64,000 bases of DNA from Streptomyces sclerotialus (GTDB lineage: Bacteria; Actinomycetota; Actinomycetes; Streptomycetales; Streptomycetaceae), in NCBI GenBank assembly GCA_000719105.1, contig JODX01000021.1:62001-126000 (forward strand), written 5' to 3'. How positions within the stretch are numbered: the stretch's first letter is position 1; each line of letters starts with the position of its first letter. Below, one piece after another: positions 1 to 64,000 of this stretch. Below the pieces are notes generated by a model. That model did no database searches and was not told where the DNA came from. It was given only the letters and a program-made list of their open reading frames with translations. The position numbers and the translations under genes were made by a program.

Positions 1-824
1 TGACCCTCATCATGCGGGTCGTCTCCGCGATCGTGGGCGTCGTGGCGGCCGCCGCGATGCTGCTGACCTTCCCGGCGATGCGCGCGGCCGGCGCCTCGCT
101 GCTGGCCTCGGCGGGCATCCTCGGCATCGTCGCCGGTGTGGCCGCGCAGTCCACGCTGAGCAACATGTTCGCCGGGCTGCAGATCGCCTTCGGCGACATG
201 GTGCGCATCGGCGACACCGTGGTGGTGGAGGGCGAGTGGGGCACGGTCGAGGAGATCACCCTCACCTTCCTGACGGTGCGGACCTGGGACGAGCGCCGGA
301 TCACGATGCCCGTGTCGTACTTCACCTCCAAGCCGTTCGAGAACTGGTCGCGCGGCACCCCCCAGATGACCGGCATCGTCTACTTCCACGTCGACCACTC
401 GGCCCCCGTGGAGGCGATGCGCGAGAAGCTCCGCGACATCCTGCGCGAGTGCCCGGCCTGGGACGGCCGCGCCTACGGCCTGCAGGTCACGGACACCACC
501 CCGAACACCATGCAGGTGCGGGCCCTGATGACCGCGAAGGACGCGGACGACATCTGGACGGTACGGGTGGAGGTCCGCGAACGGCTGATCCGCTGGCTGG
601 CCGACGAGCACCCGTACGCCCTGCCCCGTGTCAACACGGCCGACGCGGTGCTGCCTCCGGCCCGCTCGGGCGACCTGAGCGACGTCCTGACCGACGGCGT
701 GACCGTCGGTGCGGACGGCCGGGCCAACGGCCGTTCCACCGGCCGGTGGAACGGCGCGGCCGCCCGCTCCGCGTCCCGCGACGGCGCGTACGAGTCCCCG
801 CACGCGGGACCGGGCCGGGGCTGA
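1..824 (+). CDS. MscS-family mechanosensitive ion channel, C-terminal part (5' end outside window)
   Basis: The reading frame is already open at the left edge, so the start lies upstream of the window. The visible 270 or so residues contain the Gly/Ala-rich pore-lining helix (around GILGIVAGVAAQSTLSN), followed by the MscS beta domain (GDMVRIGDTVVVEGEWGTVEEI) and the cytoplasmic alpha/beta domain. The last 65 or so residues are Arg/Gly-rich and look disordered. MscS proteins open under membrane tension and release solutes during hypo-osmotic shock. The gene converges on the antiporter gene across a strong hairpin. The family is clear; the ligand or gating specificity is not. Confidence 0.9.
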   Translation, partial: TLIMRVVSAIVGVVAAAAMLLTFPAMRAAGASLLASAGILGIVAGVAAQSTLSNMFAGLQIAFGDMVRIGDTVVVEGEWGTVEEITLTFLTVRTWDERRITMPVSYFTSKPFENWSRGTPQMTGIVYFHVDHSAPVEAMREKLRDILRECPAWDGRAYGLQVTDTTPNTMQVRALMTAKDADDIWTVRVEVRERLIRWLADEHPYALPRVNTADAVLPPARSGDLSDVLTDGVTVGADGRANGRSTGRWNGAAARSASRDGAYESPHAGPGRG

Positions 825-846
825 AGGAGGAGAAGACGAGCACCGG

Positions 847-884
847 GGCGGCCCGGCGTCCCGCGCGCGGGACGCCGGGCCGCC
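847..884. terminator. Bidirectional terminator-like hairpin
   Basis: A perfect 17-bp inverted repeat (847-863 with 868-884) with a 4-nt loop lies between the convergent channel and antiporter genes. There is no T-tract, which is usual for Streptomyces terminators. Confidence 0.8.
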
Positions 885-930
885 CACCTCCGTCCGGGCT
901 CCGCCCCCAGGACCACGCCCCGGCGGAACG

Positions 931-2517
931 TCACCGCAGGCTCCGTACGTCCAGGTGCCGCAGCACCCGGTCCACGATCTCGGGGTCCGCGCCCGGCTCG
1001 CTGCGCGCCGCCAGCACGTCGTGCCGGGCCGCGCTGAGCATCTCGCTCTGGAGCCGCCGGATCCGTTTCACCCGCCGTATCCGCTGCTCGTGGCCCTCCC
1101 GCCGCTCGTCCTTGCCGATGTCCGGACGGATCCGTACGCCGATGTCGTGCGCCCGCCGGAGCAGTTCCTCGGACAGTTCGTCCGGCAGCCCCTCCTCCTC
1201 CGCGAGCTCCCGCAGCCGCCGCTTCGCCGCCCGGGCGGCCCGGACCGCGAGCTGTTTCTCGAACTCCTCCTCGGCCTCCGTGTCGGCCCGCACGCCCAGC
1301 CGCCCGACCAGCCACGGCAGGCTGAGCCCCTGGATCAGCAGCGTCGCCATGACCACCCCGAAGGCGATGAAGACCATCTCGTGCCGGTCCGGGAAGGGTG
1401 CCCCGTCCGCCGTCTGAAGCGGGATGGCGAGCGCCAGCGCCACGGAGGCCACCCCGCGCATCCCGGACCACCACATCACCACGCTCTCCCGCCAGGACAG
1501 GGGGATGTCCTCGCTCGGGTCCCGCCGTGTGTGCAGCCGTCTGGCGAGCCAGGTGGCGGGCAGCAGCCACAGCAGCCGTACGAGGACGACGACCCCGGCG
1601 ATCGCCGCGGCCCACCCGAGCATCTCGTGCCACCGCCCCGACGCCGTCGTGATCGCGTTGTGCAGCTCCAGACCGATCAGCCCGAAGGCGATCCCGGTCA
1701 CCAGGGTGTCCACCACGTCCCAGAAGGCGTGGCCGGTGAGCCGGGTCTCGACGTCGTCCGCGTCGACGGCGTACTCGGAGAGGTACAGCGCCGTGGTGAG
1801 CACCGCGAGCACCCCGGAGCCGTGCAGTTCCTCGGCCAGCACGTACGAGACGTACGGCACGAGCAGGGTGAGCCCGATCTGCAGGGTGGCGTCGCCGACG
1901 ACGTCCATCAGCTTGTTCGCGACCCAGCCCAGTGCCAGGCCGACGGCCACGGCGACGATGGCAGAGAGCACCAGCTGGAACGCGGCCTCGGGCAGGGAGA
2001 AGGACCCGCTGACGGCGGCGGCGATCGCGACGTGGTACAGCACGATGGCCGTCACGTCGTTGAACAGCCCCTCGCCCTCCAGGATCGACACCATGCGCCG
2101 GGGCAGCCCGAGCCGGCCCGCCACCGCCGTGGCGGCCACCGGGTCGGGCGGTGCGACGAGCGCGCCGAGCGCCACGGCGGCCGCGATGGGCAGACCCGGC
2201 ACGATCGTGTGGGCGACCGTGGCCACGGCCGCCGTGGTGACGAAGACGAGCGCCACGGCCAGCAGGAAGATCGGCCGTTTGTTGGCCGCGAACTGCCGCC
2301 ACGAGGTCCGCCGCACCGCCGCGTACAGCAGCGGCGGCAGCAGCACGGGCAGGATGAGCTCGGGCGAGATGTCGATGTTGGGCACGAAGTCCGGCACGGC
2401 GAGGACGATCCCGAGGAGCGTCATCAGCACCGGCGCGGGCAGTCCCCACCGTTCTCCCAGCGGGACGCTCACCACGGCCCCGAGCAGCAGGGCGAACAGC
2501 AGGGCCAACTGATCCAC
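931..2517 (-). CDS. CPA1-type Na+/H+ antiporter
   Basis: This 528-residue membrane protein starts at a GTG (2515-2517) directly before the first hydrophobic helix (DQLALLFALLLGAVVS). An in-frame extension reaches 2598 but reads as non-coding Arg/Pro-rich sequence. The protein has about 12 membrane segments, including the conserved CPA1 stretches LILPVLLPPLLYAAV, APPDPVAATAV and LEGEGLFNDVTA; the last carries the Asp needed for transport in this family. A charged cytoplasmic tail of about 120 residues follows. Members exchange Na+ or K+ for H+ in pH and salt homeostasis. Cation specificity cannot be read from the sequence. Confidence 0.9.
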   Translation of the reverse strand: MDQLALLFALLLGAVVSVPLGERWGLPAPVLMTLLGIVLAVPDFVPNIDISPELILPVLLPPLLYAAVRRTSWRQFAANKRPIFLLAVALVFVTTAAVATVAHTIVPGLPIAAAVALGALVAPPDPVAATAVAGRLGLPRRMVSILEGEGLFNDVTAIVLYHVAIAAAVSGSFSLPEAAFQLVLSAIVAVAVGLALGWVANKLMDVVGDATLQIGLTLLVPYVSYVLAEELHGSGVLAVLTTALYLSEYAVDADDVETRLTGHAFWDVVDTLVTGIAFGLIGLELHNAITTASGRWHEMLGWAAAIAGVVVLVRLLWLLPATWLARRLHTRRDPSEDIPLSWRESVVMWWSGMRGVASVALALAIPLQTADGAPFPDRHEMVFIAFGVVMATLLIQGLSLPWLVGRLGVRADTEAEEEFEKQLAVRAARAAKRRLRELAEEEGLPDELSEELLRRAHDIGVRIRPDIGKDERREGHEQRIRRVKRIRRLQSEMLSAARHDVLAARSEPGADPEIVDRVLRHLDVRSLR

Positions 2518-2706
2518 GGGCGCACTCCGGCGGTCTGGACGATCAAGGACACCCGGTGCCCAGGGTGCCACGCACCACCCGGCACGGCGCGCCCACACCT
2601 CTCCGCGCGCCGCCCGCTCCCGACCGCCGGGACGGCCCCTCGGACCGCAGTGCTCCGCATGCCCGGACCGGCGCGTCTCATGCCCCGGACGCCGCCCGGC
2701 CCGGGT

Positions 2707-2754
2707 TCACGAGGTCATGGAGTCACGGGGTCATGGCGTCACGGGGTCATGGCG
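2707..2754. repeat. 16-bp tandem repeat, three copies
   Basis: Three head-to-tail 16-bp units (2707-2722, 2723-2738, 2739-2754) of the form TCACGRGGTCATGGMG are followed by a partial fourth. They lie in the 251-nt gap upstream of the antiporter gene and just beyond the stop codon of the acetyltransferase gene. The other 200 bp of the gap shows no clear gene. Confidence 0.8.
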
Positions 2755-2768
2755 TCATGAGGCCGGAC

Positions 2769-3251
2769 TCAGAGAATGCGCCGCATCGCCCGGTGCGGTA
2801 TCCCGGCGTCCGGGAACTCCGGCCCGTACGCCACGTATCCCAGCCGCTCGTAGAAGCCCAGCGCATGCGTCTGCGCGTGCAGATCCACCGCCGCCAGCCC
2901 GCGCTCCCGCGCCGCGTCCTCGATGGCCCGCACCAGGGCCGCGCCGACGCCGAGTCCGCGCGCCTCCTTGGTCACGGCGAGCCGCCCGAGGGACCCCACC
3001 GCCGGGTCGCCACCGGTCTTCGCCGCGGCCGCCTCGCCGGACAGCAGCCGGCCGGTGCCGAGAGGCGTCCCGTCATCACGGACGGCCAGTACGTGGACGG
3101 TGTCCGCACCGGCGTCGTACGCGTCGTACTCGAGGTCCTCCGGCACGCCCTGCTCGGCGACGAAGACCTCCTTGCGCACCACGAAGCACGCCTCGCGGTC
3201 GGCGCTCTCGTCGGCTATGCGCACCAGGTACGACGGAATCGGGGAGCTCAT
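2769..3251 (-). CDS. GNAT-family N-acetyltransferase
   Basis: The 160-residue protein has the GNAT fold order. It has an N-terminal strand region ([28 protein letters not shown]) and a central acetyl-CoA-binding segment, in which [19 protein letters not shown] matches the R/Q-x-x-G-x-G/A motif. A C-terminal [14 protein letters not shown] element is typical of YjaB/ElaA-type acetyltransferases. The start codon overlaps the stop codon of rluD by 4 nt, so the two are probably translated together. The acceptor substrate is unknown. The family call is safe; the ElaA-like label is an inference from the N terminus. Confidence 0.9.
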
Positions 3252-4192
3252 CCGTACGTCTCCTCACGGACCAGGTCCAGCGCCTTCTGCAGGTCCTCGG
3301 GGTAGTCGCTCTCGAACTCGGCCCAGCGCCCGTCCCCGGGGTGCTCGAAACCGAGCCGCACCGCGTGCAGCCACTGGCGGGTGAGGCCGAGCCGCTTGGC
3401 GAGCGTGGGGTCGGCGCCGTAGGTGAGGTCGCCCACGCACGGGTGCCGGTGGGCCGACATGTGCACGCGGATCTGGTGGGTGCGCCCGGTCTCCAGCTTC
3501 ACGTCCAGCAGCGACGCCGCGCGGAACGCCTCGATGAGGTCGTAGTGCGTGACGGACGCCTTGCCGTCGGCCGTGACCGCCCACTTGTAGTCGTGGTTCG
3601 GGTGCCGTCCGATGGGCGCGTCGATCGTGCCGCTCGTCGGGTCGGGGTGGCCCTGCACCAGCGTGTGGTAGCGCTTGTCCACCGTGCGCTCCTTGAACTG
3701 GCGCTTGAGCGAGGTGTACGCGCGCTCCGACTTGGCCACGACCATCAGCCCCGACGTGCCCACGTCGAGCCGGTGCACGATGCCCTGGCGCTCGGCGGCG
3801 CCCGAGGTCGAGATCCGGTAGCCCGCGGCGGCGAGCCCCCCGATCACGGTCGTCCCCGTCCAGCCGGGGCTCGGGTGCGCGGCCACGCCGACCGGCTTCA
3901 TGATCACGACCACGTCGTCGTCGTCGTGCACGATCTCCATGCCCTCGACCGGCTCGGCGACGACCTGCACGGGCGCGGGCGCCTGCGGCATCTCGACCTC
4001 GAGCCAGGCCCCCCCGTGCACGCGCTCGGACTTGCCGGCCACCGTGCCGTCGACCAGCACCTTGCCTGCCGCGGCCAGCTCCGCCGCCTTGGTGCGGGAG
4101 AACCCGAACATGCGGGAGATGGCGGCGTCGACGCGCTCGCCCTCCAGACCGTCGGGCACGGGCAGGGTACGGATCTCGGGAGTTACGCTCAC
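3248..4192 (-). CDS. rluD: RluD-type 23S rRNA pseudouridine synthase
   Basis: The 314-residue protein starts at a GTG. An N-terminal S4 RNA-binding domain (about residues 15-80, [31 protein letters not shown]) precedes the RluA/RluD catalytic domain. The motif [15 protein letters not shown] carries the catalytic Asp. [12 protein letters not shown] and the GDLTYGA stretch complete the fold. RluD isomerises uridines in helix 69 of 23S rRNA in the best-studied members; the exact target here is inferred. The gene lies 67 nt downstream of lspA on the same strand, an arrangement common in bacteria, and overlaps the acetyltransferase gene. Confidence 0.95.
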
Positions 4193-4259
4193 CCGTCGAG
4201 TATGCAGGACGGGTACGACAACGCCGTACGCGCGCCTCCGAGCAGGGCGTACGTCCTGC

Positions 4260-4958
4260 TCAGTCCTTGTGGACGGTCCCGTCCGGGTCGAGCCCGCGGA
4301 AGGACAGCAGCACGATCAGGACGCCTCCGCACACGATCGCGGAGTCGGCGAGGTTGAACACGGCGAAGCCCTTGGGGGCGATGAAGTCCACCACGGCGCC
4401 CTCGAAGACCCCCGGTGCCCGGAAGATGCGGTCCGTCAGGTTGCCGAGCGCGCCGCCGAGCAGCAGCCCGAGCGCGATGGCCCAGGGCACGCTGTAGAGC
4501 TTGCGCGCAAGACGGATGATCACCACGATCACGGACGCCGCGATCACCGTGAAGATGATCGTGAAGGCCTCGCCGAAGCCGAAGGCCGCGCCCGCGTTGC
4601 GGATCGCCTCGAACCTCAGCCAGTCCCCGATGATCTCGATCGGCTCGTGGTGCTCCAGCTTCGCCACCACGATCATCTTGCTGATCAGGTCGAGGGCGTA
4701 CGCCAGCACGGCGACCGTGAACAGCACGGCGATCCGCCGCTTGCCCCTGGGCCGCGCGGCCTCGCCCTCCGTACCGTCGGCCGGGTCCGGCCCGGCCGCG
4801 GAGGCGGAGTCCGACCGCTCGGCCCGGGCGTGCGCGGCCCGGGTGCCGTCGGAGCCGGACCGCTCGTCCGCGGCCGCCCGCCCCTCGGACCGCTCCGGCT
4901 CGGTTCCCGCCGCTTCGGGGCCGTCCGGCGTACCGATGATGCGCTCCGCCTCTGCCAC
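4260..4958 (-). CDS. lspA: Prolipoprotein signal peptidase II with long acidic N-terminal extension
   Basis: This integral membrane aspartyl protease cleaves lipoprotein signal peptides after lipid attachment. The 232-residue product has about 72 hydrophilic, Glu/Ser/Ala-rich residues ahead of the first membrane helix ([21 protein letters not shown]), whereas typical LspA proteins are about 160 residues. The catalytic Asp dyad is visible in GNLTDRIF and FNLADSAIV, and the NAGAAFGFG motif is present. The extension has no signal peptide and is probably cytoplasmic. The gene sits between the DksA-like gene and rluD on the same strand. Confidence 0.95.
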
Positions 4959-5037
4959 GTGAGTCCCTCAACCTAGGTGCCCTGACTGAGGACGAGAGTA
5001 CGTCACGGCCCGCGCGGAGCACGTGCTCAGGCGGCAC

Positions 5038-5949
5038 TCAGTAACGGCGTTCCTGTTTCTGCTTGCACTCGACGCACAGGGTGGCCCTCGGGAATGCCTG
5101 CATACGTGCCTTGCCGATGGCTTTGCCGCAGTTCTCGCAGAGCCCGTAGGTGCCCGCGTCGAGCCGCTCCAGGGCCCGCTCGGTCTGTTCGAGCATCTCG
5201 CGCGAGTTCTGCGCCAGCGCCATCTCGTGCTCGCGGGTGATGTTCTTGGCGCCGGTGTCGGCCTGGTCGTCGCCGGCTCCGTCGCCGGAGTCCCGCATCA
5301 GGCCCGCCAGCGCCTGCTCGGACGCGTCGAGCTCGGAACGCAGCCGCATCGCCTCCGACTGCAGTTCCGCACGCGCCTCGGCGACCTCGTCCGGAGTCCA
5401 GGGGTCCTCACCCGGGCGCACCGCGAGCTCCCCGGGTGCCGCCGCACCGGCCCGCGCCTTGGGAACTGCCGTGGGATTCGCCGGCGCTGTGGCCGTGCCA
5501 GGAGTCTTCTTCGCAACCACTGTCGTGGCTCCCGTCGTCTTCGCGGCCTGGGCCGCACCCGCCTTCTTGGCCGTGCTCTTCTTGGCCGTGCCCTTCCTGG
5601 ACGCGCTCGCCGGGGAGTCGGTGCTCTCGCCGCCTCCCCGGGCGGCGGCGCTCTTCATGACGGCGGGCTTCTCCGCGGCGGCCTGCCCCACCGCCGCCTT
5701 CTCACCGGCCGCCCCCTCGGCCACCGGTCCCTGCGGGCCCTCCTCCTCGGTCACCTTCTTCGAGGGAGCCGCCGGCGAAGCGGTTCCTCCCGGGCCGCTT
5801 CCTTTCGCAGCGGCCCTTCCCGAAGCGGTTCCCTTCGCGGCGGTCCCTTCCGGAGCGGTACTTCCCGAAGCGGTCCTCCCCGAAGCGGCCCTCTCGGTGG
5901 CCGTCCCGCCCGACGCCGACTGCTGATCGGCGGTCTTCTTCGCCACCAT
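5038..5949 (-). CDS. DksA/TraR-type zinc-finger protein with repetitive Ala/Lys-rich N-terminal tail
   Basis: The C-terminal half is a DksA/TraR domain with a coiled-coil region and a C4 zinc finger (YGLCENCGKAIGKAR...TLCVECK) ending at residue 303. The N-terminal half is low complexity. An early part consists of degenerate five-residue units (GTASG, RTASG, STAPE, GTAAK). A later part is Lys/Ala-rich (KGTAKKSTAKKAGAAQAAKTT), similar in composition to histone-H1-like tails. DksA proteins modulate RNA polymerase through its secondary channel. Whether this form does so, or binds DNA through the tail, is not known. The ATG at 5947-5949 is the only start that gives a sensible N terminus. The frame stays open far upstream, but that is antisense to ileS. 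Confidence 0.85.
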   Translation of the reverse strand: MVAKKTADQQSASGGTATERAASGRTASGSTAPEGTAAKGTASGRAAAKGSGPGGTASPAAPSKKVTEEEGPQGPVAEGAAGEKAAVGQAAAEKPAVMKSAAARGGGESTDSPASASRKGTAKKSTAKKAGAAQAAKTTGATTVVAKKTPGTATAPANPTAVPKARAGAAAPGELAVRPGEDPWTPDEVAEARAELQSEAMRLRSELDASEQALAGLMRDSGDGAGDDQADTGAKNITREHEMALAQNSREMLEQTERALERLDAGTYGLCENCGKAIGKARMQAFPRATLCVECKQKQERRY

Positions 5950-6297
5950 GGCCGCGGCCCCTTCACATACTGTGATCTTGCTCGCGATTCGTGCTGGGAC
6001 GATAAATCGACTTGAGTGCCACGGCAACGGGGCGCACCGCTCATTTTGCCCGCCCACGCATACGCCCCGGCGAGCCTGCAAGCGTTGTGCCCAGCCCTCC
6101 GCCGGGTAATCGGCCGCACCCGGCGTCCCAGGATCCGGAACGCGGATCCGCTCCATTCGGGTCACACCACCGTCCGTATCCCGAACACGGTGGCGCACCG
6201 CACCGGCCGCCCCGCCCGGCTTCCGTGCGGTCCCGCCCCGCCCCGGGCGGCGTAAAACCGGTCGGCCGCCGTCCTCGGGGCGCCGTACACTGGGCGG

Positions 6298-6594
6298 AGC
6301 GAGAAGCGTGGATGGGGACGAGTAGCGGCGTACGCAGCCATGAGCGACCCGGGGACGGTGGAAGCCCGGGGGCGAGCGCGACGTGAAGATCACCCCGGAG
6401 CCGCCGGAGGAAAGCCCGACACGGGTGAGTAGAACCGGCATCGCGACCTCAATGAGGGGGCTCGTCGGTGCGTACGACGCACTGGGGAGCCAAGGAGGGT
6501 GGTACCGCGGGAGCGCGCCGCAGGCGGCGCAGGCAGCAAGCAGGCTCTCGTCCCTCCGACGGAAGGCAGAAAGTCCGTTGGAGGAAGCTCGCCG
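6298..6594 (+). promoter_or_regulatory. ileS T-box leader (translational type)
   Basis: The conserved T-box core AGGGTGGTACCGCGG lies at 6496-6510. The Shine-Dalgarno (GGAGG, 6580-6584) is buried in an 11-bp hairpin pairing 6553-6563 with 6574-6584. The T-box strand can instead pair with 6543-6555, which would free the Shine-Dalgarno when uncharged tRNA-Ile binds. An ATC triplet at 6389-6391 follows a GAAG and is the best candidate specifier codon; an AGTA at 6321 would face it in Stem I. A -10-like TACACT sits at 6286-6291. Actinobacterial ileS T-boxes are known to act on translation. The leader start is approximate. Confidence 0.9.
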
Positions 6595-9500
6595 ATGACA
6601 GCGCCGACGTACCGCCAGGTACCCGCCCAGGTCGACCTGCCCGCCCTCGAGCACGCCGTGCTCGACTTCTGGCGCGAGCAGAAGATCTTCGCCAAGAGCC
6701 TGGAGCAGTCCGAGGGACGCCCCGAGTGGGTGTTCTACGAGGGCCCGCCCACGGCCAACGGCATGCCCGGTGCCCATCACATCGAGGCCCGCGTCTTCAA
6801 GGACGTCTTCCCCCGCTTCCGCACCATGCGCGGCTACCACGTGGCCCGCAAGGCCGGCTGGGACTGCCACGGCCTCCCGGTGGAGCTGGCCGTCGAGAAG
6901 GAGCTCGGCTTCTCCGGCAAGCAGGACATCGAGCGCTACGGCATCGCCGAGTTCAACGCGAAGTGCCGCGAGTCCGTGACCCGCCACACCGACGCGTTCT
7001 CCGAGCTCACGACCCGGATGGGCTACTGGGTCGACCTGGACGACGCGTACCGCACGATGGACCCCGAGTACGTGGAGTCCGTCTGGTGGTCGCTGAAGGA
7101 GATCTTCGGCAAGGGCCTGCTGGTCCAGGACCACCGCGTCGCCCCCTGGTGCCCGCGCTGCGGCACCGGCCTGTCCGACCACGAGCTGGCCCAGGGCTAC
7201 GAGACGGTCGTCGACCCCTCGGTGTACGTCCGTTTCCCGCTCACCTCCGGTCCGCTCGCCGGTGAGGCCGCGCTCCTGGTGTGGACGACGACCCCGTGGA
7301 CCCTGGTGTCCAACACCGCGGTCGCCGCCCACCCCGACGTCACCTACGTCGTCGCCACCGACGGCGAGGAGAAGCTCGTCGTCGCCGAGCCGCTCGTCGA
7401 GAAGGCCCTCGGCGAGGGCTGGGAGACCACCGGCCGGTCGTTCACCGGTGCCGAGATGGAGCGCTGGACGTATCAACGTCCGTTCGAGCTCGTGGAGTTC
7501 CCGGAGCCCGCCCACTACGTGGTGAACGCCGACTACGTCACCACCGAGGACGGTACGGGTCTGGTCCACCAGTCCCCCGCCTTCGGTGAGGACGACCTCA
7601 AGGTCTGCCGCTCCTACGGCCTGCCCGTCGTGAACCCCGTCCGCGCGGACGGCACCTTCGAGGAGGACGTCCCGCTGGTCGGCGGCGTCTTCTTCAAGAA
7701 GGCGGACGAGAAGCTCACCGAGGACCTCAAGAGCCGCGGCCTGCTCTTCAGGCACCTCCCGTACGAGCACAGCTACCCGCACTGCTGGCGCTGCCACACG
7801 GCGCTCCTCTACTACGCGCAGCCGTCCTGGTACATCCGCACCACGGCCATCAAGGACCGCCTCCTCCAGGAGAACGAGAAGACCAACTGGTTCCCGGACT
7901 CGGTCAAGCACGGCCGCTACGGTGACTGGCTGAACAACAACATCGACTGGGCCCTGTCCCGCAACCGCTACTGGGGCACCCCGCTGCCCATCTGGCGCTG
8001 CGAGGACGACCACCTCACCGTGATCGGCTCCCGCGCGGAGCTCACCGAGCTGACCGGCACCGACCAGTCGGGCCTCGACCCGCACCGCCCGTACATCGAC
8101 GAGGTCACCTTCGCGTGCCCCGAGGACGGCTGCGGGAAGACGGCCACGCGCGTGCCGGAGGTCATCGACGCCTGGTACGACTCGGGCTCGATGCCGTTCG
8201 CGCAGTGGGGCTACCCGTACAAGAACAAGGAACTCTTCGAGTCGCGCTACCCGGCGCAGTTCATCTCGGAGGCCATCGACCAGACCCGCGGCTGGTTCTA
8301 CACGCTGATGGCGATCGGCACCCTCGTCTTCGACAAGTCGTCGTACGAGAACGTCGTGTGCCTCGGCCACATCCTCGCCGAGGACGGCCGCAAGATGTCC
8401 AAGCACCTGGGCAACATCCTGCAGCCGATCCCGCTCATGGACCAGCACGGCGCGGACGCGGTGCGCTGGTTCATGGCGGCCGGCGGCTCCCCCTGGGCGG
8501 CCCGCCGCGTCGGCCACGGCACGATCCAGGAGGTCGTCCGCAAGACGCTCCTGACGTACTGGAACACGGTCGCCTTCCAGGCCCTGTACGCGCGCACGTC
8601 CGGCTGGGCACCGTCCGAGGCGGACCCGGCCCCGGCCGACCGCCCGCTCCTGGACCGCTGGCTGCTGTCCGAGCTGCACGCCCTGACCGACCAGGTCACG
8701 CAGGCCCTGGAGGGCTACGACACCCAGCGCGCCGGCAAGCTCCTGTCGGCGTTCGTCGACGACCTGTCCAACTGGTACGTCCGCCGCTCGCGCCGCCGCT
8801 TCTGGCAGGGCGACAAGGCCGCGCTGCGCACCCTGCACGAGGTCGTCGAGACGGTCACCAGGCTGATGGCCCCGCTGACCCCGTTCATCACCGAGCGGGT
8901 CTGGCAGGACCTGATCGTGCCGGTCACCCCGGACGCGCCCGAGTCCGTGCACCTGTCCTCCTGGCCCGAGGCGGACCTCACCGCCATCGACCCGGAGCTG
9001 TCGAAGCAGATGGTGCTGGTGCGCCGGCTGGTGGAGCTGGGCCGTGCCACGCGCGCGGAGTCGGGTGTCAAGACGCGTCAGCCGCTCTCGCGCGCACTGG
9101 TCGCGGCGGCCGGCTTCGAGGCGCTCGACCCCGAGCTGCACACGCAGATCACGGAGGAGCTGAACGTCAGCTCGCTGGCGTCCCTGAGCGAGGTCGGCGG
9201 TTCGCTCGTCGACACCACGGCCAAGGCGAACTTCCGTGCGCTGGGCAAGCGGTTCGGCAAGCGCGTCCAGGACGTGGCCAGGGCCGTCGCGAACGCGGAC
9301 GCCGCGGCGCTGTCCCTCGCCCTGCGGGAGGGCACGGCCTCGGTCGAGGTCGACGGCGAGACCGTCACCCTCGCCCCCGACGAGGTGATCATCACGGAGA
9401 CCCCGCGCGAGGGCTGGTCCGTGGCGTCCGACTCGGGTGCGACGGTCGCCCTGGACCTGGAGATCACGGAGGAGCTGCGCCGCGCGGGCCTCGCCCGGGA

Positions 9501-9753
9501 CGCGATCCGGCTGATCCAGGAGGCCCGCAAGAACAGCGGCCTGGACGTGGCCGACCGGATCGCGCTGCGCTGGACCGCCACGGACCCGGCGGTCATCGCG
9601 GCCCTGAGCGAGCACGCGGAGCTCATCGCCGACGAGGTCCTCGCCACGGACTTCGCCCAGGGCGAGGCGGACGACACGTACGGGGAGCCGTTCACGGACG
9701 AGCCCCTGTCCCTGACGTTCCGGCTGCGCAAGGCGGCTGCTCAGGAGTCGTAG
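6595..9753 (+). CDS. ileS: Isoleucyl-tRNA synthetase
   Basis: This 1052-residue class I synthetase attaches isoleucine to tRNA-Ile. The HIGH-type signature is the divergent GMPGAHH (about residues 57-62), and the second signature is KMSKH (about residues 600-604). The connective editing domain between them contains WTTTPWTLVSNTAVA. A C-terminal anticodon-binding region follows. Length and motif style match the eukaryote-like IleS subgroup found in actinobacteria. The ATG at 6595 is chosen because the sequestered Shine-Dalgarno of the T-box leader ends 10 nt before it; in-frame codons further upstream fall inside the leader. Confidence 0.97.
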   Translation: MTAPTYRQVPAQVDLPALEHAVLDFWREQKIFAKSLEQSEGRPEWVFYEGPPTANGMPGAHHIEARVFKDVFPRFRTMRGYHVARKAGWDCHGLPVELAVEKELGFSGKQDIERYGIAEFNAKCRESVTRHTDAFSELTTRMGYWVDLDDAYRTMDPEYVESVWWSLKEIFGKGLLVQDHRVAPWCPRCGTGLSDHELAQGYETVVDPSVYVRFPLTSGPLAGEAALLVWTTTPWTLVSNTAVAAHPDVTYVVATDGEEKLVVAEPLVEKALGEGWETTGRSFTGAEMERWTYQRPFELVEFPEPAHYVVNADYVTTEDGTGLVHQSPAFGEDDLKVCRSYGLPVVNPVRADGTFEEDVPLVGGVFFKKADEKLTEDLKSRGLLFRHLPYEHSYPHCWRCHTALLYYAQPSWYIRTTAIKDRLLQENEKTNWFPDSVKHGRYGDWLNNNIDWALSRNRYWGTPLPIWRCEDDHLTVIGSRAELTELTGTDQSGLDPHRPYIDEVTFACPEDGCGKTATRVPEVIDAWYDSGSMPFAQWGYPYKNKELFESRYPAQFISEAIDQTRGWFYTLMAIGTLVFDKSSYENVVCLGHILAEDGRKMSKHLGNILQPIPLMDQHGADAVRWFMAAGGSPWAARRVGHGTIQEVVRKTLLTYWNTVAFQALYARTSGWAPSEADPAPADRPLLDRWLLSELHALTDQVTQALEGYDTQRAGKLLSAFVDDLSNWYVRRSRRRFWQGDKAALRTLHEVVETVTRLMAPLTPFITERVWQDLIVPVTPDAPESVHLSSWPEADLTAIDPELSKQMVLVRRLVELGRATRAESGVKTRQPLSRALVAAAGFEALDPELHTQITEELNVSSLASLSEVGGSLVDTTAKANFRALGKRFGKRVQDVARAVANADAAALSLALREGTASVEVDGETVTLAPDEVIITETPREGWSVASDSGATVALDLEITEELRRAGLARDAIRLIQEARKNSGLDVADRIALRWTATDPAVIAALSEHAELIADEVLATDFAQGEADDTYGEPFTDEPLSLTFRLRKAAAQES

Positions 9754-9866
9754 GAACATCGGTCCCGGACGGTCACCGTGCGCACGTTCGCACGGTGACC
9801 GCGGGCCGTGGCCGTCAGCGGCCGGTCATGGAGTTCCCCTGTTCTCTTTCGGGGCACTGAGCACAG

Positions 9867-9908
9867 CGCGAGGGCCCGGTCCCCTGTTCGGGGGACCGGG
9901 CCCTCGCG
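9867..9908. terminator. Terminator hairpin after ileS
   Basis: A perfect 18-bp stem (9867-9884 with 9891-9908) with a 6-nt loop lies 113 nt after the ileS stop codon. Confidence 0.85.
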
Positions 9909-9936
9909 TCGCTCCGCACACTTGCACCGACGAAAA

Positions 9937-9970
9937 GGGCGAGGCCCCCGGGAATCCGGGGGCCTCGCCC
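9937..9970. terminator. Terminator hairpin after divIVA
   Basis: A 15-bp perfect stem (9937-9951 with 9956-9970) with a GAAT loop lies 39 nt beyond the divIVA stop codon. With the preceding hairpin it insulates two convergent transcription units, and four A residues flank it on the divIVA-distal side. Confidence 0.85.
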
Positions 9971-10009
9971 TGCACGCTGCCGACGTGTCTGCCTACGGGA
10001 GGCGGGCCG

Positions 10010-11233
10010 TCAGTTGTCGTCCTCGTCGATCAGGAAACCGCGCATCGGCGAGGGGGCCTGGCCCATCGGCGACGGGCCCTGCGGACGGACCGGCGCCATC
10101 GGCTGGGTCATGGCCGGGGACATCTGCTGCTGGCCGCCGTAGGAGGGCGCGGCCGGGGAGGGGGCACCGCCCATCGACTGGTTGCCGCCGTACGACGGGG
10201 CGCTCGCGCCGGCCGGAGCCATGGAGGGCGCCGGGGACGGCGGGAGGGAGGCCGTGGCCGGGGTGCGCGGCGGAGCGAGGGAGTCGTCCGCCTGGGTCTC
10301 CAGCTGACGCAGCTGGCTCTCCAGGTAGGACTTCAGCCGCGTGCGGTACTCGCGCTCGAAGCCGCGCAGGTCCTCGACCTTGCGCTCCAGCGTGGCACGG
10401 GCGGACTCCAGGGAGCCCATCGCGACGCGGTGCTTCTCCTGCGCATCCCGCTCCAGGGCGTCGGCCTTGGCACGGGCGTCGCGCTCCAGACCCTCGGCAC
10501 GGCTGCGGGCCTCACCGACGATCTTGTTGGCCTCGGAACGGGCCTCGGCGATCGCCTGGTCGGCGGTCTGCTGGGCCAGCGAGAGCACACGCGCGGCGCT
10601 GTCGCCGCCGGGACCCTGGCCGGGCTGCGGAAGACCGCCGCCCATGGGGCCGGGACCACCCATGGGACCGCCCATCGGGCCGCCCATCTGCTGCTGCATC
10701 GGACCGCCCTGGCCCATCGGACCGCCCTGGCCCATCGGACCCTGGCCCATCGGGCCGCCCTGGCCCATCGGACCCTGGCCCATCGGGCCGCCCTGCCCCA
10801 TCGGACCGGGACCCTGGGGGCCCTGACCGCTGGGACCGGCCGGCAGCTGCGGCGCACCGCTCGGCAGCTGGGGCGGACCACCCATGGGGCCGCCCATCTG
10901 CTGCTGCGGCGGGCCCGATATGCCGGCGGGAACGGGAGCGCCGGGACCGCGCATGCCCTGCTGCTGGTCCTGGGGGCCGGGACCACCGGGGCCGCCGGGA
11001 CCGCCAGGTCCACCGGGGCCCTCCGGGGGCTTGCGCATGTTCTGCTGGTTCTGCGCGGCGGCACGCGTGGCGGCGGCCAGCTTGGCGCGCAGATCCTCGT
11101 TCTCACGCAGCAGACGGGTCAGTTCGGCTTCGACCTCGTCGAGGAAGGCATCGACCTCGTCCTCGTCATAGCCTTCTCGGAGGCGGACGGTCGTGAACTG
11201 CTTGTTCCGCACGTCCTCGGGGGTCAACGGCAT
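10010..11233 (-). CDS. divIVA: Polar growth protein DivIVA
   Basis: DivIVA marks hyphal tips and organises polar growth in Streptomyces. The 407-residue protein begins with the conserved membrane-binding and first coiled-coil region ([35 protein letters not shown]). A long Pro/Gly/Gln-rich linker follows, built of near-identical [10 protein letters not shown] units (about residues 125-175). A second long coiled coil (about residues 210-320) and a low-complexity tail ending in [10 protein letters not shown] complete it. This architecture is specific to Streptomyces-type DivIVA. It is the last gene of the division cluster, 52 nt after the yggT gene. Confidence 0.97.
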
Positions 11234-11285
11234 CTCTTCACCTCAACGTAGTCATCGGCAGTCGGCAAGACCGTATCGTCCACTG

Positions 11286-11576
11286 TCACCTCGCGAGACT
11301 GCTCACGATGGAGATCAGGATGTAGACGATGATCATCAGTACGAAGAAGGACAGGTCAAGTGCCACGCCCCCGAGACGCAACGGCGGGATGAACCGCCGC
11401 AGAAGCTTGAGCGGTGGATCCGTGACAGTGTAGGTGGCCTCCAGAACGACGACCATCGCCTTGCCGGGTTGCCATGAGCGGGCGAACTGGAAGACGTAGT
11501 CCATGACCAGCCGGAAGATCAGCACGATCAGGAAACACATCAGCGCGACGTAGAGCACTTGCCAAACCACGCTCAT
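11286..11576 (-). CDS. YggT-family membrane protein (YlmG)
   Basis: The 96-residue protein consists of two hydrophobic segments (VLYVALMCFLIVLIFRLVMDYVF and the C-terminal LSFFVLMIIVYILISIVSSL), separated by the family loop DPPLKLLRRFIPPLRLGGVALDLS. YggT/YlmG proteins are conserved between sepF and divIVA in Gram-positive bacteria and are linked to division or envelope homeostasis. Their biochemical role is unsettled. The gene lies 51 nt after sepF. Confidence 0.95.
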   Translation of the reverse strand: MSVVWQVLYVALMCFLIVLIFRLVMDYVFQFARSWQPGKAMVVVLEATYTVTDPPLKLLRRFIPPLRLGGVALDLSFFVLMIIVYILISIVSSLAR

Positions 11577-11627
11577 GATCCGTGCTTCCCTCTCCCCTGT
11601 TCCGTACTGCTTGTCCTGTTGTGCATC

Positions 11628-12260
11628 TCAGCTCTGGTTGAAGAACCCGCCCTCTGCGATGCGGGCCTTGTCCTCCGCCGTGACATCGACGTTAGCAGGC
11701 GACAACAGGAACACCTTCTGCGTCACCCGCTCGATGCTTCCATGCAGACCGAACACCAAACCGGCGGCAAAGTCGACAAGTCGCTTCGCGTCGGTGTCGT
11801 CCATCTCGGTCAAATTCATGATCACCGGGGTGCCTTCACGGAAGTGTTCCCCGATGGTACGGGCCTCGTTGTAGGTCCGTGGGTGCAGCGTGGTGATCCG
11901 GTAAGGCTCTCGCTCGGACACGACCTTGGGCATGATCACCGGCGCGTTCTTCTCCAGGCTCTGACGTTCTTGTGTGATGGATGCCACGGGCGCGATCCGG
12001 GCGGGTCGCACCGGTTCCGTGGCCAGTGGGGCGGAATGCGCCACCGGTTCACGCTGCACGGTGGGTTGCGCGACTCGTACCGATTCGTCCCTCGGCGGCT
12101 GGTGCGTCTGGTGCGACGTCTCGTGCCGCCTGCGGTCCCGCTCGGGCTCCGGGTCGAGCTCGGGTTCGAAGTCGTCGTCGGGGTCGAATCCGCGGCCGTC
12201 GTACCCATCGTCCTCCACGAGGCCGAGGTAGACCGCCATCTTGCGCATCGCGCCGGCCAT
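11628..12260 (-). CDS. sepF: Cell division protein SepF
   Basis: SepF anchors and bundles FtsZ filaments at the membrane, in place of FtsA, which actinobacteria lack. The 210-residue protein starts with an amphipathic, membrane-targeting helix ([11 protein letters not shown]). An acidic linker and the SepF/DUF552 domain follow (about residues 115-200, including [29 protein letters not shown]). The ATG at 12258-12260 has a GGAGGA Shine-Dalgarno 8 nt upstream. A 130-nt gap separates it from ylmE. No confident promoter was identified there. Confidence 0.96.
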
Positions 12261-12390
12261 GCTCTGAGTCCTCCGCTCTGTGGTGGATCGACTGACGACT
12301 TGCCAAGTGCCCGCGATCCACGTGGTCGTTATGCCCGCCTACCAGCGGTAATGACCATATTTTCTGCTGTGGTCCGACTTCTTGGCGACG

Positions 12391-13110
12391 TTACCCGAGC
12401 CTGGGTCGGACTCCGAGTACCGCGGTGCCGACGCGCACATGTGTCGCCCCGGCCGCCACGGCCTGTTCGAGGTCCGCGCTCATCCCTGCCGAGACCATGT
12501 TCGCAGCCGGATGCGCTCTGCGCAGGACAGTCGACAAAACCATCAACCGCTCGAACGCGGCCTGTTCGCGGCCCGCGAACTCGCCGGTGAGCGGGGCCAC
12601 CGTCATCAGGCCGTCGAGCCGCAATCCGGGCGAGTCCGCCACAAGACCGGCCAACTCCTCGATCGCGCCGGACCCGACACCGCCCCGGTCCCCCCGGCCG
12701 CTCTCCTCCGCGTCCAGCGCGACCTGGACGAGGCATCCCACCTCGCGCCCGGCCCGGACCGCCTCCTTCGACAGGGCGGTGACGAGCTTGGGGCGGTCCA
12801 CGGACTGCACGACATCGGCGTAACGCACCACGGACCGGACTTTGTTGGTCTGCAATTGACCGACAAAGTGCCAGGTGAGGGGCAAATCCGCACATTCGGC
12901 GGCCTTGGGGCCCGCGTCCTGGTCCTTGTTCTCGGCGACGTGGCGCACCCCGAGTTCCGAGAGAATCCGCACATCGCTCGCGGGATAGGTCTTGGTGACC
13001 ACGATCAGGGTCACCTCTTCGCGCTTCCGTCCCGCCGCCGCGCACGCCGCCGCGATGCGGTCCTCCACCTTCGCCAGATTCTCGGCGAGTTCGGTCCTAC
13101 GGTCCTTCAT
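12391..13110 (-). CDS. YggS-family PLP homeostasis protein (YlmE)
   Basis: The 239-residue protein is a PLP-binding TIM-barrel of the YggS/PROSC family. The lysine that binds PLP lies in LIVVTKTYPAS. HFVGQLQTNK, and the C-terminal SAGMSADLEQAVAAGATHVRVGTAVLG phosphate-binding segment are also diagnostic. These proteins buffer free pyridoxal phosphate and have no proven catalytic activity. The gene lies 6 nt after ylmD in the division cluster, as in many Gram-positive bacteria. Confidence 0.95.
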   Translation of the reverse strand: MKDRRTELAENLAKVEDRIAAACAAAGRKREEVTLIVVTKTYPASDVRILSELGVRHVAENKDQDAGPKAAECADLPLTWHFVGQLQTNKVRSVVRYADVVQSVDRPKLVTALSKEAVRAGREVGCLVQVALDAEESGRGDRGGVGSGAIEELAGLVADSPGLRLDGLMTVAPLTGEFAGREQAAFERLMVLSTVLRRAHPAANMVSAGMSADLEQAVAAGATHVRVGTAVLGVRPRLG

Positions 13111-13116
13111 GCCCCA

Positions 13117-13857
13117 TCAGTCCAGCCAGACATATCCCGCGAGTCGCCCTGTGGCGCGGTCGCGGCGGTACGAGAAGTGGTCGCTCGATTCGAACGTGCA
13201 GACCAGGGACTGCTCCCGGTCACGCACCCCGAGCCGTTCGAGCTGAGCGTGCACACCGGCGCTCACGTCCACGGCGGGTGTGCCCCAGCTCGTCGTGGCG
13301 TACGCCGCCGGCTCGACGGCGGACACCTCGGCGCGCATCGCCTCGGGCACCTCGTAGCAACGGCCGCAGACGGCCGGGCCGGTGCGCGCCACGATCCGGG
13401 ACGGCTCGGCGCCCAGTTCGATCATGGTCCGGACGGCGGCGGGCACCACTCCGGCGACCATGCCGGGGCGTCCCGCGTGCGCCGCGGCCACGACCCCGGC
13501 GACGGGGTCGGCGAGCAGCACGGGGACGCAGTCGGCGGTGAGCACGGCGAGGGCGAGTCCGCGCCGGGTGGTGACGAGGGCGTCGACGGACGGGATGTCC
13601 GAGGAGCGCCACGGTCCCTCGACCACCGCCACGTCCGGCCCGTGCACCTGGTTCATCCAGACCACGTCGGCCGGGTCGAGGCCGAGCGACTTCGCGGCCA
13701 GCTCCCGGTTGGTACGGACGGCGTCCGGGTCGTCCCCTACGGCCCCGCCGAGGTTGAGCTGCTCGTACGGAGCGGCGCTCACCCCGCCCCACCGGTCGGT
13801 GAAGGCGAAGTGCGCGCCGCTCACGGAGGTCACAGCGTCGCGTTGCCGTCCTGTCAC
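13117..13857 (-). CDS. YlmD/YfiH-family laccase-domain protein
   Basis: The 246-residue protein has the Cys/His metal- or ligand-site motifs of the DUF152/laccase-domain family: [14 protein letters not shown] and [12 protein letters not shown]. Members include purine nucleosidase/phosphorylases (FAMIN-like) and PgeF, which corrects peptidoglycan precursor errors in E. coli. The position immediately after ftsZ fits a link with cell-wall synthesis, but the activity here is unproven. Its GTG start overlaps the ftsZ stop codon (GTGA), implying translational coupling. Confidence 0.92.
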
Positions 13858-15062
13858 TTGAGGAAGTCCGGCACGTCCAGTTCCTCGGCCGCGCTGTCCG
13901 CGTACGTCCGCGACGGCGGGACCGGCGGGGAGACCGGGATCTCGTGGTGCACCGGCTCAGGGGCGGGCGGCTCCGGCTCCTCCTTCGGCGTCACGCTGCC
14001 GAGCGAGCCGAAGGTCGGGCGGCTCTCCCGCTCCACGGCGGGCCGTACGGGGGGCGCGGGCTCCTCGCGCTTGGCGGCGGCGGAGCCGAGGACGTTCTCC
14101 CGCTTGGCCGGGGGCTGGCCGCCGTCGAACCCGGCGGCGATCACGGTGACCCGTACCTCGTCGCCGAGGGCGTCGTCGATGACGGCACCGAAGATGATGT
14201 TGGCCTCGGGGTGGGCGGCCTCGCTCACCAGCTGGGCGGCCTCGTTGATCTCGAAGAGACCGAGGTCGGAGCCGCCGGAGATGGAGAGCAGCACGCCGCG
14301 GGCGCCGTCGATGGACGCCTCGAGGAGCGGCGAGGAGATCGCCATCTCGGCCGCGGCCACCGCGCGGTCGTCGCCGCGGGCCGAGCCGATGCCCATCAGG
14401 GCCGAACCGGCCTCGGACATGACGGACTTCACGTCGGCGAAGTCGAGGTTGATCAGACCGGGCGTGGTGATCAGGTCGGTGATGCCCTGGACACCGGAGA
14501 GCAGAACCTGGTCGGCCGACTTGAAGGCGTCCAGGACCGACACCTGACGGTCGGAGATGGACAGCAGCCGGTCGTTCGGAATGACGATGAGGGTGTCGAC
14601 CTCTTCGCGGAGCTCGGCGATGCCGTCCTCGGCCTGGTTGGCGCGGCGCCGGCCCTCGAAGGTGAAGGGGCGCGTGACCACACCGATGGTGAGGGCGCCC
14701 AGCGAGCGGGCGATGTTGGCCACGACGGGCGCGCCGCCGGTGCCGGTGCCGCCGCCCTCACCCGCCGTCACGAAGACCATGTCGGCCCCCTTGAGGACCT
14801 CCTCGATCTCCTCGCGGTGGTCCTCGGCGGCCTTGCGTCCGACGGCCGGGTTGGCGCCGGCGCCGAGTCCGCGGGTGAGTTCACGGCCGACGTCGAGCTT
14901 GACGTCGGCGTCGCTCATCAACAGAGCCTGTGCGTCCGTGTTGATCGCGATGAACTCGACACCCTTGAGACCGACCTCGATCATTCGGTTGATGGCATTG
15001 ACACCACCGCCGCCGACACCGATGACCTTGATGACTGCGAGGTAGTTCTGCGGTGCTGCCAC
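13854..15062 (-). CDS. ftsZ: Cell division GTPase FtsZ
   Basis: FtsZ is the tubulin-like GTPase that forms sporulation ladders and vegetative cross-walls. The 402-residue protein carries the tubulin signature GGGTGTG (residues 103-109), the T7-loop region [10 protein letters not shown], a variable Pro/Glu-rich linker and the C-terminal peptide ELDVPDFLK that binds SepF and FtsW-type partners. I start it at the GTG (15060-15062) giving [10 protein letters not shown], the form known for Streptomyces FtsZ. An ATG at 15096-15098 would add 12 residues but lies inside a stable hairpin and lacks a good ribosome site. A 276-nt regulatory gap separates it from ftsQ. Confidence 0.98.
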
Positions 15063-15090
15063 GTCGAAGGCCTCTCGCCTCGATTTACGG

Positions 15091-15122
15091 GTCGTCACTT
15101 CGCTGTGGAGCGAGGTGACGAC
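15091..15122 (-). promoter_or_regulatory. Leader hairpin 28 nt upstream of the ftsZ start
   Basis: A 14-bp stem (15091-15104 with 15109-15122) with a GTGG loop and one G-U pair forms in the ftsZ transcript. It ends 28 nt before the GTG start. No T-tract follows it, so it may influence mRNA stability or translation rather than terminate. Function is not known. Confidence 0.6.
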
Positions 15123-15157
15123 GGATGCCGATTGGGACGGTCCGTATCGCCGACCCG

Positions 15158-15182
15158 AACCCTAACGCTGAAGTTTAGGGTT
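15158..15182. repeat. Inverted repeat AACCCTAA-N9-TTAGGGTT in the ftsZ upstream region
   Basis: Eight-bp perfect arms (15158-15165 and 15175-15182) are separated by 9 nt. The AT-rich arms stand out in this GC-rich region and could be a protein-binding site or a second promoter element. Confidence 0.55.
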
Positions 15183-15218
15183 ACCAGTGTGCGTGCTCCT
15201 GGGACTCTTCCGAACAGG

Positions 15219-15248
15219 ACACTAAGTCGACAAGTGGCGCGCGTTCAA
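15219..15248 (-). promoter_or_regulatory. Candidate ftsZ promoter with WhiA-like motif
   Basis: On the minus strand TTGAAC (15243-15248) and TAGTGT (15219-15224) are spaced 18 nt, a good match to a vegetative sigma-70 promoter. GACAC, the WhiA core motif, overlaps the -10 at 15218-15222 (read on the plus strand). WhiA is known to control ftsZ during Streptomyces sporulation. The assignment of this site is inference. Confidence 0.55.
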
Positions 15249-15338
15249 CGAACACGCCGAACCTCCCGTTTTTCTTTTCACCCTATGTGATCAGCCGTAG
15301 CGCTGCCCAACCAGGGTGCTGGCCTGCGCGGATGTGCG

Positions 15339-16124
15339 TCAACTCCCCGATGACGCCGGGGCGGTGGGCACACTCACATCGAAGTGCCGCGCGCGGGGAG
15401 CCGCTTTCATCAGTGCGGTGAGTGTGCGGGCCTTCGCGCGGCCCTTCTCGCCGCTGCCCCAGTCGACGGTGCGGCCGTCGCTCAGCTCCAGCGTGACGGA
15501 GTCGTACGAACGCACCTTGACGACCTGTGTGGATCCGGCGACCGCGGCCGGGATGTCCCCGGCGACCCGGACCGCCTCCCGCACCAGCCGGGCGGTGCCG
15601 AACCGTTGCGTACCGGACGGCCGCCGGACGGCCAATTCCAGTGTCGGGACACCCTTCGGTGCACGCGAGACCGTGGCGAATCGCACGCCCTTCGCGTCCA
15701 CTTCGACGTACTTGCCCCCATTTTCCGGCTCCTCGACAATGAGAACCGCCGTCCGCTCGGTCACTTTCAGGTCGATTCCGTGAGGCCAGGAGCGTTCGAC
15801 GTCCACCGCATCAATTCGCGGCAATTTCTGGCGCAAACGTGCCTCGATGGCATCGGTGTCGACGGAAATCAGGGGCGCGCCCAGCGGCACGTCCGCCACC
15901 TCGCGGACCCGCTCCGCGGTGAGGACCCGGGTTCCCGAGACCGACACGCTCTCCGTGCGCAGCCACTGCGAGCCGTACAGGGCCCAGCCGCCGCCCCCGG
16001 CGACCAGCGCGAGAGCCAGGGCCAGCAGGACGAGCGTGCGCGGGCGCGGCAGTCTCCCGCGGGGAGGCGGGCCGGCCCCGAGCTCCTCGTGCACACCGCG
16101 CTCGGCGGTCGTCGGTCCGGCCAC
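15339..16124 (-). CDS. ftsQ: Cell division protein FtsQ
   Basis: FtsQ (DivIB) is a bitopic divisome protein. The 261-residue product has a cytoplasmic tail of about 30 residues, a membrane helix (TLVLLALALALVAGGGGWALYGS), a POTRA domain starting at VSVSGTRVLTAERVREVADVPLGAPL, and a C-terminal beta domain ending in HFDVSVPTAPASSGS. I chose the GTG at 16122-16124 because a GAGGAG Shine-Dalgarno lies about 10 nt upstream and the product then begins VAGPTTAERG, as in relatives. The gene follows murG with a 31-nt gap. The next gene, ftsZ, has its own promoter region. Confidence 0.95.
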   Translation of the reverse strand: MAGPTTAERGVHEELGAGPPPRGRLPRPRTLVLLALALALVAGGGGWALYGSQWLRTESVSVSGTRVLTAERVREVADVPLGAPLISVDTDAIEARLRQKLPRIDAVDVERSWPHGIDLKVTERTAVLIVEEPENGGKYVEVDAKGVRFATVSRAPKGVPTLELAVRRPSGTQRFGTARLVREAVRVAGDIPAAVAGSTQVVKVRSYDSVTLELSDGRTVDWGSGEKGRAKARTLTALMKAAPRARHFDVSVPTAPASSGS

Positions 16125-16155
16125 GCTGCCCCGCTCCTCACATCGTCGTACTGCC

Positions 16156-17247
16156 TTACCGGTGGCGGGCGGCGATCGCCTCGTACACCATGCCGACGAG
16201 CAGGTCGTCGGCGTCCCGGCGGCCGAACTCACCGGCGGCGCGGGACATCTCGTACAGCCGGTGCGGGTCGGCGAGGACGGGCAGGACGTTGCCCTGGATC
16301 CAATCGGGCGTCAGTTCCGCGTCGTCGACCAGCAGTCCGCCGCCGGCCTTGACCACCGGCTGGGCGTTCAGCCGCTGTTCGCCGTTGCCGATGGGCAGCG
16401 GGACGTAGGCGGCCGGGAGCCCGACGGCGGAGAGTTCGGCGACGGTCATCGCGCCCGCACGGCAGAGCATCATGTCGGCCGCGGCGTACGCGAGGTCCAT
16501 CCGGTCCACGTACGGTACCGGGATGTAGGGCGGCATTCCCGGCATCTGGTGCACCTGCGGCAGTTCGTTCTTCGGGCCGACCGCGTGCAGGATCTGGATG
16601 CCGGACTGCTGGAGGTACGGGACGACCTGCTGGACGACCTCGTTGAGGCGGCGGGCGCCCTGGGAGCCGCCGGAGACGAGCAGGGTCGGCAGGTTCGGGT
16701 CGAGGCCGAACGCGGCGCGGGCCTCGGGGCGCACCGCGGCCCGGTCCAGGGTGGCGATGGAGCGGCGCAGCGGGATGCCGATGTAGCGGGCGCCGCGCAG
16801 CTTGCTGTCCGGGGTGGAGACGGCGACCTGGGCGGCGTACCGCGAACCGATCTTGTTGGCGAGACCGGGGCGGGCGTTGGCCTCGTGGATGACGATCGGC
16901 ACGCCGAGTCGCTTGGCGGCGAGGTAGCCGGGCAGGGCGACGTAGCCGCCGAAGCCGACCACGGCGTCCGCCTTGGTCCGCTCCAGGATCTGCTCGGCGG
17001 CCTTGATCGTGCCGCGCAGCCGTCCGGGCACCGTGATCAGCTCGGGCGTGGGCTTGCGCGGCAGGGGCACGGCGGGGATCAGGGCGAGGTCGTAGCCGCG
17101 CTCCGGGACGAGCCGGGTCTCCAGGCCGCGCTCCGTGCCCAGCGCCGTGATGCCCACGGTCGGGTCCTGCCTGCGCAGGGCGTCCGCGAGGGCGAGCGCG
17201 GGCTCGATGTGGCCGGCGGTTCCGCCACCGGCGAGGACGACATGCAC
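16156..17247 (-). CDS. murG: UDP-GlcNAc:undecaprenyl-PP-MurNAc-pentapeptide transferase MurG
   Basis: MurG adds GlcNAc to lipid I to make lipid II on the inner face of the membrane. The 363-residue GT28 enzyme shows the N-terminal lipid-acceptor G-loop (GGGTAGHIEPALALADAL), the second glycine-rich loop (SGGSQGARRLNEVV) and the UDP-GlcNAc site region (CRAGAMTVAELSAVGLPAAYVPLPIGNGEQ). The His in the first loop is conserved. It lies 6 nt after ftsW in the dcw operon. Confidence 0.97.
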   Translation of the reverse strand: MHVVLAGGGTAGHIEPALALADALRRQDPTVGITALGTERGLETRLVPERGYDLALIPAVPLPRKPTPELITVPGRLRGTIKAAEQILERTKADAVVGFGGYVALPGYLAAKRLGVPIVIHEANARPGLANKIGSRYAAQVAVSTPDSKLRGARYIGIPLRRSIATLDRAAVRPEARAAFGLDPNLPTLLVSGGSQGARRLNEVVQQVVPYLQQSGIQILHAVGPKNELPQVHQMPGMPPYIPVPYVDRMDLAYAAADMMLCRAGAMTVAELSAVGLPAAYVPLPIGNGEQRLNAQPVVKAGGGLLVDDAELTPDWIQGNVLPVLADPHRLYEMSRAAGEFGRRDADDLLVGMVYEAIAARHR

Positions 17248-17253
17248 CGAAAT

Positions 17254-18648
17254 TCACCGCTCTCCGGACGAGCGCGCCGCCGAGGCACGCCGTCGCATCG
17301 TTTTCCATCTCCCGGGCCCTCGAGGGCCCCCAGCCCGCTTTCTACCAAAGCGAGGCTGACGCATCGCAAGCGCTGCCCGCGCAGCGGGGTCCTGCCGCGC
17401 GAAGGCGATCAGCAACCCGATGGCGAACATGGTCGGCAGCAGGGCGGATCCTCCGTAGGAGAACAGCGGGAGCGGGACTCCGGCGATCGGCAGCAGGCCG
17501 AGCACCGCACCGATGTTGATCACCGCCTGAGCGGTGATCCAGGTGGTCACGCCACCCGCGGCATACCTGACGAAGGGGTCCTCCGTACGTCCGGCCACGC
17601 GGATACCCGCATAGCCTAGAGCCGCGAAGAGGGCGAGCACCGACAGCGTCCCCGCGAGGCCCAGTTCCTCGCCGGTGACGGCGAAGATGAAGTCGGTGTG
17701 CGCTTCCGGAAGTTGGCCCCATTTTTCCACACTGGCGCCGAGACCGGAGCCGAGGAGTCCGCCCGAGGCGAGCGCGTAGATGCCGTGCACGGCCTGCCAG
17801 CAGCTGTCGTTCGGCCCCGGGTCCGTGGCGCCCAGGCAGGCCAGCCGGGCCATGCGGTTGGGGCTGGTCTTGATGAGGAGCACGCCGATGAGCACGGCGA
17901 CCGCCAGCACGCCGGTGAACAGCCGCGTCGGCGCGCCCGCCAGCCACAGCAGGCCGAACAGGATCGCCGTGAGGATGATGGCCGTGCCCATGTCCCCGCC
18001 GAGCATGATGAGCCCGAGCAGCATGAAGGCCACCGGGACGAGCGGCACCAGCATGTGCTTCCACTGCGTCAGCAGCCGCTTGTCCTGTTTGCGCGCGAGC
18101 AGGTCGGCGCCCCAGAGCACCAGCGCGAGCTTGCCGAACTCGCTGGGCTGGAGCTGGAACGGGCCGCCGATGGAGATCCAGTTCTGGTTGCCGTTGACCG
18201 CCACCCCTATCCCCGGCACCTGCACCAGGGCCATCAGGGCGACCGAGACGGCCAGGATCGGGTAGGCCAGCGCCCGGTGCAGCCGCACCGGCATCCGGGA
18301 GGCGGCGAACAGCAGCCCGCTCCCGATCGCTGCGGCCAGGAACTGCTTCTGGAAGAAGTACGACCCCGGCAGCGACAGCTGCAGCGCCTTGATCTGGGAG
18401 GCCGAGTAGACCATCACCAGGCCCAGCACGATGATCAGCGAGCTGCCGCCGAGGATCACGTAGTAGGCGGTCAGCGGCCGGTCCCAGGCCTTGCGCACGC
18501 GCGTGTGCAGCCGCCGCACGGGGTTGTCGCGCGGCGGGCGGGGGACGGGGGGCCGCCGGGTGACCCGCTGGAGGGGCGGACGGGAGGTCCGGGCCGTCCC
18601 CGTCGCCCGGGTCGTTCCGGTGGATCGGCTCGTACGGCTACCGGCCAT
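17254..18648 (-). CDS. ftsW: SEDS glycosyltransferase FtsW
   Basis: FtsW polymerises lipid II at the septum together with FtsI. The 464-residue protein has an Arg/Pro-rich cytoplasmic tail of about 70 residues and about ten membrane helices. SEDS hallmarks include NGNQNWISIGGPFQLQPSEFGKL, GGDMGTAI and the C-terminal PLPLFSYGGSALLPTMFAIGLL. The ATG at 18646-18648 has a GAGGGG ribosome site 7 nt upstream; open frame further upstream overlaps murD sequence and is not coding. The downstream murG gene begins 6 nt later. Confidence 0.96.
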   Translation of the reverse strand: MAGSRTSRSTGTTRATGTARTSRPPLQRVTRRPPVPRPPRDNPVRRLHTRVRKAWDRPLTAYYVILGGSSLIIVLGLVMVYSASQIKALQLSLPGSYFFQKQFLAAAIGSGLLFAASRMPVRLHRALAYPILAVSVALMALVQVPGIGVAVNGNQNWISIGGPFQLQPSEFGKLALVLWGADLLARKQDKRLLTQWKHMLVPLVPVAFMLLGLIMLGGDMGTAIILTAILFGLLWLAGAPTRLFTGVLAVAVLIGVLLIKTSPNRMARLACLGATDPGPNDSCWQAVHGIYALASGGLLGSGLGASVEKWGQLPEAHTDFIFAVTGEELGLAGTLSVLALFAALGYAGIRVAGRTEDPFVRYAAGGVTTWITAQAVINIGAVLGLLPIAGVPLPLFSYGGSALLPTMFAIGLLIAFARQDPAARAALAMRQPRFGRKRAGGPRGPGRWKTMRRRASAARSSGER

Positions 18649-18805
18649 CGCGGGCCCCTCCCTCACGGGGGAAGGACGTTTCTGCCCTGTGACCGCACGG
18701 CGCCGGTCCGGCGTTGGACAGCCGGTCGTCGAGCACCGACCACGATGGCGACACGCGTCCCTCCCAAAGCTCCCGGGCGCGCCCGGACCGGCCCGGACGC
18801 GGCTC

Positions 18806-20221
18806 TCAGGCGCCCGCGGCGGCGAGCTCGCGGACGGCGTCCGCGAACGCGTCCCCGCGCTTGTTGTAGTTGGCGAACATGTCCATGGAGGCACAGGCCG
18901 GAGCCAGCAGCACCGTGTCGCCCGCGACGGCGAGCCGCCGCGCCTCCCGGACGGCCGCGGGCATCGCCCCAGTGTCGGTCCGGTCGAGGTCCACGACGGG
19001 CACCTCGGGCGCGTGTCGCGCCAGCGCGTCCCGGATCAGGCCACGATCGGCGCCGATGAGAACGACCCCCTTGAGCCGCTTCGCCGACTTCGTCACCAGT
19101 TCGTCGAAGGTCGCGCCCTTGGCGAGCCCGCCCGCGATCCACACGATCGACCCGTACGCCGCCAACGAGGCTTCCGCCGCGTGGGTGTTGGTCGCCTTGG
19201 AGTCGTCGATGTACGCGACCCCGTCCACGTCCGCCACGTGCGCGATGCGGTGCGCGTCCGGGGTGAAGGCCCGCAGACCGTCCCGTACGGCCGTGGCGGG
19301 CACCCCGAAGGCGCGGGCGAGGGCTGCGGCCGCGAGGGCGTTGGCGATGTTGTGCGGGGCCGGCGGGTTCACGTCCCCGACCTCGGCGAGCTCCTGGGCG
19401 TTCTTCTGCCGGTTCTCGACGAAGGCGCGGTCGACCAGGATGCCGTCGACGACGCCGAGTTGGGACGGTCCGGGGGTGCCCAGCGTGAAGCCGATGGCCC
19501 GGCAGCCCTCCTCGACGTCCGCCTCGCGCACCAGGTCCTCGGTGGCCTTGTCGGCCACGTTGTAGACGCAGGCGACCCGGTTGCCCTCGTAGATGCGGCC
19601 CTTGTCGGCGGCGTACGCCTCCATGGAGCCGTGCCAGTCGAGGTGGTCGGGGGCGAGGTTCAGGACGGCGGCGGAGTGGGCGCGCAGGGACGGTGCCCAG
19701 TGGAGCTGGTAGCTGGACAGCTCCACGGCCAGGACGTCGTACGGCTCCTCGCTCAGCACCACGTCGACGATGGGGGTGCCGATGTTCCCGACGGCGGCCG
19801 TGCGCAGACCCGCCGCGCGCAGGATCGACGCGAGCATCTGCGTGGTCGTGGTCTTGCCGTTGGTGCCGGTGACCGCGAGCCAGGGCGCGGCGTCCGGGCC
19901 GCGCAGCCGCCAGGCGATCTCCACGTCGCCGACGACGTCCACGCCCGCCTCGGCGGCCGCGGCGAACAGCGGGGAGGTGGGCTTCCAGCCGGGCGAGGTG
20001 ACGACCAGGTCGGTGCCCTCGGGCAGGGTGTCGGCGTCACCGAGCCGTACGGCGATCCCGTCGCCCGCCTCCAGCGAGGACGCGCGCTCGCGCAGGGCCT
20101 CGGAGTCCCCGCCGTCCACCACGGTGACCCGTGCGCCGAGGCCGGCCAGGGCGCGGGCGGCGCTGACGCCGCTCACGCCGAGGCCGGCGACGGTGATCCG
20201 CATGCCGTCCCAGGACGTCAC
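18806..20221 (-). CDS. murD: UDP-MurNAc-L-alanine:D-glutamate ligase MurD
   Basis: MurD adds D-Glu to UDP-MurNAc-L-Ala in the cytoplasm. The 471-residue Mur ligase has the N-terminal nucleotide-binding fold ([21 protein letters not shown]), the ATP-binding GTNGKTTT loop, [12 protein letters not shown], and the C-terminal [23 protein letters not shown]. Its GTG start overlaps the mraY stop codon (GTGA), which decides the start and implies coupling. It is followed by ftsW after 157 nt, the largest gap in the mur part of the operon. Confidence 0.96.
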
Positions 20222-21291
20222 TTGTCGGCCGCCCATCCCGCGTAGAAGATGCCGAGTCCGACGACGACGCAGATGCCCTGGATGATCCAGAAGCGGACCA
20301 CGACGAGGACCTCGGACCAGCCCTTGAGTTCGAAGTGATGCTGGAGCGGGGCCATCCGGAAGACGCGCTTGCCGGTGAGGCGGAACGAGCCGACCTGGAT
20401 GACCACCGACATGGTGATGAGGACGAACAGACCGCCGAGGAGCGCGAGCAGCAGCTCCGTGCGGGAGACGATCGCGAGGCCCGCGAGGGCACCGCCCAGG
20501 GCCAGCGAGCCGGTGTCGCCCATGAAGATCTTCGCCGGGGAGGTGTTCCACCACAGGAAGCCGAGGCAGGAACCCATGAGGGCGGAGGCGATGATGGCGA
20601 GGTCGAGCGGATCTCGTACCTCGAAACAGGCGGACGGGTTGGTCAGCGTCATGGCGTTCGCGCAGGACTCCTGGAACTGCCAGACGCCGATGAAGGTGTA
20701 GGCGCCGAAGACGAGCACGGAGGCGCCGGTGGCGAGACCGTCCAGACCGTCGGTCAGGTTCACGCCGTTCGACATCGCCAGGATCATGAACAGCGCCCAG
20801 ATCACGAACAGCACCGGGCCGATGGTCCAGCCGAAGTCCTGCACGAAGGAGAGCTTCGTGGAGGCGGGCGTCTGGCCCTGGTTGTCCGGGAACTGCAGGG
20901 CGAGGACCGCGAAGGCGATACCGCCGATGAGCTGGCCGGCCATCTTCGCCTTGGCCCGCAGACCCAGCGAACGCCGCTTGACGATCTTGATGTAGTCGTC
21001 CAGGAAGCCGACCAGGCCCATGCCCACCATCAGGCCGAGCACGAGCAGACCCGAGTACGTCGGGGAGTTGCCGGTGATCACCTTGGACAGGAAGTACGCG
21101 GCGACCGTCGCCAGGATGAAGGCGATGCCGCCCATCGTCGGCGTACCGCGCTTGCTGGCGTGCTCGCGGGGACCGTCGTCACGGATGTACTGGCCGTAGC
21201 CCTTGCGGGCGAGCAGCTTGATCAGCAGCGGGGTGCCGACCAGCGTCAGGAAGAGGCCGATGACTCCCGCGTACAGGATCTGATTCATCAT
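20218..21291 (-). CDS. mraY: Phospho-MurNAc-pentapeptide translocase MraY
   Basis: MraY transfers phospho-MurNAc-pentapeptide to undecaprenyl phosphate, making lipid I. The 357-residue membrane enzyme has about ten helices. The family motifs [21 protein letters not shown] (catalytic Asp cluster) and [13 protein letters not shown] (His-rich site) are all intact. Starts and stops overlap murF upstream and murD downstream. Confidence 0.97.
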
Positions 21292-22703
21292 CGGGCGGCA
21301 ACCTCGCCCTCGGTACCGCTCTCCAGCAGCGCCTGCGCCACGTTCTCGAGCCCGACCGACCGGGACGCCTTCACGAGTACGACGTCTCCCGGGCGCAGCT
21401 GACTGCGCAACAGGTCGACCGCCGACTGTGCGTCGGACACGTGCACCGACTCCTCACCCCACGAACCCTCGTTATATGCGCCCAGTTGCAGCCAGGACGC
21501 TTCCCTGCCCCCGACCGCGACGAGCTTGCTGACGTTGAGCCGGACGGCGAGCCGTCCGACCGCGTCGTGCTCGGCGAGCGCCTCGTCCCCGAGCTCGGCC
21601 ATCTTGCCGAGCACCGCCCACGTACGGCGTCCCCTGCCCATGGCCACGAGCGCGCGCAGGGCGGCTCGCATGGACTCGGGGTTCGCGTTGTAGGCGTCGT
21701 TGACGACCGTCACGCCGTCCGGGCGCTCGGTGACCTCCATCCGCCAGCGGGAGAGGGAGCCCGCCTCGGAGAGCGCGGTGGCGATCTCTTCCGCGGACAT
21801 GCCCAGCTCATGGGCGACGGCGGCCGCGGCGAGCGCGTTCGACACGTGGTGCTCACCGTACAGGCGCATGGTCACGTCGCTGCACCCGGAGGGTGTGTGA
21901 AGGCTGAAGGAAGGCTGTCCGCTGTCCGTGAGTCGCACGTTCTCGGCGCGTACGTCCGCTTCGCCGGACTCACCGAAGAACAGCACCTTCGCCTGGGTAC
22001 GGGTGGCCATCGCGCGGACGTAGGGGTCGTCGGCGTTGAGGACGGCGACACCGCCCTCGTCCGCCGGGGGCAGCGCCTCGACCAACTCGCCCTTGGCCAG
22101 CGCGATCTGCTCCCGGCCGCCGAACTCGCCGATGTGGGCGGAGCCGACGTTGAGGACCAGCCCGATCCTGGGCGGGGTCAGCTCGGTGAGGTACCGGATG
22201 TGGCCGATGCCGCGGGCGCCCATCTCCAGGACGAGGTGGCGGGTCTCCTCGGTGGCGCTGAGCGCGGTGAGGGGCAGACCGATCTCGTTGTTGAGCGAGC
22301 CGGGCGTCCACACGGTGGGGGCCTGGCGCTGGAGCACCTGGGCGATGAGGTCCTTGGTGCTGGTCTTGCCGGCGGAGCCGGTGAGGGCGACGAGGTTCGC
22401 GCCCAGCTTGGTGACGACGTGCCGCGCGAGGGCGCCGAGGGCCGTCTGCACGTCGTCCACGACGATCGCGGGGACACCGACGGGCCGGGAGGCGAGCACG
22501 GCGGCCGCGCCCGCCTCGACGACGGCGCGCGCGAAGTCGTGGCCGTCCACGCGCTCACCGGCGAAGGCGACGAAGAGGCTGCCGGGCACCGCCTCGCGGG
22601 AGTCCCGGACGACGGGTCCGGTGACGAGCGCCGACGGATCCGGTATGTCGTGCGTCTGCCCGCCGACGGCTGCTGCGATCTCGGCGAGGGAGAGGGCGAT
22701 CAC
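21288..22703 (-). CDS. murF: UDP-MurNAc-tripeptide:D-Ala-D-Ala ligase MurF
   Basis: MurF completes the UDP-MurNAc-pentapeptide. The 471-residue protein starts at the GTG (22701-22703), 4 nt after the murE stop codon, giving [15 protein letters not shown], the usual MurF N terminus. The ATP loop [10 protein letters not shown] and the central-domain [10 protein letters not shown] and [16 protein letters not shown] motifs are present. Its last codons overlap mraY by 4 nt. Confidence 0.96.
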
Positions 22704-22707
22704 AAGT

Positions 22708-24375
22708 TCATCCCTGGGTCTTCTGGATAGCTTCGCGAAGCACCTGGCGGTCGTCGAAGGGACGCACCACCCCGGCGATGTCCTGGCCCTGCTCGTGGCC
22801 CTTGCCCGCGACCAGCACGGTGTCACCGGGCTCGGCGCGGGCCACGGCCGCGGCGACGGCGGCGGCCCGGTCCTCGAAGACCTGCACCTCGCCACGTTCG
22901 TGTACGGGTACGGACGCCGCGCCCTGGAGCATGGTTGCGAGGATCGCGAGGGGGTCCTCGGAGCGGGGGTTGTCGGAGGTCAGTACGGCGGTGTCGGCGA
23001 GCCGGGCCGCGGCGGCGCCCATCGGGGCCCGCTTGGTGACGTCCCGGTCACCGCCGCAGCCGAGCACGACGTGCAGCCGGCCCTCGGTGACCTTGCGCAG
23101 GGCGCGCAGGACCGATTCGACGGCGTCGGTCTTGTGGGCGTAGTCGACGACCGCGAGGTACGGCTGTCCGGCGTCCACGCGCTCCAGGCGGCCGGGCACA
23201 CCGGGCACCGCGGCGACGCCGTCGGCGGCGGCCTGCGGGTCGAGGCCGGCGGCGGCGCAGGCGGCGATCGCGGCGAGGGTGTTGGCGACGTTGAAGGGGC
23301 CCGGCAGCGGCGACCTGGCGGAGATCCGCTCGCCCTGCGGACCGAGCACGGTGAACGTGGAGTCCATCGGGCCGACCTGCACGTCCACGGCGCGCCAGTC
23401 GGCGTCGGGGTGTCCTTCGGCGGAGAAGGTGACGACGGGGACACCGGCTTCCTTCACCAGCCGGCGGCCGTACTCGTCGTCGAGGTTGACCACGCCCCGT
23501 TTGCTGCGCTGCGGCGTGAAGAGCTGCGCCTTCGCCTGGAAGTAGTCCTCCATGCCGGAGTGGAACTCCATGTGCTCCGGGCTGAGGTTGGTGAAGACCG
23601 CGACGTCGAAGACGCAGCCGTCGACACGGCCGAGGACCAGGGCGTGGCTGGAGACCTCCATGGCGACCGCCTCGACCCCGCGCTCGCGCATGACGGCGAA
23701 CAGGGCCTGCAGGTCGGTGGCTTCGGGGGTGGTCCGCTCGGACTTGATGCGCTCGTCCCCGATGCGCATCTCGACGGTGCCGATCAGTCCGGTGCTGCGG
23801 GCCGTCCTCAGGCCGCCCTCGACGAGGTACGCCGTGGTGGTCTTGCCGGAGGTGCCGGTGATGCCGATCTGAAGGAGGTCCCCGCCCGGCCGGCCGTAGA
23901 TCGTGGCGGCCAGTTCGCCCATCCGCGCGCGCGGGTCGTCGGCGACGAGGACGGGCAGACCGGTGGCGGCGGCGCGCTCGGCGCCGGACGGGTCGGTCAG
24001 CACGGCGACGGCACCGAGCCCGGCCGCCTGGGTCACGAAGTCGGCGCCGTGGGCGCGGGCTCCGGGCAGGGCGGCGTACAGGTCGCCGGGGCGGACGGCG
24101 CGCGAGTCGTGGGTGATGCCCGTGACCTCGGCGGCGCTCTCCGGCCGGTCGGCACCCAGCTGACCGGCGAGTTCCGCGAGGGGTGTGGCGGTCACTCGCA
24201 CTGGCCTGGGCGGACCCGGGAAGGTCGCGGGCTCGCCGTTCCGGGTGGTCTGGGACTGATCAGCGTGTGGCACGGCGGTGAGCGTACCGGGCGCACCCCC
24301 GCCGGAGCGAAGCGAGGCGCCGGGCGGGGTATCCGGCGGTGCGTGGTTCCCTGGGTCGGGAGTGATCGTTGTCAC
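22708..24375 (-). CDS. murE: UDP-MurNAc-tripeptide synthetase MurE
   Basis: MurE adds the third residue of the stem peptide, LL-diaminopimelate in Streptomyces. The 555-residue enzyme has an unusual disordered N-terminal extension of about 60 residues before the first Mur domain (GITHDSRAVRPGDLYAALPG). It has the ATP loop GTSGKTTT and the diaminopimelate-recognition motif TSDNPRSEDP. I chose the GTG at 24373-24375, with AGGA about 9 nt upstream; an internal start near the fold is possible. It lies 83 nt after ftsI. Confidence 0.95.
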   Translation of the reverse strand: MTTITPDPGNHAPPDTPPGASLRSGGGAPGTLTAVPHADQSQTTRNGEPATFPGPPRPVRVTATPLAELAGQLGADRPESAAEVTGITHDSRAVRPGDLYAALPGARAHGADFVTQAAGLGAVAVLTDPSGAERAAATGLPVLVADDPRARMGELAATIYGRPGGDLLQIGITGTSGKTTTAYLVEGGLRTARSTGLIGTVEMRIGDERIKSERTTPEATDLQALFAVMRERGVEAVAMEVSSHALVLGRVDGCVFDVAVFTNLSPEHMEFHSGMEDYFQAKAQLFTPQRSKRGVVNLDDEYGRRLVKEAGVPVVTFSAEGHPDADWRAVDVQVGPMDSTFTVLGPQGERISARSPLPGPFNVANTLAAIAACAAAGLDPQAAADGVAAVPGVPGRLERVDAGQPYLAVVDYAHKTDAVESVLRALRKVTEGRLHVVLGCGGDRDVTKRAPMGAAAARLADTAVLTSDNPRSEDPLAILATMLQGAASVPVHERGEVQVFEDRAAAVAAAVARAEPGDTVLVAGKGHEQGQDIAGVVRPFDDRQVLREAIQKTQG

Positions 24376-24458
24376 GGGCTCGTTCCTGGGGGGTTCTGTC
24401 CGGTGGTGCTGATCGGTCGGTGTCGTCCCGCGGCGCCGGGCGGGTGCGCCGGCGCCGG

Positions 24459-26435
24459 TCAGGGCTTGAAGGTGACGGGCAGGTTCGCGGGCCCGGCCCC
24501 GGTGGGCGGGACCTGGAGGGTCTTCAGCGCGAACTGCATGACCTCCTTGTAGATGGGGCCGCAGATCTGGCCGCCGAAGTAGCTGCCCTCGGTGGCGTTC
24601 TGGATGGCGCAGTAGACGGTGACGCGCGGGTTGTCCGCGGGGGCGAACCCGGCGAACGACGAGGTGTAGCCGCGGTACTTGCCGGTGGCCGGATCCACTC
24701 GGTTCGCGGTGCCCGTCTTGCCCGCGACGCGGTAGCCGGGGATGCGCGCCTTGGTGCCGGTTCCCTCCTCGTCGTCGACGACGGACTCCAGCATCCGGGC
24801 GAGCGTTTTGGCCGTCTTCTCGCTCACGACCCGCGTCTTCTTGGGCTCGGGCGCGGGGGTGAAGCGGCCGTCGGGTCCCTCGGTGCCGCGGACGAGGGTG
24901 GGTTCGACGCGTACGCCGCCGTTGGCGATGGTCGAGTAGACGGAGGCCGCCTGCATCGCGTTGATGGAGACACCCTGGCCGAAAGGGATCGTGTACTGCT
25001 GCGAGGTCGACCAGTCCTCCGGGGCCGCGAGGATGCCCTTCGTCTCGCCGGGGAAACCGAGCCCGGTGGCGCTGCCGAGGCCGAACTTGCGCAGGTACGA
25101 GTGGAGCACCCGGTTGGCCTCCTGCTGGGTGTCGCCCAGCTGGCCGGTCGCCAGGATGGTGCCGATGTTGCTGGACTTGGCGAGCACGCCGTTGAGCGTC
25201 AGGTACCAGGTCGGGTGGTCGACGTCGTCCTGGAAGAGCCGGTCGCCGCGGTGCAGCCGGTTGGGCACGGTGACGCGGGTCGTCGGGGTGGCGGCGTTCT
25301 CCTCCAGTACGGCGGCCATCGACATGACCTTGGCCGTGGAACCGGGCTCGAAGGCGTCCTGGAGGGCGGCGTTGCCCATCGCGTCCGAGTCGGCCTTCGA
25401 CAGGTCGTTGGGGTCGAAGCCGGGCGAGTTGGCCATGGCGAGGATCTGGCCGGTCCGCGTGTCCTGCACGATCACGTAGCCGCGGTCCGCCTTGGACTTC
25501 TCCACCTGCTCGGTGATGGCGTTCTGGGCGGCCCACTGGATGTCGCGGTCGAGGGTGAGCTCCACGTCGGAGCCGGGCACCGCGGGGGTCTCGTTGGAGC
25601 CCGCGGTGGGCACCTGGCGGCCGCCGGACTGGGCGTAGCGGATCTTGCCGTCCTTGCCCGCCAGCTCCCCGTTGAGCTGCTGCTCGACACCGCCGCCGCC
25701 CTTGCCGTCGGCGCCGACCCAGCCCAGTATTCCGGCGGCGAGGTCGCCGTTCGGGTACACGCGCTTGCTGCTGGGCTCCTGGAAGACGCCGGCCAGCACG
25801 TTGACCGTGCCGGAGTCCTTCCGGGTCTCCTTCGCCAGCGCGGAGCGCAGATCGCTGATCTGCTTCCAGACCTCCGGGGTCTGGCGGCGCGCGAGCACGA
25901 CGTACCGGGTCTTCTTCGCCTTCAGCTTCTCGGCGATCTCCTCCTGGTCCTGGCCGAGGATCGGCGCGAGGAGCGCGGCCGCCTGCTCGGGCGCGTCGGA
26001 GATCTCCGTCTCCTCGCGGGTGAACATCGTGGGGTCGGCCGTGATGTCGTTCGCGTCGACGCTGCTCGCCAGGGCCACGCCGTTGCGGTCGGTGATCCCG
26101 CCGCGCTCGGCGGCCAGGGTGTGCACGACGTAGCGGTTCAGCTGGGCCTTGGCGGCGTACTCGCCGGCGTCGACGGCCTGCACCTGGAGCAGCCGTACGA
26201 GGAAGGCGATCATCACCAGGGTGAGCATCAGGCTCACCAGGCGCAGCCGTGGGCGCGGGCTGCCGAGCCGGATCGTGCGCGGGGCCCCGGGGCGGGCGGT
26301 GCGGGGGCGCGCGCCTCCCGGGCGGCGTCCGGGGCGGGCGCCGGGGCCGGGGCGGCGCCGGCCGTCCGGACGTGCGGGCCGGGCGGGTCCGGGCACCCGG
26401 CGGCGCGGCGGTTCCCTGTCGGACACTGACGTCAC
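24459..26435 (-). CDS. ftsI: Septal transpeptidase FtsI (class B PBP)
   Basis: FtsI cross-links septal peptidoglycan. The 658-residue protein has an Arg/Pro-rich cytoplasmic tail of about 65 residues, one membrane helix (LVSLMLTLVMIAFLVRLLQV), a PBP dimer domain and a transpeptidase domain. Catalytic motifs are STAK (Ser about 366), SSN (about 421-423) and KTG (about 573-575). The GTG at 26433-26435 overlaps the ftsL stop codon (GTGA). A second GTG at 26421-26423, preceded by AGGTGA, is an equally good start and would give VSDREPP. Confidence 0.96.
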   Translation of the reverse strand: MTSVSDREPPRRRVPGPARPARPDGRRRPGPGARPGRRPGGARPRTARPGAPRTIRLGSPRPRLRLVSLMLTLVMIAFLVRLLQVQAVDAGEYAAKAQLNRYVVHTLAAERGGITDRNGVALASSVDANDITADPTMFTREETEISDAPEQAAALLAPILGQDQEEIAEKLKAKKTRYVVLARRQTPEVWKQISDLRSALAKETRKDSGTVNVLAGVFQEPSSKRVYPNGDLAAGILGWVGADGKGGGGVEQQLNGELAGKDGKIRYAQSGGRQVPTAGSNETPAVPGSDVELTLDRDIQWAAQNAITEQVEKSKADRGYVIVQDTRTGQILAMANSPGFDPNDLSKADSDAMGNAALQDAFEPGSTAKVMSMAAVLEENAATPTTRVTVPNRLHRGDRLFQDDVDHPTWYLTLNGVLAKSSNIGTILATGQLGDTQQEANRVLHSYLRKFGLGSATGLGFPGETKGILAAPEDWSTSQQYTIPFGQGVSINAMQAASVYSTIANGGVRVEPTLVRGTEGPDGRFTPAPEPKKTRVVSEKTAKTLARMLESVVDDEEGTGTKARIPGYRVAGKTGTANRVDPATGKYRGYTSSFAGFAPADNPRVTVYCAIQNATEGSYFGGQICGPIYKEVMQFALKTLQVPPTGAGPANLPVTFKP

Positions 26436-26950
26436 CTGCCGGGGGTCGTTACGGGCTGTGAGGTCTGCGGGGGCGGTGCGGAGGCGGCGTCCGGGACGGG
26501 CGCGGACGGGAGGGGCGCCGGGCTCGCGGGCAGCCGCGCCCCGAGCACCTCGGGAGCGAGGACGAGGGGTACCGTCGACGACTGCCGGGCGGCGGGGCTC
26601 GGCACGCCCTTGACGGTGCCGTCGGGGTACAGGAAGGCGGGGTCGCCGCCGGGGACCATGCCCAGCTCGCGGGCGCGGCGCTGGAGGGCCTCGGGGGCGG
26701 CGTAGGCGTCGACGTCCCGCTGGAGCGCCTGCTCCTCGTCGGTGAGGCTCTTGGTGTCCTCCTTGAGGTCGTCGAGCCGGAACGACCCTTCGCTGAGCGC
26801 GGAGTTCAGCACGAGCAGACCGATGAGTCCGCCGCCCAGCAGGAGCACCACCAGGAGGACGAACGGGGTGCGGGCGGCCTGGCCGGACGCGGTGGGGAGG
26901 AGCCGCGCGAGCCGGGCGGCCCGCCCCCTCAGTTCGGGTTTCCTGCTCAC
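26432..26950 (-). CDS. ftsL: FtsL-like divisome protein
   Basis: The 172-residue protein is bitopic: a short basic N terminus, one helix (TPFVLLVVLLLGGGLIGLLVLNSAL), a short coiled coil (LDDLKEDTKSLTDEEQALQRDVDAY) and a Pro/Ala-rich extracellular tail. Sequence conservation in FtsL is low, so the call rests on topology, the leucine-rich coiled coil and the position between rsmH and ftsI. Streptomyces FtsL is needed for efficient sporulation septation. A 64-nt gap separates it from rsmH. Confidence 0.88.
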   Translation of the reverse strand: MSRKPELRGRAARLARLLPTASGQAARTPFVLLVVLLLGGGLIGLLVLNSALSEGSFRLDDLKEDTKSLTDEEQALQRDVDAYAAPEALQRRARELGMVPGGDPAFLYPDGTVKGVPSPAARQSSTVPLVLAPEVLGARLPASPAPLPSAPVPDAASAPPPQTSQPVTTPGR

Positions 26951-27014
26951 ATGCCCTCCGCCGGTCGGGAGTTACGACTGCCCCCCGGTGCCGCGGGGCC
27001 GGTGCTTGTGCGCC

Positions 27015-27971
27015 TCACTCGAGGTCCTCCCGGATCCGCTCCGCTCCGCGCAGCCGGGCGGGAGCGGCCCGCCGGTTCTCGGCGATCTCGTTTTCGGTGG
27101 GCAGTTCGGCGCCGCGGGTGAGCAGCTTGAGCCGGGGCTGGTAGCGCTCGGGGACGACGGGCAGTCCGGGCGGCGCGGTGTTTGCGGCTCCGGCCGCGAA
27201 GACCTGCTTGACCAGCCGGTCCTCCAGCGAGTGGTACGACAGGACGGCGATCCGGCCGCCGACCGCGAGGGCCTTCACGGCCGCGGGGATCGCCCGCTCC
27301 AGGACGGAGAGTTCGCCGTTGACCTCGATGCGCAGCGCCTGGAAGGTGCGCTTGGCGGGGTTGCCGCCGGTGCGCTTGGCGGCCTGCGGCAGGGCGTCGC
27401 GGATCAGCTCGACGAGCCGGGCGCTGTTGCTGAACGGCTCCTTCTCGCGCTCGCGCACGATCGCGGAGACGATCCGCTTGGCCTGCTTCTCCTCGCCGTA
27501 GGCGCGCAGGATCCGCACCAGTTCGCCGGCCGGGTAGGTGTTGAGCACCTCGGCCGCGCTCATCCCGGTCGTCTGGTCCATGCGCATGTCGAGCGGGGCG
27601 TCCTGGGCGTAGGCGAAGCCTCGGTCGGCCTCGTCGAGCTGCATGGAGGAGACGCCGAGGTCGAACAGGACGCCCTGCACGCGCGCGATGCCGAGGCGGT
27701 CGAGCACGTCGGGCAGTTCGTCGTAGACGGCGTGGACCAGGGTGGCGCGCTCCCCGTACGGCGCGAGCCGCTCACCGGACAGCCGCAGGGCCTCCTTGTC
27801 GCGGTCGAGGGCGACGAGCCGGGCCTCGGGGAACCGGGTGAGCAGCGCCTCGCTGTGGCCGCCGAGCCCGAGGGTGCAGTCGACCACGACGGCTCCGGGC
27901 TCCGTGAGGGCCGGGGCCAGCATGTCCAGGCACCGCTGGAGCATGACGGGGACGTGGCGGCTGTTGGTCAA
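27015..27971 (-). CDS. rsmH: 16S rRNA m4C1402 methyltransferase RsmH (MraW)
   Basis: RsmH methylates N4 of C1402 in 16S rRNA. The 318-residue protein has the SAM-binding motif [14 protein letters not shown], the [22 protein letters not shown] stretch unique to MraW, and the C-terminal [14 protein letters not shown] motif. The start is a TTG (27969-27971) with GAGAGG about 6 nt upstream. It is the first gene of the dcw cluster here, because no mraZ precedes it. A candidate promoter lies 240 nt upstream. Confidence 0.95.
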
Positions 27972-28211
27972 GGGGCCCTCTCAGGTCCGGCACGGCCGTG
28001 CGCACCGCCGGTCCCCGCCCTTCCCGGCCGGCGCCGGGCACTGCCCCCGGTGAGGGGGACGGCCTGCCGGCGCCGGAAGCGTCAGCCGGCCGGGAGCCGG
28101 AGGAGGCCGAGCCGTACGTACGCGCCGCGCACGCGGTCGGAGGCCGGACGGTCGCCGGCTCTCCTGTGGGATGTCGGTTCAGCAGGGGGGACTCGCCTCC
28201 CGCTTCGCGTC

Positions 28212-28239
28212 ACTTTAGTCCACGGTTTCCCGCGGTCAA
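28212..28239 (-). promoter_or_regulatory. Candidate promoter of the dcw operon (before rsmH)
   Basis: On the minus strand TTGACC (28234-28239) and TAAAGT (28212-28217) are separated by 16 nt, close to the vegetative consensus. It would give a leader of about 230 nt before rsmH with no ATG in it. The rest of the 443-nt gap between rsmH and the carbonic anhydrase gene (27972-28414) shows no other gene. Confidence 0.55.
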
Positions 28240-28414
28240 TCAACCGGCCTGCGCGTCGCGGCCCCGCCCGGCGGCGGACGGCGAGGGAAGCGGAATCACC
28301 CGCACGGCCGCGTTCGTGCGGGCCGTGTGGAGTACCTCACAACAAGCGCCGCCGGTGTTCTTTGTCGGTGCTCACAGCGCGCTCGCGGGGCCGGTGACCA
28401 GTAACGTCATAGGC

Positions 28415-28963
28415 ATGACGACTTCCGCATCGCTTCCCACCGGACCCGAAGGCGCCATATCCGGCGAGGGCACCGTCACCGACCGGCTCGTCGCCGCGAA
28501 CGAGCGGTACGCCGCCGCGTTCGCCGACCCCGGCATGGACGCCCGCCCCGTTTCCCAGGTCGCGGTCGTGGCCTGCATGGACGCCCGGCTGGACCTGCAC
28601 GCCGCGCTCGGCCTGAAGCTGGGCGACTGTCACACCATCCGCAACGCGGGCGGGGTCGTCACCGACGACGTGATCCGCTCCCTGACCATCAGCCAGCGGG
28701 CGCTCGGCACCCGCAGCGTCGTCCTGATCCACCACACCGGCTGCGGCCTGGAGTCCCTCACCGAGGAGTTCCGGCACGAGCTGGAGATGGAGATCGGCCA
28801 GCGCCCGTCGTGGGCGGTGGAGTCGTTCCGGGACGTCGACCAGGACGTGCGGCAGTCGATGCAGCGCGTGCGCACCTCGCCCTTCCTGCTGCACACCGAT
28901 GACGTACGCGGTTTCGTCTTCGACGTGAAGACGGGTCTGCTGCGCGAGATCGACCCCGCGTAG
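28415..28963 (+). CDS. Beta-class carbonic anhydrase
   Basis: The 182-residue enzyme interconverts CO2 and bicarbonate. The zinc ligands of beta carbonic anhydrases are visible: Cys and the Asp/Arg dyad in ACMDARLDL, and His/Cys in LIHHTGCG. IRNAGGVVTDDVIRSL is a further family motif. The protein is short, like the actinobacterial Rv1284-type subgroup. Upstream in-frame codons are ignored because they read as Arg/Pro-rich non-coding sequence. It is transcribed divergently from the dcw operon. Confidence 0.93.
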   Translation: MTTSASLPTGPEGAISGEGTVTDRLVAANERYAAAFADPGMDARPVSQVAVVACMDARLDLHAALGLKLGDCHTIRNAGGVVTDDVIRSLTISQRALGTRSVVLIHHTGCGLESLTEEFRHELEMEIGQRPSWAVESFRDVDQDVRQSMQRVRTSPFLLHTDDVRGFVFDVKTGLLREIDPA

Positions 28964-29251
28964 CACGCGCTCGTCACCCGGCCCGGCACCCGGACCACCC
29001 CCGTCACACCGCCGAACCGGTTCTGCACGAACGAAAGGACCGCAAGGCCGACATATCGCTGCCAGTTGTCCGCAGGCGAGTGACACGAATCGGTAACGGC
29101 AGCAAGAATGCGGTTGTGGCGTCACGCGGAACTTTTCGCGCGTGGTGTCCGTGTTCGGGGTGGGCCGGTCCGCAACGCAGAGCGTCGGCTCGGGAAAGCT
29201 GGGGTGACCCTCGTTCCTTCGGGGCGGGGGGATGGGGCCGAGGAGGGCCGG

Positions 29252-30288
<1,037 letters not shown>

Positions 30289-30289
<1 letters not shown>

Positions 30290-31659
30290 TGACCCCCGCG
30301 GCGCCGGTCCCGGACACGGACACGGAGCGCGACCGGGGCGGGCTGCGCACCGCGCTCGCCGGTCTCACCACCCGCGGGCGCTCGTTCCTGGCCGCCGGGG
30401 TCGCCGCCGCCGTGTGTGCCTACGTCCTCGGGCAGAGCGAACTGTTCCGGGTCGGCCTGCTGCTCGCCGTGCTGCCCCTCGTCTGCGCGATCGTGCTGTT
30501 CCGCACCCGCTACCGCGTCGCGGGCAGCCGCCGGCTGTCCCCCGCGCGCGTGAGCGCCGGCGCCGAGGCCCGCGTCCACCTGCGGATGGACAACGTCTCG
30601 CGGCTGCCGACGGGGGTGCTGATGCTCCAGGACCGGGTGCCGTACGTGCTCGGTCCGCGGCCGCGGTTCGTCCTGGACCGGGTGGAGGCCGGCGGCCGCC
30701 GCGAGGTGTCGTACCGGGTGCGGTCGGACCTGCGGGGCCGCTATCCGCTGGGCCCGCTGCAGCTGCGGCTGAGCGACCCGTTCGGCATGTGCGAGCTGAC
30801 CCGCTCCTTCTCGACGTACGACACCCTGACGGTGATCCCGCGCGTGGAGCCGCTGCCGCCGGTCCGCCTCGGCGGTGAGGCCAAGGGGTACGGCGACGGG
30901 CGGCAGCGCTCGCTGGCCCTCGCCGGTGAGGACGACGTGATCCCGCGCGGCTACCGGCACGGCGACGATCTGCGCAGGGTCCACTGGCGTCTCACCGCCC
31001 GCTACGGCGAGCTGATGGTGCGCCGCGAGGAGCAGCCGCAGCGCGCCCACTGCACGGTGCTGCTGGACACCCGGGCCACCGCCTACGAGGGCACGGGCCC
31101 GGACTCGGCCTTCGAGTGGGCGGTCTCCGGCACGGCGTCCGTCCTGGTGCACATGCTGGAGCGGGGCTTCTCCGTGCGGCTGCTGACCGACACCGGCAGC
31201 GCGGTGCCCGGCGAGGGCACCGACGGGTTCGCGGGCGCGAGCCAGGAGTCGGCCGACGCGGCGGGCCTGATGATGGACACCCTGGCCGTGGTCGACCACT
31301 CCGACGGCACGGGGCTGTCGCGCGCGTACGACGTGCTGCGCGGCGGGAGCGACGGGCTGCTGGTGGCCTTCCTCGGCGACCTCGACGAGGAGCAGGCGGC
31401 CGTGGTCGGCCGGATGCGCCGGCGCAGCGGTGCGGCGATCGCCTTCCTGCTGGACAGCGGGGCGTGGGGGCACGATGCGGCCGACGTGCCCGCCCCCGGC
31501 GCGGCGACCCGGAGCGAGGAGACGCTGCGCCGGCTGCACGAGGCGGGCTGGACGGCCGTGCGCGTGGCGCGCGGCGCCGCACTGACGGAGCTGTGGCGCC
31601 AGGCGGACCGGCAGCGCGCCTCGGCGACGGCCGCGAGCGGTACGGAGGGACGGTCATGA
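30289..31659 (+). CDS. DUF58-domain membrane protein
   Basis: The 456-residue protein begins with two membrane helices (SFLAAGVAAAVCAYVLG and FRVGLLLAVLPLVCAIVLF). An extracytoplasmic-type beta domain follows, then the DUF58 region with DDVIPRGYRHGDDLRRVHWRLTARYGELMVRR and a VWA-like fold (CTVLLDTRATAY). DUF58 proteins almost always accompany MoxR ATPases. Their molecular role is unknown. Start and stop codons overlap both neighbours (TGATG and ATGA), so expression is coupled. Confidence 0.93.
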
Positions 31660-34055
31660 GCGGTCGGGCGAGGCTGGCACTGTGGGCCTGGGCCGCCCCG
31701 CTGATGGCGGCGGGCGCGCTGCTGCCGCTGGTCGGCGACAAGTCGTGGCTCCTGCGGGCGGCGCTCATGCTGGGCGTGCAGACGACCGTGGGCGCGCTCA
31801 CCCGCCGGGTGCCACTGCCCCGGCCGCTGACCGTGGCGGCGCAGGCGCTGGTGACGCTGCTGCTGCTCACTGTGGTCTTCGCCAGGGACCGGGCCGTCGC
31901 CAGCTTCGTGCCCGGCCCCGACGCCTTCCAGTACTTCGCGACGCTGCTGGAGCGGGGCACGGAGGACGTCGGCCGGTACGCGATCCCGGCGCCGCTGACC
32001 GACGGCATCGAGCTGATGATCGTCGGCGGTGTCCTGGTGATCGGGCTCGCGGTGGACGCGCTCGCGGTGACGTTCCGCAGCGCCGCTCCGGCCGGGCTGC
32101 CGCTGCTCGCGCTGTACTCGGTCGCCGCGGGGCTGTCCGACGGCCTGGAGTGGTGGAAGGCGTGGCTGTGGTTCGCGGTCGCCGCCACGGGCTATCTGAT
32201 GCTGCTGCTGACCGAGGGCCGGGAGCGGCTCGCCCAGTGGGGGCGGGTCTTCGGCGGCGCGCCGAACCGGCCCGGTGCGGAGTTCGGCCGTCCCGCCGTC
32301 ACACCCTTCCGTACCGGCCGGCGCATCGGCGCGGTCGCGCTGGGCATCGCCCTGCTGGTGCCGTCCGGCCTGCCCGCGCTCGACGGCGGGCTGCTGGACG
32401 GCACGGGCCCCGGAATGGGCGCGGGCCGCGGGGGCGGCGGCACGATCTCCGCGGTGAACCCGCTGGTGTCGCTGCGCGACAGCCTGAACGTGGACCAGGA
32501 CCGCGAGGTCATGTCCTACCGGACCAACAGCGAGGACACGCAGGACATGTACCTGCGGATCGTCTCCCTGGACGAGTTCGACGGCACGGCCTGGAAGCCG
32601 GCCCAGCGACGCATCGAGGACGTGCCGGACAGGCTGCCGACCCCGACCGGCCTCGGCCCGGACATCCGGCGGACCGAGATCGAGACCCGGATCACGGCGG
32701 CGAAGGACTACGGGCAGGACTGGCTGCCGATGCCGTACCCGGCGACGAGCGTGAGCATCACCGGCGACTGGCGCTACGAGCCGGTGGGCCGCACCCTCGT
32801 CGGCGACCACGGGCAGAACACCCGGGGCATGAGCTACGGGGTCCGGAGCCTGATCGTGCAGCCGACCGCGGAGCAGCTCGCGGGCGCGCCGGAGGCCCCC
32901 AAGGACCTCGAACGCGAGTTCACGAAGGTTCCGCAGTCGCTGCCGCCGGTGGTGGCGCGGACGGCCCGCGAAGTGACCGCGGGCTCGGCGAACGACTACG
33001 AGCGGGCGGTGAAGCTCCAGGACTGGTTCGCGGTGGGCGGCGGCTTCACCTACGACACGCAGGTGCAGGTGGGCAGCGGGTCGGCCGCGATCGCGCGGTT
33101 CCTGAGGGACAAGGAGGGCTTCTGCGTCCATTTCTCCTTCGCGATGGCCGCGATGGCCCGCACGCTGGGCATACCTGCGCGGGTCGCGGTGGGCTTCACT
33201 CCGGGCTCCCCGCAGGCCGACGGCACGATGACGGTGGGCCTGCGGGACGCGCACGCGTGGCCGGAGCTGTACTTCGAGGGGGTGGGCTGGACCCGTTTCG
33301 AGCCGACCCCGAACCGCGGGACGACCCCCTCGTACACCCAGACCGAGGAATCGGGCGGCAGCAGTGTGCCGATCGTGCCCCGGCCCGAGCAGTCGGACGC
33401 CGGCGTGCCGTCGGCCGAGCCGTCCCGGAGCGAGGGCTGCACGCCGCGGGAGGCCCTGCTGGAGCCCTGCGGGAGCCAGTCCCCGCAGGCCGGCGCGGGC
33501 ACACGGGAGGGCGGCAGCTGGTGGTGGCCGATCCCGTGGCAGGTCGCGGTGGGGCTCGTGGTGGTGGCGCTGCTATTGCTTCCCATGCTGTGGCGGATAC
33601 GGGTACGGGCCGATCGGCTCAGCGCCTACGGCCGCACGGCGGGGGCCGCGGCGGCCCACACGCTGGCGACGTGGCACGAGGTGACGGACACGGCGTGGGA
33701 CTACGGCATCGTGCCGGACGAGTCGCTGACGCCCCGCAAGGCCGCGGCGCGGATCGTACGCCTCGGGCACCTCGACGAGCCGGCCTCGGCGGCGGTGCAC
33801 CGCCTGGCCGGGGCGGTGGAGCAGGTGCTCTACGCCCCGCGTCCGCACCCGGCGCCGGGGTTGTCGGAGGACGTCCGCAGGGTCTCGGCGGCCCTGGGCG
33901 ACCAGGCCGGCCGTGGCAGGCGGCTGCGGGCCCTGCTGGTTCCGCGGTCGGTGGTCCGCGTGGTCTGGACGGCGTCGGCCCGCTGGGCGGCGTTCAAGGC
34001 GGGGCTGTCGGCCCGCGTCGCCGGCCTGCGCCGCCCGTCCGGCCAGAGCGGCTGA
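31656..34055 (+). CDS. TgpA-like membrane protein with extracytoplasmic transglutaminase domain
   Basis: The 799-residue protein has about six N-terminal membrane helices (residues 1-200 or so), a large extracytoplasmic region, a transglutaminase-like domain and a final helix near residue 630, followed by a cytoplasmic DUF4129-like tail. The catalytic Cys (about residue 490, KEGFCVHFSFAMAAMARTLGIPARVAVGF) and His (about 532, RDAHAWPELYFEGVGWTRFEPTP) are intact. TgpA of Pseudomonas is an essential periplasmic transglutaminase with unknown natural substrate. Coupling to MoxR and DUF58 suggests envelope remodelling, which is inference. Confidence 0.92.
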   Translation: MSGRARLALWAWAAPLMAAGALLPLVGDKSWLLRAALMLGVQTTVGALTRRVPLPRPLTVAAQALVTLLLLTVVFARDRAVASFVPGPDAFQYFATLLERGTEDVGRYAIPAPLTDGIELMIVGGVLVIGLAVDALAVTFRSAAPAGLPLLALYSVAAGLSDGLEWWKAWLWFAVAATGYLMLLLTEGRERLAQWGRVFGGAPNRPGAEFGRPAVTPFRTGRRIGAVALGIALLVPSGLPALDGGLLDGTGPGMGAGRGGGGTISAVNPLVSLRDSLNVDQDREVMSYRTNSEDTQDMYLRIVSLDEFDGTAWKPAQRRIEDVPDRLPTPTGLGPDIRRTEIETRITAAKDYGQDWLPMPYPATSVSITGDWRYEPVGRTLVGDHGQNTRGMSYGVRSLIVQPTAEQLAGAPEAPKDLEREFTKVPQSLPPVVARTAREVTAGSANDYERAVKLQDWFAVGGGFTYDTQVQVGSGSAAIARFLRDKEGFCVHFSFAMAAMARTLGIPARVAVGFTPGSPQADGTMTVGLRDAHAWPELYFEGVGWTRFEPTPNRGTTPSYTQTEESGGSSVPIVPRPEQSDAGVPSAEPSRSEGCTPREALLEPCGSQSPQAGAGTREGGSWWWPIPWQVAVGLVVVALLLLPMLWRIRVRADRLSAYGRTAGAAAAHTLATWHEVTDTAWDYGIVPDESLTPRKAAARIVRLGHLDEPASAAVHRLAGAVEQVLYAPRPHPAPGLSEDVRRVSAALGDQAGRGRRLRALLVPRSVVRVVWTASARWAAFKAGLSARVAGLRRPSGQSG

Positions 34056-34078
34056 CCGGCCGGGTCCGCGGAGCTCTG

Positions 34079-34120
34079 CCGTGCGCCGTTCGCCGGGACG
34101 CCCCGGCGAACGGCGCACGG
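34079..34120. terminator. Terminator hairpin after the MoxR operon
   Basis: A perfect 19-bp stem (34079-34097 with 34102-34120) with an ACGC loop lies 23 nt after the stop codon of the transglutaminase gene. Confidence 0.88.
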
Positions 34121-34349
34121 TCGTTCGTCAGGGCGCCCGGAGGCAGGCGGTGCGTGGTCTGTGCCGGGTGCTTCCCGACGAGCGCGGTGGTGACGGGCGA
34201 CGCATCAACGCGCCGGGCGCCTCACCGTCCCCGTCCGGGCGTCGTCCGGCGCCCGGACGACAAGGACGACAAGGACGGCACTGCGGCATCCGGCGGACCG
34301 GGACCGGCCGGAGCAGCCCGGACTCACCGGAATCGGCCGCAGGCGCGCC

Positions 34350-34383
34350 CGAGGGGTGACCGTCCGTGGACGGTCACCCCTCG
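34350..34383. terminator. Terminator hairpin after the DUF3040 gene
   Basis: A near-perfect 15-bp palindrome (34350-34364 with 34369-34383) lies 38 nt beyond the stop codon of the minus-strand DUF3040 gene. Between the two terminators (34121-34349) no gene was recognised. Confidence 0.82.
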
Positions 34384-34421
34384 GAGGAGACTGTGGTTGT
34401 CGTGCGGGCAGCCGGCGGAGC

Positions 34422-34808
34422 CTAGTGGCCCTGCTCGTCGCGGCGACGCTGCCAGCGTTGCTCGATGCGGTCCATCATGGAGCGGCGCTGTCGCGGACCA
34501 CGGGCACCGGGAGCGGCGGAGGGCTGCTCACCCGGCTTCGGAGCCTTGCGCCAGCCGGTGACGGCGAGCACCGCGCAACCCAGCATGACCAGGAAGCCCA
34601 CCACGCTGACCCAGATCTGCTGTGCGACCATTCCGGCCATGAGGAGCGCGATACCCACCAGAAAGCCCGCGACCGCCTGGTAGACCCGTCGCCGGGTGTA
34701 CGTACGCAGCCCGCTTCCCTCAAGCGCTGTCGCGAACTTGGGATCTTCGGCGTACAGCGCTCGCTCCATCTGCTCGAGCATTCGCTGCTCGTGCTCCGAG
34801 AGCGGCAC
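34422..34808 (-). CDS. DUF3040 small membrane protein
   Basis: The 128-residue protein begins with the DUF3040 signature MPLSEHEQRMLEQMERALYAEDPKFATAL. Two adjacent membrane helices follow (YQAVAGFLVGIALLMAGMVAQ and IWVSVVGFLVMLGCAVLAVTGW), then a basic cytoplasmic tail rich in Arg and Gln. The family is common in actinobacteria and has no known function. The 276-nt upstream gap (34809-35084) contains only a 9-bp inverted repeat (CCCCCGATC, 34989-34997 with 35016-35024). Confidence 0.92.
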   Translation of the reverse strand: MPLSEHEQRMLEQMERALYAEDPKFATALEGSGLRTYTRRRVYQAVAGFLVGIALLMAGMVAQQIWVSVVGFLVMLGCAVLAVTGWRKAPKPGEQPSAAPGARGPRQRRSMMDRIEQRWQRRRDEQGH

Positions 34809-35084
34809 GGAGTCCTCCTCATCGTGCGGTCGCCGGGGCGACCCGGGGGGTCCTCTTCAGGATAGGCAGGGAATCGCCCCCGTGAAACCCGCCCCTCTAC
34901 GCCAATTCGCCAACCGGGACCCGTCATGGCACTCCGGTTCACTGAAGCGTGCATTCCCCAGTGACCGGCCCGTCATGCCGGACGGTCTCCCCCGATCATA
35001 CGGCGCGAAGTGCACGATCGGGGGGCCTGTGGCGTACTCCATCTGCGGACGAGCCCCTGATCAGGGCGGCGCCCGTCAGAGGAC

Positions 35085-36038
35085 TCAGGCCCCGGCCGCC
35101 CCTTGGGTCCCACCGAGCACATGGAGCTGCGTGGCCACGGAGTGGAACGCGGGCAGCTCGGCCGCCGCGGCCTCCAGCTTCAGCAGCGCGTCCACGGCGC
35201 CCGGCTCGGTGTCCACCAGCACACCGGGGACCAGGTCGGCGAAGACCCGTACGCCGTGCACGGCGGCGACCGTGAGGCCCGCGCCCTCGACGAGGGCGGT
35301 GAGCTGCTCGGCGGTGAAGCGGTGCGGGACGGGGTCGCCCTCGCCCCAGCGTCCGTGCGGGTCGCCGAGCGCCTGCCTGGCCTCCTTGAAGTGGCCGGCG
35401 AGGGCCCGCGCCAGCACGGCTCCGCCGAGGCCCGCGGCGAGCAGGCTGAGCACGCCGTCGGGGCGCAGCGCGGCGACCGCGTTGGCGATGCCCTCGGCGG
35501 GGTCGTCGACGTACTCGAGCACTCCGTGGCACAGCACCGCGTCGTATCCGCCGCGCTCGACGACGTCGAAGAGGCCGTGCACATCGCCCTGGACGCCCCG
35601 CACCCGGTCGGCGACGCCGGCCTCGGCGGCGCGGCGCTCCAGCGCGAAGAGCGCGTTCGGGCTGGGGTCGACGACCGTGACGCGGTGGCCGAGCTTGGCC
35701 ACGGGCACCGCGAAGTTGCCGCTGCCGCCGCCGGTGTCCAGCACGTCGAGGACGCCGTTCCGCTCGGGTGCCGCGGCCTTCACCCGGCGGTCGAGTGCGT
35801 CCTTCAGGACCTCCCAGACCACGGCGGTACGGAGGGAGGAGCGGGGGCGGGAGGGGTCGGAGCCCAGCGGCGTCGTTTGAGGGTGGTGGTGGTGGGAGAC
35901 GGGCGAATCAGAGGAGCCGGAGCGGAGCGACGTCGTTTGAGGGTGGTGGTGGGAGACGGGCGAATCAGAGGAGCCGGAGCGGAGCGACGTCGTTTGAGGG
36001 TGGTGGTGGGAGACGGGCGGGCGCATCGGGTCCGACAC
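35085..36038 (-). CDS. SAM-dependent methyltransferase with repetitive His-rich N terminus
   Basis: The 317-residue protein has a class I methyltransferase core from about residue 75. Motif I is DVLDTGGGSGNFAVPVA, the acidic residue after strand 2 is in VTVVDPSPNA, and YDAVLCHGVLEYVDDP is motif IV-like. The N terminus contains two identical 19-residue units (PVSHHHPQTTSLRSGSSDS) and a third diverged one, encoded by a 57-bp tandem repeat. The GTG at 36036-36038 has GAGGAG 9 nt upstream; starting after the repeats is also possible. The substrate is unknown. The methyltransferase assignment is firm, the N terminus less so. Confidence 0.85.
   Translation of the reverse strand: MSDPMRPPVSHHHPQTTSLRSGSSDSPVSHHHPQTTSLRSGSSDSPVSHHHHPQTTPLGSDPSRPRSSLRTAVVWEVLKDALDRRVKAAAPERNGVLDVLDTGGGSGNFAVPVAKLGHRVTVVDPSPNALFALERRAAEAGVADRVRGVQGDVHGLFDVVERGGYDAVLCHGVLEYVDDPAEGIANAVAALRPDGVLSLLAAGLGGAVLARALAGHFKEARQALGDPHGRWGEGDPVPHRFTAEQLTALVEGAGLTVAAVHGVRVFADLVPGVLVDTEPGAVDALLKLEAAAAELPAFHSVATQLHVLGGTQGAAGA
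35881..36019. repeat. 57-bp tandem repeat inside the methyltransferase gene
   Basis: Two identical 57-bp units (35894-35950 and 35951-36007) are flanked by partial copies on both sides. The period is a multiple of three, so copy-number change would keep the reading frame and add or remove 19 residues. Confidence 0.9.
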
Positions 36039-36217
36039 GGCAGTTGACTCCTCGGCGCGGCACCGCCTGCTGTGCGGCGGAGCGATGGGCTTGGGCTTTG
36101 CCTCCGCCCGTGCCGGGTGGCCGCGGCGGAGGTCACGGCGCTTCCCACCCTAATGGGAAGTCAGGAGGCGGCCCGCTCGCCCCCGCGCAGTGTTCCGGCC
36201 CACGCCCGGCGCAGCGC

Positions 36218-36775
36218 TCAGCCCGCGTTCGGCACGTCCGGCGCGTCCGGCACCTCCGGGTCGCCGTCGCGCCGGGGCTGGGGCAGGACGGGCTGGAGGA
36301 CCAGCATCCGCTCGACGATACGGAGGAACATCGCCACGTCACGTATGAGGTCGTCGGCGTCACGTGCGGTGGCGGCACCCCGGATACCGGCCTCGGCGCG
36401 GGCGCGGCGTGCGGCGCCGGAGGCGAATAAAGCGCTCCACTCGGTCAGTTCGGGCGTGATCTCGGGGAGCACTTCCCAGGCGCTCCTGATGCGGGCGCGG
36501 CGCCGGGGGCTGGTCTCCGGGCGGCCGCGCGCGGCGAGTACGGCGGCGGCGGTGCGCAGGGCGGCGAGGTGGGCCGTGGCGTACCGCTCGTTGGGGGTTT
36601 CCAGCCCGGAAGCCTCGTCGAGGGCGGTGCGGGCCTGGGCGAGCAGGTCGAGGGCGGCGGGTGGGGCCGTGGCCCGGCGGAGCACGGGGTGCACGTCGCT
36701 CGCCGGGCCGGTCAGTGAGGGGGCAGGGCCGGTGGCGCGGCGCCGGCGTGCGGCGCCGGCGTGGTAGCTGGCCAT
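36218..36775 (-). CDS. SAV_6107-family HEPN-domain protein
   Basis: The 185-residue protein is helical, with the central region LDLLAQARTALDEASGLETPNERYATAHLAALRTAAAVLAARG. It matches the streptomycete SAV_6107 family annotated with an HEPN domain. HEPN proteins are often RNases in toxin-antitoxin pairs, but no R-x4-6-H catalytic motif and no partner antitoxin gene is evident here, so activity is doubtful. The ATG at 36773-36775 has AGGAGG 6 nt upstream. It is transcribed divergently from the ABC/Pip operon. Its 3' flank (36039-36217) shows only a weak 7-bp hairpin. Confidence 0.8.
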   Translation of the reverse strand: MASYHAGAARRRRATGPAPSLTGPASDVHPVLRRATAPPAALDLLAQARTALDEASGLETPNERYATAHLAALRTAAAVLAARGRPETSPRRRARIRSAWEVLPEITPELTEWSALFASGAARRARAEAGIRGAATARDADDLIRDVAMFLRIVERMLVLQPVLPQPRRDGDPEVPDAPDVPNAG

Positions 36776-36876
36776 GACGAACCTCCTGTCGTCTGCGTGA
36801 CGGCATTCCCTGATACGGAGTGCCGTATGTGCCCATCGTGCGGTATGACACTGACAATCCGATCTGACCTGGGCTT

Positions 36877-36905
36877 TTGCCTCGCTCATAGGTACGGAGT
36901 AGTTT
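36877..36905 (+). promoter_or_regulatory. Candidate promoter of the ABC/Pip operon
   Basis: TTGCCT (36877-36882) and TAGTTT (36900-36905) are spaced 17 nt. Transcription would start near 36911, inside the TetR-type operator and about 30 nt before the ATG. Confidence 0.55.
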
Positions 36906-36909
36906 TTGC

Positions 36910-36923
36910 ACTGACCAGTCAGT
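36910..36923. promoter_or_regulatory. TetR-type operator
   Basis: ACTGAC-CA-GTCAGT is an inverted repeat with 6-bp arms, placed over the predicted transcription start. Its form is like operators of TetR-family repressors, and a TetR gene lies at the other end of the operon. Confidence 0.6.
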
Positions 36924-36942
36924 TCAAAAATGCGAGGGGTGC

Positions 36943-37737
36943 ATGGACGAGGCGGCGGGGGCGGGGACGACCGACGGGGTGGCCGTCACGGCCGACGGTT
37001 TCGGGCTGAAGGGGCCGCGCGGCTGGGTCTTCCGGGGCGTCGGGTTCCGCGCGGAGGCCGGCTCGCTCGTCACGATCGAGGGACCGTCGGGATCGGGCCG
37101 GACGTGTCTGCTGCTGGCGCTCACCGGCCGGATGAAGTCCTCGGAGGGGCACGCCACGGTCGGCCCGCACCGGCTGCCCCGCCACCTGGCGGCCGTCCGC
37201 CGGATCAGCGCGCTCGCCCACGTGCCCGGCGTCACCGATCTCGACCCGGCCCTGACCGTCGGCGAGCACCTGCGGGAACGGGCACTGCTGGAGCGGCGGT
37301 TCGGCGGCTCCGTACGCGGCTCGCTGCGCGGTCTCCTCGGCCGGTCCGGCGACGGACCGGCCGAGGAGGCGCGGCTGCGCGTCGACGGCGCCCTGGCCGC
37401 CGCCGGCCTCGACCCGGACGACCTGCCCAAGGGCTCCCGTACCGCCGTGCGCGACCTCGGACGGCTGGAGGCGCTGCGGCTGTCCGTGGCGCTGGCACTG
37501 ATCGGGCGGCCCCGGCTGCTCGGTGTGGACGACACCGATCTGAAGCTCTCCGACGCCGAACGGGAGCAGGCGTGGGCCCTGCTGGAGTCCCTGGCCGCGT
37601 CCGGGACCACGGTGGTCGCGGTGTGCAGCGAGGCCCCGGAGGCGGCGGCCGGTGCCGTTCGCGTCGCGACCGTCCCCACCCGTACGACCGACGACAAGGA
37701 GACGGCGGATGCGCTCGCCGAAGCTGGCCGCGCTTGA
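36943..37737 (+). CDS. ABC-type ATPase with degenerate catalytic motifs
   Basis: The 264-residue protein has the ABC ATPase layout: a Walker A loop (IEGPSGSGRTCLLLAL, about residues 46-61), a helical segment and a Walker B-like LLGVDDTD. Three key elements deviate. Walker A has Arg where Lys is expected (GSGRT), no LSGGQ signature is found before LRLSVALALIGRP, and the residue after the Walker B Asp is Asp instead of Glu. Such proteins often sit beside YhgE/Pip membrane proteins in Streptomyces. It may hydrolyse ATP poorly or only bind it. It overlaps the Pip gene by 29 nt. Confidence 0.8.
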   Translation: MDEAAGAGTTDGVAVTADGFGLKGPRGWVFRGVGFRAEAGSLVTIEGPSGSGRTCLLLALTGRMKSSEGHATVGPHRLPRHLAAVRRISALAHVPGVTDLDPALTVGEHLRERALLERRFGGSVRGSLRGLLGRSGDGPAEEARLRVDGALAAAGLDPDDLPKGSRTAVRDLGRLEALRLSVALALIGRPRLLGVDDTDLKLSDAEREQAWALLESLAASGTTVVAVCSEAPEAAAGAVRVATVPTRTTDDKETADALAEAGRA

Positions 37738-39697
37738 GCTCAGGCGGTTCGGCAGGGGAAGGCTCCCGCGCGCGGCGCTGGCCTCGCTCCTGCTGCTGCC
37801 CCTGCTGTACGGCGCCCTGTACCTGTGGTCCTTCTGGGACCCGTACGGCCGGCTGGACCGGGTGCCCGTGGCCCTGGTGAACGACGACAAGGGGACGACG
37901 GCCGACGGGGAGAGGCTCACCGCGGGCGACGACATCGCCGGCCGGCTGCGCGACAGCGATGTCTTCGACTGGCACGAGGTGAGCGACGAGGACGCGCGCG
38001 CGGGTGTCGAGGACGGCACGTACTACCTGTCCCTGACCATGCCGTCGGACTTCAGCGAACGGATCGCCTCCAGTTCCGGAGACTCCCCCGAGACGGGCGC
38101 CCTCCAGGTGCGGACGAACGACGCGAACAACTACATCGTCGGGCAGATCTCCCGGACCGTGTTCGCCGAGGTGCGCACGGCGGCGTCCACGAAGGCGTCG
38201 CGGTCGTTCCTGGACCGGATCTTCATCTCGTTCTCCGACCTCCACGACGAGACCCAGAAGGCCGCCGAGGGCGCCGACGACCTCGAGGGCGGAATCGGGA
38301 AGGCCGAGCAGGGCTCCAAGGACCTCGCGGACGGGCTCGCGGACGCCAAGGAGGGCAGCGGCGACCTGGCGGGCGGCCTGAAGCGGCTCGACAGCGGGGC
38401 CGGTGACCTCCAGGAGGGCGCCGCGCAGGTCGCCGTGGGCACCCGGGCGCTCGCCGGCAAGGTGGGCGGCGCGGCGGACCAGGTGCGGCCCTTCCTGAAG
38501 GAGAACGGCGCGACGATCGCCGACACCGCGAACCTGGTGGCCGACTCGGCGGGCGTGATCCGCGGCCACCTGGACGCGTTCGTGAAGACCGCCCCGGTCG
38601 CGGCGGGCGGCACCCGTACGGCCGCCGAGGCGCTCGACGACGTCCACGCCAGGCGCTGCACGGAACCCGCCGTGCCCGACCCGGCCTGCGACGACCTGAA
38701 GAAGGCCAGGGACGCGGCGGCCGACGCGGCGGAGCTCGCCGCGGACGTCGACACCGTGGTGCGGGACCACGACGGCGATATGAAGGCCCTGGACAAGGAC
38801 CTGGCGACGCTCGAACGGCAGGCCCGGGCCCTCGCCGAGGCGGCGCCCCACCTCTCCGAGGACCTCGACGCCGCCGTGGCGAAGGTGAACGCGCTGAACG
38901 AGGGCGCCGCGCAGGTCGCCGAGGGCGCGAAGACGCTGCACACCGGCCTCGGCACGGCCCGCGCCGGAGCGGTGGACCTGGACACGGGCGTCGGTGAGCT
39001 GAAGACGGGTGCGACCGACCTCGAGGGCGGCCTGTACAAGCTGGCCGACGGCTCCGGGAAGCTCGCGAGCGGGCTGCACGACGGGGCCGGCAGGATCCCC
39101 GACTACGACGAGGACGACCGCGACCGGCGCACCGACGTGATGGCCGACCCGGTCCGGCTGGCCTCCGGCGACCTGCACAAGGCGCCCAACTACGGCACCG
39201 GTTTCGCCCCGTACTTCATCCCGCTGTCGCTGTGGGTGGGCGCGATGGTGGCGTACATGCTCATCCCGCCGCTCAACCGGCGCGCGCTCGCGGCGGGCGC
39301 CTCGGCGTGGCGGATCGCGCTGGCGGGCTGGCTCCCGGTGGCCGCCCTGGGACTGCTCCAGGTGACCGCGCTGATGGCCGTGCTCCACTGGGCGGTGGGT
39401 CTGGAGATGACCCGGGCGGCCGGGACGGTGGGCTTCCTGTTCCTGGTGACGGTGTGTTTCGCGGCGCTCGTGCAGTGGCTGAACGCGCGTTTCGGAGCGG
39501 CGGGCCGGATCCTCGTCCTCGCGTTCCTGATGCTCCAGCTGACGTCGGCGGGCGGCACGTATCCCGTGCAGACCAGTCCTGGCTTCTTCAACGCCGTCCA
39601 CCCGTTCCTGCCGATGAGTTACGTCGTCGAGGCCCTCAGGAGGCTCATCACGGGCGGCGGTCTCGGCCCGGTCTGGCAGGCGTGCGCGGTGCTGGCC
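37709..39697 (+). CDS. YhgE/Pip-family membrane protein, 3' end lost at adapter junction
   Basis: The 663 residues that remain start with a membrane helix (AALASLLLLPLLYGALYLWSF) and the YhgE/Pip N-terminal domain (VPVALVNDDKGTTADGERLTAGDDIAGRL). A long extracytoplasmic coiled region of 11-residue-like repeats follows (GSGDLAGGLKRLDSGAGDLQEGAAQV). Five or so C-terminal helices begin at FAPYFIPLSLWVGAMVAYML. The family includes the phage-infection protein Pip and is related to ABC-2 permeases; its substrate is unknown. The ATG has AAGGAG 7 nt upstream. The reading frame runs into adapter sequence at 39698, so probably a few tens of residues are missing. Confidence 0.85.
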
Positions 39698-39731
39698 CTG
39701 TCTCTTATACACATCTCCGAGCCCACGAGAC
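39698..39731 (+). other. Illumina Nextera adapter sequence (assembly artefact)
   Basis: All 34 bases match the reverse complement of the Nextera read-2 transposase oligo. It starts with the 19-bp Tn5 mosaic end CTGTCTCTTATACACATCT, and the other 15 bases (39717-39731) are the synthetic tail. Read through, it encodes the peptide SLIHISEPTRL on the plus strand and SRGLGDVYKRQ on the minus strand, both familiar adapter-derived contaminants. The sequence on either side is therefore not truly contiguous. Confidence 0.98.
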
Positions 39732-40304
39732 TCCGAGGCCGCCGTCACCCTCATCGCGGAACAGGGGTTCTCCGCCACCACGGTCGACGAGATCGCCGAG
39801 CGCGCCGGAGTCGCGAAGGGCACCGTCTACTACAACTTCGCCAGCAAGTCGGTCCTCTTCGAGGAACTGCTCCGGCACGGGGTGGGCCTGCTCACCGCCT
39901 CCCTCCGGGAGGCGGCCGAGCGCACGGCCGGGGAGGGCGGCAGCAGGGTCGACGCGCTGGACGCGATGATCCGCGCCGGGCTGGTGTTCATCGACCGCTA
40001 CCCGGCCTTCACCCAGCTCTACGTGGCCGAGCTGTGGCGCACCAACCGGGCCTGGCAGTCCACGCTGCTGGTGGTGCGCCAGGAGGCGGTCGCGGTCGTC
40101 GAGGGCGTGCTGCGGGAGGGCATCGACCTCGGTGAGCTGAGCGAGGAGCTCGACATCCCGCTGACCGCGGCCGCACTGGTCGGCATGGTCCTGGTGGCCG
40201 CCCTGGACTGGCAGGCGTTCCAGCCGGAGCGCTCCCTGGACGAGGTGCACGCGGCACTGTCCCTGCTGCTCCAGGGGCGGGTGAGCGGCGCCGGCAGCCG
40301 TTAG
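39732..40304 (+). CDS. TetR-family transcriptional regulator, 5' end lost at adapter junction
   Basis: The 190 in-frame residues contain most of the TetR DNA-binding domain: EAAVTLIAEQGFSATTVDEIAERAGVAKGTVYYNFASKSVLFEEL, including the recognition helix GTVYYNF. A helical ligand-binding domain follows, ending in LLLQGRVSGAGSR. The start codon and the first part of helix 1 are missing because the gene is interrupted by the adapter. Its likely target is the palindrome at 36910-36923 in front of the ABC/Pip operon, which it appears to close. Ligand unknown. Confidence 0.88.
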   Translation, partial: SEAAVTLIAEQGFSATTVDEIAERAGVAKGTVYYNFASKSVLFEELLRHGVGLLTASLREAAERTAGEGGSRVDALDAMIRAGLVFIDRYPAFTQLYVAELWRTNRAWQSTLLVVRQEAVAVVEGVLREGIDLGELSEELDIPLTAAALVGMVLVAALDWQAFQPERSLDEVHAALSLLLQGRVSGAGSR

Positions 40305-40777
40305 GGCACCCTCCACGGCCCGCCGGATCCCCGTGGTGAACGAAGACGAGAGCGCCGGTCCGCTGTGGCCGCGTCCCCCGCGGGCCACCCCGAACCGGCG
40401 CTTCGCCGTACTCCCCCGTTCCCCGTGTCCCCGCATTCCCCCGTGCGGTCTCCCCCGGAATCCCCCGTGCCTCGCTCCCGCCGGCTCGTCGGACTCGCCG
40501 GCGGAAGGAGCGGCCAAGGGCGCGTTACCGTTCCGCCGCCCCGTGTCGGCGGTACCGGAGCCGCGCCCCTTTCCGTGCCTCCACTCTCTCGTTCGCGCAG
40601 GTCGGGGCCCATCCGCGCACGTACTCAACTCATCGCTTAGGTACGGATACTCAGACCTGCGCGCAGCTGCCCAGGACGCTCCGTCGCCGGCTGGTCACGA
40701 TCACGTCCGCGCTCGTACTCCCCCTCCCCCCCGGGCCGCCCGGCGCGCTGTCCGCGGTGACCGATAAAGTCGCCGGC
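40305..40777. other. 473-nt intergenic region
   Basis: No gene, strong hairpin or convincing promoter was recognised between the TetR gene and the FAD oxidoreductase gene. Confidence 0.5.
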
Positions 40778-42286
40778 ATGGCACGGATTGCGGTGATCGG
40801 CGCCGGGATGGGCGCGATGGCGGCCGCCGCCCGGCTGGCCGTCGCGGGCCACCGGGTGGTGGTGTACGAGCGGACGGAGACGTACGGCGGGGCGGTGCGC
40901 CGCTTCGAGCGGGACGGCTTCGCGTTCGACACCGGCCCCGGTCTGCTGCCGCTGCCCGCCGTCTACCGCGACCTGTTCCTCAAGACCGGCAAGGAGCCCC
41001 TGGAGGAGTGCGTCGAGCTGGTCCGGGTGGACCCGGCCGCGCGGCACGTCTTCCCGGACGGCACGGACGTCCTGCTGCCGAACGCCTCGCGCGCGGGCGC
41101 GGTCGCCGCGCTGGACACGGCGCTCGGATCGGGCGCGGGCGAGCGGTGGGGTGACTTCCTGGTGCGGGCGCGCGAGGCCTGGGACCGGACCCGGCGGCCG
41201 CTCCTGGAGGAACCGCTCTGGCCCAACTGGCAGGTGCTCGCCGAGCGCGAGCCGTACCCGGCGGTGCCCCACAAGCGGCTGCTGCGCACCCGGCGCGCGA
41301 GCACGCTCGCCGAGGTCGGCGAGTGGGAGCTCCGCGACCCCCGGCTCACCGCCCTGCTGGACGGCCACGCGCTCGCGTACGGCCTGGACCCCCGGACCGC
41401 CCCGGCGAGCGCGGCCGTGCTGCCGTACATGGACCACGCCTTCGGCACCTGGTACGTGCGCGGCGGGATGCGGGAGCTGGCGCGGGCCGTGTACGAGCGG
41501 TGCCGGGCGCGCCGGGTGGAGTTCATGTTCGGCTCCGAGGTCGCCCGGATCGTGGAGAAGGACGGGCGGGCCGCCGGGCTGGAGCTCACCGACGGTTCGG
41601 TGGCCGAGGCCGACCATGTGGTGGCGGGCGTGGCCCCCGCGCGCGTGGCCGGTCTGACGGAGCGTCCGCTCCAGGAGGACGGGGACGTACGGCCCGGTCA
41701 CCGGGCGCCGGCCGCCGGGCGGTTCACCCTGCTGCTGGCCCTGCGTGGCGGCCCCGAGGCCGGTGCGGTGCACCGCACGGTCGTGCACGCCCCCGACCGC
41801 ACGGCGGAGCTGGACTTCCTCAGCGGCGGGTCCGGCGCCCCGGCCCGGCCCACGGTGACCGTGCTGCGCCCGGACGACCCGGCCCTGCGGCCGGACGGCG
41901 GGCACGAGTCGGTGGTCGTGTCGGCGGCGGTCCCGGCCGGTGTCGGCTGGGAAGCGGCCGGCGTGGCCGAGCGGTTCGCGGACCTCGTCCGCACGGCCGC
42001 GGAGGCCGCCGTACCCGGGCTGCGGGAGCGTCTCCTGTGGCACGAGGTGCGCACTCCGGCCCACACCGCGCGCGAGACGGGTGCCGAGGACGGCGCCGTG
42101 CCGCCGCCCGCGCTCGCCGCGGGCGACGGCCGCGGCCTGCACCCCGGCAACGCCACCCGCTTCCCCGGCCTGTACCTGGCCGGCGGCTGGGCGCACCCCG
42201 GCGGCGGCCTCCCGCACGCGGGCATGTCGGGCGCGCTGGTCGCGGGCCTGATCGTGGAGGGACCGGAGTTCCGCGGCTCCCAGTGA
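40778..42286 (+). CDS. FAD-dependent oxidoreductase, phytoene-desaturase-like
   Basis: The 502-residue protein begins with a dinucleotide-binding motif (IAVIGAGMGAMAAAARLAVAGHRVVVYERTETYGGAVRRF) typical of the CrtI/amine-oxidase superfamily. It ends with the FAD-contacting GLYLAGGWAHPGGGLPHAGMSGALVAGLI segment found in phytoene desaturases. No carotenoid genes are nearby, so the substrate cannot be inferred. The ATG at 40778 places the FAD motif directly at the N terminus; a GTG 21 nt upstream is possible. Neither start has an obvious Shine-Dalgarno. Confidence 0.85.
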   Translation: MARIAVIGAGMGAMAAAARLAVAGHRVVVYERTETYGGAVRRFERDGFAFDTGPGLLPLPAVYRDLFLKTGKEPLEECVELVRVDPAARHVFPDGTDVLLPNASRAGAVAALDTALGSGAGERWGDFLVRAREAWDRTRRPLLEEPLWPNWQVLAEREPYPAVPHKRLLRTRRASTLAEVGEWELRDPRLTALLDGHALAYGLDPRTAPASAAVLPYMDHAFGTWYVRGGMRELARAVYERCRARRVEFMFGSEVARIVEKDGRAAGLELTDGSVAEADHVVAGVAPARVAGLTERPLQEDGDVRPGHRAPAAGRFTLLLALRGGPEAGAVHRTVVHAPDRTAELDFLSGGSGAPARPTVTVLRPDDPALRPDGGHESVVVSAAVPAGVGWEAAGVAERFADLVRTAAEAAVPGLRERLLWHEVRTPAHTARETGAEDGAVPPPALAAGDGRGLHPGNATRFPGLYLAGGWAHPGGGLPHAGMSGALVAGLIVEGPEFRGSQ

Positions 42287-42310
42287 CCCCTCGCGGCCCC
42301 CGGTGACCTG

Positions 42311-43294
42311 TCAGTACCGGTACTGCTGCCCGTCGTACCCGCCGCCGGTCCCGTATCCGCTCTCCTGCCCGTCGCCCTGGTACGGGTACGGCTGCTCCGC
42401 CTGGTACCCGTCGCCGTAGGGGTCGTCGGAGGTGCGCTGCTGCGGCACCCACACACCGCCGGGCGGGGTCTCTCCGTACCCGCCGGTGGCGTACTGGTCC
42501 TGGCCGTATCCCTGCTGCCCGTACGCCTGCTGGCCGCCGTAGCCGGAGCCGGTGTCGTACGCGCCGGTGTCGTAGCTCTGGGCGCCGACGTACGGATCGG
42601 AGTAGGCGGCGTACTGCTGCTGGTGCTGCCCCTGGTCGTAGTCGTACTGCTGCTGCTCGTAGCCGGAGTGGCCGTCGTAGCCGAAGGGCTGCTCCTGGGC
42701 TGCTTCGGTGTGCGCGGCCGTCGCGTAGGACGGGTCGGGGGCGGCCGCATACGCAGAGTCGCCGTACACGCCGTAGGTGCCGGTCTCGTCCGGCAGGGGC
42801 TGGGGCGAGTACACCGCGGTGGCGCCGGTCTCCTCCGCGGCGGGCCGCTGGGGGGCGAAGACGTCGTCGTCCCCGCCGTAACCGCCGTCGTAGCCCTTGT
42901 CGTACTCCTTGCCGAAGCCGTCCGCGTGCTCGTACGCGTCGGGTACGGCGGTCTCCTCCAGGTCGGAGACCTCCAGCGTGGGGTCCTGGTGCTCCGGCTC
43001 GCCGCGGCGGCGCTTGCTGCCGGGCCCGGCGTCGCGCGAACGGTGGTTGATGGCCCAGCCGGTGGAGAAGCCACGGCGGAAGGACAGCGTCACGTACGTC
43101 TGCCCGATCGCGAACGCGACCGCACCCAGCGCGATGACCACCACGGACGGGATCAGGACGCCGACGACGACCCCGAGGAAGCCGGCGAAGGCGAGCAGCC
43201 GATAGCGCAGCCGCGCCTTGTACTGCAGCAGCACCTCGCCGAGCAGCCACAACGCGACGATGCCGAACGCGATGTAGAGGACCGTCCAGCCCAT
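42311..43294 (-). CDS. Membrane protein with long Tyr/Gln/Gly-rich cytoplasmic tail
   Basis: The 327-residue protein begins with three closely spaced hydrophobic segments (VLYIAFGIVALWLLGEVLL, LLAFAGFLGVVVGVLIP, SVVVIALGAVAFAIGQTYV). A basic patch (SKRRRG) follows. The last 220 or so residues are low complexity, dominated by Tyr, Gln, Gly, Asp and Ala with short repeats such as YGQQGYGQDQY. The composition resembles prion-like domains. I know of no function for this family. It is read on the minus strand after metF, separated by 60 nt. Confidence 0.8.
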   Translation of the reverse strand: MGWTVLYIAFGIVALWLLGEVLLQYKARLRYRLLAFAGFLGVVVGVLIPSVVVIALGAVAFAIGQTYVTLSFRRGFSTGWAINHRSRDAGPGSKRRRGEPEHQDPTLEVSDLEETAVPDAYEHADGFGKEYDKGYDGGYGGDDDVFAPQRPAAEETGATAVYSPQPLPDETGTYGVYGDSAYAAAPDPSYATAAHTEAAQEQPFGYDGHSGYEQQQYDYDQGQHQQQYAAYSDPYVGAQSYDTGAYDTGSGYGGQQAYGQQGYGQDQYATGGYGETPPGGVWVPQQRTSDDPYGDGYQAEQPYPYQGDGQESGYGTGGGYDGQQYRY

Positions 43295-43354
43295 GTACGC
43301 CCCTCTTCCCTGCGGCCGCGGCCGCTTGTCCCTCGTCGTACGCGGTCCAGGCGT

Positions 43355-44287
<933 letters not shown>

Positions 44288-44421
44288 TTAGCCAGGCTGA
44301 GGCGGCACCCCAACCAGAGCGGGGCGTATTGTCTGATATGCCGGTTCGCTGTCCACCCCTCGGACAGAAGGGCGTGCGCTGCTCACGCCTGCCCGCCCCG
44401 CCCCGTGCGGCCCTCAGACCC

Positions 44422-45069
44422 TCAGAGGGCGCGCAGACGCTTCGTGAACTCCGCGGCGGCCGCTCCCGGGTCGTCGGCCTCCGTGATCGCCCGGACGACG
44501 ACCGCGCGGCGGGCGCCCGCCTCCAGGACCTGGTCGAGGTTGCCGAGGTCGATGCCGCCGATGGCGAACCACGGGCGGTCCGTGCCCAGGGAGGCGGTGT
44601 ACCGGACCAGGTCGAGGCCGGGGGCCGGACGGCCGGGCTTGGTGGGGGTGGGCCAGCAGGGGCCGGTGCAGAAGTAGTCCACGCCGTCCTGGACGGCGGC
44701 CGCGGCGGCCTCCGCCTCGGCGTGGGTGGAACGGCCGATCAGCACGCCGTCGCCGAGGATCGCGCGGGCGGCGGGCACGGGCAGGTCGCCCTGGCCCAGG
44801 TGCAGGACGTCCGAGCCGATGGCGTGGGCCACGTCCGCGCGGTCGTTGACCGCGAGCAGTTTGCCGTGGCGGCGGCAGGCGTCGGCGAACACCTGGAGGT
44901 GCTCGAGCTCCTCGGCGGCCTCCATGCCCTTGTCGCGCAGCTGCACGATGTCCACACCGCCGGACAGGACCGCGTCCAGGAACTCCGGCAGGTCGCCCTG
45001 GCGCGTGCGGGCGTCCGTGCAGAGGTACAGGCGGGCGTCGGCGAGCTGCGCTCGCGCGGAGTCGGGCAT
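44422..45069 (-). CDS. thiE: Thiamine-phosphate synthase
   Basis: ThiE couples HMP-pyrophosphate and thiazole phosphate to thiamine phosphate. The 215-residue TIM-barrel contains [53 protein letters not shown], and the phosphate-binding [28 protein letters not shown]. The ATG at 45067-45069 has GGGGGAG 8 nt upstream; the ATG at 45087 lies before that site and is rejected. No TPP riboswitch precedes it; the riboswitch is in front of thiO on the other strand. Confidence 0.95.
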
Positions 45070-45096
45070 GGTGGTGCTCCCCCCCATGTCAGTGGC

Positions 45097-45141
45097 GTAC
45101 GGGCGGGGCCGGGCCGTCCCGTGGCCCGGCCCCGCCCGTAC
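45097..45141. terminator. Terminator hairpin between the Rv2175c-like gene and thiE
   Basis: A perfect 19-bp stem (45097-45115 with 45123-45141) with a 7-nt loop lies 22 nt after the Rv2175c-like stop codon on the minus strand. Confidence 0.88.
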
Positions 45142-45163
45142 ACCGGACGGTGAATGATCAGGT

Positions 45164-45529
45164 TCAGACGGCGAGCGCCTGGGCGCGGCGTTTGACTTCA
45201 GTGCCGCGATTCTCGCTCAGGGCCTGGGCCGGGGTGCCGGGCAGGCTGTCGTCGGGGGTGAAGAGCCACTCCAGCATCTCTTCGTCACTGAAGCCGTCGT
45301 CCCTCAGGAGCGTCAAGGTGCCCGACAGGCCCTTGACGACCTTGTCCCCGTCGATGAAGGCGGCGGGGACGTGCAGCGCGCGGTTCTCACCCCGGCGTAC
45401 GGCGATGAGCTGGCCCTCCTTGACCAGCTGCCGGACACGGGTCACCTCGACATCGAGCTGCTCGGCGATGTCGGGCAGGGTCAGCCACGCGGGGACGAGA
45501 GCATCGATCTTTGCGTCAATCTCGGTCAC
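45164..45529 (-). CDS. Rv2175c-family DNA-binding protein
   Basis: The 121-residue protein matches the mycobacterial Rv2175c family: an N-terminal winged helix-turn-helix ([45 protein letters not shown]) and a C-terminal helical half. Rv2175c binds DNA and is phosphorylated by the PASTA-less kinase PknL next to it in M. tuberculosis. Here a PASTA kinase gene lies about 4 kb away. The GTG at 45527-45529 gives the family N terminus, but the ribosome site is weak and an ATG at 45565 remains possible. Confidence 0.88.
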
Positions 45530-45589
45530 GGAACCAGCCTGCCATGCCCCTGGCCGGGGAGACACCTGGTGCCCCCCCCGGGCGCGCTC

Positions 45590-46828
45590 CTACAGCGTGG
45601 CCGCCTTCAGGGGCCGTGCCGGATCCGCCAGCAGGGTGCCGTCCATCGCGGCGCCCGATTCGATCAGCCGGCGGCCCTGGGCCAGGTCGCGCGGCCGGCC
45701 CACCGCCAGGAGGGCGACGAGCCGGTTCCCGCGGAGCCAGCAGACGGTCCAGGCCGCGCCCTGCGGGTCGCCGCGCCACACCGTCGCGTCGGCCGGCGCG
45801 TGGTGCCCGGCGTACTGCACGAAGCGGCCGAACTGCTCCGACCAGAAGTACGGCACGGGGTCGTACGCCCCAGGGGCCTCCCCGATGACGTCGGCCGCGA
45901 CCGTACGGGGCCCCTGGAGGGCGTTGTCCCAGTGGTGGATCAGCAGGCGCTCGCCGTACCGGCCCGAGGGGAAGGAGGCGCAGTCGCCGACCGCGTACAC
46001 GTCGGGCACCGAGGTGCGCAGGTGCGCGTCGGCCACGACCTCCCCGTGCGCGCCGAGTTCGATGCCCGAACCGGCCAGCCACGCCGTCGCCGGGCGGGCA
46101 CCGATACCCACGACCACCGCGTCCGCCGGCACCCGGGAGCCGTCGTCGAGGATCACCGTGCCGTCCTCGACGCGCTTCACGCGCGCGTGGGTGCGCAGGG
46201 TCGCCCCGCTCTCCGCGTACCAGGCGGTCATCGGCGCCGCCACCTCGGCGGGCAGGGCGCCCGCGAGCGGGCGGTCCGCGGCCTCGACGACCGTGACCGC
46301 GCAGCCCGCCTCGCGCGCGGCCGTCGCGAACTCCGCACCGATCCAGCCCGCCCCGACGACGACGATGTCGTGCTGCCGGGCCAGGACCGGACGCAGCCGT
46401 TCCGCGTCGTCCAGGGTGCGCAGCAGGTGGACCCCGGGCACGCCTTCCGTGCCCGGCAGCCGGACGGGTTCGGCGCCGGTCGCGACGACCAGGACGTCGT
46501 ACGGGACGGGGCCCTCGGCCGTGTCGAGTTCGTGGTCCCCGGGACGTACGCCCAGCACCTCACGGCCGAGCAGCAGTTCGATGCCGAGCGCCTCGAAGTC
46601 GATGTCGAAGGCGGAGCCCTCGGCCTTGCCGAGCAGGACGGCCTTGGACAGCGGCGGCCGGTCGTAGGGCTGGTGGGGCTCGGCGCCGATCACCGTCACC
46701 CCACCGCCGAATCCCTGTTCGCGCAGGGCGACCGCGGTCTGCACCCCGGCTATGCCCGCGCCCACCACGACGACGCGCCGTGTCCGCCCCTGGGCCTGCG
46801 TGCCCCGTTCCTGCGTCTGATCGCTCAC
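45590..46828 (-). CDS. NAD(P)/FAD-dependent reductase, ferredoxin-reductase type
   Basis: The 412-residue protein has two Rossmann motifs: RRVVVVGAGIAGVQTAVALREQGF for FAD and IVVVGAGWIGAEFATAAREAGC for NAD(P)H. VYAVGDCASFPSG contacts FAD, and a C-terminal reductase domain follows (YFWSEQFGRFVQYAGHH). This pattern fits ferredoxin or rubredoxin reductases of oxygenase systems. The redox partner is not encoded nearby. The GTG at 46826-46828 was chosen because the upstream frame is Arg/Pro-rich filler. Confidence 0.9.
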   Translation of the reverse strand: MSDQTQERGTQAQGRTRRVVVVGAGIAGVQTAVALREQGFGGGVTVIGAEPHQPYDRPPLSKAVLLGKAEGSAFDIDFEALGIELLLGREVLGVRPGDHELDTAEGPVPYDVLVVATGAEPVRLPGTEGVPGVHLLRTLDDAERLRPVLARQHDIVVVGAGWIGAEFATAAREAGCAVTVVEAADRPLAGALPAEVAAPMTAWYAESGATLRTHARVKRVEDGTVILDDGSRVPADAVVVGIGARPATAWLAGSGIELGAHGEVVADAHLRTSVPDVYAVGDCASFPSGRYGERLLIHHWDNALQGPRTVAADVIGEAPGAYDPVPYFWSEQFGRFVQYAGHHAPADATVWRGDPQGAAWTVCWLRGNRLVALLAVGRPRDLAQGRRLIESGAAMDGTLLADPARPLKAATL

Positions 46829-47015
46829 CTGATCACCATAGTCACCTGACGCTCCGTCGGTCAGTGGCCGTGGGCCGTGGCCCCGGCCACGCGGGTACCC
46901 ACCGGCCGCTCGCATGCGACACGCCGCCCGCATGCCGCCCGCACGCCCCGCCCGGATCCGGCCGGGGCTCCCTTACGGGTTCGCAGCGCCGCGGGCTAGG
47001 GTGGCCACCGTAAGG

Positions 47016-47108
47016 CACTCGCGGGAGCCCGGACGCACCGGGCTGAGAGGGAGGCTGGCGGCCTCCGACCGTACGAACCTGATCCGGGTCATGCCGGCGA
47101 AGGGAGGG
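47016..47108 (+). promoter_or_regulatory. TPP riboswitch (THI element)
   Basis: The conserved blocks are in order: GCGGGAGCCC (47021-47030), CTGAGA (47043-47048), ACCTGATCCGGGT (47077-47089) and ATGCCGGCGAAGGGA (47091-47105). The purine-rich ribosome site (GGGAGGGG, 47102-47109) sits at the 3' edge of the aptamer, about 11 nt before the thiO start. This favours control of translation initiation. No separate terminator hairpin lies between the aptamer and the gene. Confidence 0.96.
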
Positions 47109-47119
47109 GCTGGACGCCC

Positions 47120-48319
47120 ATGTCGCGTACACACGGACCGGACGCCCGCGCGGCGGACGTCCTCGTCGTCGGGGGCGGGATCATCGGGCTGGTGACGGCC
47201 TGGCGGGCCGCGCAGCGCGGGCTCGCCACAACCGTGGTGGACCCGGCGCCCGGCGGCGGAGCGGCGCAGGTGGCGGCCGGGATGCTGGCCGCCGTCACGG
47301 AACTGCACTACGGCGAGGAGACCCTGCTCGGGCTCAACCTGGAGTCCGCGCGCCGCTATCCCGCCTTCGCCGCCGAGCTCGCCGAGGCGACGGGCCTCGA
47401 CCTCGGCTACCGGCAGTGCGGCACGCTCGCGGTCGCCCTCGACGCCGACGACCGCGCCCACCTGCGCGACCTGCACGCCCTGCAGCTCCGGTCGGGTCTG
47501 GAGTCGCAGTGGCTGAGCGGACGCGAGTGCCGCCGCCTCGAGCCCATGCTGGCGCCGGGCGTGCGCGGCGGGCTGCGGGTCGACGGCGACCACCAGATAG
47601 ACCCCCGGCGCCTCGCCGCGGCCCTCGTCGCCGCCTGCGAGCGCGCCGGAGTGATCTTCCACCGGGTGTGGGCCGAGGAGCTCACCGTCGTGAGGGAACG
47701 GGCCACCGGGGTGCGCACCGCCGACGGCACCGCTCTCACCGCCGGGCAGGTCGTGCTCGCCGGGGGCAGCCTCAGCGGACGGCTCGCGGGGCTCCCCGGC
47801 GACGTCCTGCCGCCCGTACGGCCCGTGAAGGGGCAGGTGGTGCGGCTGGCCGTGCCGCGGCCGTACGCACCGTTCCTGAGCCGGACCGTGCGCGCCGTGG
47901 TCCGCGGCAGCCACGTCTACCTGGTGCCGCGCGAGAACGGCGAGCTCGTCGTCGGCGCGACCAGCGAGGAGCTCGGCTGGGACACCACGGTGACCGCGGG
48001 CGGGGTGTACGAGCTGCTGCGGGACGCGCACGAGCTGGTCCCCGGGATCACCGAGCTGCCGCTCACCGAGACGCGCGCGGGACTGCGCCCCGGCTCCCCC
48101 GACAACGCGCCCCTGCTCGGCCCGACCGGTCTGGACGGCCTCGTCCTCGCGACCGGCCACTACCGCAACGGCGTGCTCCTCACCCCGGTCACCGGCGACG
48201 TCCTGGCCGATGTCCTCACCACCGGCGCGCTCCCGGACCTGGCGCGCGACTTCAGCCCCCGGCGCTTCGCCGCCGCCACCGCACGCCCGGCCACCGCACT
48301 CTCGGAGCAGCCCGCATGA
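47120..48319 (+). CDS. thiO: Glycine oxidase ThiO
   Basis: ThiO oxidises glycine to dehydroglycine (imino-acetate) for thiazole synthesis. The 399-residue flavoprotein has the N-terminal FAD motif VLVVGGGIIGLVTAWRAAQRGL, AQVAAGMLAAVTE, and the C-terminal LRPGSPDNAPLLGPTGLDGLVLATGHYRNGVLLTP substrate-site region. It is the first gene under the TPP riboswitch and overlaps thiS by 4 nt. Confidence 0.95.
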   Translation: MSRTHGPDARAADVLVVGGGIIGLVTAWRAAQRGLATTVVDPAPGGGAAQVAAGMLAAVTELHYGEETLLGLNLESARRYPAFAAELAEATGLDLGYRQCGTLAVALDADDRAHLRDLHALQLRSGLESQWLSGRECRRLEPMLAPGVRGGLRVDGDHQIDPRRLAAALVAACERAGVIFHRVWAEELTVVRERATGVRTADGTALTAGQVVLAGGSLSGRLAGLPGDVLPPVRPVKGQVVRLAVPRPYAPFLSRTVRAVVRGSHVYLVPRENGELVVGATSEELGWDTTVTAGGVYELLRDAHELVPGITELPLTETRAGLRPGSPDNAPLLGPTGLDGLVLATGHYRNGVLLTPVTGDVLADVLTTGALPDLARDFSPRRFAAATARPATALSEQPA

Positions 48320-48516
48320 ACATCCAGGTCAACGGCGAACCCCGGCGGATCGCCCCGGGCACCGCGCTGGACGCGCTGGTGAGCACCCTCACCACGGCCC
48401 CCTCCGGCGTCGCCGCCGCCCTCAACGAAACCGTCGTCCCGCGCGCGCAGTGGTCGTCCACCTCCCTCTCCGAGGGGGACCGCGTCGAAGTCCTCACCGC
48501 AGTCCAAGGAGGCTGA
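48316..48516 (+). CDS. thiS: Sulfur carrier protein ThiS
   Basis: The 66-residue ubiquitin-like protein (MNIQVNGEPRRIAPGTALDALV...) ends in the diagnostic Gly-Gly needed for adenylation and thiocarboxylate formation. It delivers sulfur for the thiazole ring. The ATG overlaps the thiO stop codon (ATGA), and thiG begins 3 nt after its end. Confidence 0.96.
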   Translation: MNIQVNGEPRRIAPGTALDALVSTLTTAPSGVAAALNETVVPRAQWSSTSLSEGDRVEVLTAVQGG

Positions 48517-49314
<798 letters not shown>

Positions 49315-49410
49315 CCGGGAGCCGTTCCGCCACCGTCGCACAACAGTCACGACTCTGCTGCATTCCGCCTCCCGCGCCCCGGGACCTACGGGCCCGACAG
49401 TGGCGGCTCG

Positions 49411-49416
49411 TACACT
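49411..49416 (+). promoter_or_regulatory. Candidate -10 for a leaderless kinase transcript
   Basis: TACACT lies 7 nt before the GTG at 49424 and no Shine-Dalgarno is present, which is the arrangement of leaderless mRNAs common in Streptomyces. A clear -35 was not found. Confidence 0.35.
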
Positions 49417-49423
49417 CACCTGC

Positions 49424-51343
49424 GTGGACACGACCCTTCAGGATCCGTTGGTCGGCCAGGTGCTCGACGGCCGTTACCGCATCGACGCGCAGATCGCGGT
49501 CGGCGGCATGGCCACGGTCTACCGGGCCGTGGACACCCGGCTCGACCGCGTCCTCGCGCTCAAGGTGATGCACCCGACCCTGGCCGCGGACGGCACGTTC
49601 GTCGAGCGGTTCATCCGCGAGGCCAAGTCGGTGGCGCGGCTGGACCACCCGAACGTGGTCGGGGTCTTCGACCAGGGCACGGACGGGCGCTACGTCTACC
49701 TCGCGATGGAGTACGTCGCCGGGTGCACCCTGCGGGACGTGCTGCGCGAGCGCGGCGCCCTCCAGCCGCGGGCCGCGCTCGACATCCTGGAGCCGGTGCT
49801 CGCCGCCCTCGGCTCCGCGCACCGCGCCGGGTTCGTACACCGGGACATGAAGCCGGAGAACGTCCTGATAGGCGACGACGGCCGGGTGAAAGTGGCCGAC
49901 TTCGGGCTCGTCCGCTCCGTGGGCACCGTCACCAGCACGACGGGCTCGGTCCTCGGCACCGTCTCCTACCTCGCCCCCGAGCAGCTGGAACACGGCACGG
50001 CGGACACCCGGGTCGACGTGTACGCGTGCGGGGTCGTCCTGTACGAGATGCTCACCGGCGCCAAACCGCACTCCGGGGACTCCCCCGCCCAGGTCCTCTA
50101 CCAGGCGCTGCACACGGACGTGCCGCCGCCGTCGGCCGCGGTGCCGGGGCTGGCGTACGAGCTGGACGAGCTGGTGGCCGCCGCGACCGCCCGCGACGCC
50201 GAGCTGCGCCCGCACGACGCGGTGGAGCTGCTCGCCCGGACGCGCCGGGCGCGGGCCGCACTGACCGACGGGCAGCTGGACGCGGTACCCCCGCAGGCGG
50301 TCTCCGCGGAGCACGGGCACCACGACAACTCCGAGGACCGCACGAGCGTCATCCCGCGCGCGCTGACGGTGCCGCAGCCCGGGCCGGTGGACGACGACCG
50401 GATGCACCGTACGAGCCGGCTGGAAGCGCCGCCCGCCGCGCCCCGGCGGCCGAGGGCGGCTCCCCGGCGCGGACTGCTCGCGCTCGTCACCGCACTGCTG
50501 CTGGTGCTCGGCGTCGGAGCGGGCGTCTGGTACATCAACGCGGGTCAGTTCACGAAGGTCCCGGCGGTGCTGGACCGGACGCAGGCCGACGCGCGGGAGC
50601 GGGTCGAGGACGCCGGGCTGACCGTCGAGATCGAGCGCGCGTACAGCGACACCATCGACCGCGGCAAGGTGGTCCGCACCGACCCGGAGCCGGGCGGGCG
50701 GATCCGGGACAACGGCACGGTGACGCTGACGATCTCCCGGGGCCCCGAGACCGTGAAGGTGCCCGACCTGGAGGGCGTCCCGCTGGGCGAGGCGAGGACC
50801 CGGCTGAAGGACGCCGGTCTGGAGCCCGGCCTGGTCACCCGCGCGTTCAGCGAGGACGTGCCGAAGGGCTCGGTGACCGCCACGAAGCCGGGGCCGGGCA
50901 CGGAGCGCCGCTCCGGCTCGGCGATCGCGCTGACCGTCAGCAAGGGTGCCCCGATCGAGGTGCCGGACGTCACGGACACCTCCGTGGAGGACGCCACCAC
51001 GGAGCTGGAGGACGCCGGCCTCAAGGTGCGGATCGCCGAGGAGCGCGTCCACTCCGAGTTCGACGAGGGCCAGGTCGCCGAGCAGTCGCCGGGCGAGGGC
51101 AAGGAGCTCGCCGAGGGCGACACGGTCACGCTGACGGTCTCCAAGGGCCCCGAGATGATCGAGGTCCCGGACGTCGTGGGCGACAGCGCCGACGAGGCCA
51201 CGGAGAAGCTCCAGGACGCGGGCTTCGAGGTGAAGGAGGACCGGGGGCTGCTCGGCTTCTTCAGCGACGAGGTCAAGGGCCAGTCGGTCGACGGCGGCGA
51301 CACGGCGCCCAAGGGGTCGACGATCACCATCAGGATCGGCTGA
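49424..51343 (+). CDS. PASTA-domain Ser/Thr protein kinase (PknB type)
   Basis: The 639-residue protein has a cytoplasmic kinase domain (about residues 15-280) with all catalytic motifs: VGGMATVYRA, ALKVMHP, HRDMKPENVLI, VADFGLV and LAPEQ. A juxtamembrane linker, one membrane helix (GLLALVTALLLVLGVGAGVWYI, about residues 350-373) and four extracellular PASTA repeats follow. PASTA kinases sense muropeptides or lipid II and regulate growth and division. The Rv2175c-like protein nearby is a plausible substrate by analogy with PknL/Rv2175c. A GTG at 49400 is an alternative start. Confidence 0.95.
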   Translation: MDTTLQDPLVGQVLDGRYRIDAQIAVGGMATVYRAVDTRLDRVLALKVMHPTLAADGTFVERFIREAKSVARLDHPNVVGVFDQGTDGRYVYLAMEYVAGCTLRDVLRERGALQPRAALDILEPVLAALGSAHRAGFVHRDMKPENVLIGDDGRVKVADFGLVRSVGTVTSTTGSVLGTVSYLAPEQLEHGTADTRVDVYACGVVLYEMLTGAKPHSGDSPAQVLYQALHTDVPPPSAAVPGLAYELDELVAAATARDAELRPHDAVELLARTRRARAALTDGQLDAVPPQAVSAEHGHHDNSEDRTSVIPRALTVPQPGPVDDDRMHRTSRLEAPPAAPRRPRAAPRRGLLALVTALLLVLGVGAGVWYINAGQFTKVPAVLDRTQADARERVEDAGLTVEIERAYSDTIDRGKVVRTDPEPGGRIRDNGTVTLTISRGPETVKVPDLEGVPLGEARTRLKDAGLEPGLVTRAFSEDVPKGSVTATKPGPGTERRSGSAIALTVSKGAPIEVPDVTDTSVEDATTELEDAGLKVRIAEERVHSEFDEGQVAEQSPGEGKELAEGDTVTLTVSKGPEMIEVPDVVGDSADEATEKLQDAGFEVKEDRGLLGFFSDEVKGQSVDGGDTAPKGSTITIRIG

Positions 51344-51388
51344 CGGGCGGGCGCGGAGCATGGTGCCCGCGCATGTCACCCTTGAAGG

Positions 51389-52258
51389 GTGAGCAGCACG
51401 TACCTTCGCAACCCCGTCGGCGGCCATGTCCCCGTGGCCGGCGGCCTGCACTCCGTCGGCCTCTCCTACGCCCGTGAGCTGAAGGCCGAGACCGTCCAGG
51501 TCTTCGTGGCCAACCCACGCGGCTGGGCCACGCCCCCGGGCAACCCGAAGCAGGACGAGGCGTTCCGCCAGGCCTGCGCGGACGAGTCGGTCCCCGCCTA
51601 TGTGCACGCCCCGTATCTGATCAACTTCGGTTCGCACACCGAGGCGACCGTGGAGCGGTCCGTCACGTCGCTGCGGCACTCGCTGCGCCGGGCCCGGGAG
51701 ATCGGCGCCCTGGGTGTGGTCGTGCACACCGGGAGCGCCACCGGCGGACGGGAGCGTTCCGTCGCGCTGGCGCAGGTCCGTGAGCACATGCTGCCGCTCC
51801 TTGACGAGCTGACCCACGACGACGACCCGTATCTGCTGCTGGAGTCGACCGCGGGCCAGGGCGCCTCCCTGTGCTCGCGCACCTGGGACTTCGGCCCGTA
51901 CTTCGAGGCGCTCGACGCCCATCCGAAGCTGGGCGTCTGCCTGGACACCTGCCACATCTTCGCCGCGGGCCACGACCTGACCGGGCCCAGCGGGATGCAC
52001 CAGACGCTCGATCTGCTGGTGGAGACCGTCGGCGAGGGCCGGCTGAAGCTGATCCACGCCAATGACTCCAAGGACGTGGCGGGCGCCCACAAGGACCGGC
52101 ACGAGAACATCGGCGCCGGCCACATCGGCGAGGACCCGTTCCGTGCGCTGATGACCCACCCCGCCACCGAGGGCGTGCCCCTGGTCATCGAGACGCCCGG
52201 CGGCCAGGCGGGGCACGCGGCGGACGTGGAGCGGCTGAAGAAACTCAGGGACGGCTGA
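51389..52258 (+). CDS. nfo: Deoxyribonuclease IV (AP endonuclease, Nfo type)
   Basis: The 289-residue TIM-barrel belongs to the endonuclease IV family, which cuts DNA 5' of abasic sites using three zinc ions. Metal-ligand motifs are visible: VVVHTGSATGG, LLLESTAGQG, GVCLDTCHIFAAGHD, HANDSKDVAGAHKDRHENIGAGHIG and LVIETPGG. The GTG start has only a weak GAAGG site. It lies 45 nt after the kinase gene. Confidence 0.95.
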   Translation: MSSTYLRNPVGGHVPVAGGLHSVGLSYARELKAETVQVFVANPRGWATPPGNPKQDEAFRQACADESVPAYVHAPYLINFGSHTEATVERSVTSLRHSLRRAREIGALGVVVHTGSATGGRERSVALAQVREHMLPLLDELTHDDDPYLLLESTAGQGASLCSRTWDFGPYFEALDAHPKLGVCLDTCHIFAAGHDLTGPSGMHQTLDLLVETVGEGRLKLIHANDSKDVAGAHKDRHENIGAGHIGEDPFRALMTHPATEGVPLVIETPGGQAGHAADVERLKKLRDG

Positions 52259-52286
52259 CGGCGGAAGGGGCGGCTTCCGGAAGGGC

Positions 52287-52946
52287 TCAGAGCCCGGGAC
52301 CGTCCCCGGCCTCCTCCTGGTAGGAGTACCGCTGCTCCTTCCAGGGGTCGCCGATGTTGTGGTACCCGCGCTCCTCCCAGAAGCCGCGGCGGTCGGCGGT
52401 CATGTACTCCACGCCGCGCACCCACTTCGGCCCTTTCCAGGCGTACAGATGGGGCACGATCAGCCGGAGCGGGAAGCCGTGCTCGGCGGTGAGCAGCTCA
52501 CCGTCCTTGTGGGTGGCGAAGATCGCGCGCTCGGACACGAAGTCCTCGAGGCGCAGGTTGGAACTGAAGCCGTACTCGGCCCAGACCATCACATGGGTGA
52601 CGCCCGGCGCGGGCGGCGCGATGTCCAGAATCGTACGGGCCGGGATGCCGCCCCACTCGGCCCCCAGCATGCTGTACTTCGTCACGCAGTGCAGATCGGC
52701 CACGACCGTGGCGTAGGGCAGGGCCGTGAACTCCTCGTGGGTCCAGGAGTGCTTCTCGCCGTCCGCGGTGGCACCGAAGACCCGGAAGTCCCAGCGCTCG
52801 GGGCGGAACTTGGGGACAGGCCCGTAGTGGGTGACCGGCCAGCCGCGCTGGAGCCGCTGGCCCGGCGGTAGCTGCTGTGCCGCGCCGTCCGAAATGCGCT
52901 CTCCAGATGTACGAGTTCCAGATTCGCGTTCCACCGGCTGACCCAT
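52287..52946 (-). CDS. Sulfite-oxidase-like molybdopterin oxidoreductase
   Basis: The 219-residue protein has the sulfite oxidase/YedY molybdopterin fold. The Mo-ligating Cys is in VADLHCVTKYSMLGAEWGGIP, and PLRLIVPHLYAWKGPKWVRGVEYM is a further family motif. It lacks the dimerisation domain and has no signal peptide, so it is a soluble cytoplasmic member. The natural substrate is unknown. The ATG at 52944-52946 is chosen because upstream codons are non-coding in character. It is divergent from bfr. Confidence 0.9.
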   Translation of the reverse strand: MGQPVERESGTRTSGERISDGAAQQLPPGQRLQRGWPVTHYGPVPKFRPERWDFRVFGATADGEKHSWTHEEFTALPYATVVADLHCVTKYSMLGAEWGGIPARTILDIAPPAPGVTHVMVWAEYGFSSNLRLEDFVSERAIFATHKDGELLTAEHGFPLRLIVPHLYAWKGPKWVRGVEYMTADRRGFWEERGYHNIGDPWKEQRYSYQEEAGDGPGL

Positions 52947-53024
52947 GACTCCATCCTGACAGACACGGAACGGTGAAGATGACCCGGGTCGCCGTGAAAT
53001 CGGACAACTCGGACTAAGCATGCC

Positions 53025-53041
53025 CTTACTTACTAAGTAAG
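53025..53041. promoter_or_regulatory. AT-rich palindrome between the sulfite-oxidase-like gene and bfr
   Basis: CTTACTTA-c-TAAGTAAG has perfect 8-bp arms around one central base, and a further CTTACT follows at 53044-53049. It lies 78 nt before the bfr start. It looks like an operator, but it does not match the DmdR/IdeR iron box, and its regulator is unknown. Confidence 0.6.
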
Positions 53042-53118
53042 CACTTACTGGACACCCCTTCACGGCGGTGCAATCATGCGGCGCATCCCGCCACTTCCAT
53101 CCGGAAGGAGCCTTTGCG

Positions 53119-53637
53119 ATGCAGGGCGACCCCGAGGTCCTCGAATTCCTCAACGAGCAGCTCACCGCCGAGCTGACCGCGATCAACCAGTACTTCCTGC
53201 ACTCGAAGCTGCAGGACCACAAGGGCTGGACGAAGCTCGCCAAGTACACGCGTGACGAGTCCTTCGACGAGATGCGCCACGCCGAGCTGCTCACCGACCG
53301 CATCCTGCTTCTGGACGGCCTGCCCAACTACCAGCGGCTCTTCCACGTCCGCGTGGGACAGACGGTGACGGAGATGTTCCAGGCCGACCGGGAGATCGAG
53401 GTGGAGGCGATCGACCGGCTGCGGCGCGGCGTCGAGGTGATGCGGAACAAGAACGACATCACGTCGGCGAACGTCTTCGAGGCGATCCTCGCCGACGAGG
53501 AGCACCACATCGACTACCTCGACACCCAGCTCGAACTGATCGAGAAGCTCGGCGAGGCGCTGTACATCTCGACGGTGATCGAGCAGTCCCAGCCCGACCC
53601 CTCAGGGCCCGGGACGCACGGCTTCCGCACGCCGTAG
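53119..53637 (+). CDS. bfr: Bacterioferritin
   Basis: Bacterioferritin stores iron as a 24-mer with haem at subunit interfaces. In this 172-residue protein the ferroxidase ligands fall exactly at the canonical numbers: Glu18, Glu51, His54, Glu94, Glu127 and His130. The haem-ligating Met is Met52. The ATG has GGAAGGAG 8 nt upstream. The gene converges tail-to-tail with bfd, with only 3 nt between the stop codons. Confidence 0.97.
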   Translation: MQGDPEVLEFLNEQLTAELTAINQYFLHSKLQDHKGWTKLAKYTRDESFDEMRHAELLTDRILLLDGLPNYQRLFHVRVGQTVTEMFQADREIEVEAIDRLRRGVEVMRNKNDITSANVFEAILADEEHHIDYLDTQLELIEKLGEALYISTVIEQSQPDPSGPGTHGFRTP

Positions 53638-53640
53638 GGG

Positions 53641-53868
53641 CTAGGCGGCTTCGGGGAGCTCCGCCGCGAGAGGGGGCTGCCCCTTGTCGATCAGCTGCCT
53701 GCGGGGGCACGCGCCGCGGCCGAGGATGGCCTGGATGCGTCTGACGCAGCCGCCGCAGTCGGTACCGGCCTTGCAGGCGGAGGCGATCTGCCGGGGAGTG
53801 CAGGCACCGGCTTCCGCGTGGCTCTTCACCTGCTCCTCGGTCACGCCGAAACAGCTGCAGACGAACAC
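53641..53868 (-). CDS. bfd: Bacterioferritin-associated ferredoxin (Bfd-like)
   Basis: Bfd donates electrons to release iron from bacterioferritin. The 75-residue [2Fe-2S] protein has the cysteine pattern VCSCFGVTEEQV...CKAGTDCGGC. I start it at the GTG (53866-53868), because GGGAGG lies 8 nt upstream and the N terminus VFVCSCFGV then matches Bfd proteins. An in-frame start at 53901 or 53934 would add residues without similarity. An iron-box-like site lies 84 nt upstream. Confidence 0.88.
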   Translation of the reverse strand: MFVCSCFGVTEEQVKSHAEAGACTPRQIASACKAGTDCGGCVRRIQAILGRGACPRRQLIDKGQPPLAAELPEAA

Positions 53869-53951
53869 GCGCTCCACCTCCCGACGGGGTTCCAGGGTCA
53901 TGCCGTACCGATGGAACCGAAGGCGACTGACCAAGGGCCCGAACTGATCGG

Positions 53952-53970
53952 TGAGGCAAACCTAACCTTA
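53952..53970 (-). promoter_or_regulatory. Iron box (DmdR/IdeR-like) upstream of bfd
   Basis: On the minus strand the 19-mer TAAGGTTAGGTTTGCCTCA matches 14 of 19 positions of the IdeR/DmdR consensus TTAGGTTAGGCTCACCTAA. This would repress bfd when iron is sufficient. Confidence 0.75.
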
Positions 53971-53998
53971 CCCGTCCCTGAGGAAGTGCAAAAGTGCA

Positions 53999-54030
53999 AA
54001 GGGGCGCGGATCGTGTGATCCGCGCCCCTT
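53999..54030. terminator. Terminator hairpin after the DAHP synthase gene
   Basis: A 14-bp stem (53999-54012 with 54017-54030) with a GTGT loop lies 34 nt past the aroG/aroH stop codon on the minus strand. It ends in a run of T on that strand (cctttgcactttt). Confidence 0.85.
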
Positions 54031-54064
54031 CGTTCCGTCCCGCACAGCCTCTGCCGGTCGGCCC

Positions 54065-55417
54065 CTACTGGTCCCGGTACATCTCCGCGACCAGGAACGC
54101 CAGGTCCAGCGACTGGCTGCGGTTCAGCCGCGGGTCGCAGGCCGTCTCGTACCGCTGGTGGAGGTCGTCGACGAAGATCTCGTCGCCGCCGCCCACGCAC
54201 TCGGTGACGTCGTCGCCGGTCAGCTCCACGTGGATGCCGCCCGGGTGGGTGCCGAGCGCCTTGTGGACCTCGAAGAAGCCCTTGACCTCGTCGAGCACGT
54301 CGTCGAAGCGGCGGGTCTTGTGCCCGGAGGCCGCCTCGAAGGTGTTGCCGTGCATCGGGTCGGTCACCCAGGCCACGGTCGCGCCCGAGGCGGTGACCTT
54401 CTCCACCAGCTCGGGCAGCTTGTCGCGGACCTTGTCGGCGCCCATCCGGACGATGAAGGTCAGCCGGCCGGGCTCGCGCTCGGGGTCCAGGCGCTCGATG
54501 TACTGCAGCGCCTCCTCGGCCGTCGTGGTCGGGCCGAGCTTGATGCCGATCGGGTTGCGGATCTTCGAGGCGAACTCGATGTGCGCGTGGTCCAGCTGCC
54601 GGGTGCGCTCACCGATCCACACCATGTGGCCGGAGACGTCGTAGAGCTGCCCGGTGCGCGAGTCCACGCGGGTCAGCGCCGACTCGTAGTCGAGCAGCAG
54701 CGCCTCGTGCGAGGAGAAGAACTCGACGGTCCTGAACTCCTCCGGGTCGGTGCCGCAGGCCCGCATGAAGTTCAGCGCGTTGTCGATCTCGCGGGCGAGC
54801 TGCTCGTAGCGCTGCCCGGACGGGGACGACTTCACGAAGTCCTGGTTCCAGGCGTGCACCTGGCGCAGGTCGGCGTAGCCGCCGGTGGTGAAGGCGCGCA
54901 CCAGGTTCAGCGTCGAGGCGGACGCGTGGTACATCCGCTTCAGCCGCTCGGGGTCCGGGACGCGCGCCTCCTCCGTGAAGTCGAAGCCGTTGACGGAGTC
55001 GCCGCGGTAGGTCGGCAGCGTCACGCCGTCACGGGTCTCGGTCGGCTTGGAGCGCGGCTTGGAGTACTGGCCCGCGATCCGGCCCACCTTCACGACCGGC
55101 ACGGAGGCCGCGTACGTGAGGACGGCGCCCATCTGGAGCAGCGTCTTCAGCTTGTTGCGGATGTGGTCGGCGGACACGGCGTCGAAGGCCTCGGCGCAGT
55201 CGCCGCCCTGGAGCAGGAACGCTTCGCCCTTGGCGACGGCTCCCATCCGGGCGCGCAGCTGGTCGCACTCGCCCGCGAAGACGAGCGGCGGATACGACTC
55301 GAGGTCCGCGATCACTGCGCGCAGAGCCTCGGGGTCGGGGTACTCGGGCTGCTGCGCCGCGGGCAGGTCTCGCCAGGTGTTGCCGACGCTCGCGCCGGTC
55401 TTAGCGTTCACGGTCAC
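54065..55417 (-). CDS. aroH: Class II DAHP synthase (first shikimate step)
   Basis: The 450-residue enzyme condenses phosphoenolpyruvate and erythrose-4-phosphate. It is the class II (plant-like) type: FAGECDQLRARM, FLLQGGDCAEAF, KVGRIAGQYSKPRSKPTE, FFSSHEALLLDYE and the C-terminal GGIHVELTGDDVTECVGG are all present. The GTG at 55415-55417 gives the Streptomyces N terminus (VTVNAKTG). It is divergent from the trp leader, placing the first and a branch-point aromatic step side by side. In mycobacteria the equivalent gene is aroG and sits in the same neighbourhood. Confidence 0.96.
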   Translation of the reverse strand: MTVNAKTGASVGNTWRDLPAAQQPEYPDPEALRAVIADLESYPPLVFAGECDQLRARMGAVAKGEAFLLQGGDCAEAFDAVSADHIRNKLKTLLQMGAVLTYAASVPVVKVGRIAGQYSKPRSKPTETRDGVTLPTYRGDSVNGFDFTEEARVPDPERLKRMYHASASTLNLVRAFTTGGYADLRQVHAWNQDFVKSSPSGQRYEQLAREIDNALNFMRACGTDPEEFRTVEFFSSHEALLLDYESALTRVDSRTGQLYDVSGHMVWIGERTRQLDHAHIEFASKIRNPIGIKLGPTTTAEEALQYIERLDPEREPGRLTFIVRMGADKVRDKLPELVEKVTASGATVAWVTDPMHGNTFEAASGHKTRRFDDVLDEVKGFFEVHKALGTHPGGIHVELTGDDVTECVGGGDEIFVDDLHQRYETACDPRLNRSQSLDLAFLVAEMYRDQ

Positions 55418-55516
55418 GACGTCAACATTACGGGGTCGTGTCGGGCGTCCAGGCAGCTGCCCATCACGTGAGACACACCGCACTCCGCCGAGCGGTGGCC
55501 GCGCGGGCCCGCGGAG

Positions 55517-55540
55517 CCGTGGTGCCGTGGTGCCGTGGTG
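55517..55540. repeat. 8-bp tandem repeat (CCGTGGTG x3)
   Basis: Three perfect head-to-tail copies lie in the divergent region between the DAHP synthase gene and the trp leader, upstream of the predicted trp promoter. Confidence 0.85.
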
Positions 55541-55585
55541 CACAGCGACCACGTGGGACGCCCGGGATGCGGTAGGGTGCGGCGC

Positions 55586-55642
55586 ATGTTCGCGCACTCG
55601 AACCAGAACTGGTGGTGGACCGCTCATCCGGCGGCCCGCTGA
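55586..55642 (+). CDS. trpL: Trp leader peptide (TrpL)
   Basis: The 18-residue open frame MFAHSNQNWWWTAHPAAR contains three consecutive Trp codons (55610-55618) and ends just before an attenuator. A -10-like TAGGGT (55573-55578) lies 7 nt upstream and there is no Shine-Dalgarno, so the leader may be translated from a leaderless mRNA. Attenuation of trpE has been reported in Streptomyces venezuelae. Confidence 0.92.
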   Translation: MFAHSNQNWWWTAHPAAR

Positions 55643-55690
55643 CTGCGCGTACTCAAGACTTCGCGAAGGCCGCCCGAGAGGCGGCCTTCG
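55630..55690 (+). promoter_or_regulatory. trp attenuator with alternative hairpins
   Basis: The terminator is an 11-bp stem (55664-55674 with 55680-55690). The competing antiterminator pairs GGCGGCC (55630-55636) with GGCCGCC (55668-55674), which shares the 5' arm of the terminator. Ribosome stalling at the Trp codons would favour the antiterminator. Confidence 0.88.
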
Positions 55691-55761
55691 GCGTTCTCCC
55701 GCCGGGAACCGGCCGCTTCTCTCCCACCGAGTCGCACCTTGGTGCACGAGAGGAACACGCC

Positions 55762-57627
55762 ATGCGTCTGCTCGACCTGCTGGACGATCCCCGCCCGTTC
55801 GCCCTGCTGCGCCGCCGCACTCCCGGTCACGACCAGGAGACGGTGGAACTGCTGGTCGGACCGGTCGCCACCTACGAACGACTCGCCGATCTGCCCGGCG
55901 AAGGGCTCGCCCTCGTGCCGTTCCGCCAGATCCGCGAGCGCGGCTTCGACGTCCGCGACGACGGCACCCCGCTCACGGTCCTCACGCCCGAGGTCACATA
56001 CCGCTTCCCGCTGGAGCAGGCACTCGCCGAGCTGCCCCGGCACGATGTGCGCGTCGAGGGCGGTGGCTTCGACGTGGACGACGAGGAGTACGCCGGGATC
56101 GTCGGACGGGTGCTGCGCGAGGAGATCGGGCGGGGCGAGGGCGCGAACTTCGTGATCCGGCGGACGTACGAGGGGGAGATCCCCGGGTTCGGGAGGGCCG
56201 ACGCGCTGGCGCTGTTCCGGCGGCTGCTGGCGGGCGAGCGCGGCGCGTACTGGACCTTCGTGGTGCACACCGGCGACCGGACCCTGGTCGGGGCCAGCCC
56301 CGAGGTGCATGTGCGGATGTCCGGCGGGACGGTGGTGATGAACCCGATCAGCGGGACGTACCGCTATCCGGCGGACGGGCCGACGCCGGAGCACCTGCTG
56401 GGCTTCCTCGCCGACGGCAAGGAGATCGAGGAGCTGTCGATGGTCGTCGACGAGGAGCTCAAGATGATGTGCACGGTCGGCGACATGGGCGGGGTCGTGG
56501 TCGGCCCGCGCCTGAAGGAGATGACCCACCTCGCGCACACCGAGTACGAGCTGCGCGGACGGTCGTCGCTGGACGTGCGGGACGTGCTGCGCGAGACGAT
56601 GTTCGCGGCGACCGTCACCGGGTCGCCGGTGCAGAACGCCTGCCGGGTGATCGAGCGGCACGAGGTGGGTGGCCGCGGGTACTACGCGGGCGCGCTGGCG
56701 CTGCTCGGGAGGGACGCGGGCGGCGCCCAGACCCTGGACTCCCCCATCCTGATCCGGACCGCCGACATCGCCGCGGACGGCCGGCTGAAGGTGCCCGTGG
56801 GGGCCACGCTCGTGCGCGGTTCGGACCCGGCGGGCGAGGTCGCCGAGACGCACGCCAAGGCCGCGGGGGTGCTGGCCGCGCTGGGCGTGCGCCCCGGCAG
56901 GCCGCGTGCGGAGGGGGCGCAGCCCCGGCTGGCGGACGACCCCCGGGTGCGGGCGGCGCTCGACGGGCGGCGGTCCTCCCTGGCTCCGTTCTGGCTGCGG
57001 ATGCAGCGGACCACGGGCGAGCTGTCCGGGCACGCCTTCGTCGTGGACGGCGAGGACACCTTCACCGCGATGCTCGCGCACGTCCTGCGGTCGAGCGGGC
57101 TCACGGTGACCGTCCGGCGGTACGACGCGCCGGGACTGCGGGATGCGGTGCTCGCGCACGAGGGCCCGGTGGTGCTGGGCCCTGGGCCGGGCAACCCCTC
57201 CGACATGGACGACCCCAAGATGCGGTTCCTGCGCGGGCTGGCCGCCGATGTCATCAGGGAGAACCGGCACGGCGTCCTCGGCGTCTGCCTCGGCCATGAG
57301 CTGATCGCGGCCGAGCTGGGGCTGGAGATCGTGCGCAAGGAGGTCCCGTACCAGGGGGCGCAGACGGAGATCGACCTGTTCGGGCGCACCGAGACCGTCG
57401 GCTTCTACAACAGCTACGTGGCCACGTGCGACGACGCGGCGGCGGCCGAGCTGGCGGCGCACGGGGTCGAGGTCAGCCGGAGCGGGTCGGGCGAGGTGCA
57501 CGCGGTGCGCGGGCCCGGCTTCGCGGGCGTGCAGTTCCATCCGGAGTCGGTGCTGTCGCTGCGCGGCGCGGCTGTCGTACGGGAGCTGATCGGGCAGGTG
57601 CAGGACACGGACGCGGTCCCGCGGTAG
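55762..57627 (+). CDS. trpEG: Fused anthranilate synthase TrpE-TrpG
   Basis: The 621-residue protein combines a chorismate-binding TrpE domain (residues 1 to about 410; NPISGTYRYPADGPTPEHL, DEELKMMCTVG, FAATVTGSPVQNA) and a C-terminal class I glutamine amidotransferase. The amidotransferase nucleophile is Cys509 in GVCLGHE, and the His-Glu pair is in FHPES. Fused forms are also found in phenazine pathways (PhzE), where the product is ADIC. The upstream Trp leader argues for tryptophan biosynthesis here. The ATG has AGAGGA 7 nt upstream; the leader occupies the preceding 120 nt. Confidence 0.94.
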   Translation: MRLLDLLDDPRPFALLRRRTPGHDQETVELLVGPVATYERLADLPGEGLALVPFRQIRERGFDVRDDGTPLTVLTPEVTYRFPLEQALAELPRHDVRVEGGGFDVDDEEYAGIVGRVLREEIGRGEGANFVIRRTYEGEIPGFGRADALALFRRLLAGERGAYWTFVVHTGDRTLVGASPEVHVRMSGGTVVMNPISGTYRYPADGPTPEHLLGFLADGKEIEELSMVVDEELKMMCTVGDMGGVVVGPRLKEMTHLAHTEYELRGRSSLDVRDVLRETMFAATVTGSPVQNACRVIERHEVGGRGYYAGALALLGRDAGGAQTLDSPILIRTADIAADGRLKVPVGATLVRGSDPAGEVAETHAKAAGVLAALGVRPGRPRAEGAQPRLADDPRVRAALDGRRSSLAPFWLRMQRTTGELSGHAFVVDGEDTFTAMLAHVLRSSGLTVTVRRYDAPGLRDAVLAHEGPVVLGPGPGNPSDMDDPKMRFLRGLAADVIRENRHGVLGVCLGHELIAAELGLEIVRKEVPYQGAQTEIDLFGRTETVGFYNSYVATCDDAAAAELAAHGVEVSRSGSGEVHAVRGPGFAGVQFHPESVLSLRGAAVVRELIGQVQDTDAVPR

Positions 57628-57639
57628 GAGGGGGCGGGA

Positions 57640-57681
57640 AGGGCTGCCGGACGGGCCGGGAACGGCCCTTCCGGCAGCCCT
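57640..57681. terminator. Bidirectional terminator between trpEG and pfkA
   Basis: A 12-bp outer stem (57640-57651 with 57670-57681) continues after one mismatch into a 6-bp inner stem with a GGAA loop, between two convergent genes. Confidence 0.88.
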
Positions 57682-57693
57682 GCGAAGCAGGCC

Positions 57694-58722
57694 TCAGCCG
57701 AAGAACACCCCGACCTCCTCGTACAGCTTCGGGTCCACCGTCTTCAGCTTCGCCGTGGCCTCCCCGATCGGGACGCGGACGATGTCCGTGCCGCGCAGGG
57801 CGACCATCTTGCCGAAGTCACCGTCGTGGACGGCGTCGATCGCGTGCAGTCCGAAGCGGGTGGCGAGCCACCGGTCGAAGGCGCTCGGGGTGCCGCCGCG
57901 CTGGACATGGCCGAGGACGGTGGTCCGGGCCTCCTTGCCCGTGCGCTTCTCGATCTGCTTGGCCAGCCACTCGCCGACGCCGGACAGCCGGACGTGCCCG
58001 AAGGAGTCGAGGGACTCGTCCTTGAGGACCATCTCGCCGTCCCTGGGCATGGCCCCCTCGGCCACGACCACGATCGGCGCGTACGAGGCCCGGAAGCGGG
58101 AGGTCACCCAGGCGCACACCTGGTCCACGTCGAAGCGCTGCTCCGGGATGAGGATGACGTTGGCGCCGCCCGCCAGGCCGGAGTGGAGGGCGATCCAGCC
58201 GGCGTGCCGGCCCATCACCTCGACGACGAGGACGCGCATGTGGGACTCGGCCGTGGTGTGCAGCCGGTCGATCGCCTCGGTCGCGATGCCGACCGCCGTG
58301 TCGAAGCCGAAGGTGTAGTCGGTGGCCGAGAGGTCGTTGTCGATGGTCTTCGGCACGCCGATGACGGGCACGCCGTACTCGTCGGTCAGCTCGGCGGCCA
58401 CCCCGAGGGTGTCCTCGCCGCCGATCGCGACGAGCGCCTCGACCTCCTGCTTGGCGAGGTTCTCCTTGATGCGCCGGATGCCGTCGTCCCGCTTGAGGGG
58501 GTTGGTGCGCGAGGAGCCGAGGATGGTGCCCCCGCGCGGCAGGATCCCGCGTACGGCGGGGATGTCGAGCCGCACGCTGTCGTTCTCGAGAGGACCCCGC
58601 CAGCCGTCCCGGAAGCCGACGAAGTCATAGCCGTACTCCTGCACGCCCTTGCGGACGATGCCCCGGATGACGGCGTTGAGCCCGGGGCAGTCGCCGCCTC
58701 CGGTCAGTACTCCGACCCGCAT
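57694..58722 (-). CDS. pfkA: 6-phosphofructokinase
   Basis: The 342-residue enzyme phosphorylates fructose-6-phosphate. Family motifs include VLTGGGDCPGLNAVIRG, PKTIDNDLSATDYTFGFDTA and the C-terminal LGHVQRGGTPSAFDR. In the phosphoryl-donor loop it reads GGEDTLGVA, with Asp at the position that is Gly in classical ATP enzymes and Asp in PPi enzymes; actinobacterial group III enzymes carry this loop and some use ATP. The ATG at 58720-58722 has AAGGGA 8 nt upstream. A Crp/BldD-like box lies 75 nt upstream. Confidence 0.95.
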   Translation of the reverse strand: MRVGVLTGGGDCPGLNAVIRGIVRKGVQEYGYDFVGFRDGWRGPLENDSVRLDIPAVRGILPRGGTILGSSRTNPLKRDDGIRRIKENLAKQEVEALVAIGGEDTLGVAAELTDEYGVPVIGVPKTIDNDLSATDYTFGFDTAVGIATEAIDRLHTTAESHMRVLVVEVMGRHAGWIALHSGLAGGANVILIPEQRFDVDQVCAWVTSRFRASYAPIVVVAEGAMPRDGEMVLKDESLDSFGHVRLSGVGEWLAKQIEKRTGKEARTTVLGHVQRGGTPSAFDRWLATRFGLHAIDAVHDGDFGKMVALRGTDIVRVPIGEATAKLKTVDPKLYEEVGVFFG

Positions 58723-58796
58723 GGAAATGTCCCTTCGCCATACGCGTGCCTGACGTGCGTCGTGAACGCACATCACCTGACAGCCGTCACGCTAAT

Positions 58797-58812
58797 AGTG
58801 ATCCAGGTCACT
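58797..58812. promoter_or_regulatory. Crp-like / BldD-like inverted repeat upstream of pfkA
   Basis: AGTGA-TCCAGG-TCACT fits the Streptomyces Crp motif (GTG-N6-GNCAC) and also resembles the BldD box (AGTGA-Nm-TCACC). It lies 75 nt before the pfkA start codon. Which protein binds, if any, cannot be told from the sequence. Confidence 0.6.
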
Positions 58813-58896
58813 TCGGCATGCCAGGAAAGGTCAATTCCAATGAAATACGGGCGAGTTGATCAGGGAGACATCACTCGATGGGGTGCATTCTTCGCT

Positions 58897-59610
58897 TTAC
58901 GCCTCGTCCAGACCCCTCTCTATGGCATAGCGCACCAGCTCCACGCGGTTGTGGAGCTGAAGCTTGCCCAGGGTGTTCTGCACATGGTTCTGGACCGTGC
59001 GGTGGGAGATCACCAGCCGCTCCGCGATCTGCTTGTAGCTCAGCCCCTTGGCGACCAGGCGCAGCACCTCGGTCTCGCGTTCGGTGAGCCGGGGCGCGTC
59101 GGGCTCGCCGGCGCCCTGCGCCGGGGCGGGCTCGGAGGCCAGGCGCCGGTACTCGCCGAGGACCAGGCCCGCGAGGCCGGGCGTGAAGACCGGGTCGCCG
59201 ACAGCCGTGCGGCGCACCGCGTCGATCAGCTCCTCGGTGGAGGCCGACTTGAGCAGATAGCCGGTCGCTCCGGATTTCACCGCCTCCAGCACGTCCGCGT
59301 GCTCGCCGCTGGCCGACAGGACGAGGACGCGCAGCCCCGGGTCCGCGCCCACGAGCTCCTTGCACACCTGCACACCGGGCTTCAGGGGCAGGTTGAGGTC
59401 CAGCACGAGGACGTCCGGCGCGGCGGCCTGCGCACGGCGCACCGCCTGCTCACCGTCGCCCGCGGTGGCGACCACGTCGAACCCCGACTCGGCCAGGTCG
59501 CGGGCGACGGCGTCGCGCCACATCGGGTGGTCGTCGACCACCATGACCCGGACCGGGACCTGCCGTCCGTCCTGCCCGCCGTCGTCCATGCGCTCCGCTC
59601 CGCCCGTCAT
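58897..59610 (-). CDS. macR: NarL/LuxR-type response regulator MacR
   Basis: The 237-residue regulator has a receiver domain (VRVMVVDDHPMWRDAV, phosphoacceptor Asp in VLVLDLNLPLKPG, Lys in GYLLKSAST) and a C-terminal LuxR helix-turn-helix (LTERETEVLRLVAKGLSYKQIAERLVISHRTVQNHV). The ATG overlaps the macS stop codon (ATGA). Order and sequence correspond to the MacRS system of S. coelicolor (SCO2120/SCO2121), which affects morphogenesis and actinorhodin production. An internal ATG at 59589 is an alternative start. Confidence 0.93.
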   Translation of the reverse strand: MTGGAERMDDGGQDGRQVPVRVMVVDDHPMWRDAVARDLAESGFDVVATAGDGEQAVRRAQAAAPDVLVLDLNLPLKPGVQVCKELVGADPGLRVLVLSASGEHADVLEAVKSGATGYLLKSASTEELIDAVRRTAVGDPVFTPGLAGLVLGEYRRLASEPAPAQGAGEPDAPRLTERETEVLRLVAKGLSYKQIAERLVISHRTVQNHVQNTLGKLQLHNRVELVRYAIERGLDEA

Positions 59611-60854
59611 CTCCGCTGTGCCTTCCCCCGTGTGTCCTCGGGCCCCCGGCGGGCCTTCGGTACCTTCAGTTCGACTTCCGTGCCCTGTCCCGGGACCGAG
59701 ATCAGCTCGGCCGTGCCACCGATGTCGCGCAGCCGTCCCCGGATGGACAGGGCGACACCGAGCCGTCCCTCCCCCTCGGCCTGCGCGAGCCGCCCCTCCG
59801 GGATGCCGGGGCCGTCGTCGCGCACGGTGACGATCACCTCGTCCGGCTCGTCCTCGACCAGGATCCAGGCGCGGGCACCCGTACCGGCGTGCCGGTCGAC
59901 GTTGTCCAGGGCGGCACCGACGGCGGCGGCCAGCTCGCGCGCGGTGCGCGGGGCGAGCGGCACCGGGGCGCCCGGCTCGGAGAGGGTGACCCTGGCACCG
60001 GCGTACGAGGTGAGCAGCGTCCGGAGGTCCACCGGGCCCGCCGCCGGCTCCTCCGGCACGTCCGGGTCCGCCACCATGCGGACCACCGCGCCCTCGGCCG
60101 CGTCCTCCGACGCCCGGGACACGGGGACGAGCCCGCCCGAGACCAGGCTGCGCAGCGCCACCTCCTGCTCGCCCGCCAGCCGGCCCAGCTCGGCCGCCTC
60201 GCCGCCGATGGCGTTGCCGCGGCGCTGCACCATGGCCAGGACCTGGAGCACGCTGTCGTGGATGTCGCGGGCCAGCCGCTCCCGTTCCCGCGTCGCGGCC
60301 TCGATCTCCAGGGCGCGGGCGAGGGTGCGCTCGGAGGCACGGGCGACCTCGACGACGTAGCCGATGCCGATGGAGGCGATGCAGACCAGCAGCACGTTGT
60401 GGACGGTGTCGCGGGTCGGGGCGCCGCGCTCGACCAGGTTGACGGCGGCGACCAGCGTGGAGGCGAAGGCGGCCCAGCGCCAGCCGCCCTTGATCGCGAA
60501 CGCCAGCACGGCGCCGGCGGTCCAGATCGACGGCAGCGTGGGCCCGCCTGCCTCGATCCGGGTCGCGTCGTCGGCGACCCGGGTGAGCAGGATGCCGGCG
60601 AGCGCGATGGTCAGATCGACGGCGAGGAACCGCTTGGTGCAGCTGGCGGCGTTCGCCACCTTGGGGAGGGTGGCCAGGGTCCACACGAACAGCACGGCGA
60701 AGTAGGCGATCGCCACCCAGGGGCGCACGAACTCGTCGTACGCGCTGATGAACAGGCCTGTCGCATAGACCAGGGTGAGGATGCGATAGCCGGTCAGGGC
60801 ACGCCACAGCGGCTGCTCGACCGACATCCTCATGACTTTCTCGCGCTCGGGCAT
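59607..60854 (-). CDS. macS: Sensor histidine kinase MacS
   Basis: The 415-residue kinase has an N-terminal sensor of about five membrane helices (DUF5931-type, residues 15-170 or so), a HisKA_3 dimerisation region with the phosphorylated His in ERERLARDIHDSVLQVLAMV, and an ATP-binding domain (ALDNVDRHAG, VRDDGPGIPEG, GVALSIRGRL). It pairs with MacR by overlap. The ATG at 60852-60854 is preferred, but a GTG 15 nt upstream is possible. Only about 30 nt separate it from plsC upstream, so all three may be co-transcribed. Confidence 0.93.
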   Translation of the reverse strand: MPEREKVMRMSVEQPLWRALTGYRILTLVYATGLFISAYDEFVRPWVAIAYFAVLFVWTLATLPKVANAASCTKRFLAVDLTIALAGILLTRVADDATRIEAGGPTLPSIWTAGAVLAFAIKGGWRWAAFASTLVAAVNLVERGAPTRDTVHNVLLVCIASIGIGYVVEVARASERTLARALEIEAATRERERLARDIHDSVLQVLAMVQRRGNAIGGEAAELGRLAGEQEVALRSLVSGGLVPVSRASEDAAEGAVVRMVADPDVPEEPAAGPVDLRTLLTSYAGARVTLSEPGAPVPLAPRTARELAAAVGAALDNVDRHAGTGARAWILVEDEPDEVIVTVRDDGPGIPEGRLAQAEGEGRLGVALSIRGRLRDIGGTAELISVPGQGTEVELKVPKARRGPEDTRGKAQRR

Positions 60855-60884
60855 TCGGCCCACCCCCACCCCTGACGGACGCGC

Positions 60885-61658
60885 CTACGATCCGGAGCGT
60901 TCCTTCTCGTGCTCCTTCTCGAGCTCCTTGTGCGCCTTGTCCGCTTCCTTCTGGGCCTGCTTCTCCGCCTTCGCCGCCTCCGCGAGCTGCCGCTTGGCGG
61001 CCGTCGCGTACATGTCGACGTACTCCTGGCCGGAGAGCTTCATGATCTCGTACATGACCTCGTCGGTGATCGCACGCAGGACGAAGCGGTCGTGTTCCAT
61101 GCCCTGGTAGCGGCGGAAGTCGAGCGGCCTGCCGATCCGGATGCCGGGGCGCATCAGCTTCGGCACGACCTTCCCGGGGGGCTGGATCTTCTCGGTGTCG
61201 ATCATGGCGACCGGGATGACCGGGGCGCCGGTGGCCAGGGTGACGCGCGCGAGGCCGCCGGGCTTGCCCCGGTACAGCCGGCCGTCGGGCGAGCGCGTGC
61301 CCTCCGGGTAGATACCGAACAGCTCACCGCGCTCCAGCACCTCGATACCGCTCCTGATCGCCGCCTCGCCCGCGCCACGTGCGCCGGAGCGGTCCACGGG
61401 GAGCTGGCCGACGCCCTTGAAGAAGGCGGCGGTCAGCCGGCCCTTGACGCCGGGCGTGGTGAAGTACTCCGCCTTCGCGATGAACGTCACCTTGCGGTCG
61501 AGGACCGCGGGCAGGAAGAACGAGTCGGAGAACGAGAGGTGATTGCTCGCGAGGATCGCGGGGCCCTCGGCGGGAACGTTCTCCAGGCCCTCCACCCAGG
61601 GCCTGAAGGCGAGCTTCAGCGGCCCTCCGATGGACACCTTCATCGCGCCGTACAACAA
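60885..61658 (-). CDS. 1-acyl-glycerol-3-phosphate acyltransferase (PlsC family)
   Basis: The 257-residue enzyme makes phosphatidic acid from lysophosphatidic acid in phospholipid synthesis. The acyltransferase motifs are NHLSFSD (HX4D), VGQLPVDRSGARG, FGIYPEGTRSPDGRLYRG and VIPVAMI. The C terminus is a Lys/Glu/Ala-rich coiled coil. I start it at a TTG (61656-61658) because AGGAGG (61666-61671) lies exactly 7 nt upstream; the first ATG (61643) would be 22 nt away from that site. It heads the plsC-macS-macR run. Confidence 0.9.
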   Translation of the reverse strand: MLYGAMKVSIGGPLKLAFRPWVEGLENVPAEGPAILASNHLSFSDSFFLPAVLDRKVTFIAKAEYFTTPGVKGRLTAAFFKGVGQLPVDRSGARGAGEAAIRSGIEVLERGELFGIYPEGTRSPDGRLYRGKPGGLARVTLATGAPVIPVAMIDTEKIQPPGKVVPKLMRPGIRIGRPLDFRRYQGMEHDRFVLRAITDEVMYEIMKLSGQEYVDMYATAAKRQLAEAAKAEKQAQKEADKAHKELEKEHEKERSGS

Positions 61659-61925
61659 CCGAGTGCCTCCTGTGTTCTGTCGATCAGACCTTAACCCGGA
61701 GCGGTGGCCCCAGGCCCTACGGGCCCGGAAGCGGACCGCGCGGAGGGCGGCCGGGCCGGGACGCACCGGGTCGGGGCCGCACCCGGGAGGTCCCCGGGGC
61801 GGTGGCGGGCGGTCGTCCCGGGTGGGCGAAACCCCTGGTCGGTGTCAGTGCGGTCGCGTACGGTGAAGTACGCCTCGAAGAGGCCCTCACCGATCAGCCT
61901 CACCTCACCGAACAGGAGACCGAAC

Positions 61926-62735
61926 GTGCCGGTCCTTCCTGGAGCCGAGCCGTACCGCCACGAGGGCGGGGAGGTCGGCGTCCTCCTCTGCCACGGCTTC
62001 ACCGGTTCCCCGCAGTCGCTGCGTCCGTGGGCCGAGTACCTCGCCGAACGCGGTCTGACCGTCTCGCTGCCGCTGCTGCCCGGGCACGGCACGCGGTGGG
62101 AGGACATGCGGATCACCGGCTGGCAGGACTGGTACGCGGAGGTGGACCGCGAGCTGCGCGCCCTGCGCGAGCGCTGTACGCAGGTGTTCGTCTGCGGGCT
62201 GTCCATGGGCGGTGCCCTGACCCTGCGGCTGGCCGCGAGGCACGGGGACGACATCAGCGGGATCGTCCTCGTCAATCCGGCGAACAAGGTGCACGGCCTG
62301 GCCTCGCACGCCCTGCCCGTGCTGCGTCACTTCGTCCCCACGACGCGGGGACTGGTCGGCGACATCAAGAAGAAGGGCGGCATCGAGGTCGGCTACGAGA
62401 AGGTGCCGCTGCACTCGGCGCACTCCCTGCGGGCCTTCCTCCGGCTGGTCGACCGGGACCTGCCCCAGGTCACCCAGCCGCTGCTGCTGCTGCGCAGCCC
62501 GGAGGACCATGTGGTGCCGCCCGCCGACTCGGCGCGCATCCTGAGCCGTGTGTCGTCCACGGACTTCACGGAGATCCTGCTGGAACACAGTTACCACGTC
62601 GCGACGTTGGACAATGACGCGGACCTGATCTTCGAGGAGAGCCACGCGTTCATCGCCCGGCTCGCGCCCTCCGCCGACGGGGAGGCGACCGCGGCACCGG
62701 TGGGACTGCAGGAAGGGACGGCCAGTGGTGGCTGA
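61926..62735 (+). CDS. Alpha/beta hydrolase, carboxylesterase / monoacylglycerol-lipase type
   Basis: The 269-residue protein has the serine hydrolase fold: the oxyanion-hole region LLCHGFTGSPQSLRPWAEYL, the nucleophile elbow FVCGLSMGGALTL, the acid in LLRSPEDHVVPP and the catalytic His in LEHSYHVATLD. These features match Est30-like esterases and monoacylglycerol lipases. The GTG at 61926 has AGGAGA 8 nt upstream. It is divergent from plsC across 267 nt (61659-61925), in which no further gene was seen. Confidence 0.92.
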   Translation: MPVLPGAEPYRHEGGEVGVLLCHGFTGSPQSLRPWAEYLAERGLTVSLPLLPGHGTRWEDMRITGWQDWYAEVDRELRALRERCTQVFVCGLSMGGALTLRLAARHGDDISGIVLVNPANKVHGLASHALPVLRHFVPTTRGLVGDIKKKGGIEVGYEKVPLHSAHSLRAFLRLVDRDLPQVTQPLLLLRSPEDHVVPPADSARILSRVSSTDFTEILLEHSYHVATLDNDADLIFEESHAFIARLAPSADGEATAAPVGLQEGTASGG

Positions 62736-63420
62736 GCACGACTCGGAGCGGGAGCCGGAGGAGAAGGAGGCGCCCGCCGACACGTCCGCCGGCACGTCAC
62801 CCGGCACGTCACCCGGCGCGGCGTCCCCGCCGTCCGGCACGCCCGCGGGCGACCGGCAGGACGTGCCGTTCGACGAGGACGCCGCGTGGCGGGCCATCGT
62901 CGCGGGGTACGGACAGGAGCCGCCGGACCCGCCCGGGGCCAAGCCGTTCAAGTCGGTGGAGGACCTGGCACTGCTGGACACGGACGCGAACGACACCGGC
63001 GCGAAGCCCGTCGGCAAGTCCCCCGAGGAGTCCTCCGACCCGTCCGCCGAGCAGGGCGGGCCCGCCTCGACGACGCCCCTCGGCAGCTCCGTGGTGTTCG
63101 CGCCCGGTGTCGGCGGGCCGCGCGACTACCGGCTGGCCGAACCCGCCGAGGACGACCTCGACGAGGACGACGAGGGCCACTTCGTACCGCCCGAGCCGCC
63201 GCCGCTGCCCGCCGCCGACACCACGGCCAGGTTCGCCTGGCTCGGGGTGATCGGCGGACCCCTCCTGCTGCTGCTCGCCGTACTCCTCGGCTGGCACATG
63301 ACCTGGTGGCTGACCACGCTCAGCATCGGGGGCTTCCTCGGCGGCTTCGCCACGCTGGTGATGCGCATGAAGGACGGCGACGAGGAGGACGAGGATCCGG
63401 GACGCGGCGCGGTCGTCTGA
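62725..63420 (+). CDS. Acidic membrane protein of unknown function
   Basis: The 231-residue protein has a long, disordered, acidic and Pro/Ser-rich N-terminal region (about residues 1-165) that includes FDEDAAWRAIVAGYGQEPPD. Two adjacent membrane helices (WLGVIGGPLLLLLAVLLGWHM and WLTTLSIGGFLGGFATLVMRM) and a charged C-terminal tail follow. I do not recognise a characterised family beyond similar streptomycete proteins. It overlaps the hydrolase gene by 11 nt, with GGAAGGGA upstream of the GTG, so it is probably co-translated. Confidence 0.85.
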   Translation: MVAEHDSEREPEEKEAPADTSAGTSPGTSPGAASPPSGTPAGDRQDVPFDEDAAWRAIVAGYGQEPPDPPGAKPFKSVEDLALLDTDANDTGAKPVGKSPEESSDPSAEQGGPASTTPLGSSVVFAPGVGGPRDYRLAEPAEDDLDEDDEGHFVPPEPPPLPAADTTARFAWLGVIGGPLLLLLAVLLGWHMTWWLTTLSIGGFLGGFATLVMRMKDGDEEDEDPGRGAVV

Positions 63421-63440
63421 GCCGGTACCGGCGTACCGGC
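63421..63440. terminator. Short hairpin between convergent genes
   Basis: An 8-bp stem (63421-63428 with 63433-63440) with a CGGC loop directly follows the stop codon of the membrane protein gene. It is weaker than the other terminators here. Confidence 0.45.
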
Positions 63441-63467
63441 CCTCGGTCAGCCACCTGGTTCTCCCGG

Positions 63468-64000
63468 TCAGGACGACGCGGGCACCCTGAGGGCGGCCAG
63501 CACGGGCAGGTGGTCGGTGGCCGCACTCAGGTCCGTCTCGGTCACCCCGGGCTGGCCGAGGGGCACCCCGCAGCCCAGCACCTCGACGCCCCGCCCGGCG
63601 AAGACGGCGTCGATCCGCTTCACCGGGTCCGTCGCCGTCGAGGTGTGCTCCCCGCCCCAGGGGGCCGTCGCCCAGCCGTCCGCGAGCCCGGCGGCGAGGC
63701 GCCGGAAGCTCCGGCCGTCCGGGGTGTCGTTGATGTCTCCGCCCGCGACCGTGTGCTCCACGCCCATCCCGGCGAGCCGGTCGAGGAGCATGCCGGCCTG
63801 CTCGTACCGCTCGTCCTTCTGCAGGCTCAGGTGACAGCTGAGCACTCCCAGCCGGGCGGCCCCGAACCGGACGACCGCCGTCGCGAAGCCCCGCCGGTGC
63901 AGACCGGGGGTGAGCGGCAGCAGAACGTCCTCGGTGCGTTCGACCGTCGCCCGCAGTGAGCACAGCAGGGCGGGACCGGCGGCGGTCGCGCCGCCCGACA
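63468..64000 (-). CDS. Endonuclease/exonuclease/phosphatase family protein, C-terminal part
   Basis: The reading frame is open to the right edge, so the N terminus lies outside the window. The visible 177 or so residues end with the EEP motifs AGGDINDTPDGRSFRRL (GDxN), a KRIDAVFAG segment and ATDHLPVLAAL (the C-terminal catalytic Asp-His). The family cleaves phosphodiester bonds in nucleic acids, phospholipids or inositol phosphates. The substrate cannot be told from this part. Confidence 0.88.
   Translation of the reverse strand, partial: SGGATAAGPALLCSLRATVERTEDVLLPLTPGLHRRGFATAVVRFGAARLGVLSCHLSLQKDERYEQAGMLLDRLAGMGVEHTVAGGDINDTPDGRSFRRLAAGLADGWATAPWGGEHTSTATDPVKRIDAVFAGRGVEVLGCGVPLGQPGVTETDLSAATDHLPVLAALRVPASS

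Follow-up and report, generated by a model that had tools for sequence, protein, structure and literature searches.

The question raised by this locus is how a short stretch of DNA, identical to part of a sequencing kit, comes to stand between two genes of Streptomyces sclerotialus, and whether it belongs to the chromosome or only to the assembly. The window considered here is a 64-kb stretch of a single contig (C21:62001-126000, the whole contig being 224,728 bases), in an assembly of 7.02 Mb in 92 contigs. The features on which the argument turns are the following.

37709..39697, plus strand: YhgE/Pip membrane protein gene, 3'-truncated (TIGR03061/TIGR03062)
39698..39716, minus strand: Tn5 mosaic end, 19 nt, the Nextera transposase end, adjoining the Pip flank (exact match)
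39717..39731, minus strand: Nextera read-2 arm, 15 nt (exact match)
39732..39734, minus strand: TCC, of which 2-3 bases are probably the start of the i7 index and not chromosome (TAC in 100 of 100 relatives)
39735..40304, plus strand: TetR-family regulator gene, 5'-truncated (PF00440)

Identity of the insert

A scripted letter comparison shows that the Nextera read-2 oligo, which consists of the 19-nt mosaic end and the 15-nt arm, gives on reverse complementation exactly the 34 bases at 39698-39731. A reading of this DNA from its letters alone (hereafter the sequence-only reading) had made the same claim, and the match is without exception: all 34 of 34 bases are shared with the Nextera (tagmentation) read-2 adapter, and the only difference lies in the 2-3 probable index bases behind it. 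At the base composition of the window, the number of copies of such a 34-mer expected by chance in 7.02 Mb is 3e-15. The mosaic end, with up to 3 mismatches allowed, occurs once in the 64-kb window and in none of 100 shuffles, and the insert has a G+C content of 53%, compared with 72% for the window. The same oligo is printed as an Illumina adapter in PMC8938589. That the 34-base insert is sequencing-kit DNA, an artifact of laboratory and assembly and not biology, is confirmed.

Flanking genes and the missing DNA

The insert follows a YhgE/Pip gene in which TIGR03062 is matched to position 189 of 208, and it precedes a TetR-family gene whose translated part (P0001) serves here as a query. Just upstream of the Pip gene, with a slight overlap, lies an ABC-transporter ATPase-like gene (PF00005, 36943-37737). 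P0001 and the last 100 Pip residues were placed on 109 relative loci, made up of 29 relatives among the best 30 places (the remaining one being the window itself; 139 of 150 genomes gave a match) and 80 named contigs, these being the best 80 of 421 relatives of P0001 and all Streptomyces. Both queries were placed in 100 of the 109 loci, always in the same order, and the other nine, with no Pip match in the stretch examined, were left unmeasured. The 100 loci yield 99 distinct interval sequences and are not independent, because some may be one strain represented twice.

Between the homologues of positions 39697 and 39735 these 100 relatives have 170-249 bases (median 203), as against 37 in the window, and neither a mosaic-end 14-mer nor the read-2 arm occurs in any of the 100 intervals. 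An alignment of the flanks with other Streptomyces, which the sequence-only reading had proposed, thus returns natural, adapter-free DNA between the genes, and it sets bounds on the length of the lost DNA, which that reading had called unknown. In 99 of the 100 relatives Pip runs 31 residues past the break, the sole relative lacking this tail (L134) being a partial match over 58 of the 100 Pip residues; 694 aa, the size of 96 of the 119 Pip relatives among the protein-collection matches listed, fits the 663 residues here plus 31. On the TetR side, one has to go 15-27 codons upstream of the break to reach the nearest in-frame start codon in all 100 relatives, and among the listed relatives of P0001 the N-terminal-side matches start at residue 2 or 3, never at residue 1. 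At the break itself every one of the 100 relatives has TAC (Tyr), followed by GAG (89) or GAA (11), where the window has TCC.

Judged from these comparisons, this assembly lacks the C-terminus of Pip, the DNA between the genes, and the start of TetR, and the adapter replaces roughly 170-250 bases between neighboring genes. The earlier claim that it stands in place of the end of YhgE/Pip and the beginning of TetR is borne out by the 31 further Pip residues and the upstream TetR start in the relatives. Because the order is the same in 100 of the 109 relative loci, Pip and TetR are the right neighbors, with only the DNA between them wrong. Of the earlier statement that two real genes had been artificially joined, the part that concerns the junction DNA therefore stands, whereas the genes themselves are true neighbors in those loci.

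Other copies in the same assembly

With 2 mismatches allowed, the mosaic end is found four times in the whole assembly, each time without a mismatch: two copies are internal (the window and C34:10850) and two lie at contig starts (C26:13-31 and C28:16-34). The start of C26 (L002:1-31) carries the read-1 arm minus its first 2 bases and the start of C28 (L003:1-34) the complete read-2 oligo, in both cases with the outer side directed outward; the internal copy on C34 (C34:10850-10883, that is, L004:1501-1534) again has the full read-2 oligo. The exact read-2 arm occurs in this genome only beside three of the four mosaic ends, and when the assembly was searched with 14 nt of the mosaic end, no further partial copies were found.

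The adapter on C34 splits a single gene, both sides of which match Asparaginase (PF00710) in a profile search. Profile positions 1-32 are matched before the adapter, at 21.0 bits and so just below the curated cut-off of 22.5, and positions from 84 on are matched after it. For this comparison 37 of 199 genomes matched, and 30 of 40 listed places were taken, one of which was the genome itself. The relatives at this site are distant (50-67% identical). Of the 29 relative loci, 14 could be measured, two of them through poor matches (E values 0.38 and 0.011), and these 14 have intervals of 144-162 bases, versus 36 bases on C34, which is thus 108-126 bases shorter; the other 15 loci, without a match to the short first half, were left out of the measurement. 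From the comparisons with relatives at C21 and C34, both internal joins appear to reconnect true neighbors across a short unassembled stretch. Similar letters (RDTRVILEHL and RDARIILEHL, by eye) flank the asparaginase gene at L004:2-1324 and about 2780-3019, perhaps as paralogues.

Adapters in other assemblies

Within the genus, the mosaic end is present in 20 of 295 genomes, this one included, at 1 to 36 copies each, and a reversed-pattern control gives 0 in all 295. Thirty-two adapter loci from the 20 positive genomes, a subset of all places found there, were examined: in 28 the adapter, its outer side outward, is no more than 100 nt from where the contig ends, and the remaining four (L001, L004, L008, L024) are internal. 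It counts against read-through at the present site that an internal adapter needs an extra joining error. The two internal copies from other assemblies of the genus are these.

L008:1501-1519 (G095:C25): internal adapter, with index and partial P5/P7 tail
L024:1501-1519 (G283:C1): internal adapter, with index and partial P5/P7 tail

In both, the index and the start of the P5 or P7 tail are followed by chromosomal DNA once more. That the arm runs on into index and P5/P7 tail in several congeners gives the pattern expected of read-through. At L032 from 1501 (G220:C146), a slightly differing adapter is followed by P7-like letters and, at the contig end, by a run of A then G of the sort that comes from two-color sequencing chemistry.

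As background outside the genus, an IMG/VR sample of at least 120 stretches with matches was considered. Here 121 of 123 matches have their outer side no more than 47 bases from the end of the stretch, which may not be the contig end, and two lie further in (L236 and L291). In the former (L236:4953-4986, IMGVR_UViG_2767802081_000001) the 34-mer is mid-contig, possibly at another adapter-mediated join.

Errors of this kind have a precedent. Of 15,657 reference assemblies in MGnify, 1,110 have been reported to show adapter enrichment (p < 0.01), compared with about 157 expected by chance, and the enrichment is concentrated at contig ends (PMC11536531). That study counts a TruSeq 12-mer in MGnify genomes, and its main text does not contain the word Nextera, whereas the adapter here is from Nextera and two of its copies lie inside contigs. 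What is seen here is an error of this known kind, with an adapter from another kit. A literature search found no paper naming SLIHISEPTRL and none giving the 34-mer together with "misassembl".

Probable index bases behind the arm

Behind the arm the window has only TC or TCC before the TetR reading resumes. In congener loci L017, L020, L021, L025, L026, and L031 the arm is followed by an 8-nt index and P7 letters; in L021 and L027, from two other assemblies, TCCTGAGC and P7 letters come after the read-2 arm; and in L022 the arm is followed by TCC at the contig end. TCC also comes next after the internal adapter on C34. Because all 100 relatives have TAC at this point, TC or TCC at 39732-39734 is probably not chromosomal, the last C being one that could be genomic for the same reason, and the artifact, with these bases counted in, is probably 36-37 nt long. 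TC/TCC fits an i7 index such as TCCTGAGC, which may be tied to the library of this genome; since neither an exact P7 15-mer nor an exact TruSeq 13-mer occurs in the assembly, the assignment to an index depends on 2-3 bases in each of two places.

Origin of the junction

We favor, with a probability of about 0.985, the explanation that adapter read-through survived in an assembly of short reads. The end of a Nextera fragment would lie within the Pip gene, near 39697; beyond it the read would have gone on into the mosaic end, then the read-2 arm, and last the opening 2-3 bases of the i7 index. Presumably left untrimmed, the adapter would then have lengthened the contig at its end. The true Pip-TetR sequence was not assembled, possibly because coverage failed in this G+C-rich DNA, and during scaffolding or gap closing the TetR contig may then have been set directly behind the adapter end. 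This explanation is directly supported by the identity of the adapter, the copies with both arms, the outward orientation at contig starts, and the natural order and spacing in relatives; the adapter would be absent from the chromosome itself. The sequence-only reading, too, had taken the insert for an assembly artifact, and it is upheld by the contig-start copies with both arms in the same assembly, the patchy occurrence across species, and the natural DNA of the relatives.

An additional suggestion of that reading was that a 7-nt repeat, CTCCGAG, may have misled the assembler; as a rival explanation, the repeat would have caused sequence to collapse. The repeat is indeed where it was said to be, inside the adapter at 39715-39721 and at its right end at 39731-39737 (the window holds 11 forward and 13 reverse copies), and this placement speaks for the idea. 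We consider it unlikely all the same: a repeat of 7 bases is short by the standards of assembly graphs, the right side of the C34 join lacks the motif, and in the 100 relatives, where TAC precedes GAG or GAA, CTCCGAG is absent between 60 bases upstream and 10 downstream. The repeat appears to be made by the join itself and is not needed for the mechanism; being a product of the join and absent in the relatives, it is probably not the cause. Less probable again is a wholly wrong join, in which the adapter linked two contigs that are far apart in the chromosome. Adapter-mediated joins need not follow gene order, as a matter of general reasoning, but Pip and TetR are adjacent and at natural spacing in 100 of the 109 relative loci, and the pieces brought together on C34 belong to a single asparaginase gene; given the same order in relatives, we reject the idea that the genes are wrong neighbors and regard it as very improbable.

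An insert ending in a mosaic end also recalls a real insertion into the Streptomyces chromosome, whether of a Tn5-type transposon or of a mosaic-end laboratory construct, since hyperactive Tn5 systems employ this 19-nt mosaic end, which is exact here. Such an event would, however, be expected to leave two inverted ends with cargo, and the window and indeed the whole contig have one mosaic end; nor was a 9-nt target duplication found, the three possible right borders giving 4, 1, and 5 of 9 identities. Lacking a second end on the contig and a target duplication, this insertion is rejected. The mosaic end is moreover joined to an Illumina sequence, the read-2 arm, whose exact form this genome has only beside mosaic ends; further copies, with one arm type and the other, stand at contig starts; and the natural IS50 ends differ at 3 and 4 of the 19 positions, so that we hold a true insertion to be extremely improbable. 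To the notion that the chromosome truly carries adapter DNA at several places, through uptake and joining of library fragments or through engineered insertion, we assign next to no probability.

Spurious proteins

Two reading frames cross the junction.

37709..40135, plus strand: spurious fusion ORF of 808 aa (827 aa from an earlier GTG at 37652), made up of Pip, SLIHISEPTRL, and out-of-frame TetR DNA
37232..39823, minus strand: spurious ORF across the adapter, which on translation contains SRGLGDVYKRQ

The best protein-collection match to the junction region is the 808-aa fusion itself (P0003). None of the other 119 matches listed, out of 2,442 in all, spans more than 62% of the junction query or contains SLIHISEPTRL. 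The sequence-only reading had called proteins across the site with SLIHISEPTRL or SRGLGDVYKRQ spurious; both peptides do occur in the translated ORFs, and the fusion has found its way into a protein collection. Fusions and tails with either peptide are to be distrusted. The consequences are for curation only, namely two genes broken here and an asparaginase gene elsewhere in the assembly. Because the scan flagged 20 of the 295 genomes of the genus, a one-line check for the mosaic-end pattern suffices to find such errors.
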